Of a stretch of 64,000 nucleotides of DNA, positions 1 to 64,000 are shown piece after piece; positions within the stretch are counted from its first letter, which is position 1; every line of letters begins with the position of its first letter. The stretch comes from Fistulifera solaris (lineage: Eukaryota; Bacillariophyta; Bacillariophyceae; Naviculales; Stauroneidaceae), in the NCBI GenBank assembly GCA_030295235.1, contig AP026134.1, positions 248,001 through 312,000 of the forward strand, in the 5' to 3' direction. The translations under genes and the position numbers were made by a program. A model generated the notes under the pieces. It made no database searches. It saw only the letters and a program-made list of their open reading frames with translations, and was not told the origin of the DNA.

Positions 1-665
1 ATAAATTCACTATAGGAGATATTCGTTGACACCCTTTGCCCCGAAAGGACGAAAAGTCATGTTCTCCTACCAGCATATCGGCAGCTTGTTGCATGGCTTC
101 AATGTTGAGAGGATTCTGGGAATGAATTCTCCAAGCCCGATCCCATTCAAAAGGTACCATCCAATCCAAATCACCGTCATGCGAATGAATGATGCGATAA
201 ACATACGTCCGTTGGGTGGCACTGAAACGAGCATTCCAATCCACCAGCAAAGGTTGTGTCGGATCTTGTTGTGCCCATGGATTGGGCATTTGTTGCGGGG
301 CTTCCATGACACGGAGAATCCGTACATCACGATCGATGCGTTCTCGGAGGAGTCGTCGTTTCCCTTCCTCTCTTTCATGTAGTCGTTGCAAATAAAAATT
401 TAAGCCCCTATGAATTTGTTCACACGTCCATTTTTGATGTCGAAGATCGACATGAAACGTATTTTGAGGGCATGCACGCCCCGATCGGTGCGACTACTGA
501 CTTGGAGGTTTTCCCAGGTAGTACCCGCCAAGGATTGCAACGCTTGACGTACACAGCCTTCGACGGTGCGATGCTGCTCTCCTTGATACGAGAATCCCAA
601 AAGGAGGATCCATGGTATTGGAGACTCAAAAGGTAACGCTGAAACCCTCCCCGCACGGCTGCCAT
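1..665 (-). CDS. tRNA pseudouridine synthase, TruA family (3' end off window)
   Basis: The product isomerises uridine to pseudouridine in tRNA. Reading leftward from the ATG at 665, the protein shows the TruA N-terminal strand LLSLQYHGSSF, the catalytic block SSRTDRGVHAL (its Asp is the family nucleophile), then NARFSATQRTYVYRI and MLVGEHDFSSFRGKGC near the left edge, so the C-terminus lies outside the window. The conserved blocks sit in three frames. The frame steps once at the four-A run 599-602 and once at the four-T run 462-465; one more base in each run would restore the family pattern. No splice consensus explains either step, so I read them as homopolymer-length errors, or as a recently broken gene. 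A pyrimidine-rich CAG just upstream of the ATG may be the end of a 5' intron. Confidence 0.85.
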
Positions 666-920
666 GGTCGTTTGGGATCTGAAAAAAAATGAAGGAACAA
701 AAACAACTAATCTCATCGTCGTTCGTCGTGTGGACCGTGTGGACGGACAGAGCTAGCGAGACGATGGACAGACACACTATTATTATTATTATTTGAAGTT
801 TTGGGTTTTGGGGGTACCAGTAAGGTTTACGGGGTATTTCCTTCCAACGACGACTCGAACCTAAATCCAGTCCCTACCTGGAAATGACTAGAGGTCCGTC
901 CTTCACACGCACAACAATAG

Positions 921-1804
921 ATGAACGAGAAACGGTTGCGACACAAAACAGCACCAAAGCGATCATTTGTTGGCATTCAATCCGTCATAATTCACCAGAA
1001 CAAAGGCATTCGTTCATTCGTTCAACTATTTCTCGAAAGAATGATACATGTCGTTAACGATTGGTTGGGAACATTCGTTTTCTGGTCGGTAATTCTCGTG
1101 GTTTGTTACATTGTCCTAGCTTTGCTCATACACATTCCCAGTCTTCTTCGTCCTACTATCATTCATTATCCGTGGCCTTTGCTGAAAGAAAAAGAAGATG
1201 TTAAGGTCGCATTGGCGGGTTCCTACAATCCACCGCATCGGGGACATTTGGCGATGCTTCTGTATCTTTCGAAACGATACACTCACGTCCTGGCCATCCT
1301 GGGAGTCAATCCTGTCAAACAGTATCAGGTTTCTCCCGAAACACGGGCGGCCTTGTTACGAAAAATGTTGCAGGAGGCGGGCGTGACGAATGTACAAGTA
1401 CAAGGTACGTTACGACCGTATGTGTGCGGAACAAAGCCGGAATGGAGGACTCAACCGACGTGTGTATCCTTCCAGTGGTACAAGGATACATATGGCGAAG
1501 TGCCAAACGACAAGGCGTCCGTCTCTTCTTTCGCGGCATTCGTAGTTGGTCACAGGATGGTCGGGAGGAACGACACTTACAGTTTTTGAATATTTGGGGA
1601 CCCTTGTTGTACGGACCTTTGGTTTGGCCCATTCCGACCCGTTATTTGGAAGGGAAACCGGAATACAATCACGTGAGTTCGACGTTGGTTCGTGACATTT
1701 TGGGGCGGAATGATGATTCGCAAAAGCCAGCGTTGCAACAGTTGGTACCCGACTGTGTAGTTCATGACATTACGCGCTTGTATGGTTCTATCAAAGAATC
1801 TTAG
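921..1804 (+). CDS. membrane-anchored CoaD-like nucleotidyltransferase
   Basis: Two exons, 921-1404 and 1476-1804; the 71-bp intron has a GTACGT donor and CCTTCCAG acceptor and restores the frame exactly (270 aa). The core is a cytidylyltransferase fold: GSYNPPHRGHLAM carries the HxGH nucleotide-binding motif, FFRGIRSW matches the RGxR segment of phosphopantetheine adenylyltransferases, and YNHVSSTLVRDIL matches the ISSTxxR motif. An N-terminal extension of about 90 residues contains one hydrophobic helix (around residues 50-75), so the enzyme is probably tethered to a membrane. The likely reaction is nucleotidyl transfer to a phosphorylated acceptor, as in CoA or NAD synthesis; the exact substrate cannot be assigned. 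A later Met near 1041 is an alternative start. Confidence 0.82.
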
Positions 1805-2057
1805 ACAGCAACAACCACACACAACAAAAACGGCGATTCATGCGAGGGAGAGACTTGTGTTGGCATGAAAAAGATGACGATCATCCAGCGCTTTCCGTTA
1901 CTCTTGATGCACTTTGCCTCTACTATTGCGATTTTACTATGCAACAAAGGATGGAGTGTATGATTGTATTCTTTGACTAACAGATGGAGATCTTGATCCA
2001 ACAATTAACGCCCGACCGCAATCTATATTTTTAAGTCACACACAGAATGCCGTTTCA

Positions 2058-3315
2058 TCATTCATTCGCCGTGTCAGCAAGGTTTCGAGAACTTTGCAAT
2101 TGCTGCAGCACTGCTTTGTTCTGGTAGATTTTTCGCGCGGCTCCCAAATCTTCCCAGAAGACCTAACAAAGCAACCAAACTTAGACAAACACACAAAAAA
2201 GTCAACGATGCCGATTCAGGAACGTACCTTCTTTTCGATCGGAAGCACTTCTTTCATTCGAAACATGAGCATACTTGAAATCCAAATTAATATAATGTTT
2301 GCAACTGTTATGCCTGTATAGAACGAACGGAAATTTGAGAAAGCATTCATCCGAAAACGTGATACCTGGTAAGAAGTGTATTTCACTGACCTATAGAAAT
2401 TCGACCCATCTGCCTGTAGTCATCGTAATCATAAACTTCACCATATCCTGGAATATTATTTCGAATTTCGGCTTCTTCTTCGGTAAGGACCAGGACATCC
2501 GAATGACGCGTAAAGATATAAGCGACCCAAATGATACCTGTGTTGACTGCTGGCGGCAACAAAGACGCGGAAATGGCCACTCCTACCAAGGAACTTGTGT
2601 TGTCATCGAGAAGAGATACTGCCACGCCCAAGCCGGAAAAGAACGCCACCGGACAGGCTACATAGAGATTGATTACATCACCTCGCGATTCCATTTCCGG
2701 CGTGGGCCAATCATCGGACAAACTCGTTGGACCCGTGACCAATCCAATCAGAGCACCCATGACAATGCAGATCACTAGCGAAGCGAACTCCACCACCATA
2801 GCTCGCTTCACCATGGCCCAATCACGAATGGTGGTTCCGTAGGCCAGTCCGATGACTGGGCCCATAATCGGCGACACCAACATGGACGCCAGTATCGTGG
2901 CGTTGCTGTTGGATACCAATCCGAGCCCCGCCAAAACGGAAGCCACCAATAGGAGGACATTGTAGTTGAAATTCATATAAAATCCTTCCTTAATTTTTTC
3001 GTGCACTGATGAAGTGTAATAGACGGAATTAGGAGCGGACAAAAAACAAATGGAACAGAATTAGATGACCGTCAGAAACAACGGAGTGCATTATGACTGA
3101 AACTACGAAATGAGAAACGTACTCTCTCGAACGCGGCTCACTTGCTCGGTTGAGAGCTCCGCCACTTCATTGTCATCCACAAATATTTTCACAATGTCAC
3201 GAAACTTGACGTTGCCCGTCAGGCTGCTCACTTGTTCTTTTACAGCTTCAATGTGATCACTGTGAATGGGTGCGACCAGTCCGGGTCGACTTGCTGCGGA
3301 TTCCGACACGCTCAT
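2058..3315 (-). CDS. DUF389 multipass membrane protein, copy A
   Basis: Four exons read leftward: 3315-3123, 3005-2391, 2313-2228, 2162-2058 (332 aa). Introns of 117, 77 and 65 bp all have GT-AG borders and each junction preserves the frame. The body has the DUF389 (TIGR00341-like) pattern: NFNYNVLLLVASVLAGLG, MLVSPIMGPVIGLAYG, a further helix pair, then SLLPPAVNTGIIW. An N-terminal soluble segment of about 65 residues precedes the membrane domain, and a charged C-terminus (FWEDLGAARKIYQNKAVLQ) follows. Known role of the family: poorly characterised integral membrane proteins; transport is suspected, not shown. It is a tandem paralogue of the gene at 3869-5167, with the same intron positions and phases. 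Confidence 0.88.
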
Positions 3316-3868
3316 ATTCGTAGATATAATGCGTAACGCGGTCTGTGGCTTTCAAAAACACAGGAAGACTAACAACGGCTAAAACAAATCGGTTTTTTTG
3401 TTCGTCATAACATGCGCGATATGGATTTTGGAAACCAGTGATCGCCGAAGGCACTATCACCTTTGGAGTAGCACGTCTGCTTTGGAGAACTTGTGAAGAA
3501 CTAGAGCCCAATGCTCACTATCTGGAGAATAGTACGTGGTTGACACCATTGGTCAACTGGCCCAGAAATGTTGAACAACAAAAGAGAAACCACAACCAAC
3601 AGCCAGAGGGCAACATGCAACATTGTAAAGGAGACCGATTTGAAGTAAAACAATGTTCACCTTCTTCATGAAAACACGCGGTGAATGTCCGAGAAAAATA
3701 GAGAGATGAACGTTCAAACTATAAAGAATCACGTGTCAACGGTATGACACCTGTAACTTTCGCGTCAGTTGGTCTATCCGTTTTTCCAAGTATCTTCAGA
3801 CCAATATACATCTTCTCTAACCGATATCATTATCTAGTCGCAAAATTTGGTGATGTTGAATCTTTTTT
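3316..3868. other. spacer between the two DUF389 genes
   Basis: About 550 bp between the start of copy A and the stop of copy B. It must hold the copy A promoter and copy B 3' end. Short open frames here show no family resemblance. I see nothing else. Confidence 0.5.
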
Positions 3869-5167
3869 TCAGAGTCCATCATCACACATCCGAGCGAGAT
3901 TGTTAGATGACCGAACTGGCTGCAGGACCGCCCGATTCTGGTAAATTTTTCGCGCGGCTCCCAAATCCTCCCAAAAGATCTGAAGAAAAGTGAGATTGGA
4001 TATGCGTGGGTCGATAGGGACGAAAAAAGCATTACAAAGCGTACCCTCTTTTCAACGGGAAGTACCTCTTTCATGCGAAACATGATCATGCTCGAAATCC
4101 ACACCAAGATTACGTTTGCTACCGTTATGCCTGTATTTCCGACCAGATCCGTGCATGATGAGTTTCAATATAGTAGCAAAACAGATATGCCCATGGAATC
4201 CTTACCTATGGATGTACGTCCCGCCTGCCGGTAATCATCAAAATCGGGAGGATAGACGTACTCGGATAAGGCGTCATTTTCCGCAACTTCTGCCGGGAGA
4301 ACGGCTCTCGAATGGCGCGTAAAAATATGAGCCACCCAAATGATACCCGTATTCACAGCGGGCGGCAGTAAAGACGCAGAAATAGCCACTCCTACCAACG
4401 AACTTGTGTTGTCGTCGAGAAGAGATACGGCGACGCCTAGACCCGAAAAGAACGCGACGGGACAGGAAATGTATAAATTGACAATATCACCTCGAGATTC
4501 CATTTCCGGAGTAGGCCAATCATCGGATAAACTTGTCGGGCCCGTGACCAATCCGATCAAAGCCCCGATGGCAATGCAGGCAAATATGGAAATGAGCTCC
4601 GTCATCAGAGCTCGCTTTACCATGGACCAATCACGAATGGTGGCTCCGTACGCCAGACCAATCACGGGACCCATGATGGGAGAGACCAGCATTGACGCGA
4701 TCACTGTAGCATTGCTGTTGGAAACGAGACCGAGACCAGCCAGAATGGAAGCTACGACCAGCAGAACGTTGTAATTAAAGTTCATGCGAAAGCCGTATCG
4801 TATTTTTTCATGCACTGTACGATAAACAAGATGAAAACAGCGAATCATGCATAAGGTTAGGCACCACCGGGTACAAAATTTGCCCATTAAAGACGGGAGG
4901 CGTCACAATCGTCGTTTGCAAGCGCCAAAAGAACTTACTTTCGCGAATCCGTTTGACTTGCTCGGCGGACAACTCTGCAATCTCCGTGCAATCTACAAAT
5001 ATTTTCACAAAATCACTCAACTTGACATTGCCTATCAAGCCAGTGGTTTCCTCGACAGGCTCAATGTGGTGCGTTTCGACAGGTTTTACCTGTGCTGCTT
5101 TCGGTAACAGCACTGCGGGCATCTCCCCCGCTGATTCGACGGAAACTCCATTGTCTGAAGCACTCAT
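3869..5167 (-). CDS. DUF389 multipass membrane protein, copy B
   Basis: Four exons read leftward: 5167-4939, 4814-4206, 4130-4045, 3979-3869 (344 aa). Donors are GTAAGT, GTAAGG and GTACGC. Exon 3 is 86 nt in both copies, and intron phases are identical to copy A. The membrane domain is nearly identical to copy A (MLVSPIMGPVIGLAYGAT, SLLPPAVNTGIIWVAH), while the N-terminal 75 residues and last 20 residues have diverged (this copy ends SSNNLARMCDDGL). This indicates a tandem duplication followed by change at the soluble ends. Function is not known beyond the DUF389 assignment. Confidence 0.88.
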
Positions 5168-5474
5168 CGCTCACAATTGAAAGGGCAGATTGAAAGGAAA
5201 AAATATTACAGAGCAGGAAACCGCAGTTTGCAGATAGATCATCAACAAAACATGAACGAAAAACGAATGATAATGGAAACGCTTCTTTATTGCCACGATA
5301 GATAGCGTTTCTGGTTGTTTGACTCCGTTTAGAACGAATCCCGTTTCATTTTTAGTAGCTCGTTGAGTCCCATGAGAAACACTTCGATTTCTGATATCCT
5401 CCCACAACCACGACTGGTTTTGCAATCTACACTACTCTAGGAATAGTCGCATCGCGACTGTATAACGCACGTTT

Positions 5475-5804
5475 AGACCTCTGTCCGTTCCCAGTTCACT
5501 CCAACAGGGAGGGAGTGAACAGGGATTTTGATCGAACAAGGAGTGAACTGGGAGCATTCCCTGTTCGCATTAATGAGTCCCGTTTACGAAATATGGTAGT
5601 CAGTCCCTAATCCTTAACGCTTTAGATTAGAGATTTTCTGTTGATTTACCGCGCAAACAAAGGAATAAAGGTCTCTGATTGCCGGTCAGACGTCCACCCA
5701 CTCATTCCCTGTTAAACAGGGAATTGGGAAAATGAACGAGGAAGGGAATTGAACTGGGATCCCAGTTGGGAATTCCCTGTTAAACGGAGAACGGACAGAG
5801 GTCT
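5475..5804. mobile_element. MITE with Mutator-like target duplication
   Basis: A 330-bp element with terminal inverted repeats that begin with the 16 identical bases AGACCTCTGTCCGTTC on each strand; similarity continues imperfectly inward to AACAGGGA. It is flanked by a perfect 10-bp direct repeat ACGCACGTTT (5465-5474 and 5805-5814). The interior contains further short inverted copies of the CCCAGTTCACTCC / GGAATTCCCTGTT motifs and no coding sequence. A 9-11 bp target duplication is characteristic of Mutator-superfamily elements, so this is best read as a non-autonomous MULE-type MITE. The perfect duplication suggests fairly recent insertion. It lies between the DUF389 pair and the DUF2256 gene. 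Confidence 0.85.
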
Positions 5805-5913
5805 ACGCACGTTTTCACTGACTCGATTTTCGCTCCATCAAAAAAAAATATAAACATCATCGCAACTCTAAACGCAAAATTTTGTGAATTCCGACCCATA
5901 AGTTTTGTATCGA

Positions 5914-6765
5914 ATGCATTTCGAACTCATCGTCACTTTGTGTTTGCTCGCTTCCCTCTTTTCGCCATTTTTATCGTCTCGAACGAAAGCAGCGAGTATA
6001 TTCCTGGGTTTCCTCAATGAAATTGACGCATTGGTCTTCACTGGTATTGACGTGCAGCGCCTGGATTGCTCCTCGAAAAACGTTCTATCGCACTTCCATC
6101 ATCATGCCCCGCGGAGTCAAAAGGAGCATCTGCCCTCAAAACTATGTATCATGTGCCATCGTCCTTTTAACTGGCGGAAAAAATGGGAACGTTGCTGGGA
6201 TGAAGTGACGACTTGCTCCAAATCCTGCAATCGACAACGTCGTGCGGACCAACAACAAATGACCCGGAGACTTACCACGACATTGACATTGGCTTCCCAT
6301 TCAAAGGATGAAAACGTCGTGGTAGGTTTCGATACTGAAATGGACGTTACCATGAGCAAAATACAATCAGCTTTCGAACAGCACATGATCGACGATGCTA
6401 GTGTCGGATCAAGTTCATCAGTCGAGTTTGCCGGTACACTTTCTGTACCAAACAATGACGCCACAAAGGATCAAAATGATGAGATTTTAGATCCTCGAGC
6501 CGCTCGCAAAGCTGCCAAGAAACTCGCCAAATCGGAACGAAGAGCGAAACGAGAAGGAAGAGCTGATTGTGGTCAAAAAGCCTGCGACGTGTGTCAAAAG
6601 TCGGTCAATTTACTCATCCGCTGTACCGTCGATGCGTCGGGCGAATGGAAAATGGTGTGTGGCAAATGCTGGCATTCCGTCAGTGGAGGGGTGGTGGACG
6701 GCGATGCCAATCATCCTCATTATCGGTACGGAGGGCTATGGAAGAATCGTTCACGAAGTGCTTGA
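5914..6765 (+). CDS. DUF2256 zinc-binding protein with C-terminal zinc ribbon
   Basis: 283 aa from the first ATG. The N-terminus is hydrophobic (FELIVTLCLLASLFSPFLSS), consistent with a signal or organelle-targeting sequence. Residues about 75-112 form the DUF2256 motif CIMCHRPFNWRKKWERCW followed by CSKSCNRQRR. A long acidic linker leads to a Lys/Arg-rich stretch and a second Cys cluster (CDVCQ at about 228, then MVCGKCWHSVSGG near 250) that looks like a separate zinc ribbon, ending in HPHYRYGGLWKNR. DUF2256 proteins in bacteria are short stand-alone proteins of unknown function; here the motif is embedded in a longer eukaryotic protein. Function unknown. Confidence 0.8.
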   Translation: MHFELIVTLCLLASLFSPFLSSRTKAASIFLGFLNEIDALVFTGIDVQRLDCSSKNVLSHFHHHAPRSQKEHLPSKLCIMCHRPFNWRKKWERCWDEVTTCSKSCNRQRRADQQQMTRRLTTTLTLASHSKDENVVVGFDTEMDVTMSKIQSAFEQHMIDDASVGSSSSVEFAGTLSVPNNDATKDQNDEILDPRAARKAAKKLAKSERRAKREGRADCGQKACDVCQKSVNLLIRCTVDASGEWKMVCGKCWHSVSGGVVDGDANHPHYRYGGLWKNRSRSA

Positions 6766-7052
6766 TTGATACATTAAGATGACTTATTTATTTTTGGGGT
6801 GTGAAGACGATTTTCAGTTCCGCAATGTAATAAAAAATAGTTGAGCCTTGGTGGAACCGGGGATGGACACTTTAAATCACGCTTGCCTATGCACGGACGG
6901 CGGAAGGGCGTTTGCATAAAACCACGAAATCGTTTTCGAAGAAATAATAACAGCGCAACAACGTACAAATACTAGTAATAGACCATTGTTTCTCCACTAT
7001 CCAGTTCGATTTCGTAATATCATCCACCATAACAAAACCTGCTATCCAAAAG

Positions 7053-8849
7053 ATGGATCCTCAAGGAGAAAGTAGTACGGGCTTGTCACGAGCAGCGAAG
7101 AAACGGGCGAAAAAGAAGCAGAAGTTGAATGTGGATCGAAACGACACGGATCCGGCAAACACACAGCCTCCAGTCGAATCCAGCAGCCATGCGAAGGAAG
7201 GGACATTGAAAGACTCGGACAATAAACTCTTACAAAAACGTAAATTTGTTCGCGTCAAGGAAGATGTGGAGGAAACGGTAGCGAGTGGAGACGATGTTGA
7301 TGATGATGATATATTGTTGCAGCCTCCTCTGCAGTGTCAGACGCTGGTTGAGATTCTAAAAGATACCAAGAATACTATGACCGCGCGCCAAAGATCTCGT
7401 GCGACGCTCGAATTTCTTCTTGGCAAAGTGTCGGTAGCGGAATTTTATGCCAAGTATTGGGAGCAAAGCCCGCTTTTCATACAAAAGACGACCGATAAAC
7501 ACACCAGGCGATTCGAGCACTTGCTCTCTAAAAGCAAAATTAAAGAAATATTGCAAGAGAAAGCAACTTACTATGGGCGCGACTTGAATGTGGCACGGTA
7601 CGAAAAGTCCAAAGATGGCGTAAAACGACGTGTAACGTTGGATCGGTTGAAGGATAAGGTTGTCTGTGAAGAAGATCCGACGGATGTAAGAAATTTCGTC
7701 AAGGTAGATCCAGATGATATTTGGACACACTACGAACATGGCTGCACGATACGACTCTTGTGCCCACATGAACATTCCGATGAGATACAGGCATTGCTGA
7801 GCACATTAGAATTGGAATGGGGTTGCATGGTGGGGGCAAATGCTTATCTAACTCCTCCCAATAGCTCACAAGGTTTCGCACCCCATTATGATGACATTGA
7901 GGCATTTTGCTTGCAGTTGGAGGGAAAGAAGAGATGGAAAGTGTACGCTCCTCTCAATCCAGGCTCCGTATTACCTCGCTTTTCGAGTTCCGACTTCAAG
8001 GAGGAGGACTTGGTTGGGATTCAGCCCTTACTGGACGTTGTCTTGGAAGCAGGTGATATGTTGTACATGCCTCGCGGGTGGATACACCAAGCGTGTACTT
8101 TGCGTTCTGGTGCAGAAGAGAATGAACATTCGTTGCACTTGACGGTATCGGCTATGCAACAGTGGGCATGGGCTGATTTGATGGAAGTTGTTTTTCCCGA
8201 AGCAGTCCAGGCTGTTGCAGAAAGTGCGACGTCGAATGAACTTCGTCAGGGTCTTCCCCGCAATTTCCTCGACTACATGGGAGCGATGCACGACAATAAT
8301 CCCGACAAAATGCCAGAGGCGCTCAAAATGTTGGCCAAGAGAGTTGAGTCGCAGGACGATGAAGATGCCAAAGCAAAAGCACTTAAACGACAAGAAAGGT
8401 TTCGCTCGGAAGCGAAAAAGAGGATTATGGCCGTTGCAAACGAGGCTATGGAACTTTTAGACGCTGCATGTGATCAAATGGGGAAGCGTTTCATTTCTGA
8501 TCGTCAACCCACTGCCTGGTCCGAAGAAGAGAGGAAGGTATTGTATGCTGAAACAAAGCTTCTTCCGTCACATTTGTGTCGCCTTGCTCGTCCTGGAATA
8601 GCTCGTCTTGTTCTTGAAGATGACAAAGCAATTGTTTATCATTGCAATGACAATGCCCGTACCTACCGTACCCATGCATTGAGTCCACTTGAATTCGAGC
8701 TTGACGACGCCCCAGCCATTGAGCAGCTTTTGGGAACAACGGAACCACACTGGATATGCGTCGCGGATTTGGTTCATGATACGATAGAGGATAAAGTCGG
8801 TGTCGCTCAGGCATTGTATGATGAGAATATACTGCTTATACGAGAATGA
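7053..8849 (+). CDS. JmjC ribosomal oxygenase, NO66/MINA53 family
   Basis: 598 aa, single exon. The N-terminus is Lys-rich (SRAAKKRAKKKQKL), fitting nuclear or nucleolar localisation. The JmjC domain spans roughly residues 230-380: GFAPHYDDIEAFCLQLEGKK carries iron ligands His278 and Asp280, and MLYMPRGWIHQA carries the third ligand His345. The C-terminal winged-helix-like region typical of RIOX proteins follows. Known family role: Fe(II)/2-oxoglutarate-dependent histidine hydroxylation of ribosomal proteins, with debated histone demethylase activity. The gene converges tail-to-tail with the heat-shock factor gene, only 97 bp separating the stops. Confidence 0.93.
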   Translation: MDPQGESSTGLSRAAKKRAKKKQKLNVDRNDTDPANTQPPVESSSHAKEGTLKDSDNKLLQKRKFVRVKEDVEETVASGDDVDDDDILLQPPLQCQTLVEILKDTKNTMTARQRSRATLEFLLGKVSVAEFYAKYWEQSPLFIQKTTDKHTRRFEHLLSKSKIKEILQEKATYYGRDLNVARYEKSKDGVKRRVTLDRLKDKVVCEEDPTDVRNFVKVDPDDIWTHYEHGCTIRLLCPHEHSDEIQALLSTLELEWGCMVGANAYLTPPNSSQGFAPHYDDIEAFCLQLEGKKRWKVYAPLNPGSVLPRFSSSDFKEEDLVGIQPLLDVVLEAGDMLYMPRGWIHQACTLRSGAEENEHSLHLTVSAMQQWAWADLMEVVFPEAVQAVAESATSNELRQGLPRNFLDYMGAMHDNNPDKMPEALKMLAKRVESQDDEDAKAKALKRQERFRSEAKKRIMAVANEAMELLDAACDQMGKRFISDRQPTAWSEEERKVLYAETKLLPSHLCRLARPGIARLVLEDDKAIVYHCNDNARTYRTHALSPLEFELDDAPAIEQLLGTTEPHWICVADLVHDTIEDKVGVAQALYDENILLIRE

Positions 8850-8946
8850 TAACTGCAAGCAACAAATCTGTTTAAAATAAAATTTCACTACAATAAAGGA
8901 ACTTGTCCTACAATACCTTGTCTTCGACATACAGTAAGCCTCCGCT

Positions 8947-10682
8947 TCAAATAGATGCGGTTCGCTCGGTATCCTGCTGCATTGGTTGAGTAGCAGCTTG
9001 GAGTTGCGAAGCCAGATCAAAATCACCAGCACCAAGATCTCCTTTGTTCATACTTTCGTGAAGGTGACTGAGACCTGTCTCACCGGTCATTCCTTCTCCG
9101 GTTGCTGATTGCTGCTGCAAGAAAGAGCCGGCGGCGCCTCCCGCTGCCAAAGCCTCTTGCAGCTTGTTCAATGTGGCACTATCGACTTGTCCGGACGTGT
9201 TGTCCGGCATCGAACCGTTATCGTCCGGAAGGCTTGAAGGGCGTTTATCGACCTCCGGGTATGCATGGCTAACACTTTCTTCTTCTTGATTTTTCTCACC
9301 GTCGGATCCTCCTGCCTCCTCTGGCACATGCCCTTTCTCGTCATCATCCACATCCGCACCGGATCCTTTCTTCATGCGCTTCATCTTCATGCAAAGTTGG
9401 GGACAATCACGAACAAACATCTCATGAAAGTAAGAATTGTGGTCGTTGCCGGACACGATTCGTCGGAAGCCCCATCCATTCACCTAGTTGTGAGGAAAGA
9501 AAAGCGACAAAAAGTTGGTATTAGGGTTAGATTAGAAACCCTAATGCAATGAACGAACGATTGTTGCGACCCAAGGTCGAGTTTCAAATGAATGTTTCGA
9601 CCCAAGATCGACCTCCTGCTCTGAAAAGATTTTACGTACTTGGCGCATGAACGAAGCATACCTAGTTGTGAGGAGAGAAAGCGACAAAAAAGTAAGTTTT
9701 AAAGATCGACCTCCTGCTCTAAAAAAATCCCGAAAACTTACTTTGCATGACGGAAAAAAGAGGAATCACCACTTGCTCAAAGACCGGAGGTTTCAAAATG
9801 CGCCACGATCGCCCGTGTGGGTTCCAGCAAATGCATTCTTGAAACTCGGGATTCGCGAGGATTTGATGCAGTTTCAGAGGAAAGGGTGGCTCTTTCTTGC
9901 CCTTCCCGGCAAAAGGTTCAGCCCATTCGACTTCTGGCTTGTCGGTTTTTGGCGCTTGAGGATTCATGAGCCCCGACCCCGACAAGGCCGAGGAAAGTTG
10001 CAAGGGCAGACCAGCTTGCGGCGGTCCAGCTTGTCCCAAATTGAGCCCAGCGGCAGCCATGACGGGCAAACCCTGTTGAAGCAGTTGCTGAGCCATTTGC
10101 AACTGTTGGAGCTGTTGCAATTGCTGAGGATTGAGTTGACCTCCCAACATCATGCCCGCGAGCGCCATGGGATTAAATAGACCACCTCCCAACAAAAACT
10201 GCTGCGGATTAAACTGCTGCTGATTGTTCTGCTGCTGATTCTGGTTAAAAGGTTGTTGTTGCTGTGGTTGTTGAAAGTTAGGGAACGCCGTGGGCTGTTG
10301 CAACGTAGCAATGTCATTAGGGGCCACCATGATGCTTCCTGAGATACCGGTACCCGAATTGTCATCTCCGGGTCCCTTTTCCTGTGTACCACTGTTGTGC
10401 ATTTGCTGTTGTTGTTGCTGCTGTTGTTGCAACTGCATCTGAAGTTGCTGAAGCTGCTGCGGAGTAGCTCCATTGAGAAAGGGAAATCCGGTCGGTGCAC
10501 CATTGCTTTGTTGCTGTTGAGGCTGTTGCTGAGGCTGCGAAAAAATCTGGCTGGGCACGTTGTTGCTGTTATTATTTTGTGCTGCTGCGGCGTTTCCCTC
10601 CCCCTTCATTCTCGCCTTGAGAGGATTGCTGTTGAAGCTGTTGCAATTGTTGAAGTTGCTGCAATAAAGTGGAGGCGTCCAT
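8947..10682 (-). CDS. heat-shock transcription factor with poly-Q N-terminus
   Basis: Three exons read leftward: about 10682-9742, a 22-nt micro-exon 9661-9640, and 9483-8947. The DNA-binding domain is split across them: FPLKLHQILANPEFQ...VVIPLFFRHAK, then YASFMRQ (micro-exon), then VNGWGFRRIVSGND. All four splice sites are GT-AG and join in frame. About 200 residues of Gln/Asn-rich sequence precede the domain; an acidic Ser/Asp/Glu-rich tail of about 150 residues follows. The frame before the first intron steps at the six-T run 9754-9759 (seven T would give FFRHAK). The N-terminus is uncertain: either the ATG at 10609, or the ATG at 10682 with a step at the C-run 10600-10604. HSF family members bind heat-shock elements; diatoms have greatly expanded HSF families. 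Confidence 0.9.
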
Positions 10683-11406
10683 GGTTTCGTTTTTCAAATC
10701 AATCAGAAACTCTTTGCTTTCGGTTGATCAGAAGTCAATTGATTGCGTTTCTTGTTTGCTTCGCTGGCTGGACCGAAACAGGCGTTGTTCGCTTTGAGAT
10801 CTTTCTGAAGCCAGTACAAAATGAACGTTGATTTCTACGTGGAAAAGAAATTCCGTGCCTCACTTTCGGAAGGAGATGCGGAAAGATTCTCTTTGACGAC
10901 CTTCTTTTCGCAGACGATCTGCTGTTCCAAAGTACCCAAAGTACATGTTAAACGATAGTGGTTACGTTTACTTACAGCCTTGCCTCGGAAATTTCAACGG
11001 TTAGGGGCCGGCGAGCGCGTGTCCATTTCGAAAATCGCATAAGTAACCTTACCAGGTGTTACCAGGTAGTGCTTTTCGCTATATCGTGTCGTAGTACTTA
11101 GATTACTTGCCGAGAAAGTCTTTTTCCTTCCGCCAATCATGACTGCCTTCGGTGTCACTTTGTGTCATTTATCTGACGTCATCATAGACCGAACACCGAA
11201 CTTCGAAGAAAACCAAAAACGAGGTCACGGATTTGCAGGACCCGAAAGTTGGTTGTGTGACTACTTTTTGCTTTATACAAACGGTACAGCTCGGTAGAGC
11301 TCATTACTTTTTCTGCCGAGAAGGCAATTCAAAGCCTTTCTCATTCCATCATTTCCTTATCTATCGTTCCATTTTTTCATCGACCACAAGAAGGACCCAA
11401 GCTACA
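10683..11406. promoter_or_regulatory. divergent promoter region of HSF and mannitol dehydrogenase
   Basis: About 720 bp without a supported gene. It contains the palindrome TGACGTCA at 11174-11181, 226 bp before the mannitol dehydrogenase ATG, identical to a CRE site. In diatoms TGACGT/ACGTCA elements act as CO2/cAMP-responsive elements bound by bZIP factors (known from the PtCA1 promoter). It also holds ACCAGGTGTTACCAGGTAG near 11050. Regulatory function is inferred only. Confidence 0.4.
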
Positions 11407-13086
11407 ATGAGGTTGTCAAATGCAATCTTACCCGCGATCGGACGCCGTGGCGTTGCGATTCCAAACTACGATCCGGCGAGTATCACACCCGGAATCTTCC
11501 ATGTAAGTTTCACTGAAAGCAGATCAAATCACATGCGCTCTATACTACAATCCGTTACTTCTGTACCCCTCGAATGATATTTCGTCTCACCCTTTCGCCA
11601 GGTCGGGACCGGAAATTTCCATCGCGCTCATTTGGGAAATTACATGCACGAACTCTTCCAGCAAGACCCCACACAACGACATTGGGGAATTATTGGCAGT
11701 AGTGTACGACCGCATACGCAAGATGCCAAGAAGAAACGATTGGCGGACCAAGATTGGTTGCAGACACTCGTGATCATGGATGGATCTAACGCCGATGCCC
11801 GGATTCTCGGTAGCATGATTGATTATGTTTCTGTCACGGACCCGGACGACACGTCTCCCATTCTCCGCGCCTTATTGAATCCGGACATTCGCATTGTATC
11901 CATGACGATAACCGAAGGTGGCTACTTTTTGAACCCACACACGGGAAAGTTCGATTCGAACCATCCGGCCATTCGTCAAGATGTGGAAGACATGGATCAG
12001 GCGTCGACCATTTTTGGTCTGATTGTGAAAGCCTTGGATTTGCGCCGCAAACAGGGATTGCCCGCGTTTACCGTCCTGTCCTGTGACAATGTTCCTCACA
12101 ATGGTGCGTACGAAGAACCAGAAGTAGTGTTCTTTTTGTTGTTGGTGGTGTCTCACTCTTCACTCTTGTTTTAGGCGACGTCTGTCGCAATGTGATTGTC
12201 GGTCTGGCCCAATTGGTCGACCCTACCCTCGCTGACTGGATTCAAGCCAATGCTTCGTTTCCTAATTCCATGGTGGATCGGATTGCCATTGCCACGGGCG
12301 ATCGAGAACGCGCCTTGATTCAAGAAAAGTACGGGTACGAAGACGTTGCTCCGGTCGTCTGCGAACCGTTCACTCAATGGGTCCTCGAAGATGATTTTTG
12401 TCAAGGACGACCAACGTGGGAACAATTGGATTCCATTCAGTTTGTGGAGGATGTGGAACCCTTTGAACGAATGAAGATTCGGATTCTAAATGGGGGACAC
12501 GCGTCGTTGTGTTATTCGGCGGCCTTACTCGACATTGACTTCGTCCATCAAGCCATGGAACATCCCGTGTTGGGTCCTTTCTTGGATACACTGGAACGCA
12601 ATGAAATCATTCCGACGGTCGGTGAAGTCCCCGGTATAGATTTGACCGAATATTGGGAAACGATTCAATCGCGCTTTGCCAATTCGGCCATGTGCGATAC
12701 GGTGGCACGAAATGTGGCGCAAGGATCGGACCGTCAAACCAAATTCATCATTCCCGTCATTCAAGCCAACCTTGCCGAGGGTCATTCCGATCTTCAAGGA
12801 CTCGCGACCGTGAGTGCTTTGTGGTGTCGGTATTGTCAAGGGACGACCGAAAGTGGTAAAGTGATCGAGCCCAACGATAATTTATGGGATCGATTGCACG
12901 AAAAAAGCTCTGTTGGCGATCAAGAATCCGGTCGTGTGGTTAGAAATGGAAGATATTTATGGTGATTGTGGAAAGAATCGTTTGTTTGTGCATCATTTTA
13001 CGGAAGCTTTGCAAACGATTCAGAAGCAAGGTGTCGAAGCGGCGCTGAAGAAGTACGTCGAGTCCTTCGCCGCAGCGGTGGCTTGA
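11407..13086 (+). CDS. mannitol 2-dehydrogenase (polyol long-chain dehydrogenase)
   Basis: Three exons: 11407-11502, 11602-12103, 12175-13086 (about 502 aa). Introns of 99 and 71 bp have GTAAGT/GTGCGT donors and CAG/TAG acceptors. The Rossmann start GIFHVGTGNFHRAHLGNYMH, TITEGGYFLN, FTVLSCDNVPHNGD and KIRILNGGHASLCY match the long-chain mannitol/fructuronate dehydrogenase family; KIRILNGGH is part of the catalytic region. It interconverts D-mannitol and D-fructose with NAD(H). The frame steps at the six-A run 12901-12906: with five A the protein continues ALLAIKNPVVWLEMEDIYG and ends at 13086 with family-like length; as written it would stop early at 12965. I read the step as a homopolymer error. 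Confidence 0.9.
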
Positions 13087-13513
13087 TAAAAGGCAGAACT
13101 GGAGTTCCTGTCTTTGTTGTTAGTTTTTGTGTAATGCGTAGTAGAGACACTATTATTAGCCGAAAGAGAATGAAGGAGTGGGTGTGTTAGTGTGTTGGAG
13201 TTGGAGGCGAGACATGCCGATCGCTCAATTCGAGTATTTTTTTGCCCACGCTACGCCGTGTCTTAGCGGTAATAGCTGTTGATTTGCACTGACGGGTGGA
13301 AGCAAGACGCTTCTTCGTTTGTACGTTGTAGGGCTTTTTTCATTTCATTTCGTTCGTCCATCGTCCATCCGACGATTTCTGTCTCTCGTTTCTTCTTTTC
13401 CTCACTTTGTTGTTGTCCTGGTAGAGGAGTCCATCCTTCTTATTCATTCGTTCTTTCTCTTGGATCCCCCTTTCTTCTGTTTTCATCAACCAATCATACA
13501 GAAAGACGAAATT
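13087..13513. other. intergenic, pyrimidine-rich leader
   Basis: About 430 bp. The right half is strongly T/C-rich and open in the frame of the next gene, but contains no ATG before 13514; it is probably promoter and 5' UTR. Nothing else seen. Confidence 0.4.
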
Positions 13514-14737
13514 ATGTCAGCAGATGACGAAATCGATTACGACGAATTGATTCAACAAATTGAATCGGAATGGAATCTCGACGATTGTCAACAAGAATTG
13601 TTGGATGCCGCTCGGTACGATGATTTAGAAGTCGTTCGTGCCATCTTACAATGTCATCCTGATTTGATCGCGTACCAAGATTCGGAGACGGGAAATTCGG
13701 CACTGCACATGGCGGCGGCGAATGGACACGCCGCCGTCGTGCAATTCCTCTTGTCGGTCGGAGCCAGTGTTGTTGGTCTCGAAAACAAAGCCGGGAATTC
13801 ACCCTTGCATTGGGCAGCATCGAATGGGAAGCACGAGATTGTACAATTATTATTACAAGAATCTCAAGCCGATGTTTTGCAACGGAATCGTTTCGGACGT
13901 TCGGCCTTGACGGAAGGTTTTACGAGTGAAAATACGGATGTGGTACAAGCACTGTTGGAACACGCGTCGGCATCGGAAGAACGTTTGATGGCGACCGCGG
14001 GTACGGAGGAAAAGGATGTTTCGGTGACACATTCGTTTCAAATGGGTGGCGTTTCATTCCGAGTCCGTGAATTGGCCATTGCCCAATCGTCGGAAGACAC
14101 GATTTTGGGTCAAGAAACACCCGAAGACGATACAACCGGATTGGGAATTTGGGCAGCGTCTCTGATATGTGCCCGTTGGGTGGTCGAATGGTTTTCCAGT
14201 AAGGATTATAAGCACGTCTTGGAGTTGGGAGCCGGCTGTGGTGTCCCAGGTCTCGCGGTCGCTACAATGGGTGTAGCGTCAAAGGTGTATTTGACCGATT
14301 TCAATGCGCGAACGGTGAGCAATCTACAGCACAATGTCGAAATCAATGGACTGATAGATTGTGTCGAGGTTCTCAATATGAATTGGCACGATCAATCAAC
14401 ATGGCCTCAGGAAAAGATGGACGTCGTGATCGGATCCGATTTGATCTACCAATCCGACATGGCACCCTTGCTGGCCACCACCTTGCAACAGCTGGTGGCG
14501 CACCATGGCCGCTTTCTGTATGCCGCACCCAAGGAGGGACGACAAGGTCATGCCGACTTTTTAGCGTTGATGGAGAAATCCGGATTTCAGTTGTTAGGAG
14601 AAACGGAACCTCCGCAGTCTTATATAGGGAATCCTTTGCAAAATCAGGACGACGAAGACTTTTACTTGCATTTTCATGAACTTCAGAACAAAGATATGAA
14701 TTACAGACTCTATGAGTTTCTGCAAACGAACGCATAA
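13514..14737 (+). CDS. ankyrin-repeat protein lysine methyltransferase (METTL21-like)
   Basis: 407 aa, one exon, start at the first ATG of the frame. Residues about 30-160 form three to four ankyrin repeats (GNSALHMAAANGHAAVVQFL; GNSPLHWAASNGKHEIVQLL). Residues about 190-400 are a seven-strand SAM-dependent methyltransferase of the Methyltransf_16 group: GLGIWAASLICARWV, motif I VLELGAGCGVPGLA, the acidic end of strand 2 (YLTDFNA), and MDVVIGSDLIYQSD after motif II. Family members methylate lysines of chaperones and elongation factors. An ankyrin region fused in front probably selects the substrate. The product target is unknown. Confidence 0.85.
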   Translation: MSADDEIDYDELIQQIESEWNLDDCQQELLDAARYDDLEVVRAILQCHPDLIAYQDSETGNSALHMAAANGHAAVVQFLLSVGASVVGLENKAGNSPLHWAASNGKHEIVQLLLQESQADVLQRNRFGRSALTEGFTSENTDVVQALLEHASASEERLMATAGTEEKDVSVTHSFQMGGVSFRVRELAIAQSSEDTILGQETPEDDTTGLGIWAASLICARWVVEWFSSKDYKHVLELGAGCGVPGLAVATMGVASKVYLTDFNARTVSNLQHNVEINGLIDCVEVLNMNWHDQSTWPQEKMDVVIGSDLIYQSDMAPLLATTLQQLVAHHGRFLYAAPKEGRQGHADFLALMEKSGFQLLGETEPPQSYIGNPLQNQDDEDFYLHFHELQNKDMNYRLYEFLQTNA

Positions 14738-15212
14738 ACGGTGTCATATTTTGCTTCTTAATGGCCCTGTAGCTCAATGTTCGTGTGATCGCCTCTCATG
14801 GAAGCTCCTCATTTGAACTACTGTCTACCGATCAAAGGATAGATTGTTCCCGGATTTAGACTGGCATCAATCTTACGATCAAGCTAGCAAGAGCACAGCT
14901 TAAAGAAGAAAGACGTTGAACGAGAGATCTACAACATGCTAACAATCATCATTCGTTACTCTTCCCGATTCACTTTGTCATCGTTCATTTCATGTAATTA
15001 CTCATGTAGCCAAAAGATGATCAAAACTAGAGCTTGGAATGTCATGGACAGCTCTGGAGATCAGGTAAATGGGAATGAGCAATTCTTGCCAAACATGTGA
15101 TCTAAAGAAGCCGTTTTACAGCAGTTTCATTAATAATACTTGCGAGTACAAGGGCTCGTCTTTCTTTAATCCTTCTTGACATCTATACTTTTACATTATC
15201 AACACTACTTCT
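14738..15212. other. intergenic between convergent genes
   Basis: About 475 bp holding the 3' ends of two convergent genes. No open frame, repeat or RNA fold that I can support. Confidence 0.4.
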
Positions 15213-18200
15213 TCATTCATACCATGATGTTGTTTCCATATCTTCTGCGCCAAACTCTCTTGTTTTGGAACGGGAAGACGCACTACTAGCTGTTTCATCG
15301 GTCACAGTTCCGTCGATGACATTTCCTTCTTTGATGGCTCGGTCGGTGTCTGCTGTTAACGCACTCCGTCTCCGTTTTCGCATAAGAAAGCTGACAGCTG
15401 CCAATGTCATGAATGCGGAAACCGCCGCTGCTGCAGTAGCAAGTGGTAATACCTTTGCCTTGGAAACATCCGGAGCGGAATGACTTGATTCGATTTCGGA
15501 CGGGTCATCAGCCTTTTCACTCGATGGTTCTTCCGTTACTTCATCCTTGTCTTCGGGTACGTCTTCCTTCGCTTCATCGTTTTTATCCGAGCTTTCATCC
15601 ATTTCTTGACCACGAGCCGTCTCTTCCGGAATTATTTCAATAGATTCGAATTCAACTTGAGTCGTGCTCGCCATGTTAGGTACAGTTCGGGCAAACTCGA
15701 GGATGTATCTAATAAAGTAAAACAGTTAGTACCGACACAACTTTCACAATGAATGAGTTCGCGATTGACGACTTACCTAATGTAATCATCCTCTGTGGCG
15801 GCCATGACATCGAAGTGCGTTGCCACATCCGCGATCCCTGGTGATCCTTTCTCGTAAAGCACCACCGTATCGAAAGAAATGTAGTAGTTCCAAGCCGCTG
15901 CTGGATCATTGAAGGTTTCTGCAGCTGGCAGGGCGTCTCCAAAGAGAACATCTTTGGGAGTGATTTCAACACCCACAAAGCCTGTCCCTGTACCCTCGTA
16001 AAACGCTTCAAAGAGCGTAGTAAAAAAAGTCTTGTGTATTGGTGATTAGAGTCGCCAATTGATCATCGGGGAGAGTTTCTTCGAGTAATTCAACGACATA
16101 AACTAAGTAGTAATCGGTGAGACGAACCCTCGTGAATTCGTCGCCCACGGACGGGGCCAGAGACGATCCTGCTGTAGTACCCAAGCCGGATGGCATAAGG
16201 GATGGAGCGATGGTTGTTCCGCCTGTCGTCGGCGCGGGAGTAACGGCAGTTTGAGTTGGGGCTGCAGTACCTCCTGTCGTCGGTGCGGGAGTAACTGCGG
16301 CCTGGGTTGGGGCGGCAGTACCGCCTGTCGTCGGCGCGGGGGTAACGGCAGTTTGAGTTGGGGCCGCAGTACCGCCTGTGGTCGGAGCAGGAGTGTTGGA
16401 AGCCAAAGTTGGCGCTGAGGTACCAGCAGTGGTAGGTGCTGGGGTAGCAGAAGCAGTAACCGGAGCAGAAGTTCTTGCAACGGAAGGAGCTGCTGTTGGG
16501 GCGCCTGGGGTGACTGGACTAGCAGTATTAGGAGGATCGGTAGAGGGATCTAAAAACAAAAGTAAGACAATATGAGAGTTTCTAGGAGCGAGTAGCTCCC
16601 CACATCACGCAGGCAATACTCACCTGCTGGCAAAACGTCTTCTAGGATGTGAATGATTCCATTACATGCAGGGATGTCAGATTCAATTACGCCAACCCCA
16701 TTGAACTCTAACGGCTCTAGTGTCACCGTCACCTCCTCTCCTGACAACGACGGTATTGTGCCTTCTTGAACAACAGAGGAAGATTGCACTCCAGGAAGAA
16801 TGTGGAAGAGGAGTAAATCTTGCAAGTCCTGCCGATTCTCAGGTAAGAGTAGCTCATCTATCGTCGTCTCATCGATTTGTTCGAAAGCATCATTTGTAGG
16901 AATGAGGGCTGTAAAGGGACCAGCGCATAGGAACACTTCTTCGAGGCCAGCAAGTTCAATCATGTCCACAAAAATAGATAAATCGGGATTCAACTTTGCT
17001 GTTTCGAGCACGTTGAGCTCACAAATGTGTCCTGAATACTGTAGGTGTCTCTTGTGAAAGAATCCGTTTCCGTACTCGCGGGAGGACGAATGAGTTGGTC
17101 CTCGAAAGTCAAGCGCCGCACACTCTTCTGGCAGATACCCGTTTTCTGCAAGAAAGTAAAGGACATGAGACAAAGCGAACAACTCATTCAGATGAGCAAG
17201 TCTCCATACTTACCGGGTGTGATTAAGACGTCGTCAATTTTATGAATGACTCCATTACAGCCCAACATATCTCGACGAATCACTCCTGCTTGATTGAACA
17301 TAAGTGGGTTCGTGCTCACTTGAACTCGATCACCCTGTAGCGTCTTGTACCCGTTTTCGCGGAAATCTTGTTCAAGATAAAGACTTGGAATAATGTGGTA
17401 GAGAATGAAGTCTTCGAGTTCTTCGCTGTTGTAAGGATGCTGCAGAAATTCGAGCAAGAACGGGTTGCGCTCTAGCGCTGAATTACTCGGTGCCAACAGA
17501 GTAAAGGGTCCAGCACATTCGAGTACACGGTCGATTCCGGCTTTCTCCATGAGACGGACAAAGATGGAAAGATCGGGGTCGTTGCATGCCGTTTCGTAAA
17601 CGTTCGGGCTGCATCCCTCACCGTCAAATTGGAGCTCTCTTGACTGCCACGGCTGGAGTGCAGGCGTTTTGCCTTCAAAGAGCTCGTTTTGATTGTCTTG
17701 AAGATTTCTCCATCCCCCCTTTCCTTTTCCACTGTATCCCCCTTTGCCTTTGCCTTTTCCTGATGCAAATCGGTATTTGCCGCTAAAGTCGAAATCATCA
17801 CAGAAGCCGCCGTCGCTACTACCACTGCCCTTCTTCCCTTTGCTACTCTTCTTGCTAGAGCTACCGCCCTTTCCTTTCCCCTTTCCTTCTCGATATCCTT
17901 GATATCCTTTCCCCTTTCCTTTACCCCGACTGTAGATACTTGTATATTCTGGATCTGGATTCGTTGTCACGTCCGTGAACGAAACAGGTTCTTCGCTGGT
18001 AAAGCCAGAAGTTGGCGACGAATACCTTGAGGGTCTCGAGTTGAGTCCATCGAAAAATAGGTTCCTTTTGTCTTGTCGTCGTTGATGCAGAAGACGCTTG
18101 GCTTTGACGGTTTCCAGGTTGTTGCCGTTCTGTTCCGTAAGAGACACACTGCTTTGGACAAACGATATTTCCGTATTAGTTGCTGCCCCGAAGGACAGTA

Positions 18201-18252
18201 TTAGACCAACTCCAAGAGTCAAAAGCACTTTCAGGTGCTGATGGAGCATCAT
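15213..18252 (-). CDS. large cell-surface protein with two FAS1 domains and a transmembrane helix
   Basis: Four exons read leftward: 18252-17214, 17145-16624, 16549-15777, 15708-15213 (about 942 aa); introns of 68-74 bp, all GT-AG and in frame. Order: signal peptide (1-25); basic Lys/Gly stretches (SRGKGKGKGYQGYREGKGKG, about 108-175); FAS1 domain 1 (217-346) with NVYETACNDPDLSIF and NGVIHKIDDVL; FAS1 domain 2 (about 390-520) with NVLETAKLNPDLSIF and NGIIHILEDVLPA; Thr/Pro/Ala linker (521-655) with tandem PAPTTGGTAAPTQ units; an unassigned domain (about 656-800); acidic stalk; transmembrane helix (about 864-887); cytosolic tail of about 55 residues. The frame steps at the seven-A run 16022-16028. 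Fasciclin domains mediate adhesion; the KGKG stretches recall lysine-rich silica-associated proteins. An adhesion or cell-wall role is inference. Confidence 0.88.
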
Positions 18253-18591
18253 CGTCTATTTTTACAAATGCAAGCTGCGTAAAATGAAATCGGCTTCCGA
18301 AGGTTTTCTCAGTCGGGACAAATTCCATCCGTGTTAGATGCAAAATGTGACCAGAAAAATGTTTCACAAGAGCTGTGAGTCCTGAGAAGCCAAGAGAATT
18401 TTCTATTCAACGCATGGCGTGCATCGCGCATCGCGGATGGGTCTTTAAAAAATATCAAGGAAAAAAATCGAATGTCTTACCGTTATTGCTAGTCGAGTAA
18501 AATTATGACGCTACAAGGGAGCTGGCTTTGGATGATGGAAAAGAGAGTGCAAGTACAGTACGGTACCGTACCATGCATGTAACGGAGGAAC

Positions 18592-18666
18592 GGCGTTAAA
18601 ATTCTGCCTCGTCGTAGACGCTACGTAGAATCTTGTATTTGGAGGCAGAATTTTGACGTCCTTCCT
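18592..18666. repeat. 75-bp hairpin repeat, copy 1
   Basis: Inverted repeat with arms TTAAAATTCTGCCTC and GAGGCAGAATTTT around a second small palindrome (CGTAGACGCTACG). Two closely related copies lie at 57229-57304 and 57312-57387. It has no coding capacity. It could be a tiny MITE or a structured RNA or terminator element. Confidence 0.75.
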
Positions 18667-19075
18667 GACAAGGTACCAGCACCGTATCCTTGTACCTGGT
18701 ACAAGGTACAGCACCGGTACCGGTACCGGTACCGGTACCTTGTCATAATTTGACTTTAGCAGTTGGCAGTGCCAGTAACCTTGTACCAAGGTACTATCGG
18801 TAAGTCAATAGTCAAGAGTCCTTGACGTTTAGGGTAGTATCGGTAAGTCGGTAAGTCAATAGTCCCCGACGTTTCTTATTTCATTTGCTCTCCTTTCTCA
18901 CCTGGGCCTAGCTAGATCTATCATCGAGATTCTATTCGAATGATTTGCAGGGAGCTCAAGGTTCTTCACGACAACATAGATGGTGAAGACCGTACGTGAT
19001 AGGTGTCGCTGTTAACAATTATTTATTTATATCACAATCACCGAGACTTGACGAGTACTTCAGTTTTAGTCTGCA
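18667..19075. repeat. GGTACC-rich intergenic patch
   Basis: Between 18674 and 18800 the sequence is dominated by GGTACC and GGTACCGGTACC palindromes, including four consecutive units at 18716-18739, and by AAGGTAC. A short duplication (GTATCGGTAAGTC) follows at about 18795 and 18838. No gene is seen in 18253-19075. Similar patches lie in the 5' flanks of other genes at 20.1, 25.9, 48.0 and 56.9 kb. Confidence 0.6.
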
Positions 19076-19825
19076 TTAAACAGCAGCAATAGTGAATTCG
19101 CATGTTGATTGAGAGAAAGCGTCGAAACCAAGGGCTGTTCCGACACCGAAGGCAAATCCAATCGCAGAGTCTTCTTCCCTGATAAAGAAATACGGGATCT
19201 CGAGAATAGTAGGAATAATGTCAGCAACCTCGATCATTTCCCATGTACCACTGACGTCCTCTGTAAAGAAGGCACCAAAGATAGCAGTGGCAGCCACTTC
19301 AATTCCAAAACCCAAGCCGCGGCACTGACCTTGAATCAAGCCACTTGGCGAAAGGGCTACCAGAAACTGGGCTTGAGCGCCGACTTGAATTTCAAAGGCT
19401 CCTCCAATGAACGGTAAGGTAGTGTCTGTTTGCATGGTGTCCACCATGCCTGGGCATCGAGAAAGTTCCGCCTCGATCGTCTTCATTATGCCTGTCACTT
19501 GTCTTGCTACCTTGCTGTCTTCTTTGTCAGTTGAATTGAAGACCTGAGTCGAAATGTTGGTGATCATGTTTTCGGTGTTCAACTTGTTCAAAGCTGGCTC
19601 AACTTTTTTGAGAGCGTTAGCGATACAATCAGCAGGCAAGCATTTGTTGAGCCCGTCTACACATTCAATGTCGTTTTGACATCCACGGAATCTTCCACAG
19701 CGTCCTCCAAGCGGCGAACTCGGGAAGAGGTTACCCAGTAAGTCAAAACGCGCTTCTTGCTCGCTTGCAGCAGCCAACGAGTGAAAGCTTGTCAAGAGAA
19801 AGAACGAATATGAGAAGAGCTTCAT
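19076..19825 (-). CDS. secreted protein of unknown family
   Basis: 249 aa from the ATG at 19825, which opens a clear signal peptide (KLFSYSFFLLTSFHSLAAA). A Cys-rich N-terminal segment follows (CGRFRGCQNDIECVDGLNKC, then C), resembling a small disulfide knot. An amphipathic central part leads into a Gly/Phe/Ala-rich C-terminal half with alternating beta-like strands (GFGIEVAATAIFGAFF, FAFGVGTALGFDAF). No catalytic motif or known domain was recognised. Two potential N-glycosylation sites (NIS, NST) occur mid-protein. Probably exported; function unknown. Confidence 0.7.
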   Translation of the reverse strand: MKLFSYSFFLLTSFHSLAAASEQEARFDLLGNLFPSSPLGGRCGRFRGCQNDIECVDGLNKCLPADCIANALKKVEPALNKLNTENMITNISTQVFNSTDKEDSKVARQVTGIMKTIEAELSRCPGMVDTMQTDTTLPFIGGAFEIQVGAQAQFLVALSPSGLIQGQCRGLGFGIEVAATAIFGAFFTEDVSGTWEMIEVADIIPTILEIPYFFIREEDSAIGFAFGVGTALGFDAFSQSTCEFTIAAV

Positions 19826-20439
19826 TGTATACTGTCGGACGTTGGTAGTAGAGTGTGAAATGCCTTGCTTCTGATGAAGTGAGGATAATGAGACAATCAA
19901 TTTGTTCCATGATTTGCATGAAGATCGAAAAAATGAAGTGCTGACACATGCAATCACCGGTTGAACGGAACATCGACGTTTTGGATAATGAGAAAAGTCG
20001 TTAAGTACGACTGTTGAACGGATGCGAGATAGAACTAGAGTACATAAATTTCCAAAGTGTGTCTAAATAATCTTTAATCGTCTTTATACTATGCGAATCG
20101 AGTACCGGTACCGGTACCAGGTATAGGTATAGGAACCCGAACCCACTTGGGACTTGAAGACCATCTTGATTTATCTGTGCGTTCGCTTTTCAGCAATACA
20201 CATGCAAACGAAAAAAGCCTCTTGAGCTACTTTGTAGTTAATGGGATGCCGTTTTCGCTAGGGTAGTAAGCGAGCTGTTATAACCTAGTGATTTACGGCA
20301 ACACTTTGGACCTTCAGGACGACATTGAGACATCGACCGAAACGGATCCCGTACTTGATTTGAAGTGGCACCACTTCATCATCTTTATAAAGAACTAGCC
20401 TGTAGAAAACCATGCGAAGCTAATACGAAGTCTCATTAC
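19826..20439. other. intergenic with GGTACC motif
   Basis: About 610 bp. It holds TACCGGTACCGGTACC at 20103-20118, about 280 bp upstream of the secreted-protein start. No gene supported. Confidence 0.4.
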
Positions 20440-21783
20440 TTAGTTCGTCGGATACAGGTTCTGATTTCGGATCACTTCGTACAACTCTTGACGCCCCGAG
20501 ATTAAGGCTGGCTCACCCTTCTTCTTGGCGTATTCGGCGCATTCTTCGAGCGTGGCTTCACCATCTTCAATCTTTTGTCCCATATCCTCTGACCACGTCA
20601 AATAACGCTGCTGCAGCATTTGCCGCAACACACCTTGTTCGTGCATAGCGGCCGCCTTGCGCAATCCCAACGCGTAACAATCCATACTACCAATGTGTGC
20701 ATAGAACAAATCGATCGGATCCACCGATTCGCGTCGGACTTTGGCATCAAAATTGAGACCACCACTCAATCCACCTTGTCGAATGACCACACCCATAATA
20801 GCCGCTGTTTCTTGTACATTCATGGGAAACAAATCCACATCCCAACCCAGAATCGGATCGCCCGTATTGCAATCGATACTCCCGAGCATGTTGTAGGCAC
20901 TTGCCATGGCAATATCGTGTTCCGACGAATGACCCGCCAAGGTGGTATGATTGGGTTCGATATTGAGTTGAAAGTGTTCCGATAAACCGTATTCATGCAA
21001 GAATGCCATGGCCGTTTGCGCATCATAATCGTACTGGTGTTTCGTGGGTTCCCGGGGTTTGGGTTCCAACAAGAATTTAGCCGTATAACCTTTCTTTTGC
21101 TTGTACGCCACAGCCATGCGGTACATGGCGGCCATATGATCGCATTCCTTCTTGAGATCGGTATTCAACAACGTTTGGTAACCTTCTCGTCCACCCCAAA
21201 AAACGTGATGTGATCCTTTCAATTTGTGAATCAGATCCATCATGGTTTGAATTTGTGCCGCCGCATAACAAAAGACGTGTACATCGGGATTGGTCATGGC
21301 ACCGTTCATGTAACGCGGATTCGTAAACAAATTTTGTGTCCCCCACAAAAGTTGGACGCCGGTTTGTTGTTGTTTTTCCAACAAGTAGTCTCCGATCATG
21401 GCAAGATTATGTTGAAATTCTTCCAAGGAATTCCCCGTAGGAGCCACGTCAATATCGTGAAAGGTATAATATTCGACACCGAGTTTGGTCAAGAATTCAA
21501 AGAGCACATCAATGCGTCGTTTCGCCAAGGCCAGAGGATCTAGTAGTGCCGCATCATCTTCTTCTTCTTCTTCTTCCCACGGTCTCTGTAAAGTCTTGTC
21601 ACCAAATGGATCGGATCCTCCACCACCCACGAGAGTATGCCAGAAACACACACTGAATTTGAGCCATTCTTTCATGGGTTTTCCCAAAATCATTTCGTTC
21701 GCATTGTAATGACGAAATGATAAGGGATCTTGGGAATGCGGGCCTTGGTATACAATTTTGGGAGCGTTGAAAAAGTCTGTCAT
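20440..21783 (-). CDS. xylA: xylose isomerase
   Basis: 447 aa, one exon, first ATG at 21783. It converts D-xylose to D-xylulose (and glucose to fructose) using two divalent metals. Signature blocks: FSVCFWHTLVGGGGSDPFG, YYTFHDIDVAP with the catalytic His, VFWGGREGYQTLLNTD, LEPKPREPTKHQYDYD with metal-binding Glu, and NIEPNHTTLAGHSSEHD. Length is that of class II enzymes. An EEEEEE acidic insertion sits in the loop after residue 70. No targeting peptide is visible, so it is probably cytosolic. Intact frame. Confidence 0.96.
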   Translation of the reverse strand: MTDFFNAPKIVYQGPHSQDPLSFRHYNANEMILGKPMKEWLKFSVCFWHTLVGGGGSDPFGDKTLQRPWEEEEEEDDAALLDPLALAKRRIDVLFEFLTKLGVEYYTFHDIDVAPTGNSLEEFQHNLAMIGDYLLEKQQQTGVQLLWGTQNLFTNPRYMNGAMTNPDVHVFCYAAAQIQTMMDLIHKLKGSHHVFWGGREGYQTLLNTDLKKECDHMAAMYRMAVAYKQKKGYTAKFLLEPKPREPTKHQYDYDAQTAMAFLHEYGLSEHFQLNIEPNHTTLAGHSSEHDIAMASAYNMLGSIDCNTGDPILGWDVDLFPMNVQETAAIMGVVIRQGGLSGGLNFDAKVRRESVDPIDLFYAHIGSMDCYALGLRKAAAMHEQGVLRQMLQQRYLTWSEDMGQKIEDGEATLEECAEYAKKKGEPALISGRQELYEVIRNQNLYPTN

Positions 21784-22172
21784 GTCTTGGCCTTGTGAAT
21801 TTGTTTGTTTGTTATTTATGCCTTTACCTGGTTAGTTTTGCATGAAGTTTATTACTCCGTATTCGTTTGACTTTTACCTGGGAAATGCAAACCGTGCGAG
21901 AACGATCGTTGATTATTACTACTATTATTATTTTTCTCGTTCTCGTCCTCCTTGGTTCACGCGCAACCAAAGGTCGCGCGCGTTCGTCACTCTCGTTGAA
22001 TCCGTGTTCTTCATGTCGTAACGGTGTAGAGGACAATTGGATGGAGGCGAGAGAAATACAAAACGCGCAGCGAATAAGATAAGAGCCAAAATAATACGTA
22101 GTAATGCAATAATAATCATCATCCATACCAGAAGGATCATTTATTTATTTATCGTCGCAAGACAAGACAAGT
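21784..22172. promoter_or_regulatory. divergent promoter of xylose isomerase and CS-domain gene
   Basis: About 390 bp between two divergent starts. It contains AT-rich trinucleotide tracts (ATT/ACT) and two TTTACCTGG motifs near 21827 and 21874. No open frame supported. Confidence 0.35.
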
Positions 22173-22961
22173 ATGTCTCGAATCGATTATTCGAAATGGG
22201 ATCATTTAGAAGATAGTGACGATGACTATAATAATAATGATGATAATGATAATGATAATGCTTCGACAGCAGAAAATCATCGTCCGCGTGTGACGAAATT
22301 GGAACAACCGAGTCGGATCACAACACAAGCCGATGGGACCCTTCTCGTGGAACCGTCAAGTCCTACTACCACGAACAAACAACCCGTCATTATGAATCAT
22401 TATCAACCTGTCACAACAGAAGATGAAATACCTTCGGAATGGATCATAAAAGGTGATCATGTCATTCTGGAAAACAATATTATAGAATTGTGGTGGTCGC
22501 AAGATCGTTACTCGGTGACAATACGAATACGACTTGCATCAGAGATGAAGATAAAATCGGTACAGATCGAACCCATTCTTTCGTACCAGGATCGTCATTG
22601 CGCCACCGGAACACAAACACCGGTTCTCAAAATTCATACGTCAGATGGTTCGGTGTGGTTCGAAGGCTCCTTGTCGCATCCCGTTCATTTGGCTGAAAAC
22701 GACGACGACGATACCGTCGATTGGACGATTGTGACGCACCAACACCAAAAATATTTGACCATGATCTTGTACAAAGCCACACCTATGGCGGGTATGTTTG
22801 TTTGGTGGAAGCGTCCGTTGTTGCAGTGTCCGGAACGCAGTCTCGAAACGGACGACGACAACGACAGCAACAACGACAGCCGTCGGGCGTTTCAACAAGC
22901 CTGGACCGAGGCGCATCAACAATTCGTTGCGGAAACCAGTCGTCCTCGAAACGCACTTTGA
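22173..22961 (+). CDS. CS (p23/NudC-like) domain protein
   Basis: 262 aa, one exon. It opens with SRIDYSKWDHLEDSDDD, the acidic start shared by several Hsp90 co-chaperones, then a low-complexity Asn/Asp stretch. Residues about 92-215 have the CS beta-sandwich pattern: IELWWSQDRYSVTIRI, VWFEGSLSHPVHL, VDWTIV, LTMILYKA and FVWWKR. CS-domain proteins act as Hsp90 co-chaperones or dynein/microtubule adaptors. Which subtype is not resolved. The C-terminus ends in a short charged helix. Confidence 0.8.
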   Translation: MSRIDYSKWDHLEDSDDDYNNNDDNDNDNASTAENHRPRVTKLEQPSRITTQADGTLLVEPSSPTTTNKQPVIMNHYQPVTTEDEIPSEWIIKGDHVILENNIIELWWSQDRYSVTIRIRLASEMKIKSVQIEPILSYQDRHCATGTQTPVLKIHTSDGSVWFEGSLSHPVHLAENDDDDTVDWTIVTHQHQKYLTMILYKATPMAGMFVWWKRPLLQCPERSLETDDDNDSNNDSRRAFQQAWTEAHQQFVAETSRPRNAL

Positions 22962-23435
22962 AACGCGTGATGAAAAAACAACAACAACAACAACAACAAC
23001 AAAAACAGTCGAACATTTTTGAGGTACGTGTTTCCGTGTATTTTTTTTCTTCGTTGTAACATCTGCCAGGACGACATTTTTTCTTCTATACATAGATAGT
23101 AACGAAAAATTAGGGACATCTGAATGTATTGTGAGCGAATTGAGAAAATCAGACGGAGCAGATCTTTGTTTTCGCTCTTGTGTGTGTGTGTGTGTGTTTT
23201 GCAGAATCGATCTTGGTGGACTCACTTTTGATACTGTTTCTTTTTTCTTTTTTTTTCAGAACTGTTCCTCCTCTGTATAAAAGTAGCTTTACTTTACAAA
23301 GTAGTGATTCATTTAGTTTTACTTTGTCACTTCATGCAACTATTTGACAACGTTTTTTTTTCCGACGCAAACTTTCGAACAGAACCTTCCCTTCATAATC
23401 ACATGATACCATTTGAACCAACTAGGGTTCCCAAA
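22962..23435. other. intergenic with CAA and GT microsatellites
   Basis: About 470 bp: a CAA repeat at 22979-23000 and a GT repeat at 23181-23198 with T-rich stretches. No supported gene. Confidence 0.5.
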
Positions 23436-23775
23436 TCAATGCACTGCGGCGGCGGCGGCCGATCCTTCCGGGGTTTCATTCGGAACGAGAACGGTAATTT
23501 GGTTTCCATTCAATAATATTTCCGTGTGCAACGGTGTCGCGGTGCTAACGCCATGGGCGTCCATGGAATATTCAATCGCATCCTCCAACACTAAATTGAC
23601 CTTTCCAGACGTGAGCGAAACGATAATGATGCAATCTTTTGCAAAAGGCACTTACATAATCATCAAAACCACGTAAAATTCCGACCACCTCTTTCTGTCC
23701 TCTTAATAAGATCCAAATCTTGGACCCTATTGCTTGATCGATCACTTCTAAAGGTAACAAACGTTTGGAAGACAT
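23436..23775 (-). CDS. LSM5: U6 snRNA-associated Sm-like protein LSm5
   Basis: Two exons read leftward: 23775-23656 and 23600-23436; 55-bp intron with GTAAGT donor and GGAAAG acceptor, in frame (94 aa). Sm1 reads LLPLEVIDQAIGSKIWILLR...GILRGFDDYVNLVLEDAIEY, Sm2 reads ILLNGNQITVLVP. This is the LSm5 signature. It is a subunit of the LSm1-7 (mRNA decay) and LSm2-8 (U6 snRNP) rings. An Ala-rich tail ends the protein. Confidence 0.94.
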
Positions 23776-24172
23776 GATTGATAGGGAGAGAGTAGAAAAC
23801 AACTGATGGCTTGTCAACAATTAAAACACATGAATAACACCATCGCGCAATGTAAAAAAAGCCATGAGGTTGCGAGCGAGATCGCCAGCATTTAGGCGCC
23901 ACGGTACCAATCGCTGTACGACATTCTATTGGACAAAGACGAAAACCGAGTGACCTTCGCTAAATCAAAAAAGTAGTAATAATAAGACCTGACAATGTAT
24001 TTCAAAGGAATAAAACAAAGTAGTAACTTTGTAAATGATTCGAAAGTTGGAAGTCGAAACGAGACACATTTCCCTATTGATCTACACGGAAGTCATAATA
24101 GTCATCATTGCGTAAATCTCAATGATCGTTAACCCAGGAGTTTTATGCTCCTACTCTTATGTAGCTAGAACA

Positions 24173-25717
24173 CTAGTTTTCGAAATCGCGGGTACTCAAC
24201 ACAACCGTACTGTGCTGACCACCACCACCAAAATCGAGAATCTTTTTCGAAGAGCGCAGATTCAATTTCGTGGGACGCAACAAATCTCCACCTTTTTCTC
24301 CATTCGCAGCACGGTGATGTCCCGTGGCACCCGACGTATTGAATCCCCACGTGTAGAGCGTATTGTTCGCATCGAGGGCCATGCCGTGCGATCCGCCGGC
24401 GGCAACCTTCATGAGCAACACTGGTTCTGGGAACGCGACGGGTTGCCATCCAAATTGGGGTGATTTCGAATGACCCAAACCGAGTTGTGCGTACGAATTC
24501 TGTCCACAGGCATACATCAGATGACCGCCCTCATCAACAATGTATGAATGATACGGACCGGCGGCTACGAGTCCCACATGTTCCCGCACGAGCGTCAATT
24601 CGTGCACCGACTCGATTTCTTGAGGCAATCCCAATTGCCCCGACGAATTCTGACCACTGCTGTACAGTGTCGGAATCCCTCCCCCGCGATTGCGTGCAAT
24701 CACCAACAAATGATTGGATCCACACGCCAGCGAAAGCACTTCTTTGCGGGAAACGGCACCGGTCCCGCAAATCGCGCCGGGGCCGGTGTCAAAAAGTGTT
24801 GCAGAACTTGTGCCTCGGTCATAGCCTGGAGCGCCTCGGTCAGATTGAATTCACCATTCGCTTCGGGGGCCGCAATATCTCGACTGCGTGCGAGTTCACC
24901 TTTTTCTCCGAAACCTGTTGTTGCCTTGTGAGCCCTGCATTATAAAACAACCAATGAAGCATCAATGGTACGTACCAAACGTCACCACACTACCGTCTTG
25001 CAAGACCGCCGCGGCAAAATTGGAAGCATTACCCGTTTCTATACGCAATACTTTTTGATTTCCGGGCATCCGAATAGGAACCGGTGTCGCGTTACTGCCC
25101 CGACACGATCGTCCCTCCGCTGGATAATGATACTTCTCATCGATAGAAGATCGGATCATGCCACACATCAAGACTTGGCCCTGTGTATTGAGAAACAATG
25201 TCTGCGAATCTCCCGTCTTGACTTGCAGTATGTTGCGCAGGTTCGGGACGAGTTGGGGCATGATGTCGTCGGTCGATGTAGCGGAATATCCCAAGGCACC
25301 TTCATCCGCGACACCCCAAACGTAGACATCTCCATCGACCGTCAACGCCGCCGTATGCAATCCTCCGAGACTGACCGATCGTACTCGATCAACGTTCGGT
25401 AATACTGTAGGTGTGATCGTATCCAGATACTCGTCAATCATGGGCAAGCCCAACAAATTGTTGTCATTGTCTCCAAAAACGAGGAGCGTGCCGTGTTCGG
25501 TAGCGTACAAGTCATTGCACCGGGCAATTTCTTGCTGTATCTGTATCGTGACTTGTTCGATTTGATTCGGTGTTTGACACGATTCCCAGACGGATTGATT
25601 GAGACGAAACAGTTCGTTCACTTCCAAGGCTCGCCATTGTTGCAGTTTCTTGGAAAAGCTTCCCGGTGGGGTGTCTTGTTGTTCGATGGCGTCGTCTTCT
25701 TCGCGGGTGCGTTTCAT
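24173..25717 (-). CDS. RCC1-repeat (beta-propeller) protein
   Basis: Exon 1 25717-24976, 41-bp intron with GTACGT donor and ATGCAG acceptor, exon 2 24934-24173 (about 500 aa). Repeats include LLVFGDNDNNLLGLP, VYVWGVADEGALGYS, VVTFG, LYSSGQNSSGQLGLP, LMYACGQNSYAQLGLG and LYTWGFNTSGATGHH, the RCC1 blade pattern. A helical insertion (ALQAMTEAQVLQHFL) separates the two propeller halves. Within exon 2 the frame steps at the five-T run 24901-24905 and at the three-T run 24743-24745; one extra base in each run joins all blades. RCC1-like proteins serve as Ran exchange factors or protein scaffolds; no specific partner can be assigned. Confidence 0.85.
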
Positions 25718-26812
25718 TTGTTTCCTTCCGCAAATCGGTTCGTTGATTTGATCAAAGCAATCAAAGGGGTTGTAAGCTGTGAAAGAACGCGCAAGGTCTT
25801 TTTGTATTTGTAAAGACGCCTTGCTTCAAAAAAAAAAAACTGTGTGATCGTGGTGGCCCGCCGCTGCTTGTGGCGAACAATATCTCGTACTACGTACCAA
25901 GTACCCGGTACGGTATGGTACCCGGTACCGGTACCGTACCGGCATCTCGTGGTCCGAGAGTAACAGCCCATTATCGTACCACCACTACCACTACTGCTTG
26001 TTAGTGTGTCTGAGACGCGGACGGATGTGCGTCGCAAGATGACGCATGACTGAATTACAGTCAGTCGCGGCGAAAGGTCGCCTACATTTGGGATCTATAG
26101 TAACGAGTATTTTCACTACTATGGATTACAAATCCAAAAATAGACCGACATTATTAGAATTGAGGCAAGCATTGCAATAACCTCTAAAAATATCTGCATA
26201 TTGCTTGAAGGAAGTGAAAAACTGCGGAACGAACAAAGGTTAGGTAGCAGTCCTGCTAGTGACAGCACCATCACATGGGCCTGTAGTAAGTTCGAGAGAC
26301 AACGATACGGAAGATTTTTCGAGATTCAAATCATTGACGCGAGCTCTGCAAAAGCTTAAAATCATGAATTTTTAAAAGCCGACTATAGTTCAACACGCTC
26401 GTTAAAAACGAGCGAAGGTTGGGTAGCATTGTGGCGAAATCGATTCAGGACTGAATTTCAGTCCTGTCCAAAAACGGACAACACATTGGCCTATAGTAAG
26501 TTTGGAAGAGAACGATCGCCAAATCGTAAAAAAGATCATCCAAGATTGCATTTTAGCATGTGCAGCGGAAAGGTATTGCATCGTGTCAAACGACCAATGT
26601 GGCTTATGAATTGAGCAAGCAGCATTATCGCGATTGAGGTAGCAGTTTTGCTCGTCATCATGAGACAGGCAATTCAGTAAATGGTGGGGAACTCCAGCGC
26701 ACACTTCGAGCTATAGTAAAGTTGTCGAGGTTGCTTTTTTTCTTAGCGTTTGACATTTCGTTTTTCAATAATCATCATGTTCATCTTTGTTACATCCTAA
26801 ACAATAGAGAAT
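25718..26812. repeat. intergenic region with GGTACC patch and diverged hairpin units
   Basis: A gene-free stretch of 1.1 kb. 25895-25942 is a run of GTACC/GGTACC palindromes. From 26040 to 26740 four loosely similar segments each carry a hairpin followed by the motif CTATAGTAA or CTGTAGTAAGTT (near 26094, 26281, 26491, 26711), spaced about 190-220 bp. Clear hairpins include a 10-bp stem at 26446-26466, GTCC/GGAC at 26467-26480 and CTCGTT/AACGAG at 26398-26412. No open frame. A diverged tandem repeat or structured-RNA cluster are both possible. Confidence 0.45.
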
Positions 26813-28625
26813 ATGCCTCGATGCTGGCTGGGCTGTTTCCTTTACGCCGCCGTCGCCTTGGGTCTTCACGTCGTGCCCTTGATTCCGCATCATCGCTTGG
26901 TCGAACGGCGACGGCACGAACGACGACAATTGATTGATGATTTGCAAATTGACCCGTTATATCAAGGCATCGGTGTACGTTCCCCCTTCGTTGGCAAAAA
27001 TGATTTCATCACCATGCTGTCGCACTCACTTTTCTTTTCTTTTCAATAACATAGACCCATTATGTTGATTTATGGATCGGATGTCCACCCCAACGACAAA
27101 CGGTGATTGTCGATACCGGATCGGCCGACACGGCCTTTCCCTGTTATGGTTGTGAGGAATGCGGAGCAGCCGTTCCGCATTCCTCCAATCCTCATCCCGA
27201 ACATCACAATCACATTGATTCCGTGTATCGACAAAATGAATCGTCTTGTTTTCAATATTTACTGTGTTCCGAAAGCGAACCCTGTCCCGATGAAAGTGTT
27301 TGTTCATTATTGCGGGAGGACAATGAAAATCCTTTTGATTTGCCCGAAAGTAGTTTGCATCCCCCTTTCTCAATAGTAGCTTGGCCGATCGCGTCTGTCA
27401 CATGGGTATGGCGTATATGGAAGGGAGTTCGTGGATTGCACTGCAAAGCATCGATCGGGCGTATACGGGTGGATCTCATTTCGCCGTCGATTCTACGGAA
27501 GCCGAACACGCGCGTTTTTCCCTCACATTTGGTTGTCAAACTGCAGTCGAAGGATTGTTTGCAACACAATTGGCCGATGGTATCTTGGGTATGATGAAGA
27601 GTCCTCGTTCGTATTGGTGGCAATTGTACAATGCCGGTATCATTCAAGAACAACAATTTTCGCTCTGTTTCACCACCAATCCTGTCATTACCTACGCTGG
27701 GACAGATGCGGGTGCCATGGTGTTGGGAGGTACCGATCCACGGTTGCATACGACACCGATGGTCTTTGCCGAAATGGTCGATGAGGATTCGTCCGATGCC
27801 ATGGAGCTTGTCTTGGAAAACATTCATTTGCGCCGGCCTGCGGGAGAAAGTATTGTTCCGACGCACGTAACTGATTGGTATACGTTACGTAACCTCACCA
27901 GGAAAATGAAGGGTGTCGTCGATAGTGGTGCCACCAGCACCCATTTGACGAATGAATTCTACGAGCCGTTCCGCGATGCCTTTTGGGCATTGACCGGTCT
28001 CGAATACGATACGCAGAAGACTTATTCGTTTGCAAGTCATGAACAAATGACCACATCACTGCCTACAGTGCTCTTTCAATTCCAAGCGTCCGCGCACAAT
28101 GAAGCAGACCCCAATTTTGATGGCTTCTCGAACAATGGGAAGAGTATTTTGGTAGCATTGCCGCCCAGTAGCTATATGAAATACTATCCCAATGAAGATG
28201 TTTATTCGCCCAAGATTTTCTTTCGTGATTTCGGTTTGTCGTTGGGGGCCAACTTCCTGTCGGGCAAGGATGTCTTGTTTGATGTCGAACATAAACGCAT
28301 TGGGTTTGCAGAAAGTTCGTGCGATTACTTATCGCTCCATGATCCACGGTTCAATCACAGTGAAGCGGCATGGGAAGCCCAGCAGCCGACTTATTCCAAT
28401 CCAGACGCTACCGGTCCCAATGTTCCATTAGCAACTTTAGTGGGACTCGTTGCGATAATAGCTAGCTTTGGCATACGTGTATTTTACAAAAAGACACGCA
28501 TGGTGGCCTTTCAACCGCTGCGTTTGCAAGAGGTCGAGAGTTTCGAGTCGTACAGTGACGACGACGTATTTGAAACCGAAATGGTACTAACCTCTTTGGA
28601 AAGAACTGACAGTAATATAAGGTAA
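26813..28625 (+). CDS. membrane-anchored pepsin-type aspartyl protease
   Basis: Two exons, 26813-26974 and 27055-28625; 80-bp intron with GTACGT donor and CATAG acceptor (about 578 aa). Signal peptide CWLGCFLYAAVALGLHV, propeptide, then first catalytic motif VIVDTGSADTAFPC (Asp about 74), flap-region MAYMEGSSWIA, second catalytic motif GVVDSGATSTH (Asp about 344), a C-terminal transmembrane helix (PLATLVGLVAIIASFGIRVFY) and a tail of about 50 residues. The arrangement resembles BACE/nepenthesin-type anchored proteases of the secretory path. The frame steps between 27354 and 27381, at the CCCCCTTT run 27361-27368; one more base gives a continuous protein. No short intron fits, so a homopolymer error is likely. 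Confidence 0.88.
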
Positions 28626-28759
28626 TAGCAAAGTATTGCAGAAATCGAATACTACTAAGTTTTATCTTGAGTGAAATATCAAGCTTGCTGTTATTTTTCG
28701 TATGCATAAACAAGTGAAGGCTGCAGTGATATGCATGTACTATATAAGTTTCCGACTCG

Positions 28760-30166
28760 CTACAATTCGTCCTTCTCGGTCGATGGAGAATCATTCGGTG
28801 AACTGCCTTTTTCTTCGGGAACCGACAATAGATACACTCCCACATAATCATTTTGCAAGGACCCCATGTACAATCGATCTTGCAAGACTGTGGCACTGGT
28901 CAAACCCGAAATGTCTTTGCCCGACGGATCTTGTACATAATGGTGTTCTCCCGACACCGGATCGACCACTAAAATCCCAGTATACCGCGATGGCAAGGTG
29001 GGCAACCACGCCCGCGGTAATATCATGAGAGTGGTCCGCAAAACGTTTTGCAACATGTATGGCAAGGCCTTCCACGCCACGTGTATTGCCGCCACGTCCG
29101 CCACAATCGCCACATAGCATGTCGTTTTTGTGGAATCACTGACACAATTCACATTGTCGGGATATCCCGGCAAAGCAGCCACCAACACTTCGGGCTGCAA
29201 ATACTCTTCCGGTGTCAACAAGTCGACCGATGTCTTTATGGAAGTAGTTAAATGATATTTGAGAACAGCCAAACCAGACGATTCTGTGACAATCAAATAA
29301 TCTTCATTTACCGGATCTACCGCGACGCCATTCGCAAATTGCAAATTGTCCGCCAAAACCCGCGTGATGCCCGTTGTCGGATTGTATTCGCACAACCGTC
29401 CCGCTGCTTGGCCTCGTAATAAATCCAGTTTCGAGGCATACAATAGATCCCATTGGTCGTGATAACGATCCAGTGGAATGTCGGTACTGTCCGTAAAGTA
29501 AATCTTGTGGGTGACCGGACCCACCGTCACGGAATTGGCCAACCCGATCGGAGAAGTCACTTCCGTATAGTGCGTGTCGCGTTTTCTTAACTTTTTCAAG
29601 ACCGACACTTGATGGGTGACCAACTCCACCAACGAATGGGGTTGATCAAAATGCTTCAATTGTGTGATTCCCAACACGGCATCCGCCACATACTGAGTAT
29701 CACCGTGTACGTATCCACCGAGTGGACGACCGATGCCAAGATTCTTGCGAAGGACCAAAGTAGTCGCATTCCAGACCGTTGATGCCTCACCATTGGCTTG
29801 TAAGAATTCTTGCTCTTGTGCGGGTGTCGGTAAATTTGTGATTTCTATCAATTGTGCTGCTTCATTCAATCCAAACAGACGATTCCGCCACGTGAAAATC
29901 GTTTCGGAGCCCTGAAGACGAGGAGCTTGTAGTTTATACGTCCGACGGTGTCGGAATCGTAACGCATTTTGGTATTGTTGTACCATCCTCGATCGGGTCG
30001 TATACCATGGCGTTGAACGGGGCGGTAGTTCTCGCACCGGAGATCCGTACGGCAATAGAATCGGATGTAAGTGTTTGCCTACAAAATAGCCCATTGCCGC
30101 CATTATGATGATGGCGCGGAGTATTACGAGACGCGTCGAACCGGGCTGATAACGTGGGGATGCCAT
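28760..30166 (-). CDS. strictosidine synthase/APMAP-like ER beta-propeller protein ending in KDEL
   Basis: 468 aa, one exon. An N-terminal helix (LVILRAIIIMAAMGYFVG) makes it a type II membrane protein with a luminal body. The six-blade propeller of the SSL/APMAP family is seen in HKIYFTDSTDI, ANGVAVDPVNEDYLIVTES, the family motif ALPGYPDNVN, and a final VVDPVSGEHHYVQDPSGK...DRLYMGS. The C-terminus is STEKDEL, a perfect ER-retrieval signal. Plant strictosidine synthase condenses tryptamine and secologanin, but most relatives are arylesterase-like or of unknown activity. ER lumen location is well supported; activity is not. Confidence 0.87.
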   Translation of the reverse strand: MASPRYQPGSTRLVILRAIIIMAAMGYFVGKHLHPILLPYGSPVRELPPRSTPWYTTRSRMVQQYQNALRFRHRRTYKLQAPRLQGSETIFTWRNRLFGLNEAAQLIEITNLPTPAQEQEFLQANGEASTVWNATTLVLRKNLGIGRPLGGYVHGDTQYVADAVLGITQLKHFDQPHSLVELVTHQVSVLKKLRKRDTHYTEVTSPIGLANSVTVGPVTHKIYFTDSTDIPLDRYHDQWDLLYASKLDLLRGQAAGRLCEYNPTTGITRVLADNLQFANGVAVDPVNEDYLIVTESSGLAVLKYHLTTSIKTSVDLLTPEEYLQPEVLVAALPGYPDNVNCVSDSTKTTCYVAIVADVAAIHVAWKALPYMLQNVLRTTLMILPRAWLPTLPSRYTGILVVDPVSGEHHYVQDPSGKDISGLTSATVLQDRLYMGSLQNDYVGVYLLSVPEEKGSSPNDSPSTEKDEL

Positions 30167-30655
30167 GTATATAATATATGCTGTTGCGGTGTGAAATATA
30201 TAGCAAGGTAAAGTGTAGAAGGCTTTATTTACTTGTCATGAAATAAGACTACTGTATTTGGATTGTGAATGTGAAGAGCTCATCACAGCATCATTCTGTA
30301 TCATCGGTGCTTGTCGTGAAGGAAAGATCCTTTCGAGTGACGTAATGATGACGTGTATGTATTCACGTGATTCGTTCGTTTGAGTCCCGTGGAACGGACA
30401 CGAACGGAAACAAGAATGCGAACTCCTCGGCCAAAGAACCACTCCTTTGCTAATAAAAGAACCGTGGGAGAATCCCTTCGCGGTCCCAAAGAAGAACCAC
30501 CTTCCAGTATGGATCAGTGTGTACATGGAGAAACGATGTCAACGCGGAATGGTGAAAAAAGATCTTTGACTTCACAAAAACACAATCCAAACAATCTGCA
30601 AAAATACAAACAAAACAAGCCAAACAAGCCAAACGTCTTACTCTTTCATCTCACC
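30167..30655. promoter_or_regulatory. divergent promoter region with CRE-like sites
   Basis: About 490 bp between two divergent secretory-path genes. It contains TGACGTAA at 30336-30343, TGACGT again at 30347 and the E-box/G-box CACGTG at 30364-30369 within 35 bp, matching bZIP-type sites. The frame of the downstream gene is open from 30380, but a signal peptide begins only at the ATG at 30656, so the rest is taken as leader. Confidence 0.4.
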
Positions 30656-31258
30656 ATGAGAACTCTACTAGCACTACTACAACTACTACTACTATTCGTC
30701 GTGAGCACCACGGCCGACGAAGAATTAAATGTTCGGCAAACCGGATTGTCCGATTTTGTCGTGGATACCATTTCGCATCCGTGTCACGAAAATGGTGTCA
30801 TTCGTGGTTGGTGCGACGATGTTTTGCATGCTCACCTCCGATGTACCATTCATCCGTCTTTGAATATGTATACGTGTCAATGCAGTGGAGATCCTTCGGC
30901 GTGTCCCAGTGAATGCATTCAAGATGGGGAAATTGTCAAGAAGATGCCGTACGGCATTCAGTGTCAAGGCATTCCGGAAGATGAACCCAATTACATTTTG
31001 CGTTCCTCCACCACCGAATTGCCGTTGCATCACTGTGAAAACAATGCCCGGGTCGCCAATTGGTGCAATGAAAACAGTGGTGATGTCAATTGCTTGTTGT
31101 TGCCGGCCTTGGATGAATACGTCTGCAACTGTCACGGCAATACGAAAGCCTGTCCGCAAGATTGTGTCGGTGGATTGGAGCCCGATAAGAAAACGAAACA
31201 CGGGATTCGTTGCAAAGGAATTCCGTTGGATAATCCCAATTATGTCTTGACGCAGTAA
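30656..31258 (+). CDS. secreted protein with two 8-cysteine modules
   Basis: 200 aa. The chosen ATG opens a signal peptide (RTLLALLQLLLLFVVSTTA); an in-frame ATG at 30380 would bury it. The mature protein is two homologous modules of about 75 residues, each with eight cysteines in the same order: HPCHENGVIRGWCDD...YTCQCSGDPSACPSEC...GIQCQGIPEDEPNYIL and LHHCENNARVANWCNE...YVCNCHGNTKACPQDC...GIRCKGIPLDNPNYVL. Module identity is clear at the Cys, Trp and GIxCxGIPxDxPNYxL positions. No known domain recognised. Extracellular role likely; function unknown. Confidence 0.8.
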   Translation: MRTLLALLQLLLLFVVSTTADEELNVRQTGLSDFVVDTISHPCHENGVIRGWCDDVLHAHLRCTIHPSLNMYTCQCSGDPSACPSECIQDGEIVKKMPYGIQCQGIPEDEPNYILRSSTTELPLHHCENNARVANWCNENSGDVNCLLLPALDEYVCNCHGNTKACPQDCVGGLEPDKKTKHGIRCKGIPLDNPNYVLTQ

Positions 31259-31514
31259 TTTTCTAAAATCATGTAGAGAGAACTTTTTCTTTATTGTTTG
31301 ACATGAGATGATGATTCATTCCTTAGGAGCACACGATCAAAGCTATAATTTATGGAGTTCTGCTATCCATTTTTATTTCCTTCAGCACAATCTTCTATTC
31401 GTTAGTGTGTTTTGGTCGATTCCCTACTCCAGATACCTCAACATAGGTACGAAAGCTTTTTTTCCTGACGATGATTCGTATTCAATGTGTTAAAACCATT
31501 ATTACCTGCCTCAC

Positions 31515-33096
31515 TCAAGGTGAAAACATGTTCATCAGTTCATCGGAAGCACTACTACTCTTTTGAGACGACTTGGTTGGACACGCCCTTTCTTCCCGCA
31601 CTTGTTTCGCCGCAAAGTTCCAATGATTAATGACATTTTGAGCCTGACGTCCCCACACATCGAGACCACGGGGGTGATGAAAGGCACTTTCGGTCAAACT
31701 CGAAATACAACTGACCGTGTCTTCCTGTGCACGGACTTGCATGGGAGTTCCGTCCGGAAAGTATCCTACCGACTCTTCTTCTTCTTCTTCTTCTTCTTCT
31801 TCGGGTTCTTCTTCTGGTTCGGCAATGGTCTGCCGAAAAATCATGGATGCGGCAATGGCGGAAGCGGGAAGACCCTTTATGCAATTCGTTTGTTCGTTAA
31901 TGACAATTTCATTCACCGGTTGAGCGTCCTTCAACACGGGGAAGCCAATTTCACTGAAGGGTTCTTCCATAAAAAATGATGCCGATTCGAATTGGATCTT
32001 CTTCACGTCCGGAACGTCGCGAACGTCCAAATGCCGACTTTCTGGAAAAGCGTCGTCTCCAAATTCCTCTTCCCAGTGCTGATCGAAACTCTGTTGCGAT
32101 GCAACCCGCGGCGACGGATCTCGCGTTCCCACTTGTTTCGGTTTTCGACATTCCAGATCCCAGGAAGATGATTTCTTGGGCCTTATAATCGATTCAATCA
32201 AGGAACTATTGCCCTGGGAACTCGTCTCGGGGAGCGAAACATTCGCTCCGATCCACCTTGTTCCCAAAAGATCTCCACTGCTGTGAGACGAAATGGCGTC
32301 AATTTTGAAGGGATCCTCCAAGGCATGGACCTTCTTGCTGCCGACAGCGATCGTGTCTTCGGTGTATGTTAGGGGTACTCCATCGTCAAAGCCCGTAATG
32401 GTGGCGTTGGTCAGAGATACTACCGATCGAGAAGGTGAAACGACCGAGTTGTCGGGTAATTCGGCATTCTGTTTGGCCATATTTTCGAAGGATAATGTAG
32501 GAAACTCCAAACTCGCCTTTTTTCTTTTTGGTGGATGTTTTAGTATAATTTTGCAGAGATTGCTTTGTTTCTTCCACCTTGACTGGTTCACCAAACATGG
32601 CCAACTCTTCGATGCGCTGAAAGTCCGGATCAAACGCGAATTGCACAAAACTGCTACTGCTGCGTCGATCACTTTCGATGGACGGTGAACATGCCCGCTG
32701 CACTTCTTCGATGGACACCGATGGCTCCAACGCCGCAATACGAAACGCGGGAGGCTGGTATTCGTGTGAGGCCGTCGAAGAGGCGTCGGTACTGTGGGTC
32801 CCGGTGAGAGTGATCGCTTTGTTCGACGGAAAGAGGTGTGCCGGTGGCGGTTGGTATGCGTTACTGGGTGAGTCGCAGTCGATTTCGTCATGAAATTTGC
32901 GAAAGACGGGTTTACTGCGCTGGAAAAAGTTTCGTTTCAATCGTTTCATTGTGGAAGTGGGTGGGACGGAGGATGAAGTAGAAGAAGCTTCTTCGCTATC
33001 GACCAGCTGTATCATTTGCCAGGCCGCTTGACGCTTGGCCAGCATCATCTCTCGATCACCTTTGCGTGATGCAAAGAGTCCCATTAGGTCCTTCAT
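31515..33096 (-). CDS. unrecognised Ser/Glu-rich protein
   Basis: About 526 aa from the ATG at 33096. The N-terminal part (MKDLMGLFASRKGDREMM, then YQPPPAHLFPSN) and the C-terminal part (SIIRPKKSSSWDLECRK; a nine-Glu run near residue 430; GRQAQNVINHWNFAAKQVREE at the end) are in different frames, meeting at the six-T run 32518-32523; one base less joins them. Both segments have protein-like composition while the overlapping alternative frame is rich in His/Arg/Ser and looks like a shadow. The sequence is mostly disordered and low-complexity, with no domain I recognise. Predicted soluble, function unknown. Confidence 0.65.
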
Positions 33097-33521
33097 TTTG
33101 CGTTAGTTGATTTGTTTTTGTTGTGTTACACGACGACGAGATGTGTTGCAGAAATGTTGCGAATTAGAGGTGGTTTTCTTCGATCGCTTTTGCTTCTGTT
33201 TGTGGAAAAAGTGAGAACTCGATCGCTGGTTAATGAAAGCGTTTGGTACTATGGTTACTTCCTTAATTACTTTTATAGGAGAGTTTCTACTTAAAGACTC
33301 TATTCGATACATAAAATGTCATCGCTTAAACAATGCAATTATATAGGAGATAAGACGTTTTAGAAGCGCCTGGCTAACCTCTTCTTGATGAAGGAATTTT
33401 TGGCGTCCGTCCGCTCATCATCGACGTCGTGAATTTTGCGCCTTTCTTCGACGTTCCTTTCAAACCCATACCCTCATTTTGCAGCAATGCTAATTATAGG
33501 TTTTTGGAATAATAAAACAGA

Positions 33522-34505
33522 ATGAATACTTCTCATGTCTTTCGTTCGCATTTGATGCAACAATTCATGGCGGCGGCACGAACCCAATCACGTCCCCCGC
33601 TCGCACTACTCGGTGTTACTTCCGAGGAATCATCATCAACAACAACATCGGAACGCAACACAAATCAACACAATACTCATCAACGAGATGTTTCATCGAC
33701 ACGACGAACGTATACAGGACGACTATCGGAGTCAGAAAGTCGGGCACTTTCTTCTTTTGCGTCCATGATGTCATCGTCGTCGTCGTCGGAACATCGCATG
33801 TTTACATCTGCCTCGTTGTCGAGCGATCATCTTTCCGCAACATCAACGAGTTTGGACTTTCAGAACATTTTAAAAGCACGCAAAACCACCAGTCGCTTCG
33901 CTCTCGACACACGTGATGTCACGTTTTGGAAGGAAGCACTGGATCGTGCCGTGGCGTGCGGTTTGACGGCACCCAATCACAAACGCACGGAACCGTTTCG
34001 ATTCCGGCGGCTCTTGGCACCTTCGGAATCGACGCAACGTTTGGCCGAGATTGCCTTTCAGGTCAGTTTACGCCACAAAAAATCCATCGAAGAAGCCGAA
34101 CGGAAACGACACAAATGGCAACAAATACCGGCCTTTCTCGTGACTTTGGTCGATCAGGGTGGCGACTCCTCCATGGTAATAATACCCGAAAACAAGGATC
34201 TGTACGAACCTCTCCCGTACGTGGCACCGGCTTCAGAATTGGCGTTGGAAGATTATGCGGCAGCGTGTGCAGCGGTACAGAATGTACTGTTGAGTTTGCA
34301 TGCCGAAGGCATTGCTTCCAAGTGGGCGACGGGTCCCGTCATTCAAACGCCCGCCTTTCGTCACCTCGTGCAAGCCCGGCCACATGATCGTGTCGTAGGA
34401 ATTATCATGGTAGGTATGCCGCATACATCAATTCCTGTTGATCAAGGACCGAGGAGACGTCGTCGTCGTCGTCGTGCGATGGAAGAGATTTTGCAAGATT
34501 TGTAA
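33522..34505 (+). CDS. nitroreductase-family flavoprotein
   Basis: 327 aa, one exon. The first 110 residues are Ser/Thr-rich and may be a targeting or linker segment. The FMN-binding nitroreductase fold begins at ILKARKTTSRFALD (the R-x-S/T-x-R-x-F start) and continues with APNHKRTEPFRFRRLLAPSE (aPNH...PWRF block of YdjA-like enzymes), YAAACAAVQNVLLSLHAEGI and the loop SKWATGPV. Family members reduce nitro groups or quinones with NAD(P)H. An eight-Arg run lies close to the C-terminus. Stop is 67 bp from the stop of the convergent neighbour. Confidence 0.85.
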   Translation: MNTSHVFRSHLMQQFMAAARTQSRPPLALLGVTSEESSSTTTSERNTNQHNTHQRDVSSTRRTYTGRLSESESRALSSFASMMSSSSSSEHRMFTSASLSSDHLSATSTSLDFQNILKARKTTSRFALDTRDVTFWKEALDRAVACGLTAPNHKRTEPFRFRRLLAPSESTQRLAEIAFQVSLRHKKSIEEAERKRHKWQQIPAFLVTLVDQGGDSSMVIIPENKDLYEPLPYVAPASELALEDYAAACAAVQNVLLSLHAEGIASKWATGPVIQTPAFRHLVQARPHDRVVGIIMVGMPHTSIPVDQGPRRRRRRRRAMEEILQDL

Positions 34506-34572
34506 TTTACATAATATGGAACATTCTGTAGATACATATTTATATCGTACTGTATATTCCAACTCCTTTTTT

Positions 34573-35973
34573 TCATGCATCGCACGACATTGTCCGGCCC
34601 CCTTGATAATAATTGAAAAAACAAGACGCATTTTGTGACAACAACACCCCCAATCGACCATATCCACCACGGCCATGAGTGATGCATTGGGCCTGGGCCA
34701 TGATGTACAAATCGACAAACGTATCTATATACTCTTGTACCGGACGTGGTTCGGTTTGATCCAAATGAACGACAGTGGCTGGTGGGGCGACCCGCATCAT
34801 CGTGTCGGGATGGCTGTGCGTATAGACGAGAGCCGCCTGCAAGACATCGACGGAATCGGACAGCAAGACTACGGGTGTTTGGGGACGTAACGCACGGGCA
34901 CAGTGCCAAACATGCATCACCCAAGCCTCGTGGTTTGTCGTCTTGACAGGACGGTACAAGGCCCGCACATGTGCCGCCACGTACGGAGTCTTATCGGTCA
35001 GTCCCCAAACGGTTTGGCGTTCTTGGATCGCCTGGGCGAGAAACGGCGAAGGAACAAAGAGTGTGGACCAGATGGAACGGAAGTGGTGTCGAAAATGCCG
35101 TGGAAGGTTGCTATGAGGTGATGATGATGATGATGACGACGACGACGACAACAACAACAAGGATCGAATTTCGTCTCGCGTATAGCCCTGTTGACGATAG
35201 TTTTCAATCCGATTGTACCACGAGGAACCTCCGTGTTGATCTTGGAGTGTGACTTGTACGATCGACGCGTGAGGGTCACGCAATCCGGTCAACAAGTCGT
35301 TCACAGTGCGGTATACAGGTTCATGAGGAGTCGTCGTCGTCATCATCATCGTCCGACGAAATTCCTCGGGCACCCGCCAATCCAACACCGCCCCAGGTTG
35401 TAAGTAATATTCCAACGGTGCTGGTCGTTCCCAATGAATGTAAAAGATGCGGTCGTATAAAGCGGCCAATTGCAACAAGAGTGGAACCGATTTCAATCGA
35501 TCCGATACACCACCACAGACAGTATCACGGCGGCACGTCAAAACCAGGAAACGACAGTCGTCCATCGTTTCGTTATAGTAGAGTTTGATCCGTTGCTCGT
35601 GATGCCATTCGACATAGAATGTCAGCCACGACGGTACTGTGCCATTGAATAGTGAATAAGATGAGTTATTCTTTTGTAACGCAACGAGTCGTTCCGGTGG
35701 AGGAAGCTGGTAAGTTGCATTCCACCAATACGAAGATGATTCCGTCGATGGACGGTTGTTCCAGGGAGATGAGATTTCCCTCTTCTTCGGGTGTTGTAAA
35801 TACGACTGCTGCTGTTGCTGCTGTTGAAGAATGAAATGCGCTTTCTGATTCTTCTTATTACTCTGATGATTTGTCATCCATATTATGAGAAAGCCTTGCC
35901 AACTGATGCCAACGAGCACCAATGCATTCCAACAGCGGCTACGAAATCTCGCATGCTTTCTTCTAGTCGTCAT
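34573..35973 (-). CDS. type II membrane glycosyltransferase-like protein (fucosyltransferase-like)
   Basis: 466 aa, one exon. A short cytosolic Arg-rich tail and a single helix (ALVLVGISWQGFLIIWM) are followed by a Gln/Ser stem, as in Golgi glycosyltransferases. The luminal part has CRRDTVCGGVSDRLKSVPLL, a GxGDR/GGVSDRL-like motif seen in fucosyltransferase-fold enzymes, YVAAHVRALYRP, and a late DTFVDLYIMAQAQCITHGRGGYG segment typical of the nucleotide-sugar site. Several N-glycosylation sequons occur. A Ser-run in mid-protein is encoded by a TCG/TCA microsatellite. Donor sugar uncertain. Confidence 0.7.
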   Translation of the reverse strand: MTTRRKHARFRSRCWNALVLVGISWQGFLIIWMTNHQSNKKNQKAHFILQQQQQQQSYLQHPKKREISSPWNNRPSTESSSYWWNATYQLPPPERLVALQKNNSSYSLFNGTVPSWLTFYVEWHHEQRIKLYYNETMDDCRFLVLTCRRDTVCGGVSDRLKSVPLLLQLAALYDRIFYIHWERPAPLEYYLQPGAVLDWRVPEEFRRTMMMTTTTPHEPVYRTVNDLLTGLRDPHASIVQVTLQDQHGGSSWYNRIENYRQQGYTRDEIRSLLLLSSSSSSSSSSPHSNLPRHFRHHFRSIWSTLFVPSPFLAQAIQERQTVWGLTDKTPYVAAHVRALYRPVKTTNHEAWVMHVWHCARALRPQTPVVLLSDSVDVLQAALVYTHSHPDTMMRVAPPATVVHLDQTEPRPVQEYIDTFVDLYIMAQAQCITHGRGGYGRLGVLLSQNASCFFNYYQGGRTMSCDA

Positions 35974-36633
35974 GGTGATAGTAAGGTCATTTTACGCTTA
36001 TCGATTTACAGTGAGCAAAGGCAGCTGAAAAAGAGCATTTTTGTAGATTGTCGTGCTCTCTCTCTCTCTATGGTTCTATGTTGTGCTTTGTTTTGTTTTT
36101 GGCTGGTAAATGATTTCTGTGGTGTTGTCGTGGTTTATCGTTTTGAAAAATCTCCTGGAAGGTGCGGGAAAAAGTGTACACTAACGTAGGCCCCCGTAGA
36201 GAAATGTACCAAGCAGAGGTGCGTTCCCGTGTCTCCCTGGTTTTCTGCTGAGTAATGCATAATAAAGGTGCATTGTGTGACTTATAGGCATTCCAGTCCC
36301 GGTAAAAACTAACTACACCATTACTTCAAAGGAGAGCCTTCTGGTACAATTGGTGCGTTCACAACGTTGTAACCCAACGAAATAATACTATGGTATGTAG
36401 TGTAGGCGACCTATGGTCGGCTTCCGTCGTCAACGGTCGACAGCGTTATCGCATCGGTACCCTGCCGGTGCAACAGTTCAACGGTCAATCTACCTACTAC
36501 AAGCTACAAGCCGCCAACAACAACAACAAATAATTATAAACCGACGCCCTTTTTGTTTGCATTGGAAATATCAGTTAAGGCAATCTCTATTCTGGAACAC
36601 CAAGTGAATGTTCCGTGAAGGCAACAAAAATAG
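35974..36633. other. intergenic
   Basis: About 660 bp between divergent genes. It includes a CT-rich tract near 36060 and GGTACC at 36457. No gene supported. Confidence 0.4.
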
Positions 36634-37200
36634 ATGATGGATTGGGCCAGTATTCCGTTTCTGGGGGATATAGATGAAACAAGACTTGTCGACGACAGAA
36701 AACCATCACTGGACGATGATTCCTGGGATGTGACGACCCAAAATACTACACCCGAAACACTGGATTTGACGCCCCTCTCCTTGCAAGAAACGACTGTCTG
36801 TACATCATCATCATCATCATCATCATTGACACCGAAACGACTTTTTCCGAAAGCATCATCCACGATACCCAAAAGACGACCGTTCTCCACGACCTCTTCG
36901 CCCGTACTCCCGGCGACAATTCATTTGAGCAGTGATCACGGGACACGGATGTGTTCGCGTGCGAATTGGCGACAAAGTGAGGAAGTTTTGCGGGGCTCGC
37001 TGCGGCAGTATGAACCGTTTTCGAAGAGGAATCATCATCATCATCATCAGAATTATCGAACAACCGTTCCGGAACCCTTTGTGCTACAGACGGCCCTGCG
37101 TGCCGCTACTCCACCCTCTTCCTCCCAGAAGACACCACCGGAAAAAAGGTACGTGTTTCGGGCGAGACCTTTGCCGCGCTTTTATGGAACAACCCGATGA
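36634..37200 (+). CDS. small protein with TPX2-like C-terminal motif
   Basis: 188 aa, one exon. Mostly disordered, with a Ser run and a His run from TCA/ATC microsatellites. The last 60 residues contain EPFVLQTALRAATPP followed by KRYVFRARPLPRFYG, the order of elements found in TPX2-type microtubule-binding repeats (PF-x-L-x-T-x-RA ... FxARPLP). The same F(K/R/Q)ARP(L/M/V)P motif recurs four times in the large protein at 38714-42350, 1.5 kb downstream. I infer a mini TPX2-like protein, possibly spindle-associated. Confidence 0.6.
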   Translation: MMDWASIPFLGDIDETRLVDDRKPSLDDDSWDVTTQNTTPETLDLTPLSLQETTVCTSSSSSSSLTPKRLFPKASSTIPKRRPFSTTSSPVLPATIHLSSDHGTRMCSRANWRQSEEVLRGSLRQYEPFSKRNHHHHHQNYRTTVPEPFVLQTALRAATPPSSSQKTPPEKRYVFRARPLPRFYGTTR

Positions 37201-37272
37201 TGATGTAGCAATGTAGAGATAGAAACAAGATAGATACAATTGACTTGTGTACATTGTTAATACGTAAGCAAG

Positions 37273-38208
37273 TCAAAATGCCAACACCACGACCACTTTT
37301 GTGCAATCATACAATAATCTTTGAGACTTGATTTCATGTTTCGTCATTTGTGCATAAAGCCAGTCCAAGTAATATGGTTGAAACGATATTCGTCGGGCCA
37401 CACGACTGTCAGTGCCCAACAAGTGAGGCTTCAGCAACCCAACGGCTTGGACTTGCACGGGTAACGTCTCCCACTCAACGACATGTTCCGCATGTTGGGA
37501 AGCAAAGGTACAGACGGGATTGTACAATACAAAGTATCTCGAAACATCGTGTTCCATAGCCAACGACGAAAAAAAATACCGAGTCTCGTTTTGGGTTTTG
37601 CTGGAGAAATTCGGCAAACGCATCGTCGTCTGTTTGGATGAGTTGTTTCGCGACAATTTACTCACACACGCCGTCACACGAGATGAATCTTGTTGGTCAA
37701 TTTTGCTTCATTGGAAACCACGGTTGGTGCGGCCATGGGATCCCAATGAAAATTGAATTCAAGTGCCGGTTGCTCTCGATGAGGATGATTGCCTGCCTCC
37801 CATGATCCATATCGATTGTATTTTGCTACTCAGGTCACACTGAGTGAACCAAAATGAGATTACCTTTGTCAATGGTCCCAAGCATATTAGGTTTACGCTA
37901 TTTGTCGGCACTCTCCAACAAATGGTTTCGGATTATAGTCCAGGCATTCGGAGTAGAACTGTTTTTTTTGGAAGTCCATGCATTGCTTGCAATAAGGATG
38001 CGACCGTATTCGATCGGTAGTCTCGTAGCCAATCAGGAATCATCAAATTAACTTTTTGACTATCGAGTCCCACTGCAATATCGAGCGAAGAAAACAAAAC
38101 ACCACCGACGGTCGTATAACAATGCAAGGTTTTGATAGACATTGGTATGGGCAAGAAATCATCCATACCGGCATCGGTGTCTATGATCTAGGATGATGTA
38201 GTTGTCAT
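37273..38208 (-). pseudogene. decayed nucleoside hydrolase (IU-NH family)
   Basis: Reading leftward from the ATG at 38208, the first codons give MTTTSS, then an in-frame TAG, then IIDTDAGMDDF, the calcium-binding signature of inosine-uridine nucleoside hydrolases. Further left, in changing frames, appear LLESADK, VNLICLGPLTKV, IQSIWIMGG, ALEFNFHWDPMAAPTVV and NKIHLV, matching the family's GPLTN, imGG and EfN..DP.AA blocks in the correct order. A GTGTG slip follows NKIHLV, after which about 130 residues stay open to 37273. The nonsense codon, at least four frame changes and a shortened N-terminal third mark a true pseudogene, not only run-length errors. Confidence 0.7.
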
Positions 38209-38713
38209 CGCTAAAGGACGGTTTACTTCCTCGGATATACATTCCACTACTTGTTAGATGATCCGTGTTAGTTTTGCATGGGGGGGCAGTGTTTTTTTAG
38301 AGTGAGTTTTTTTTTTTTTCCTTCTTCTCGTTTGCTTGTCGACTGAGGTTACGCGTTCAGCGCAAGAGGATCATCCGGCGCAACACATTTCAATAAGCAA
38401 ACGTCTTTTATGGTTAAAGAAAACAAGTTCTACTTTTGTACTGATATATTCTTCATTGAATGGGGCACTGGTCACGCAGGCATAGCCAAACGTCATGTTG
38501 TGTTTTCGTTTGCATTACTCCGTATTATTTCATCTCGATCAACAACAACAATAATAATAACAGCACGACGTTCATCTCATTCATTGCGTTCAACTATTTC
38601 TTCTAATCAACCCTTGCAGAGTGAACAAATCTTAGAGAAAGGTAATTTTGAAAGAAGGATTGTAAATAGCAACAGCAATCGCGGAGATCAACACGTCGGC
38701 TTTGTCGTTTACC
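38209..38713. other. intergenic
   Basis: About 500 bp, T-rich near 38306-38325, with no supported gene; probably promoter of the TPX2-like gene. Confidence 0.4.
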
Positions 38714-41700
38714 ATGGATTCCTCCGGTATAAATCATCATGACTACGATGATTTGGGTCTCGACAATCTATTGACCTGTTCTACCCGATTACTCAATGAC
38801 GACGACGATGATGATGATGAACGATACGTTCCCGAATCGTTAGCTTCATTTGTACACGCCTTTGATGCAGCCTTGGAAGAAGCGAAACAAAACTTTTTCG
38901 AAACCATCGCGTCGCCCCGACCCGCCATTGAAGAGGAAGACTGGAATCGTACTCCGTTACCGAATCCGGCAAATCAAATTACGGTCAGTGCGGCGAAACG
39001 GGAATTGCAAATTTTTACAATACCGCGGCCGGTCGATCCGCCTTCGGTCACAACATCCACTCCGTTCAAAACGACTCATAATTCGATGGGAGATGTAATG
39101 AGCACCATCAGTCCGATTGTGGCGTCGCCGCAAGGCACTCCAGCGCGCCAAAAACTTTTTAAATCTCCGAATTTGGCAGGGGATCAAGCAATGAAACAGG
39201 ATTCATCGGAAGCGATCGCCTCCAAAGGATCCTCGAGTCCTACCTGGTCGGGCATGTCCGCCGCGAGTAAACGAAGGACGCAATTTATCAAGGCACGAAA
39301 GGCATCTAAGCGAGCCACTCCGGAGCCATCGAAAATCAAAGAAAAAGACGAGACGACTAGTCTTTCCGCCATGAAACCTTCCGGTCTGCGGTCGAGAATG
39401 ATGAAAGCGAGTCGAGCGAAAAGGCAGGAAGAGCAGAGAGAAGAGGAGAATAGTCTGGAGACAAAGGCATCGAGTATGGATTCACCGAGGGTTGACACTA
39501 CGTGTAATGCTGCGGTAAATAGTGATGTGGCACAGGTTTCAGCAACGTCATCTTTAGGTGGGGGTGTTACAATGGGTGATTCATTGACGAGTGATGATGA
39601 TGACAATATTTTGACCCACGAACCAGTCACGAAAATGACACCGTCTGCCCACGTAACGGAGCCTACGATGGACGATTCTGTCGCCGAGACTGCAATGGAC
39701 GAATTACGGGCGAATCAAATGGTGGAGACACCAGTTGTTGCACCGTCCGGAGACGTCGGAGACACCACTATGGTCGATTATTCTGATGATGATAGTACGA
39801 CGGCGTCCCCAGTCGCGGAATCAACACCAACCCACTTCAACAGCTCCAAGCAGACCCCAGTCTTGGAAACAAAGCCAACCGACTTCAGTAGTACGATGCA
39901 GACCCCGGACGCGGAAACGCGTCCAACCGACTCTGAACAGCACGATGGGCGATTCGCTGACGCTTGATGCGGTAGAACCGACGAAGTCCCCAGTTGCGAC
40001 GGCGGCGCCTTCCGGAACAGTTTTGGACGTAAGGGTGGACGATTCGCTACTGAGTGATGATGTTACCACAACGCAATCTTCCGCAGCGACAAGGACACCA
40101 TCAGAGCAAGCAGAGAGCACCCCTAAGGACCAAGCTTCGACTATTGGTAGTATAACGGCAAGTGTTTTAACCACGAAAAGACCTCCATCGGATAAAGCCC
40201 AGACGAGCACGAGAGTTGGTTCCTCAACAATTACAAATGCCGTTACGCAGACACCAGTCGCGAAAAGAATTTCACCAGAGAAAGTTGTTTCAGGTGCAAA
40301 GGGTTCTTCGCCGAGTATTGCAAGGATGACACAAGCACCAGTGGCGAAACGATCGCCACCCCGTAAAGCCACAGCCAGCACGAAAGTTCATTCTACGACG
40401 AGTGACACGTCCATGACGCAGCTTCCGGTTGCGAAAAGAGCACCATCTGTTAACGTTGGCCGATCTGTGAGAGTCGAAAGTCGAGACAAGGAAAACCGAA
40501 ATACAACTGTGTCAAACAGAATAAAAAAGCCGACGCTTGATGAAAAGATTGCGGCCGCTAGGGAACGTGCCAGGCTGAGGAGCTTAGAGAAGGAAACCTT
40601 ACTTGCGGAGAAAATTGCATCGAAGTCGAAGCCATCCAAAATAGTGTCGGTTCAACCTGTGGAAAATGAGCGCCTGCGTCGTTTCGCTATGAAAGTAGCC
40701 CCGGTCTCCTCTAAAACTAGGGTGGCAAAACCAAGAGTTACAATACCTCAGTCACCGAACTTCGCTACGAATATCAAGCTTGGTACCAGAAAGCCGGCCC
40801 CGCCCACCTTTGCACAAGTCAGCCTCGCTCAAAGTACCGATGTCTTACGAAAGAATTTGCGGAGTCAGGAATCAGTTCCACAAGTCAGACGAGCTGGTCT
40901 CACTATCCCCAAAACACCTAAATTTGCAACAAATACTCGCCTCAAACCGCGCTTTATTACACCTGGAGCCAGGGCTGGTATTGTGACGCTGGCACAGAGC
41001 AATGATGTGCTTCGGAAAGGACTACGTGCTATGACGGCTCCGGTCTCTAAGCGGCCAAACGGGCTCACTATTCCCAAATCGCCAAAATTTCAGACAATGA
41101 CGAAGCGTGCACTGCCACAAAGCGCGGCGGAAAAAGACACAGAAATTATGAACTACTATCAGTCCCATCCTTTCAAAGCTGCACCCATTATCAAAGAGCT
41201 TCCACGAGGCAAGCCAAAAGTCATCCCACCACGCAACCAACGGCGTTCGTCAGTTAGTGTCGCACCCAGCTTGCGTGCCGGTAGTCGGGTTCCTATTGCA
41301 GCTCATCCGCCACACGCATCAAGCAAAGAAGACAGCGAGAACACGCAGTTCAAGTTTCAGGCACGTCCTATGCCAGATTTCTTTCGACACAGTACCAGCA
41401 TCCTCAAAGCTACGAACAAGAAGCCCCAAACACAACCTATCCCATTTCGTTTGTCACCGAGTCTTACTAGTCCAGGAAAGACCCGTGATAGATCAGGGGA
41501 AGTAAGCGAAACGAAATTTCGTGCGAGACCTCTACCAAAAAGTACGTACGAGTATCAACCTCCTCCAAAAACTCCACCTCGCGTTACGAATGACGCAAAA
41601 GCCCCCGATCTCGCTACAGCGAAACGCACTATCAAGCATGATGCGGTTATTCAATTGTCTCGGGCTCGTGCAGAAGCGTTGTCTGCTGAAAAGGTAGAGT

Positions 41701-42350
41701 TGCAAGAGGCACGAAAACGCGAGCAGCATACAAAAGCTTTGAAGAAGTCTGAATTTGCGAGCCATCGTATCATTCCGAATATTGACAACATCAAGCCTTT
41801 CGAGTTGCAAAGTACAAAGCGACACGAACTTTACTTGAAGCAACGAGAAGAGAAGAAAAGGCGAGAGGAAGAAGAACGTCTTAAGCACATGGAATTCCAT
41901 GCGCGCTCATTTCACCCTTCACCCGCCCCATCGCCAATTCAATCGCCGAGAACTCCGACGCAACCGGAACCGTTCAATATCTCGGGGATGGGATCTGTCG
42001 AGGCCGAAAAAGCAGCGGCTAGGGAAAAATTACGACGCAAAGTGGAGGAACGAAAGTCTAAAGAGCAAAAATTGCCATTTAAAGCAAGACCCGTGCCTTC
42101 CAGTACCTACACTTCACCGTCGAGTTTGGCGTCCAGGACATCGCCCCAGGTCTCGTTTCGTGCATGCAGAACACCAACGCGCGCTTCACCAGCACAGTCC
42201 TCCTATTGCAATGATTCCCCGAGTGACCTATCTGATTCACGTGATGTGAATGATGATGAAATTGAGATTGAGTTCACGGAATCTGACGCTCGGGACACTG
42301 AAATCGACCATTTCTTCACCAACTTGATGAATGCTGAAAGTCGTAGATAA
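38714..42350 (+). CDS. TPX2-like microtubule/spindle protein
   Basis: About 1,211 aa. The N-terminal 420 residues are acidic and Ser/Thr-rich with scattered basic patches. The middle has three repeats around LTIPKTPKFATNTR and VSLAQSTDVLRKNLR. The C-terminal half is TPX2-like: FKFQARPMPDFF, KFRARPLPKSTYEYQPP, then PFELQSTKRHELYLKQREEK with a long Glu/Arg/Lys coiled coil ending MEFHARSFHPSP, and PFKARPVPSSTYTSP. TPX2 family proteins bind microtubules and activate Aurora kinases in spindle assembly. The frame steps near 39940 (end of the first frame at 39967, next frame running to 42350); unlike other steps here it is not at a clear homopolymer and lies within short near-repeats (PTDFSSTM-like). 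Confidence 0.75.
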
Positions 42351-42360
42351 AACTGTGATG

Positions 42361-43305
42361 CTACTTAAAGTAACAATACATTCGACTAGCGTCATACTCG
42401 GCTCTGTATTTCATGATTACCCCTTCCTTGACCATCTTGGCATCCGGTGCACTCTCATCGGGATGTGCGATGACAAACATCATGCGATCAAAACGACGCA
42501 GTTTGCGCTGAATTCCTTCTTCGGCCCAGCGGTGGAGGAGGAATTTCTCGGGAGTATAGCGGGGTCGGGACAATTGTTTCGCATAAGATTTCGGCTTTTT
42601 CAACACAGGGGGTAGTATATTGAGTACATCCAGGATATCATGACGGCTGGCAACGACATGACGATCCGTGACCCCTTGAAAATCTTCGCCACGAGGGACC
42701 CAGACGTAGGCAGGATTGAACGAACGGAGATCGTGTTTGCACAGATAAAAATGATCTGGTCGTGTCACGACAAATCGATCGTATTGGGAAGTAAGCTTCT
42801 GGAGCTGTTGCGCTAGAAAGTATCGCAAGGAAAAGATGATGGCACCGTGGCCGGGAATGTTCTCGATGCCTCCCAAAATCGTGTTCAAACCACCATTGCC
42901 ATCCTTATAAATATCAAAGAGTGGTTTTCGCCAAGAATCACTGTTGCCATTCATCAAATCGAGTGCTTTCGTCCAGTCTTCATAGTCGGGAATCCGCCAC
43001 ACGTACTTCGCTCTCGTAAAAAGTGAGGCATTTTGGTAAAGAGGAGGAATTTCCTCGAACGTAAGAACGGCTAGATCGGCTCCATTGACATCCAGGACGT
43101 TTTCATACAACGACTGCCAGGCTTTTTCATCTCCGCGGATCCGTCCCATAACCGTGACGAGCGTTTTGCCGTGCTGTGGCTGAGTATTGGCAAAATTTGG
43201 TACCCTTCGAGTGTTCCAAAGGACCCCCAAGGAGAGGAGCAACACCATGATCCATGTGCGACATGGATAACTCGAGCGGCCAGCAGATGAGATGATACGT
43301 TTCAT
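42361..43305 (-). CDS. type II membrane glycosyltransferase-like protein (WavE-like)
   Basis: 314 aa, one exon. A short basic tail and a helix (TWIMVLLLSLGVLW) precede a luminal domain. Blocks LVTVMGRIRGDEKAW, AKYVWRIPDYEDW, YDRFVVTRPDHFYLC, YVWVPRGEDFQGVTDRHVVASR and HRWAEEGI resemble WavE/LPS-synthesis type glycosyltransferases (RxD and PxGxD-x-G-x-D motifs). The assignment is tentative. Its stop lies 10 bp from the stop of the convergent TPX2-like gene, so the transcripts must overlap at their 3' ends. Confidence 0.6.
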   Translation of the reverse strand: MKRIISSAGRSSYPCRTWIMVLLLSLGVLWNTRRVPNFANTQPQHGKTLVTVMGRIRGDEKAWQSLYENVLDVNGADLAVLTFEEIPPLYQNASLFTRAKYVWRIPDYEDWTKALDLMNGNSDSWRKPLFDIYKDGNGGLNTILGGIENIPGHGAIIFSLRYFLAQQLQKLTSQYDRFVVTRPDHFYLCKHDLRSFNPAYVWVPRGEDFQGVTDRHVVASRHDILDVLNILPPVLKKPKSYAKQLSRPRYTPEKFLLHRWAEEGIQRKLRRFDRMMFVIAHPDESAPDAKMVKEGVIMKYRAEYDASRMYCYFK

Positions 43306-43644
43306 ATAGCAGAGAACAAGCTACCTAACTTCAATCGTCACTTTTCTTTTGATTGTATCTTCTCGTCATGATGATGTCGTCATGGTCATAATTACCTACT
43401 GTAGTTATTCATTCATTCCATCGGGTGGTAAAAACGAAAAAACCCGTGAACCGACGTGTCGCAGTGTGAAATAATAGGGTGTAGCGCAACCTTGGCCAGT
43501 ATAGAAATTGAAGAACCATAGAAAGATACAGACATGTAGCACAAAAAGGAGGACAGGCGTGCGAAAGGCGCCAGTCGAGCCATTCATCCAAATTTTCGTT
43601 GTCGTTGTCACACACTGCCACTCCAGTCCACCAGCAACGCCATC

Positions 43645-45608
43645 ATGAAGGAATCCATGCAAATCTTCGATAACGATCTGAGAGAAGACTCTCGGGAATG
43701 GAAGGCGACGAAAGCTTGTCTCATATCGCATCTTCCCCGCTATCGCGCTATCTGGCTGGCCTACGCGAACCGTGAAGAAGTGATGGAGGAGAATGTGGCG
43801 TACGAAGCCGATGATGAAATGGTGGTGTGTTGTGACAAACAGAATTGTTCTTGCAAAATATCGTCTTTTCTTCCTCAAGAGTTGTTGGAAATTAAAGTTA
43901 CCAATCAAGAGAGTTCAGATGCCCTGTCCGAGTCGGAATGGGACGAGGCATCGCAAGCTAGCGCGGCTGCAGAATCATCATCATCATCGAGTTCGGAGGA
44001 TACGGAATCGTCGGGAGCCAGCACGTGTGTGGCATTTGACGTGTCATTTCTTCCTTCACCGACTGGATCATCTCCTACGAATGACAATTTGTCACAATCG
44101 AGACCAACAAAAACTGACGTTCTGGAGCTACTGGATTCTACTAGCCTTAGTGACGATTGCAGCGACAAAGAAAATGCTTTCGCCGGCAATCCATTGAATC
44201 TTTCACAAAAACCAGAGATTATCGTTATCGACTCCGACGATGAACTTGAACCAGTTTTACAACCATCGAAGTATGTGCAAGGCGACAACGCACAGCAAGG
44301 CACCGAGCGAAGGGCTCATCATCAACAGTCTTCCTATGACAGCCGCTGCAGTGAGATCGAATACGAATCGCTGAAGAAAATGAATAAAAGATGGGGACCC
44401 AACGTCGCACACGCGTTGTAGTTGAATCTTCGGACGACGATAGTACTTCGTCATCGGCATTGAAACATTCGATTACCAGAAAGTCTATGGGGAAAAATCA
44501 ATTCATTATTGACAGCGATAATGAGGATGAGGATGATATCCGTCTAGATACTGAAGACGAAAGGCAAGCGAATAAGTTACTGGGAAAAATCAAGGCGTTG
44601 AGCATACGGAAGTCAAAGGAGAACGACGATACGTTCCGTAAAAAATCGCTTCGTAAAATGAAATATGATCTCGTCGATAGTGACGATGAAGGAGCAGATT
44701 CCTCGAGTAAAACTTCACACGAGGAGACCCGTCGAGACACCGTTCGGAAAGCAACGGAAACCAAAGTCCGCCGAAGGAAAGATTCGTTTATTGTCGATTC
44801 GGATGAGGAGGATCAGAGTGAAGACAGCGACGTATTCAGTTACGGTAATGACAAACCCTCATCTTTTGGTGTTCGACACGACAAAGATCGTAAACTGAAC
44901 AACCGCGATAAAATGACCAAATCTACTTTTCGTCGCACGCGGGAACAGTTAGCTCAGGAATTTTTCGTACAGTTCGATAAAAAGGTGTTTGATGGGAAAT
45001 TGTCGGCAGACACGAAGGTCGTCTGGTCAAACAAGCTGCGAACAACGGCTGGTTTAACTCGCCTGAAAGCACAGCGTCAGGGCAAAGAAATCATCGGTCG
45101 TTCTGCCGTGGTTGAGTTAAGCACAAAAGTGCTCGAAGATAGTCAACGACTTCGTGCGACGTTAATGCATGAGCTTTGTCACGCCGCCCAATGGTTGGAA
45201 GATGGCGTTTCGAAACCACCCCACGGTGAGGTCTTCAAGAAATGGGCGAGACTGGCAACGCGTCGGATGCCAGATATTCCTGTTACCGTCAAACACGACT
45301 ATGAGATCTCGTTCAAATATACCTGGAAGTGTGTGCAGTGCAATGGTTTGCTGAAACGACACAGTCGCAGTGTCGATGTTCAAAAGCACGTCTGCGGACG
45401 CTGCCGGGGTCGACTCGTCGAAGTAGAGGCCGATGGAACAAAGAAAGCGAGTGCTCCCGCGCGTCCCCCTTCCGCTTACAATCAGTTTATCAAAGACAAC
45501 TCCGCTAACGTTCGACGCGAGCTGGAGAAAAGGCAAACGGAGAAAGTCACGCAAGCGCAAGTCTTGAAGCATTGTGCTCGACTTTGGAAGGAACAAAGTC
45601 AGAGCTAA
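43645..45608 (+). CDS. GCNA/ACRC-like SprT metalloprotease with HMG box
   Basis: About 654 aa. The N-terminal half is acidic and disordered, with at least four SUMO-interacting-like motifs (EIIVIDSDDE, QFIIDSDNED, YDLVDSDDEG, SFIVDSDEED). The SprT domain follows: LAQEFFVQFDKKVFDGKL, zinc site LMHELCHAAQWLEDG (HExxH), a third His in PPHGEVFKKWA, then a zinc ribbon with WKCVQCNG and HVCGRCRG. The C-terminus is an HMG box (RPPSAYNQFIKDNSANVRRE). This is the GCNA order. GCNA/Spartan proteins clear DNA-protein crosslinks; the SUMO motifs would target modified proteins. The two halves lie in different frames meeting at the four-A run 44386-44389; one extra A joins them. Confidence 0.9.
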
Positions 45609-45804
45609 TACTGGGATTCAAATAAAATACTAGGACTGACTTGACAAACTGTAAATGAACACGGGATATTGTGCCATATTGTATCTTTCACTACGTTCAA
45701 CATAGTATCGTATTGAGGCAGATAATAAAAAGCCGATCGTACTGAGAAGCTCTTTGGTCATTCAATCAATAAAGTTAGCACAACAATACACAAGGAAGAA
45801 AGAC

Positions 45805-46604
45805 TTAATCGACTCGTTGCTCCTCCATATCCGTGGCACGAACCGCCGTTCCTTTTAGGACATTGGCTTGGGTGACCGTGACGGTACCATCCGGATTGTG
45901 AGTTCGTTCGTAGGTCACTTCTTGGGTTTCCGGAGGCGGACGACGATCCCGCACGGGGGCACCGGAAATCAACATGGTCGCTCCCGCGAGGAACCACAAG
46001 ACAATCCCAAACACATTCGCCGTCGCGCCACTGTTCCACTGACAACTACCGTAATCACCTTCCCTGAAGATTGGCGAGTTGTTCGAGCACAATTCACTGC
46101 GGAGCATGAAAAACGTGAGTCCCTGAAAGAGCGGTAAAATCACCATATAAAGACCCGCGAGTTGGTTCCAACTTGTTTGGCTCAGTCGATGACAGAGTGA
46201 ACCAAATATCGCGGCGAGAATGGCAAATCCACCAATCAGGAGTGTGAGGCACCCAAACGCCCGGGCCGTCTTCCATTCCGCGTCATAATTTAGGTCGTCA
46301 TGATAAAAGCAACCCACTTTCGTGCGATAATTGTTGTTGGGGAATTCTTCGACATAATATTGTTTCTCCGTAAAGAGACTGAATTCTACCGTGGGTAAAC
46401 TGGAGTCGTTCATGGGCTTGATTTGCACTGATTCGCAATAAAATGTAAAGAGAGCGGAGCAACCAAATGCTGCCACCGCCAGTAGAATGGGGAAACTGAA
46501 CAAAAAAAGAAATTAGTGAAAGTAAGGAACGAATCCAGAACGCTTTATTGCTTTCGGATCGCATCACGATTGACTTACAATGTCTTGAAGACTGCCGAGA
46601 ACAT
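45805..46604 (-). CDS. four-helix membrane protein, copy A
   Basis: Exon 1 46604-46579 (26 nt), 83-bp intron with GTAAGT donor and TTCAG acceptor, exon 2 46495-45805 (238 aa). Four hydrophobic segments: FFPILLAVAAFGCSALFTFY, the LTLLIGGFAILAAIFGS region, LAGLYMVILPLFQGLTFFML, and FGIVLWFLAGATMLISG. A loop of about 55 residues between the first two helices has a conserved Cys (VGCFYHDD), and the third loop has EGDYGSCQWNSGATANVFG, a claudin-like topology. The C-terminal tail of about 45 residues is charged and probably cytosolic. Function unknown; paralogue of 47054-47831. Confidence 0.82.
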
Positions 46605-47053
46605 GCTGCCACTCTTTTTTTCTTTCAATCGTCAGCTAAAAGATAGGCTTTCTGGTTTGTCTAGGTAATGAGGAAGCACAACCGAATGGAAATCGTTTGA
46701 TTGATTATTCTATTCCAATGGAACCAGAACACGAAGCATCACCATTTTAGCACGAGCGCGGCGCAGGTGGAGAATTATGTCTTTCTTGCGGTCAACTTTA
46801 TTTTTGAGAGTCCTTGTATTTGCAAAACTCTAATCACGCGTTCGCATCGTGCGTCGGAGCTCGTGATAATTCGTGTACCTGGTAACCTTAACCGATAATG
46901 AACACAACCATTTTGTAGATTTTTGAGCTAAAACTTTGTTTCTAGCACGAACACTCATCCGTGTACTATCAAAACATTTTTATTTCTAATTCAATTTACA
47001 CAACACGTATTGACGAAAAAAAGAAAACGACGACGAAATTTCAGAGCAAAAGC
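46605..47053. other. spacer between the four-helix paralogues
   Basis: About 450 bp, AT-rich, carrying the copy A promoter and the copy B 3' end. No gene or repeat supported. Confidence 0.4.
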
Positions 47054-47831
47054 TCAATTGGACGGATGTTCCTCCGTGTCGGCGCCGGGGGCGGTTCCTT
47101 TCACAACATCCACTTCATTGACACCTCCGTTTTCCGTTTGCTCGTAGGTGACTTCATGCGTTGCAGCTGGCTTATTGGATGTCTCACGAACGGGCGCGCC
47201 CGCGAACAGCATGGCGGCACCCGCGAGGAACCAGAGGATAACACCACACACATTCGCCGTCGAGCCACTATTCCACTGACAGCCACCGTAATCACCTTCC
47301 ATAAAATCAAAGATTTGAGAATTTTCCGAGCAAAGTTCGCTTTGCAACATTAAAAAGGTCAGTCCTTGGAATAACGGTAGAATGACCAGATACAGCCCCG
47401 CCATGGCTTTCCACATCGAGTCACTGATGGGATAACAAAACGGCCCAAAGATCGATGCAATAATGGCCAGTCCACCGAGAACGATCGTCATGATGCCAAA
47501 CGCGCGGGCCGTTTTCCATTTCGAGTCGAACGGATAGTCTTCATCGAAGTAAAAGCAACCCGTCTTGACTTTGTAGTTGTTATCGGGGAACTCCTGAATG
47601 TAATATCGTTTGGTGGTGTAGAGACCGAATTCCACCGTCGGCAAACTCGCGTCGGTTATCGACTCGACTTGGACCGACTCGCAGAAAAAGGTAAAGAGAG
47701 CCGAACACGTGCAGGCGGCGACAGCGAAAATGGCCGGAAAACTACCACGGGGGTGAGCGAATAATCGAATGATACTGCACTTTGACTCGCGACAGCTCTC
47801 TCACTTACACTACCTTGGCGTCCGAACACAT
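47054..47831 (-). CDS. four-helix membrane protein, copy B
   Basis: Exon 1 47831-47809 (23 nt), 67-bp intron with GTAAGT donor and TGGTAG acceptor, exon 2 47741-47054 (236 aa). Same intron position, topology and motifs as copy A: LPTVEFGLYTTKRYYIQEF, KTGCFYFDEDY, LAGLYLVILPLFQGLTFLML and GDYGGCQWNSGSTANVCG. A tandem duplication is clear; the C-terminal tails diverge except for APVR and EVTYE blocks. Confidence 0.82.
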
Positions 47832-49040
47832 GATTGTTCTATTTGTAGAATGGTAGATGGATGATTGACTTGCGTTTGTTTGCTTTTTTTATCTTGCTTC
47901 GTTGCTTCTTATTGTCATGAAAGGCATCGACGAGCGGCGAATAACCGCGAAAAGGAACAGTACAACCAGGTACTACGTACCAAAGGAGCACTTTTGCTTG
48001 TTCAGGGTACCTGGTACCCCCAAAATGGGTACCGGATACGACACTCTCACAAGCCAGTCTTCCCGTATTATGACCTAGACAGTAGGTGAAAAATTAGCCC
48101 CTAGAGCGTTGAAAAGTCCTTTACTCAACGGAACTTCGTCCGTTCAACCCCGGTCTCCCGTGACTTGATGGGGTACCTCGCCGAGAATAACACGAGGTAC
48201 CCCCGTTGAAAGTTGGAAATGTCAGCTCCCCCACTTTCACAAAGGTTATTGGCTTAGCGTGCGCCTTCCGAGGTGTCTGTTTTCTGCTTTCTGATTTAGT
48301 CCAGTCATTGGTCTTGACTTTGTAGAAGTGATGCAGTCGTTAACATCTTTTGAAAAATGCAAAAGTTATTACTTTCAGTTTACAAAGTACATTTGCTTCG
48401 AGTTGGTAACCAAAAATGTTTGCGTCTGTGCTGGATCATGAACCGGCGCACAACCATGGTAAAACTTGTACGCCGGCTTGTAAGCTGGTCAGTTTTTAGT
48501 CCAGTCTTGAGTGACTTACCCAGATTTTCTGTAAGAATGAAAATACCCATTGTCCAGAATTTCTGACACACTCGCTTTTCTGCATGAATGATGTCCACTT
48601 GCTTCATAGTTCCTGGTGTACCCAGATATTCAGATTACAGCAGATACATAATTTCTGGACCAACCGAGATTTTCTGTATTACGGAGTAAGGAATTACGAC
48701 TGGTCCAGATTTTCTGGATCGCCCCAGATTTTCTGTATGAATGAAAATCACCTTCCGCCAATTTCTGTATCGCCCCATATTTCGCATATTTACGAAATAC
48801 AACTGGTCCGGAATACCTAAAATGCCCAGATTTAGAACGCTACGCCAGATTAGGCACCGCCCTACCACCCATTCCGATGATGCTTACGCCGGCACACGAT
48901 CCTCTGTAATTTCAGTCCAGTCACAGCTTTCTGCATTTCGACGAGTCCCAAATGTCCTATCTACAAGTTTACATTGCATAAAATTTGGTACAATTCAAAT
49001 AATTCAACGAACTTGCTAAATCCTTATTGACTAATACCAT
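47832..49040. repeat. repeat-rich left flank of accessory island
   Basis: No gene in about 1.2 kb. 47969-48200 has GGTACC/GGGTACC motifs and an inverted GGGGTACCTCG / CGAGGTACCCC pair (48170-48205). 48437-48495 is a degenerate version of the CGGCGTACAA hairpin of the 261-bp repeats. 48515-48790 has imperfect direct repeats built on CCAGATTTTCTGTA and GAATGAAAAT. 48890-48935 has another degenerate GCCGGC...CAGTCCAGTC segment. Confidence 0.6.
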
Positions 49041-49390
49041 CTAAATTTCCGTTTCCCAACCTATCAACTCATTTTCCTGAATGGCTATCAATTTGCAGAC
49101 TACCGACCCCTTCTCTTCATCGTCCTTAAAATCTTTAGCATATTCACGCAACCTCTTTAGGTTCTGCTTTGCCATTTGTTCAGCAATGATGAGGTTTTTC
49201 CCAGCAATTTCATGTTTGGTCCCCTTTCTGGTCGCTTTAGGTGCTTCTTTGGAGTTATCCTTACGAAGTTGCGCATAGTTGACTTTTCTCTCATCACCCC
49301 ATTCCAATCCCGACTTTGGGACAATCCATTCCGCAAACTTGTCATCAATTGATCTAAGATGATCTCTGATTCGTTGACGTGCGCCTTAGT
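49041..49390 (-). pseudogene. decayed relative of the island protein at 50526-51377
   Basis: An open stretch of about 115 codons reading leftward (RQRIRDHLRSI...IVPKSGLEWGDERKVNY...NLKRLREYAKDFKDDEEKGS) aligns with the C-terminal third of the protein at 50526-51377 (QRAQIRRHYRDIA...FVVPQSGLERGEKG...LEKMKKELAECEEGDN). Upstream similarity fades into stops, so this is read as a truncated, diverged paralogue rather than a working gene. Confidence 0.55.
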
Positions 49391-49590
49391 TCTGACCTTT
49401 AAAGTTTGAGAATCCTACATCCCTCCATTACTTCCACGAAAACCTTCTTGTCAACTTTTCTTATTTTAATGACTCCTTCCCAATCTATTGTCATTGTGGA
49501 TTCTAAAACATGGTATCATTCAATTGTTGCGCCAATTTTTGGAAGCCCGGTACTTGTAACGTATTCGAAAGGCCTGCTAGAGTGGTTCCA

Positions 49591-50483
49591 CCGGCTCATA
49601 CGCCGGCGTACAACCCAACCGGGTTACTTGTACGCCGGCGCATGCGCCGGTCCAACTTCCGTCCAGTCACGCCTAACGTGGTCAGCCTACGTTCATTAAG
49701 TGTCTGCTTGCAAGCTGGTACACCGCAATTTTTTTCCTCTAGCTTTGATCATTCGATTTCTGAATAGACAGTTATACTATTTGTGTTGCCACTACCCTCA
49801 AAGCGGGTTTCAGTTTCCTCCTCTAATTTTTCACGTTCTAGCACGCTTCAACCGGCTCATACTCCGGCGTACAACCCAACCGGGTTACTTGTACGCCGGC
49901 GCATGCGCCGGTCCAACTTCCGTCCAGTCACGCCTAAAGTGGTCAGCCTACGTTCATTAAGTGTCTGCTTGCAAGCTGGTACACCGCAATTTTTTCCCTC
50001 TAGCTTTGATCATTCGATTTCTGAATAGACAGTTATACTATTTGTGTTGCCACTACCCTCAAAGCGGGTTTCAGTTTCCTCCTCTAATTTTTCACGTTCT
50101 AGCACGCTTCAACCGGCTCATACTCCGGCGTACAACCCAACCGGGTTACTTGTACGCCGGCGCATGCGCCGGTCCAACTTCCGTCCAGTCACGCCTAAAG
50201 TGGTCAGCCTACGTTCATTAAGTGTCTGCTTGCAAGCTGGTACACCGCAATTTTTTCCCTCTAGCTTTGATCATTCGATTTCTGAATAGACAGTTATACT
50301 ATTTGTGTTGCCACTACCCTCAAAGCGGGTTTCAGTTTCCTCCTCTAATTTTTCACGTTCTAGCACGCTTCAACCGGCTCATACTCCGGCGTACAACCCA
50401 ACCGGGTTACTTGTACGCCGGCGCATGCGCCGGTCCAACTTCCGTCCAGTCACGCCTAACGTGGTCAGCCTACGTTCATTTAG
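49591..50483. repeat. 261-bp tandem repeat, about 3.4 copies
   Basis: Units start at 49591, 49852, 50113 and 50374 (exactly 261 bp apart); the last is cut at about 50483. Copies are nearly identical. Each contains the perfect 16-bp palindrome CCGGCGCATGCGCCGG (first at 49635-49650) and a long hairpin with 13-bp arms CGCCGGCGTACAA / TTGTACGCCGGCG around AACCC/GGGTT. Because 261 is a multiple of three, each unit shows the same 86-codon open frame on the + strand, which I regard as spurious. Recent tandem amplification. Confidence 0.92.
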
Positions 50484-50525
50484 TGTCGTTCAAAATAGTA
50501 TTATAATGGTTCGTTAGCCATGTCT

Positions 50526-51377
50526 TTAAAGTTGGTCATCTGCCATTTCCGCATTACCCTCATAAGATCCCCCGATCTTTGCCAGATCGGCCCATTGTCC
50601 CTCAATGCATTGTTCGAGTATCACTTTTCTGTTGTCCCCTTCCTCACACTCCGCTAGTTCCTTTTTCATCTTTTCCAAATTTTGAAGCGCAAGGTAAATA
50701 GACATAGTTACTGAGTGAAACAAATCATGATACACAGATGTCTCGGACTGAACCAAGTTCTTCAAATCCATTGCTGTAATAGGACCTTTTTCACCCCTCT
50801 CAAGACCCGATTGTGGCACAACAAACAATGGGTGGGTTCTGGCAATATCTCTGTAATGGCGCCGAATCTGTGCTCGCTGGTTCTTAGCATTAGGACCAGC
50901 CGGCAGATGCTTGTCGATGTCCACGAATCCGTACTTGTCTTCCTCCAACATTTTCGACGGATCAGTCTCATTTTCAAACTTGCCAACATTGAACGTCGTG
51001 TACTTTGCGGCCCACACCCCTTTAGAAATACACTCTGGGCATCGGCACAAGTAAATAGCCACATTCCCACTCACCCTCTTCAACAGCGGGTGGTTATTCT
51101 TAAAAAACTTAGCCGTGTTCTTAATGTCTCCTTTGTGATCAATTGTCTCAAGAAATTCTTCCGCCGACATTGCGTTGTCATTGGATTGCAGTTCCGCCAT
51201 AGCGTTGTCGATGATAAGTGCAATGCCTTTTTCCTGAACTTCTTCTTCAGCTGTGTCGATATTTGTGTAGCTGTCTCTGTCCGCAGCCGTGGTTTCCTTT
51301 TCGTTTTCGTTAGAATCAGCCAGCAAAGGCGGAGGCTGGGGACGACCTGTCGTGTCTTCCGTCGGGCTGCTGGCCAT
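50526..51377 (-). CDS. unrecognised island protein
   Basis: 283 aa from the ATG at 51377 (MASSPTEDTTGRPQPPPLL). The core has HPLLKRVSGNVAIYLCRCPE with a CxCPxC cluster, KYTTFNVGKFENETDP, RRHYRDIARTHPLFVVPQSG, and a C-terminal coiled coil (LQNLEKMKKELAECEEGD). Lys/Asn-rich sequence continues the open reading upstream to about 51682 in changing frames, so the true N-terminus may be longer. No known family is recognised. It sits between the 261-bp repeats and degenerate copies of their hairpin (near 51871), and a decayed relative lies at 49041. It probably belongs to a repetitive or mobile unit. Confidence 0.55.
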   Translation of the reverse strand: MASSPTEDTTGRPQPPPLLADSNENEKETTAADRDSYTNIDTAEEEVQEKGIALIIDNAMAELQSNDNAMSAEEFLETIDHKGDIKNTAKFFKNNHPLLKRVSGNVAIYLCRCPECISKGVWAAKYTTFNVGKFENETDPSKMLEEDKYGFVDIDKHLPAGPNAKNQRAQIRRHYRDIARTHPLFVVPQSGLERGEKGPITAMDLKNLVQSETSVYHDLFHSVTMSIYLALQNLEKMKKELAECEEGDNRKVILEQCIEGQWADLAKIGGSYEGNAEMADDQL

Positions 51378-51682
51378 GTTGTTATTGTGAACGGAACGTG
51401 TTGGATTTCTCTTACCGTTCTCGTTTGTGCTTCTCGTTGTCTTTTTTCTTGTTTGCCGGTTTTGGCTCAACTGTCTTAGAAGCCATTATGTTTTGCTTTT
51501 CGGTTCTTGATTTTTCTTCATTAGATGCGTCGCCGTGGTTATTTCCCTGATTGGCTACCTGCGGAGTCGCACTAGCGTTGTTTTTCTTGCTCGTCGGCGT
51601 AATTTTTGCCTTTTTTTCGTGCTGGTTTTGCGGCATGTTTCTTGGAAGCAACCGCGGTTTGCGCCACGTTTCGTGTTTTCAT

Positions 51683-52419
51683 TATTTTTATAAGTTTATT
51701 AACTAATATCCGTACTGTGCATTACAATCATTTGCTATTGCTCATTATTGCCAAGTCTAGAGACATAATAGCGACGTTGTGTGTTGTGTGCGGCGGGCGT
51801 CGATGAACATATACGGCAGAAGGCCAGAGTATCCGGTCCCGTCACGACTGAAAACGGAGCATGATCCGGCGTACAACACTAGTGGCTAATCTGTACGCGA
51901 ATAACGTTCACCCGAATAACAGTTCTCCCATCTTCTGTCAGAAGACACACCTTGCTACAAAGATCGCAACCAAGAAATCGTCGTCCGTTGCGAGCATCAT
52001 CATTTTCAATGAATGCTTTCAACATGGCTTCATATTCTTGCGATTTTGCTGATCGATATTTGTTTAGAAACGGATTGTGTTACGAAGCTGTTGGAGAGGG
52101 GGCGAGAAAGGCTAGGAAGAGGTCGAATGAAATACAATTATTTCTTTCTGATTTGTCGGCACGCCCAAAGTAATTTGCTGCTCTTACCATTTTGCATTTT
52201 TCAACAACCAAGGGCCAATCCACGAGCGAATCGCCTATAAATGCTACTATTCATCACTGTGGGTCTTATCTGGCACAACGGTAGAAAGGAGTTATAGAGG
52301 AACATTCCAATGTTTGATGCAGTTTCCGGTAAGTGTCTTGATTGCGATTATATTGTTTTCCGATTCAGACGTTCATCGCTGACACTGTGGAACTCATCTC
52401 AATAAAGAATCATAATTAC
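51683..52419. other. island spacer with degenerate hairpin
   Basis: About 740 bp. 51868-51902 holds a degenerate copy of the CCGGCGTACAAC ... GTACGCG hairpin, matching the 261-bp repeat and the copy at 48437, so such hairpins bracket the island protein. No supported gene; several short open frames lack any family likeness. Confidence 0.45.
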
Positions 52420-53520
52420 TACTTGCGTGAGGAAAGGTCCAAACCAAAAATATGTTCAAAATCGGTCGAGCAACTGCATTCTCTGTTGCGATTCCGTTGA
52501 GCGGAGTCGCGTCTCGGCAACAAGCATCGTCGCTAGCCCTATCCCGAAGAACAATTAGCCACCAAGTATTGATTACAGGCCACTTATACTCAGCGGATAA
52601 TGGTCCAGACTGGACCCACGGCGGAGCGCGGTTTCCGGAGAAGCTTTGCAAGTTGACTTGAGAGGTAACAGGTAAGTTCGTGGTGTTCGGACCGGAGACG
52701 GTTTTCTCATGTCAACTCGAGAAGCGACCCTAGTCTCGTGACAACAGACACTGCTCGACAATATGTTGTAAATTGGTCAATCTGCATCTAACTATTGTGA
52801 TTCTATTTCCAGTTTTGTGTTGCTTCGTGGTCATCGAGTCGACTGACACTATCACTCGATAATCGACTTCATCAGGGAATTTGCTACGTGCGCATGACAG
52901 TGATCGACGAACTTGTTCTCGTGGGATTTCGAAGCCCGCGCTGACGAAATCTCGTTAGGTAAGATAACAAAGACAATGTGTTGTAACTTGTGCACTCTGC
53001 TGTTACCCTTCCGATTCCATTGTCAGTTCAGTGTTGATCGGCGGCCCGTATTTTGCTTCGTAACGACAAATTGTGCTTGACGAACGAATCTCAATCCTTG
53101 TCATTTGGTATCCTAACAAGGTAAGATAACAATGGCATTCTATTGTGTTTGAAGCAAGCTGCATCTGCTCTTCGTCGTTCTGATTCTATTGTCAATACAG
53201 TTTTGCTCGGCGATCCGATGTCTTGCTCCTTGACGACAGATCACAATCGACGAACTTGTTCTCGTGCGATTCTCGATCCTTGTGTTTTCGTATCCTTATT
53301 AGGTAAGATAACAATGGCATTCTATTGTGTTTCGAGCGAGCTCCATCTAACGATTGTGATTCTATTTGAAGTTTCGTGTCCTACACGGTCATTGCGGCGG
53401 CGGCACGTATCACTCGTCAATCAACTCCCTGGGCGAATTTCCTGCGTGAGCATCAATATTCTTGTTTGATATGATAAGGAGCGTAATGTCTGAAAAGTTG
53501 GTGAAGCTGCTCTGCGTCGT
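52420..53520. repeat. diverged tandem modules with intron-like borders
   Basis: 52420-52700 is a diverged copy of the 354-bp unit found further right (shared CGGAGAAGCTTTG, AGGAAAG, GCATT..CTGTTG blocks). From about 52800 to 53520 four imperfect modules of 160-180 bp repeat; three begin GGTAAGATAACAA (52957, 53119, 53301) and each continues with TTCTATTGTGTTT-like, GATTCTATT and CAG-like segments. Every module therefore has a splice-donor-like start and a T-rich AG. No extended open frame. Confidence 0.6.
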
Positions 53521-53605
53521 TCCGATTCTACCGTCAATTATGTTTTGCTGGGCGGTCCGATGTGTCGTGACAACCAATATCTTCGCCCACCGCGGTCTAT
53601 ATAAG

Positions 53606-54362
53606 CCGCCCAATATAGATTACAGACGGTTTAGACTATGCCGTGAACCGTTGAAACTAAGTCCACGGCGAAGTGCGGTCACCGGAGAAGCTTTGGTAAG
53701 TCGTCTCGAGAAGGTGCAGGCAAGGTTCGTGATAGTCGGAAATGCATGGTATCAACAAATATTAAGTGCTCTAACCCTTTCGAATTCCACTGAATCGAAA
53801 GAGTGTATTACTAGCTGCGCTAGGAAAGATTCAAAACAGGAATCAGTTGAAATTTGGTCTAGCAAATGCATTTTCTGTTGAATTTCTGTCGCACGGCGTT
53901 CTTTTCGTAGCATCGCGGCAGCCAATATCTTTGCCCATCGCAGTCCATATACCTATATGCCGCCCAATATAGATTACAGACGGTTTAGACTACGCCGTGA
54001 ACCGTTGAAACTAAGTCCACGGCGAAGTGCGGTCACCGGAGAAGCTTTGGTAAGTCGTCTCGAGAAGGTGCAGGCAAGGTTCGTGATAGTCGGAAATGCA
54101 TGGTATCAACAAATATTAAGTGCTCTAACCCTTTCGAATTCCACTGAATCGAAAGAGTGTATTACTAGCTGCGCTAGGAAAGATTCAAAACAGGAATCAG
54201 TTGAAATTTGGTCTAGCAAATGCATTTTCTGTTGAATTTCTGTCACACGGCGTTCTTTTCGTAGCATCGCGGCAACCAATATCTTCGCCCATCGCAGTCC
54301 ATATACCTATATGCCGCCCAATATAGATTACAGACGGTTTAGACTACGCCGTGAACCGTTGA
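53606..54362. repeat. 354-bp tandem repeat, 2.1 copies
   Basis: Copies begin at 53606, 53960 and 54314 (spacing 354 and 354 bp). The first two are almost identical; the third breaks off at about 54362. Each carries GGTAAGTCGTCTCGAG after CGGAGAAGCTTT and the block GAATTCCACTGAATCG. The unit length is a multiple of three and shows a repeated open frame of about 90 codons on the + strand, with no recognisable protein. It lies directly 3' of the recombinase gene. Confidence 0.9.
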
Positions 54363-54570
54363 CTGGCTACTCAGTGAGATTTTCAAATTGACGATTCGTC
54401 AATAATTGGTAAGTGATACGATCACCGCACAAGCTGTTACGATTCTGTCTCCAGTTCTGTGTGTCTTGGCAGTCAGAACGGCGGGTTAATCCAACTACAT
54501 TTGTGTAATAAGGTAAGTTGCACGTAAGTTGGTTACTAATTAAATGCTCCAAGAGCCTGAGGAGTTGCCT

Positions 54571-56721
54571 TTATTTCTTGGCGCCACATATTTGCGATGC
54601 CTTTCCACTGCAGCAGTTGCCTCTGAAATGGATTTTGAAGTCTTTCCATTTCGCACAAAAAGAAGTAATGTCTCCTTGGTGGTGATTTCGAAAGCAATTC
54701 AGTGCAGGCTGGAGACAGGTATAGTAGAATTTCTTGGCGGAGGCCGTGAACTTGATAACAGGTTGCCCTTGTTCGTTGAGAAGGATAGATTGCTCGAGCT
54801 CAAGAAGCAGCATTACCTTGTCCTTGGTTTCATTTTGACTTTTGACAGCCAATCTACCAGGTAAGTCATTTTCTTCGGTGCGCTGTCTCTTGTTAGCCAG
54901 TTGGAGACTATGACCATCCAACGATCTTTTCATGTTTTTGACTGGCACAGAGAAGGAAAATGAATTTGAGTTAGAATCATGGTGATTACCATGAGCGATT
55001 GGGATCTCATTTTGGTTGCCATGGACGGACTTCAATCTCCTCTCAGCTTTGGCAGTTGCGTCTTCTGTGACGAATCGAATAAGCTGATGAAGATCCGGAA
55101 CAGCTCGATCAGGTAAAGTGGATGCAAAAGCTTTTACTTGCTGATCAACATCACTGCAGCGGGGCTTAAACTGACGGGCCATCTTCATCAGAAACGGAAC
55201 ATCTTTAGATCTCGGGTGATTAGGTCCAAGGTTCATGTCTTCTTCAACAAACATGACTGCTACATCATAGAGACTCTTACGATATAGGGGATTCTCATCA
55301 TTCAAGCGTGCCAAATTCTGGGGTTCCTCACAATGAATGTGGCGCCATTTGCTAACCATGTTTTCCTCGTTGATGTAATCCTTCGAAGTATATGCATCTT
55401 TGGCATATTTTACAGCCTGCTCGTCCGTTTCGTGTCGAGCATCTTGTCGAAGGCCTTGAGGTTTCGCGTCGCCCCAGATCGCTAAAAGGTAGGCAGTCTT
55501 GCGGAACATGTGTGTGCCGACTTTAAGGGCATTCTCACCAAATGGAACATACGTAAATAATGCCTGCGTGAAAAAGGTTTTGAAGGAACCATATTTCTCT
55601 TGGGATGTAAAGTTACCGTCGGAAGGAGGTTTCTTGAGATCATCTCTTACGGGAAACAGATTACCGGATTTGATACCGGCAACGTAGATGTACACCAAAA
55701 GCGCACGAATGGGGCACAACTCGGGGTATACGTGGTCAGCTTTCATGCACATGTAGGCCTTCTTCTTGTCAGTCTTTCCGATGACCCACAGACAAAGTGA
55801 ATCAACCGCACCGTCTGTCTTCTTAAAAAGATCGCTGTAGAAATTGTCATGGGAGATAGAAAGTAACTCGTCTGCACGAAGAAAGAGACGACAGCACATT
55901 ATTATCATGACCCAAAGAGAAAGACCATAGAGCCCAATGTCGCGACATTTGTTAGTAAGACCATCATAAAGTTTGCGCAAGTCCATAGGAAATAATTGCG
56001 AGCATCCCTTCACCTGATACGAAGGATCGTTAAGGCATTTCTTCGCGTTGGTCCACTTGTTATGTGTAGTCGGATTGCCTTCCCGACAAATTTGAGGTTT
56101 TTTGTAGTGGCGACGGCACCCGTCACTATCTCCACTAGTCATGCATTGTTCACAATAGTCTTTGTACTGAGCTTTGTCGTGGCCGCGTGCAATGTGGACC
56201 GCAGAAACGGCAGCAGCGAGCTGTTCGGCCTTCTGTGGTGATCCCCAGTCACCCGAGCAAAAGATTTTTTCGCCGTGGATGTCAGAGAGTATAACATCAG
56301 GATTAATAGTCTCGTCTGTATCATAAGGAATAAGGGTCAATGGTGTAGAAGGGTCACACCGCTTGTATCGTAAGAAAGCAACAAGACTCTCGACCTTAAT
56401 AGATGGGATGTGACTATTATCTGGGCTGAGATCTTTCACGAGCATCAGCATGGATTCGTAGTCACCAGTCCAAGCTAAGAAGCGCCATAACTGCCTGAGT
56501 ATATTAAGGTAAACCTTTGCTGTACTCGGTTTGATGTGCTGGCCATTAAATATTTCAAAACTCTTCGCATCGAAGTCGCACCAACGAGAATGATCAGGCA
56601 TGTCGATGTTTAAGAGATAGGCCTGGTTCTTAACACCTCTTTCAATCGCCGACTGGATAGGTGGAGGAAGCCGGCTCTTAACACAGATCCGGCTTTTCTG
56701 ATCTTCACTATCTGTCGACAT
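54571..56721 (-). CDS. tyrosine recombinase (Crypton-like transposase)
   Basis: 716 aa, one uninterrupted exon. The catalytic set of tyrosine recombinases is complete: Arg282 in CCRLFLRADELLSIS (box I), His404 and Arg407 in KVGTHMFRKTAYLLA, His430 and the presumed nucleophile Tyr439 in ARHETDEQAVKYAKDAY; the nine-residue His-to-Tyr spacing is exactly that of GHxx...Y in integrases. Residues about 25-115 look like the N-terminal core-binding helices (PSTAKVYLNILRQLWRFL). A Cys/His cluster (YCEQCMTSGDSDGCRRH, about 190-215) may bind zinc. About 270 residues follow the active site, including basic segments (RSLDGHSLQLANKRQR). No reverse transcriptase lies nearby, favouring a Crypton-type DNA transposon over DIRS/Ngaro. 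The frame looks intact. Confidence 0.82.
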   Translation of the reverse strand: MSTDSEDQKSRICVKSRLPPPIQSAIERGVKNQAYLLNIDMPDHSRWCDFDAKSFEIFNGQHIKPSTAKVYLNILRQLWRFLAWTGDYESMLMLVKDLSPDNSHIPSIKVESLVAFLRYKRCDPSTPLTLIPYDTDETINPDVILSDIHGEKIFCSGDWGSPQKAEQLAAAVSAVHIARGHDKAQYKDYCEQCMTSGDSDGCRRHYKKPQICREGNPTTHNKWTNAKKCLNDPSYQVKGCSQLFPMDLRKLYDGLTNKCRDIGLYGLSLWVMIIMCCRLFLRADELLSISHDNFYSDLFKKTDGAVDSLCLWVIGKTDKKKAYMCMKADHVYPELCPIRALLVYIYVAGIKSGNLFPVRDDLKKPPSDGNFTSQEKYGSFKTFFTQALFTYVPFGENALKVGTHMFRKTAYLLAIWGDAKPQGLRQDARHETDEQAVKYAKDAYTSKDYINEENMVSKWRHIHCEEPQNLARLNDENPLYRKSLYDVAVMFVEEDMNLGPNHPRSKDVPFLMKMARQFKPRCSDVDQQVKAFASTLPDRAVPDLHQLIRFVTEDATAKAERRLKSVHGNQNEIPIAHGNHHDSNSNSFSFSVPVKNMKRSLDGHSLQLANKRQRTEENDLPGRLAVKSQNETKDKVMLLLELEQSILLNEQGQPVIKFTASAKKFYYTCLQPALNCFRNHHQGDITSFCAKWKDFKIHFRGNCCSGKASQICGAKK

Positions 56722-57228
56722 TCGTATCTTCGGAATACTTTTAAAACAAATGAGGGAAGATGGTACGGAACTAAAAATAATGAGCGTACTGCGTGGGGTA
56801 GAAAAATGGAGGGACGAAAAAATAAGTGCGAAGGGGAGGGCGGAATTACTTGCAACGGACGCAATTGGGGAATAGTGTAGGAAGGCCGACTCTCAAGGGA
56901 ATGGCAATTAGGTGGTATCCTGGGTACCCGCAGGTACCCGCCTAAATACCAAACGAGGTACCCACCTAAATACCAAACGAGGTACCCACCTAAATACTTC
57001 AAAGTTTTACCTTTTTCCCCCTAATAATAGAAGAGAAGGTATCTTTCACCAAGCTCAAGGATCTACTATCTACTTGATCTTTACGGCCTAAAAAGAAGCA
57101 GTTGGCAATGAGAACCCTACAACGCCAAGCGCAAGATTTCGTGATGATCGGAGTCGCGAATGTTCTTCATTCTCACAATGATACGAGGTGACACACTACT
57201 CTACGTATTTTGTGTAGCAAACGGGCAA
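56722..57228. repeat. 24-bp minisatellite with GGTACCC
   Basis: 56924-57000 contains GGGTACCCGC copies then two and a half units of a 24-bp repeat (AAATACCAAACGAGGTACCC...). It lies about 200 bp upstream of the recombinase start. The rest of the 500 bp shows no gene. Confidence 0.7.
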
Positions 57229-57387
57229 CGGCGTTAAAATTCTGCCTCGTCGTAGACGCTGCGTAGAATCTTGTACTGAGAGGCAGAATTTTAACGTCCT
57301 TCCCGGGGAACAGCGTTAAAATTCTGCCTCGTCGTAGACGCGACGTAGAATCTTGTACTGGGAGGCAGAATTTTAACGTCCTTCCCG
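57229..57387. repeat. 75-bp hairpin repeat, copies 2 and 3 in tandem
   Basis: Two copies (57229-57304, 57312-57387) of the element seen at 18592, each with arms GTTAAAATTCTGCCTC and GAGGCAGAATTTTAAC and the tail CGTCCTTCCCGG. They are 81 bp apart and about 95 percent alike by eye. No coding capacity. Confidence 0.8.
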
Positions 57388-57824
57388 GATGTTCTGTCTT
57401 ATGTTGGATGGTGCGTGTTGCATGGCAAATACTGTTTGAAGGATTTGTCGACGTCACATTGTCCTTCATGATTCATGTTTGAGGCGATGCCAGTCCCTAA
57501 ACCTCAACCCTCATTATCTCGTCAATCGTGCCTTTGCTAAGGCTTTGAGCGAGAGCGAGGAGCAGTGGAAACCTAAAAATTAACTGCTCATGTTTTTCAC
57601 CGGAAACCATAAGTATTGAGTTGTCCTTCGCTTTCAGCTATATACATGATTGACAATCCATGACTCTTATTTGCGTTGCTGTCGAATTCGATTATGTCTT
57701 CAAGCTTCGGGGTTCATTGCAAGTTTATAAAGCTAGATCTACTTTCAAGTTCTAACTAAAATGCACATCATGATTTCTACTATGCCTAATGCAGCAGAAA
57801 TCGATCCTCAATCTCAAATTTTGT
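57388..57824. other. intergenic
   Basis: About 440 bp between the repeats and the aldo/keto reductase stop. No supported gene. Confidence 0.35.
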
Positions 57825-58774
57825 CTAGGGCACGTCGCAATCACCTGTTTCTGCGGACGGTTCTGTCGCTTGATGCAAAAGTGCCATGTCTTCCTCGCTC
57901 AATTTAAACGAGAAAAGATCCATGTTTGACAGTATATGATCGATGTTGTTGCTTTTGGGTATAACGCCACCGATGAAGCTTCCCTCTTGTAAGGCTTGTT
58001 GCACAATGAACCTCAAGGAAATCTGCGCCCCGTGACGTTATACCGCTGGGCAATTTCGGTCACTAGTTTTCCCGTAGTCAAAGAGTCTTCGGGCTCGTAC
58101 TGGCAGGGTCCGCACAACGGACTGAACGACATGAAGGTAATGTTGTTGGCGCGACATTTTTCCATGACGCCATCGACATCTCCAGATCCCACATGATATT
58201 CCACTTGATTGATACTGGGCATGACCGTAGCGATCTCCAAAATATCGTCAATATGCTGAGCACAGTAATGACTGATACCGATCGATCGGGCTTTGCCGGT
58301 GTAATAAATCTCTTCCAGTGCTCTCCATTCTTCTTGCCGCATTTCTTTCGATGCTTTCGTTGCCTCCCAATCGGCCGGAAAATGTGTCATCAAGTGGTCG
58401 ACATATTCAATGTTGAGTTGAAACAGATTGTGATGATGCGCCGCCCTTACTTCATCAAAGGTCAAACCACCGGGGACTTTGGTCAAGACGAACAAATCGG
58501 ATCGATGGCCCGTATAGCAATCGTGAATTGCCCGGCTCACACCCACCTGATTTCCGTAGCCATAGGCTGTATCCACAAACGTCAACCCAGCTCGAAAGGC
58601 TTTGCACAAGGAATCGTACGCCATAGTATCATTGTATTGCCACGTTCCGGCTCCGACCAGAGGCATCCGTACCGCATGTCCGTGGACATCGGTACCGATC
58701 GATATGCGAGGGATTGCGGTATAATTGCTGCTCACTGGGATAGCGAGAGCAATGAAAGGGACCAGAGATTTCAT
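57825..58774 (-). CDS. aldo/keto reductase
   Basis: About 316 aa from the ATG at 58774, with a possible signal peptide (KSLVPFIALAIPVSSNY). The AKR barrel is clear: VGAGTWQYND, FVDTAYGYGNQVGVSRAI with catalytic Asp and Tyr, FVLTKVPGG with Lys, DHLMTHFPADWE with His, SIGISHYC, NQVEYHV, FMSFSPLCG, and after a frame step FIGGVIPKSNNIDHI, the NADPH-binding IPKS motif. The step is at the four-C run 58028-58031; five bases would give NVTGAQISLRFIVQQ and a full-length protein ending at 57825. It reduces aldehydes or ketones; substrate unknown. Export to the secretory path would be unusual for the family. Confidence 0.9.
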
Positions 58775-59319
58775 GTTAAGTAATAGTTAGCAAGTGGAGG
58801 ACACGGAACTCTCTGTTTTTCATGGTTTTCTTGTAAAGTGAAATCAAACGAACAAAAGAGACGAAAAAATAATAAATACTCCGGAGTAATATACAAAGTA
58901 ACAAGCGGATTTCGGCATCTTTCATGACTGAAATGCAGTCGTGTTCGCGTAAACCACACTTTGGTTCTACAGTGAAAAATACTGTAACCATCGGCATGAA
59001 CTTTTGACATCAAGAATCGGGAGGTGCATTGCAAATGTTGCTAGAAATTATTCCGGAGAATTGATTTAAAATACTATAACTACAAATGTAGCTTCTGAAG
59101 TAGCAGGTCGAATGCAGGTTAGTTTTTGCAGAAGCAGACTGGCTAGCCAAACAACGATCCGCAGCGCTTTTTTCCACTTCAAAAATTGAGAAGTGTACCT
59201 GGTAATGCAAACGTAAATTTAAGTAGCACCTCATCGATGCTTGGTTAAAGGTTATAGAATTATAAATGATAGATTACCTGGTAGTCAATTAAGATGTCAT
59301 TAACAAAGCATCAGCTTGC
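58775..59319. other. intergenic
   Basis: About 540 bp, AT-rich; promoter of the reductase and 3' end of the next gene. Nothing else supported. Confidence 0.35.
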
Positions 59320-60102
59320 TCATCCACATACGCGACAGAACAAACCACATCGGTCTTCTTCGGCACGAGGGCCGCCAGTTGTGATCAGCGGATCGTAATC
59401 GTACAACGCGGCACCTCCTTCTACTTCCTTGGGGAAACGGAAGACGAAAAGTGTCTTGCCGTTCTTGGTAATAACCTTGGGATATCCGTCGGGCATGGCG
59501 ACATTTTCGCCGTCAATGTTGATCAATTGGGACATGATGACGGAAATACCTCCACCCAGGTCGTCTTCGGTAGGCTGATCATCCTTGCCCTTGAGTTCCA
59601 CACCGACATCTATGTGCGTGGCATTACCGTCGGCGCACGGGTCACACCAATTCCAGTCGATGAGTTGAATAGCGAACTTGAAATCACCTTCCACGACTTC
59701 CAAAGTCTCGTTGGTGCTTGTGGTAATGGTTCCATTCTCCTTGAAGATGTAGGTTTCCACTTTGATGGTACCGGCGCTGTAGACGTCGGCGTCAAAACTC
59801 AAGTAATCGGCGGTGAGATTGGAGAAGACCACTTCTTGAATGTTCGAGTACGTGAATCTCTGGTTGGCAAAGGTCTCGGTACTGTGCTTTTGTTGGGGAG
59901 AGCCCGCTTTCCCGACCACCTTATCGTTCTCATCGAGCTCGTGCAAGTAGTCCATGGTCATGGTGACGCGGTCCGGATCACTCTTACCGAGAGCCGCATC
60001 GTAGATCATAATCTTACCACTTTGGCCGAGAACATCGACTTCAATTTCGGCGCTCACCAAAGCGGCCAAGAGTGTGGAAAGGAGACCGTAGCGGAGAAGC
60101 AT
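59320..60102 (-). CDS. secreted acidic protein resembling coral SAARP-type matrix proteins
   Basis: 260 aa, one exon, with a signal peptide (LLRYGLLSTLLAALVSA). The mature protein is acidic and beta-rich: MTMDYLHELDENDKVVGK, YLSFDADVYSAGTIKVETYI, FKENGTITT, and DFKFAIQLIDWNWCDPC, followed by ELKGKDD and FRFPKEVEGGAALYDYDP; it ends RCGLFCRVCG. The strand order and the KFxIxLxxWxxC block recall acidic skeletal organic matrix proteins of corals, whose relatives occur in other organisms; I recognise this only by pattern. A role outside the cell is likely, the specific function is not known. Confidence 0.55.
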   Translation of the reverse strand: MLLRYGLLSTLLAALVSAEIEVDVLGQSGKIMIYDAALGKSDPDRVTMTMDYLHELDENDKVVGKAGSPQQKHSTETFANQRFTYSNIQEVVFSNLTADYLSFDADVYSAGTIKVETYIFKENGTITTSTNETLEVVEGDFKFAIQLIDWNWCDPCADGNATHIDVGVELKGKDDQPTEDDLGGGISVIMSQLINIDGENVAMPDGYPKVITKNGKTLFVFRFPKEVEGGAALYDYDPLITTGGPRAEEDRCGLFCRVCG

Positions 60103-60571
60103 GATTATAGGAGATGAATGATGTTGTGATTGCCGTTGGGCTTATGAAAATATGATGATTTGTACGGTTCGCAATTTTTGATGTTAGCAGAGGAGATTCG
60201 CGATTCGCACATTGTCACGTGGCCAGAAATCACGAGGAGTCACATGTTTACGATAATTGCCGTAAATTAAAAGTCTTTTGCGAACTTGTCAAGACCTAAG
60301 TATCTTGTGGGCAATAATGAGGAAGACTTTTTCAGGCTAACTGCAAAGAAGGGATTCTACTGAAACAAGACACTCCAAGTAGCAACGGATATATACAAAT
60401 ACAAATATCGGAGTATAGACAAAGGAGGCCAGGGCATACTTTCCAATGTCGGACGCGTTTTGGATCATACCGCCCAGAGATTTATGCTTGATTAGACGGA
60501 GTACAAAAAACATCATTCGCTCAATCTGCACCATCGAAATCCAAGAAATTACTATCAAATCAGAGTACTAA
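60103..60571. other. intergenic
   Basis: About 470 bp. One open frame of 73 codons on the minus strand (60337-60558) lacks an identifiable domain; left unannotated. Confidence 0.35.
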
Positions 60572-61594
60572 TTAGTCGCATGGGCCGCATGTCTGTTGGT
60601 AATAAGCCGTGCGATTCTCGGCCGGAATCGCATCGTTGCCCTTTTCCCATGCCAAAGGGAAAAAAGTCCCATTGATGGAGTGTTCCAAGCGAGCCGCAAA
60701 CGCTTGGGTCCCATTCCATCGACTGGCGTGACAGAACCACCGCTCACAAGGATCCCGTTCGATACGATCGGCTTCTTCTTTGTCGTTGGAAGCCGTTGGC
60801 TCTAAAAAATGCCATCCATCGTGCCAGACTTCAATCCAGTTGTGATTCCCATTTCCTTGTTCAGCATTCCACGCGGCCGTCCCGGCCACGCGAGCGGGAA
60901 CACCCACCGCCCTTAATGCACTGGCCAATAGAATGGATAATCCCGTACAACTGCCGTATCCATAGACCAAAACAGACATGGGGTCAAAGATAAGTGGCGT
61001 CGAGCCGGCCACAAAGGTAATGGAAGGTGTCCCCGGTGCCGCCAATCTTTGCCACATGTACGTGTTCAACATGTAAACGGCTTCTGTCAATGTAGTAGTC
61101 TCGCCTTGGATGAGTGTCGAAAGTTTCTGAAACAAATAGGGTCGCCAGTTACTCCGTGCTTCATTGAGATGCAAATAATTCAAGACATATTCTTCCCATA
61201 TTTCCCGGGGCAATTCATCGGTATAACGAAATAAAATTTTGGCCTGTAATGCGTATTCAATTGTCGGTCCAATCAATCCATCGGCTAGACCGTCTACCGG
61301 ATTCGAATGATCCTTCGAAACAAATCCTATGGTTTGGCGAAACGGCCGATCGAACGAAAGAATGTGTTGTTCCAGATATTCGTACGCATCACGTCGAGCA
61401 TGCTCGACGGTTTGCCATTCGCAACACTCTTGTTGTTGCTGTTGTAAATAACGTTCTTGACTGGTCATGCCAGGATGTGGCCAGGCCACGTGAGTGGAAT
61501 TGCTGCGGCAGCCAGCGTCGACGATTGCCTGCACGATCGGAGCGACGAAGAAGATGAGAAAGTGCGACACCACAAGTCCGAAACGAAATATCAT
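60572..61594 (-). CDS. secreted transglutaminase-like protein
   Basis: 340 aa from the ATG at 61594, chosen because it opens a signal peptide (FGLVVSHFLIFFVAPIVQA). An upstream in-frame ATG at 61723 would add 43 residues and bury it. The transglutaminase-core triad is in place: Cys in VYGYGSCTGLSILLASALRA, then GVPARVAGTAAW, His in NHNWIEVWHDGW, acidic residue in HFLEPTA. Two further Cys motifs occur at the C-terminus (PCERWFC, TCGPC). Such domains occur in cysteine proteases, peptide N-glycanases and crosslinking enzymes; substrate unknown. The gene starts close to divergent sequence on the + strand. Confidence 0.82.
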   Translation of the reverse strand: MIFRFGLVVSHFLIFFVAPIVQAIVDAGCRSNSTHVAWPHPGMTSQERYLQQQQQECCEWQTVEHARRDAYEYLEQHILSFDRPFRQTIGFVSKDHSNPVDGLADGLIGPTIEYALQAKILFRYTDELPREIWEEYVLNYLHLNEARSNWRPYLFQKLSTLIQGETTTLTEAVYMLNTYMWQRLAAPGTPSITFVAGSTPLIFDPMSVLVYGYGSCTGLSILLASALRAVGVPARVAGTAAWNAEQGNGNHNWIEVWHDGWHFLEPTASNDKEEADRIERDPCERWFCHASRWNGTQAFAARLEHSINGTFFPLAWEKGNDAIPAENRTAYYQQTCGPCD

Positions 61595-62116
61595 TCTTTT
61601 ATAAAACGAAAGTAAATTGGTTGTTGCTTCTTCGTAATTTTTATGGATCGTTGATTTCATTCCGTTTGTTGGAGTTTCTTTTGTGCTGTATGGAAATGAG
61701 GCACCGCAAAATCCTGCGTACATTACAGCCTATAGACTTTGATTCCGTCATAACGGTGTCCGAGCGGTTCGGTTACCAGATGGGGTGCAGGCGCGCCAAA
61801 AAAAAAAAGACATTCGAGTACGAGGACGATGACGCGAGTGACCCGCTCGGCAACATCCATCCAATCAAGCCTCCTGCACGAAAACGGAGTATATTGAAAC
61901 ACCACAACAACAAGGAATATCTTCTTCTTGTCATTTACTACCAGTACTTACTAAACGCTCTGAAGAGACGGATTCGAAGTCAACTACTACTATCATGAGT
62001 TCTCCCGACGCCAAAAACGCGACCTGCCGACCGCCACACGGCCGTCGTCTAGCAAAAAGCCCAAAACACCCACATTGCAAAGTAATGTCATTAACTTACA
62101 AGGTTTAGTACATGCC
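61595..62116. other. possible 5' exon(s) of the SNARE-ankyrin gene
   Basis: An open frame on + at 61690-61998 (MRHRKILRTLQPIDFDS; KKKKTFEYEDDD) and a second open frame from about 61964 to 62116 (RDLPTATRPSSSKKPKTPT) could be leading exons of the next gene, but no junction can be fixed. An eleven-A run at 61799-61809 makes the local frame unreliable. Confidence 0.3.
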
Positions 62117-63947
62117 ATGGAGAATAATAATAATACCGAAGGGACGGAAGCCGCATTAGCGTTCCGTGTCGAACGATGTCAGTTGTTGTGGAATCAAGTC
62201 GCCGAAGAATTGCAACGGGTCGATCCAGAACATTATCAATCCTTGCAACAACGCGTCCAGAAAGTCTGCCAGGGCAGTAAACCACCTTCTATTCCTCCTA
62301 CAATTCAACGAATCTTCTTGGACTCCTCATTTAACCATACTCCGGCTATGGAAAGTGAACCGAACGATGGGACCGATCTGAGTCAAGATAACGACATTTT
62401 GGAGACGATTGAACCACTTCGACCCAAGAAGGCCGTCGTCGATGTTTCCGAAATGCAAAAACAACAACACGAACAAATGCAAGAAGCCATCTCACAAATG
62501 GCGTCACAACTGAAACGAGAAACGGCCCGCATCCATTCGACCTTACAACAACAAACCGATCAATTGGACGAAATGGAAGATCTGGTGACAGAAAATGCTA
62601 CCAAAGTCACGGATTTGACGAAAAATGTCCAAGAGCATGTGGAGAAAGGATGGAGAAAAACAATTGGGACATGGACCTTGGTGTTCACCGTGGCGGGAGC
62701 GTTTCTGTTCTGTATGGTGACGATTTCTATGGTACCCAAACGACAAGGGACGTGTTTGTTCTTTTGTGCGAAAACAGACGATCAATATTGTCGGATCTTA
62801 CCGGGAGGACGTCAGGAATGTATACCGGTCGCGGAAATCAATGTTGGAAAACAACAAGCCAGCGAATGTACGGTGGATGGCGAGTGCATGGAAAATCATA
62901 AGGAAACAAATCAGCGAGACGCACGATCCGCTGTCAATGTATTCGCCGAAGAAGCGGCCATCGATGAAATTGATCCAAATATTCCCTTCTACAATGGCCG
63001 ACCTTTTTCGGGAAAAGAAATACGCAAAGCCGCTGCGGGGGTGATTTGCGAGCCTTGTCGGCCATGGTGGAGATGAAGCCAGAATTCATCGATGCACAAG
63101 ATTCGAATGGATGGTCGGCTTTGCATCTTGCGGCTCGATCCGGTCATGAAGACATTGTGCTCTACTTGTTAGACCATGGATGTAATGCGGTAGTGGAAAC
63201 CAGCAACGGGCGCACTGCACTCGATATTGCCTACGGAAAGCACGGAGCGGATCATCCCGTATCCAAATTGCTCGAGGAACTGTTCGAAAGTGGTTCCACT
63301 CCGAATGGCCAGCGTGAAGCCAAACAGCCACCAACGGGGAGGACATTCGGAGCGCGTCACAGACTGGAAATTTATCGCAACTGATGGAAATGCTTTTGGC
63401 TGCCCCCGATCTCATCGATGCGCAAGATAATAACGGCTGGGCCGCGATTCATCTTTCGGCGCGGGCTGGTCATACACCTGTCATTCAGTATTTGATAGAA
63501 GCTGGTTGCCAAACGCAAATCAAGACGAAGAGTGGTGAGTCTGCACTAGCGATTGCTGTTCGGGCGCTGGGCCATGATCATGCTATTGTGCATATGCTAG
63601 CGGCACGTCCGGATGCCGAACCAATGGTCCAGGGACGAATTTTTACCGAACATGATGTTCGTCTCGCTGCACAGCAAGGGAATCTAGAGCTATTGAAAGA
63701 GATGGGCGCCATCAAGCGAAAGTGGCTAGAAAGTCATGATGAAAATAAATGGGCCGCGTTGCATCAGGCAGCCCGAAGTGGGCACCTGGAGATTGTTGAG
63801 TATCTCCTTGAGCAAAGATGTGATCCAAACGCGCTAACGAAAAGTGGCAGCACGGCTTTGGATATTGCTAAAAATCTTCATGGAGACGATCATCCTGTTG
63901 TTACCTTACTTATGGAAAGCCAACGATTCCAACATACGGAATTGTAA
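62117..63947 (+). CDS. SNARE-like (Use1-like) membrane protein fused to ankyrin repeats
   Basis: About 610 aa from the ATG at 62117. N-terminal helices (VERCQLLWNQVAEELQRV), a heptad-rich segment (ISQMASQLKRETARIHSTLQ, then DEMEDLVTENATKVTDLTKN) and one transmembrane helix (TLVFTVAGAFLFCMVTISMV) resemble ER SNAREs of the Use1 type. After the helix come a Cys-bearing stretch (CLFFCAKTDDQYC) and three ankyrin modules (DAQDSNGWSALHLAARSGHE; DAQDNNGWAAIHLSARAGHT; ENKWAALHQAARSGHL), each preceded by a similar helix pair. The frame steps at two G-runs, 63037-63041 and 63336-63339; one more G in each gives the continuous protein. If the SNARE reading is right the ankyrin part would lie across the membrane; the opposite topology is possible. 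Confidence 0.72.
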
Positions 63948-64000
63948 ATGCAGTTGTGAATAAGAGTTAAATGTGACATATTAATAAACGGATATCAAGG

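Follow-up and report, generated by a model that had tools for sequence, protein, structure and literature searches.

A stretch of 64,000 nucleotides from the genome of the diatom Fistulifera solaris (hereafter, the window) contains an open reading frame whose product, judged by its sequence, is most likely an intact, divergent tyrosine recombinase (YR) with a full catalytic set. This gene probably encodes the recombinase of a Crypton-type DNA transposon that entered one subgenome of the allodiploid diatom. The Crypton-type assignment is based on the DNA junctions of related elements and on the 5' end of the window element, while the kind of element is defined by 3.14-kb relatives that contain only a YR and are bounded by 6-bp cores. 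The original prediction, made from the letters alone, had described a Crypton-like recombinase in a diatom; the source organism is a diatom and the junctions bear out the likeness.

Recombinase gene and evidence for its identity

The following features of the gene were located:
54571..56721, minus strand: tyrosine recombinase gene, intact 716-aa ORF, with relatives on C1 found by tblastn and a profile–profile alignment with known recombinases
Codons 55878 down to 55405, minus strand: catalytic residues R282, K316, H404, R407, H430 and Y439, all six conserved in the C1 relative
56086..56154, minus strand: Cys/His cluster C190-x2-C193-x8-C202-x2-H205-x6-C212, candidate zinc ligand set

The frame begins with the ATG at 56721 and runs down to 54571, exactly as long and as uninterrupted as predicted, on a strand that the original prediction did not state; the same frame of this interval on the plus strand contains 15 stops. 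The predicted R...HxxR...H...Y set is complete (R282, H404, R407, H430, Y439) and is supplemented by K316. The distances between R407 and H430 (23 residues) and between H430 and Y439 (9 residues) are the same as in XerD and Cre. The predicted zinc cluster fared less evenly: the C190..C212 pattern is present, and its five residues are a possible zinc ligand set of the protein, but only three of the five ligands (C190, C202, H205) are kept in the C1 relative.

The catalytic motif alone was dropped as proof of a recombinase after a shuffle test, in which the strict form of the pattern appeared in 104 and the loose form in 3,406 of 20,000 shuffles of the 716-aa protein. No curated model of Pfam, PHROGs, NCBIfam or PADLOC matched the protein, and the Pfam search returned no family at E ≤ 10, hence no PF00589 (Phage_integrase) match. 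A genome-wide search likewise found no PF00589 match, although the model was positive in 14 of 14 control genomes. The profile search against integrase families that the original prediction had proposed thus gave no match, and the YR identification rests on other evidence.

A tblastn search of the genome (51.7-Mb assembly, 61 contigs) with the window protein revealed two further matches, both on C1. The aligned catalytic parts of the C1 protein and the window protein are 33–37% identical, and all six catalytic residues are kept. A profile built from the window protein and two C1 fragments was aligned, using hhalign, with six known recombinases, namely Cre, lambda Int, FimB, FimE, XerC and XerD. 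The global alignment of the catalytic domain, whose ends had been trimmed with the motif already known, scored 24.99; none of 200 column shuffles reached this value (maximum 13.95) and the reversed profile scored 4.07. In this alignment, 6 of 6 catalytic residues fell on Cre R173, K201, H289, R292, W315 and Y324, with hhalign's own probability being only 30.5%. The local alignment had a probability of 0.78% and a score that was not significant, as the trimmed-domain value was reached by 3 of 200 shuffles and that of the untrimmed version by 7 of 100. An AlphaFold single-sequence model of the protein failed to fold (mean pLDDT 34.3). Sequence searches of the PDB matched only ribosomal protein L18 (residues 51–131, E 0.006–0.017); this match lies in the N-terminal part, outside the catalytic region, and was taken as chance.

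Candidate insertion compared with the homoeologous chromosome

The genome of F. solaris is allopolyploid, and its chromosomes form homoeologous pairs (PMC5935921). Positions 38862–64000 of the window have a counterpart on the homoeologue C13, with about 84% identity on both sides of the following insert:
47968..57041, no strand: whole insertion, ~9.07 kb, the stretch absent from homoeologue C13 according to the best-split alignment

C13 lacks approximately 47,970–57,036 and has further, shorter gaps, for example at the 82-bp repeat. In the 15 best solutions of the split search, the left edge was placed at 47963–47974 and the right edge at 57036–57042, and AGGTA is found at both edges (47968–47972 and 57037–57041). 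The difference may be either an insertion in the window or a deletion on C13.

Related elements on C1 and C5

C1 contains a head-to-tail pair of units, 3,139 and 3,145 bp long, with three identical GAAGAC hexamers, one between the units and one on either outer side. Its homoeologue C2 is without the units, and the single hexamer there matches the core at 4 of 6 positions. The C5 elements, reached with the C1 protein as the query, are two units that are 98% identical to those of C1 and are accompanied by three copies of ATCTTC. The homoeologue C6 is without these units, and a single ATCTTC is present where its two flanks meet, so that the 6-bp cores form terminal direct repeats of the C5 relatives, with one copy in the empty site. 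A DNA search of the genome with one C1 unit found the four C1/C5 copies and no other.

These elements are 3.14-kb units with a YR only, and the frames matched in them are pieces of the YR. No reverse transcriptase match was found in the C1 frames scanned, a self-comparison of the C1 unit showed no split direct repeats, and no terminal inverted repeats are present at its exact ends. Note that the 3,139-bp unit contains a subterminal inverted match (24–45 against 3017–3040, 87.5%, E 0.029); thus inverted repeats are not entirely absent from it, and the match may represent a pair of recombinase-binding arms. In the orientation of the gene, the 5' ends of the C1 and C5 units read RTCTTC followed by TCTTAGTATATAT.

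The cores are locus-specific, namely GTCTTC on C1 and ATCTTC on C5 when read with the gene. In the ungapped columns of the alignment (59 gapped columns were left out), 15 substitutions pair C1a with C1b and C5a with C5b, and none favours another pairing. Taken together, the substitutions and the locus-specific cores say that each dimer would have coalesced within its own locus. A dimer could have arisen, for example, if a circle was cut out of the sister chromatid and then integrated again; alternatively, the dimers may reflect an assembly artefact or unequal crossing-over. Between the copies, gap events are more numerous than substitutions (9 vs. 3 on C1, 28 vs. 9 on C5), and therefore the broken C1/C5 frames may be sequence error.

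The C1 and C5 loci differ by 20–25 substitutions per ~3,125 bp (0.64–0.80%), a divergence that indicates recent movement of this family. The suggestion of a recently active element in the original prediction is consequently borne out for the related family only; for the window copy, the parts searched yielded no close copy, and a decayed gene fragment and diverged repeats accompany it on its 3' side. The relatives amount to four units. A DNA search with 50,490–57,040 found no second copy, only internal repeats and a 35-bp match on C35.

In addition, one C1 fragment showed a weak match to NDC10_II (E 0.046), which was not used as it did not recur with a shorter fragment. Matches of C1/C5 fragments to PB1, FmdE, Acetyltransf_11, Chordopox_A30L and DnaD_N (E 0.037–0.15) were sub-threshold and taken as chance.

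Ends of the window element

The following features mark the ends:
57035..57040, minus strand: 5'-terminal core ACCTTC (GAAGGT on the plus strand), then inward TCTTCTATTATTAGG; homoeology resumes here
47966..47971, minus strand: candidate 3' junction core ACCTGG (CCAGGT on the plus strand), at the homoeology break; weaker than the 5' end
54064..54069, minus strand: alternative 3' core ACCTTC (6/6), which would give a 2.97-kb element
56932..56997, no strand: 24-bp minisatellite containing GGTACC, close to the 5' end on its inner side, on the 5' side of the gene

The 5' core of the window element is of the same type as the ends of the C1/C5 elements, where GTCTTC or ATCTTC precedes TCTTAGTATATAT. 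The motif RYCTTCTCTT, defined only after the element ends had been compared, occurs 5 times in the 313,000 strand-bases fetched from eleven sources (a total that counts 6 kb of the window twice), against a zero-order expectation of 1.3. Each of five elements has it a single time, at its 5' end (57040 in the window), with no further occurrence within the element. The leader is 313 bp long in the window and 310 bp long on C1; the C1 value is counted to the first ATG in a frame that the assembly shows as broken.

At the 3' end, the candidate core ACCTGG matches the 5' core ACCTTC at 4 of 6 bases. The hexamer of the homoeologue, ACCAGG, agrees with the 3' core at 5 of 6 positions and with the 5' core at 3 of 6. 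A crossover mid-way in an imperfect core would give this pattern. No terminal inverted repeats join the ends of the insert, and no counterpart of the subterminal inverted match of C1 was seen in it.

On balance, the whole ~9.07 kb is slightly more likely than not to be one element, a reading that we prefer to a short version but hold with less certainty than the Crypton-type assignment. It is favoured by the AGGTA shared by both homoeology breaks and by the GGTACC sites of the insert, all nine of which lie within 230 bp of either end; this placement suggests paired subterminal repeats. GGTACC clusters are also found elsewhere in the window (e.g., 18562–18734 and 25917–25930), and the clusters at the insert ends could therefore be host sequence.

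It is possible, though not likely, that the Crypton covers only ~2.97 kb (54064–57040, with ACCTTC at both ends) and that the other 6.1 kb is a separate insertion, a second tandem unit or old sequence lost from C13. The core at 54064 is exact (6/6) and belongs to an 8-bp match, GAGAAGGT; the unit would be close in size to the 3.14-kb relatives, and tandem units occur at both loci of these relatives. However, the 354-bp repeat runs across this core, which recurs at 53710, and by our own estimate the probability of meeting an 8-mer by chance within 6.6 kb is about 0.1. In addition, the homoeology break would have to meet the target core by accident.

Region behind the recombinase gene

If the 9.07-kb reading is followed, the region 47,970–54,570 belongs to the element and contains:
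53571..54362, no strand: 354-bp tandem repeat, 2.3 copies, 96%, on the 3' side of the gene
49586..50487, no strand: 261-bp tandem repeat, 3.5 copies, 99%
50526..51470, minus strand: ORF2, 314-aa open frame, first ATG at 51377, with a CRCPEC motif
49041..49385, minus strand: second, decayed fragment resembling ORF2, 36% over 39 aa

The repeats predicted to flank the gene are thus in place, with the minisatellite (24 bp) 5' of it and the tandem repeat (354 bp) 3' of it. Diverged copies of the 354-bp repeat reach left to about 52415 (diverged repeats 52415–54234). The 354-bp repeat was also considered as a small derivative of the element; this was rejected, as the ends of the repeat do not coincide with the cores. 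ORF2 had no Pfam match, and its only relatives are two tandem ORFs on C1 with weak similarity (E 6.5e-4 and 1.5e-3). These sit about 115 kb from the C1 elements, and the relatives of ORF2 provided no link between ORF2 and the YR. ORF2 may be either a passenger gene or unrelated. The original prediction had also reported no reverse transcriptase or capsid gene nearby; this holds for the 9 frames scanned among the 35 stop-to-stop frames (at least 70 aa) of 47970–54570, ORF2 included.

A more elaborate reading, in which the 9.07-kb insertion consists of a Crypton-derived recombinase at the 5' end and an acquired passenger region (ORF2 and satellites) and exists beside a sister family whose circles re-integrate in situ and give rise to head-to-tail dimers, appears unlikely. 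If true, it would describe a cargo-carrying tyrosine-recombinase transposon outside fungi, and the circle re-integration of the sister family would resemble the integrative elements of bacteria.

An origin as a Starship-like cargo carrier, with a 5' YR reading inward and ~6.6 kb of cargo, is distinctly improbable. The YR does lie 313 bp from the 5' end and reads inward, and ORF2 and the repeats are inside one homoeology gap. Against this, DUF3435 (PF11917) is not among the Pfam results, the 9-kb insert is below the 15-kb lower size of Starships (PMC12134995), and the cargo would be one ORF of no known family, its decayed relative and satellites.

It is very unlikely that the gene is a domesticated recombinase, kept by the host for a cellular role, as the original prediction had offered for an alternative. 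Two observations would suit such a role: no second copy was found, and the 716-aa frame is intact where the frames of the C1/C5 copies are disrupted in the assembly. Domestication was nevertheless rejected, since the homoeologous chromosome is without the locus and the 5' terminus is of the transposon type; moreover, all catalytic residues are kept, whereas domesticated DUF3504 domains are described as being without most of them (PMC3212892).

Some protist viruses carry YRs. For DIRS elements, the table of PMC5859163 gives 14 copies in the diatom Phaeodactylum, but a remnant of a DIRS or Ngaro YR retrotransposon, or of a polinton-like or giant virus that integrated and lost its other genes, is hardly to be expected here, as the 9 of 35 frames scanned gave no reverse transcriptase, capsid or other match, three viral-contig scans, able to detect close relatives only, gave none, and self-comparison of the C1/C5 relatives, which contain a YR only between 6-bp cores, showed no split direct repeats, so that these 3.14-kb units point away from an origin that encoded a reverse transcriptase or capsid.

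Proposed mechanism and significance

For the preferred Crypton-type element, the recombinase would bind both element ends, and Y439 would cut at each border of the ~6-bp core. The element would then be excised as a circle with one core. This circle would recombine with a chromosomal site whose core resembles its own (RYCTTC), and one core would be found on each side of the element after integration. In the 9-kb version, the recombinase would read inward from 313 bp inside the 5' end, followed by ~6.6 kb that comprises the repeats and ORF2. The directly observed parts of this scheme are the absence of the insert from the homoeologue, the catalytic residues, the repeated 6-bp cores on C1 and C5, and the unoccupied C6 site with its exact core.

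Cryptons are among the least understood cut-and-paste elements of eukaryotes, as their ends are hard to define and their copies are few (PMC3212892). The allodiploid host provides homoeologous reference sites, with an exact ATCTTC core on C6 and a diverged core on C2. These sites, together with the 15 substitutions that group the copies by locus, make the circle-and-core mechanism directly testable in a diatom. Genome editing has reportedly been achieved in F. solaris.

Cryptons are already known in the diatom Phaeodactylum (PMC3212892), with 13 copies given in the table of PMC5859163. A literature search, whose scope did not extend to the two genome papers of the species, found no description of Cryptons in Fistulifera; in the consulted text of PMC5963040, Crypton appears as a class name only and Fistulifera only in the references. 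The window element can therefore be regarded as a divergent, intact addition to a known kind of element. The in-situ head-to-tail dimers are a more unusual observation than the window element.

Comparison with known systems

The features of DIRS and Ngaro elements were not found: there was no reverse transcriptase in the 9 of 35 insert frames scanned and there were no split direct repeats in the C1 unit. The window protein resembles Cre, XerC/D and lambda Int in that the six catalytic positions are in register, but it differs from them in its N- and C-terminal regions and shows no significant sequence-profile match. Starships, which are fungal elements with a DUF3435 captain, likewise have a single 5' YR reading inward and DNA behind the gene, as well as short direct repeats, to which the AGGTA at both breaks of the window insert may correspond (PMC12134995). 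The window element differs from them in having no DUF3435 match and no recognisable cargo, in being far smaller and in its non-fungal host.

Within the Cryptons, the GCR1_C DNA-binding domain that is a feature of CryptonF had no Pfam match at E ≤ 10. The comparison with CryptonS was made with its description only (PMC3212892). Shared traits are a stramenopile (diatom) host, a YR as the sole recognisable enzyme, no GCR1_C match, a low copy number, a long C-terminal extension and short terminal direct repeats (5–6 bp in CryptonS, 6 bp in the C1/C5 relatives). The differences are the RYCTTC termini in Fistulifera as opposed to TATGG in most CryptonS, no C48 peptidase match in the frames scanned and a possible size of 9 kb.

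A further comparison is with the C1/C5 elements, which have a homologous recombinase with the same catalytic residues, the same type of 5'-terminal motif and a similar leader. The window element is single and intact and has 6.6 kb of other sequence behind it, whereas the C1/C5 elements are dimers with exact cores and frames that are broken as assembled. Cryptons were described by Kojima and Jurka as YR elements without terminal inverted repeats, with a proposed circular intermediate and with 4- or 6-bp direct repeats taken as recombination substrates (PMC3212892). The features of the C1/C5 elements place them close to these Cryptons, with the subterminal inverted match being one departure.

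Crypton-type dimers on C1 and C5

The Crypton-type element of 3.14 kb, related to the recombinase element of the window, was found as a dimer at two separate loci of the assembly, on contigs C1 (stretch L026) and C5 (stretches L060/L061). The list below gives both dimers and two further features of L026:

L026 3788-10077: head-to-tail dimer, C1
L060/L061 (C5 about 1794041-1800339): head-to-tail dimer
L026 3811-3832 with 6804-6827: inverted match, subterminal (24-45 with 3017-3040 in the C1 unit)
L026 10-203 (C1 1291010-1291203): short tandem-repeat sequence

The 6-bp cores of the dimers differ by locus, with one type on C1 and another on C5. The inverted match (87.5%, E 0.029) has one half close to each end of the C1 unit and is a candidate recombinase-binding arm pair. 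The C5 insertion sits upstream of an open frame that, by eye, looks like an FtsJ-type methyltransferase gene. In a genome-wide search with 332 matches, the short tandem repeat accounted for nearly all of those listed, and these were often in arrays.

Surroundings and content of the probable insertion in the window

Left of the insertion, two adjacent stretches (window 45908-47707) each match the homoeologous copy of the other at 69-71%, and apparently represent a tandem gene pair. A genome search for relatives of ORF2, an open frame inside the insertion, found as sole matches two tandem ORFs on C1, both with a CxCPxC motif. The window contains 34 GGTACC sites, which are partly clustered.

L047 3955-5328 and 7471-8793 (C1 about 1177-1182 kb): two ORFs (457 and 440 aa) from a tandem duplication
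Window 18562-18734, 20107-20113, 25917-25930, 48006-48196, 56923-56981: GGTACC clusters
Window 57222-57388: 82-bp near-palindromic repeat, head-to-tail dimer

The 82-bp repeat dimer is absent from the homoeologue. One search, in which 40 of 416 candidates were scored, revealed at least 38 further loci at 78-99% identity; the matches listed were mostly single units of ~80-100 bp, with several double units of ~130-173 bp. This near-palindromic repeat is MITE-like.
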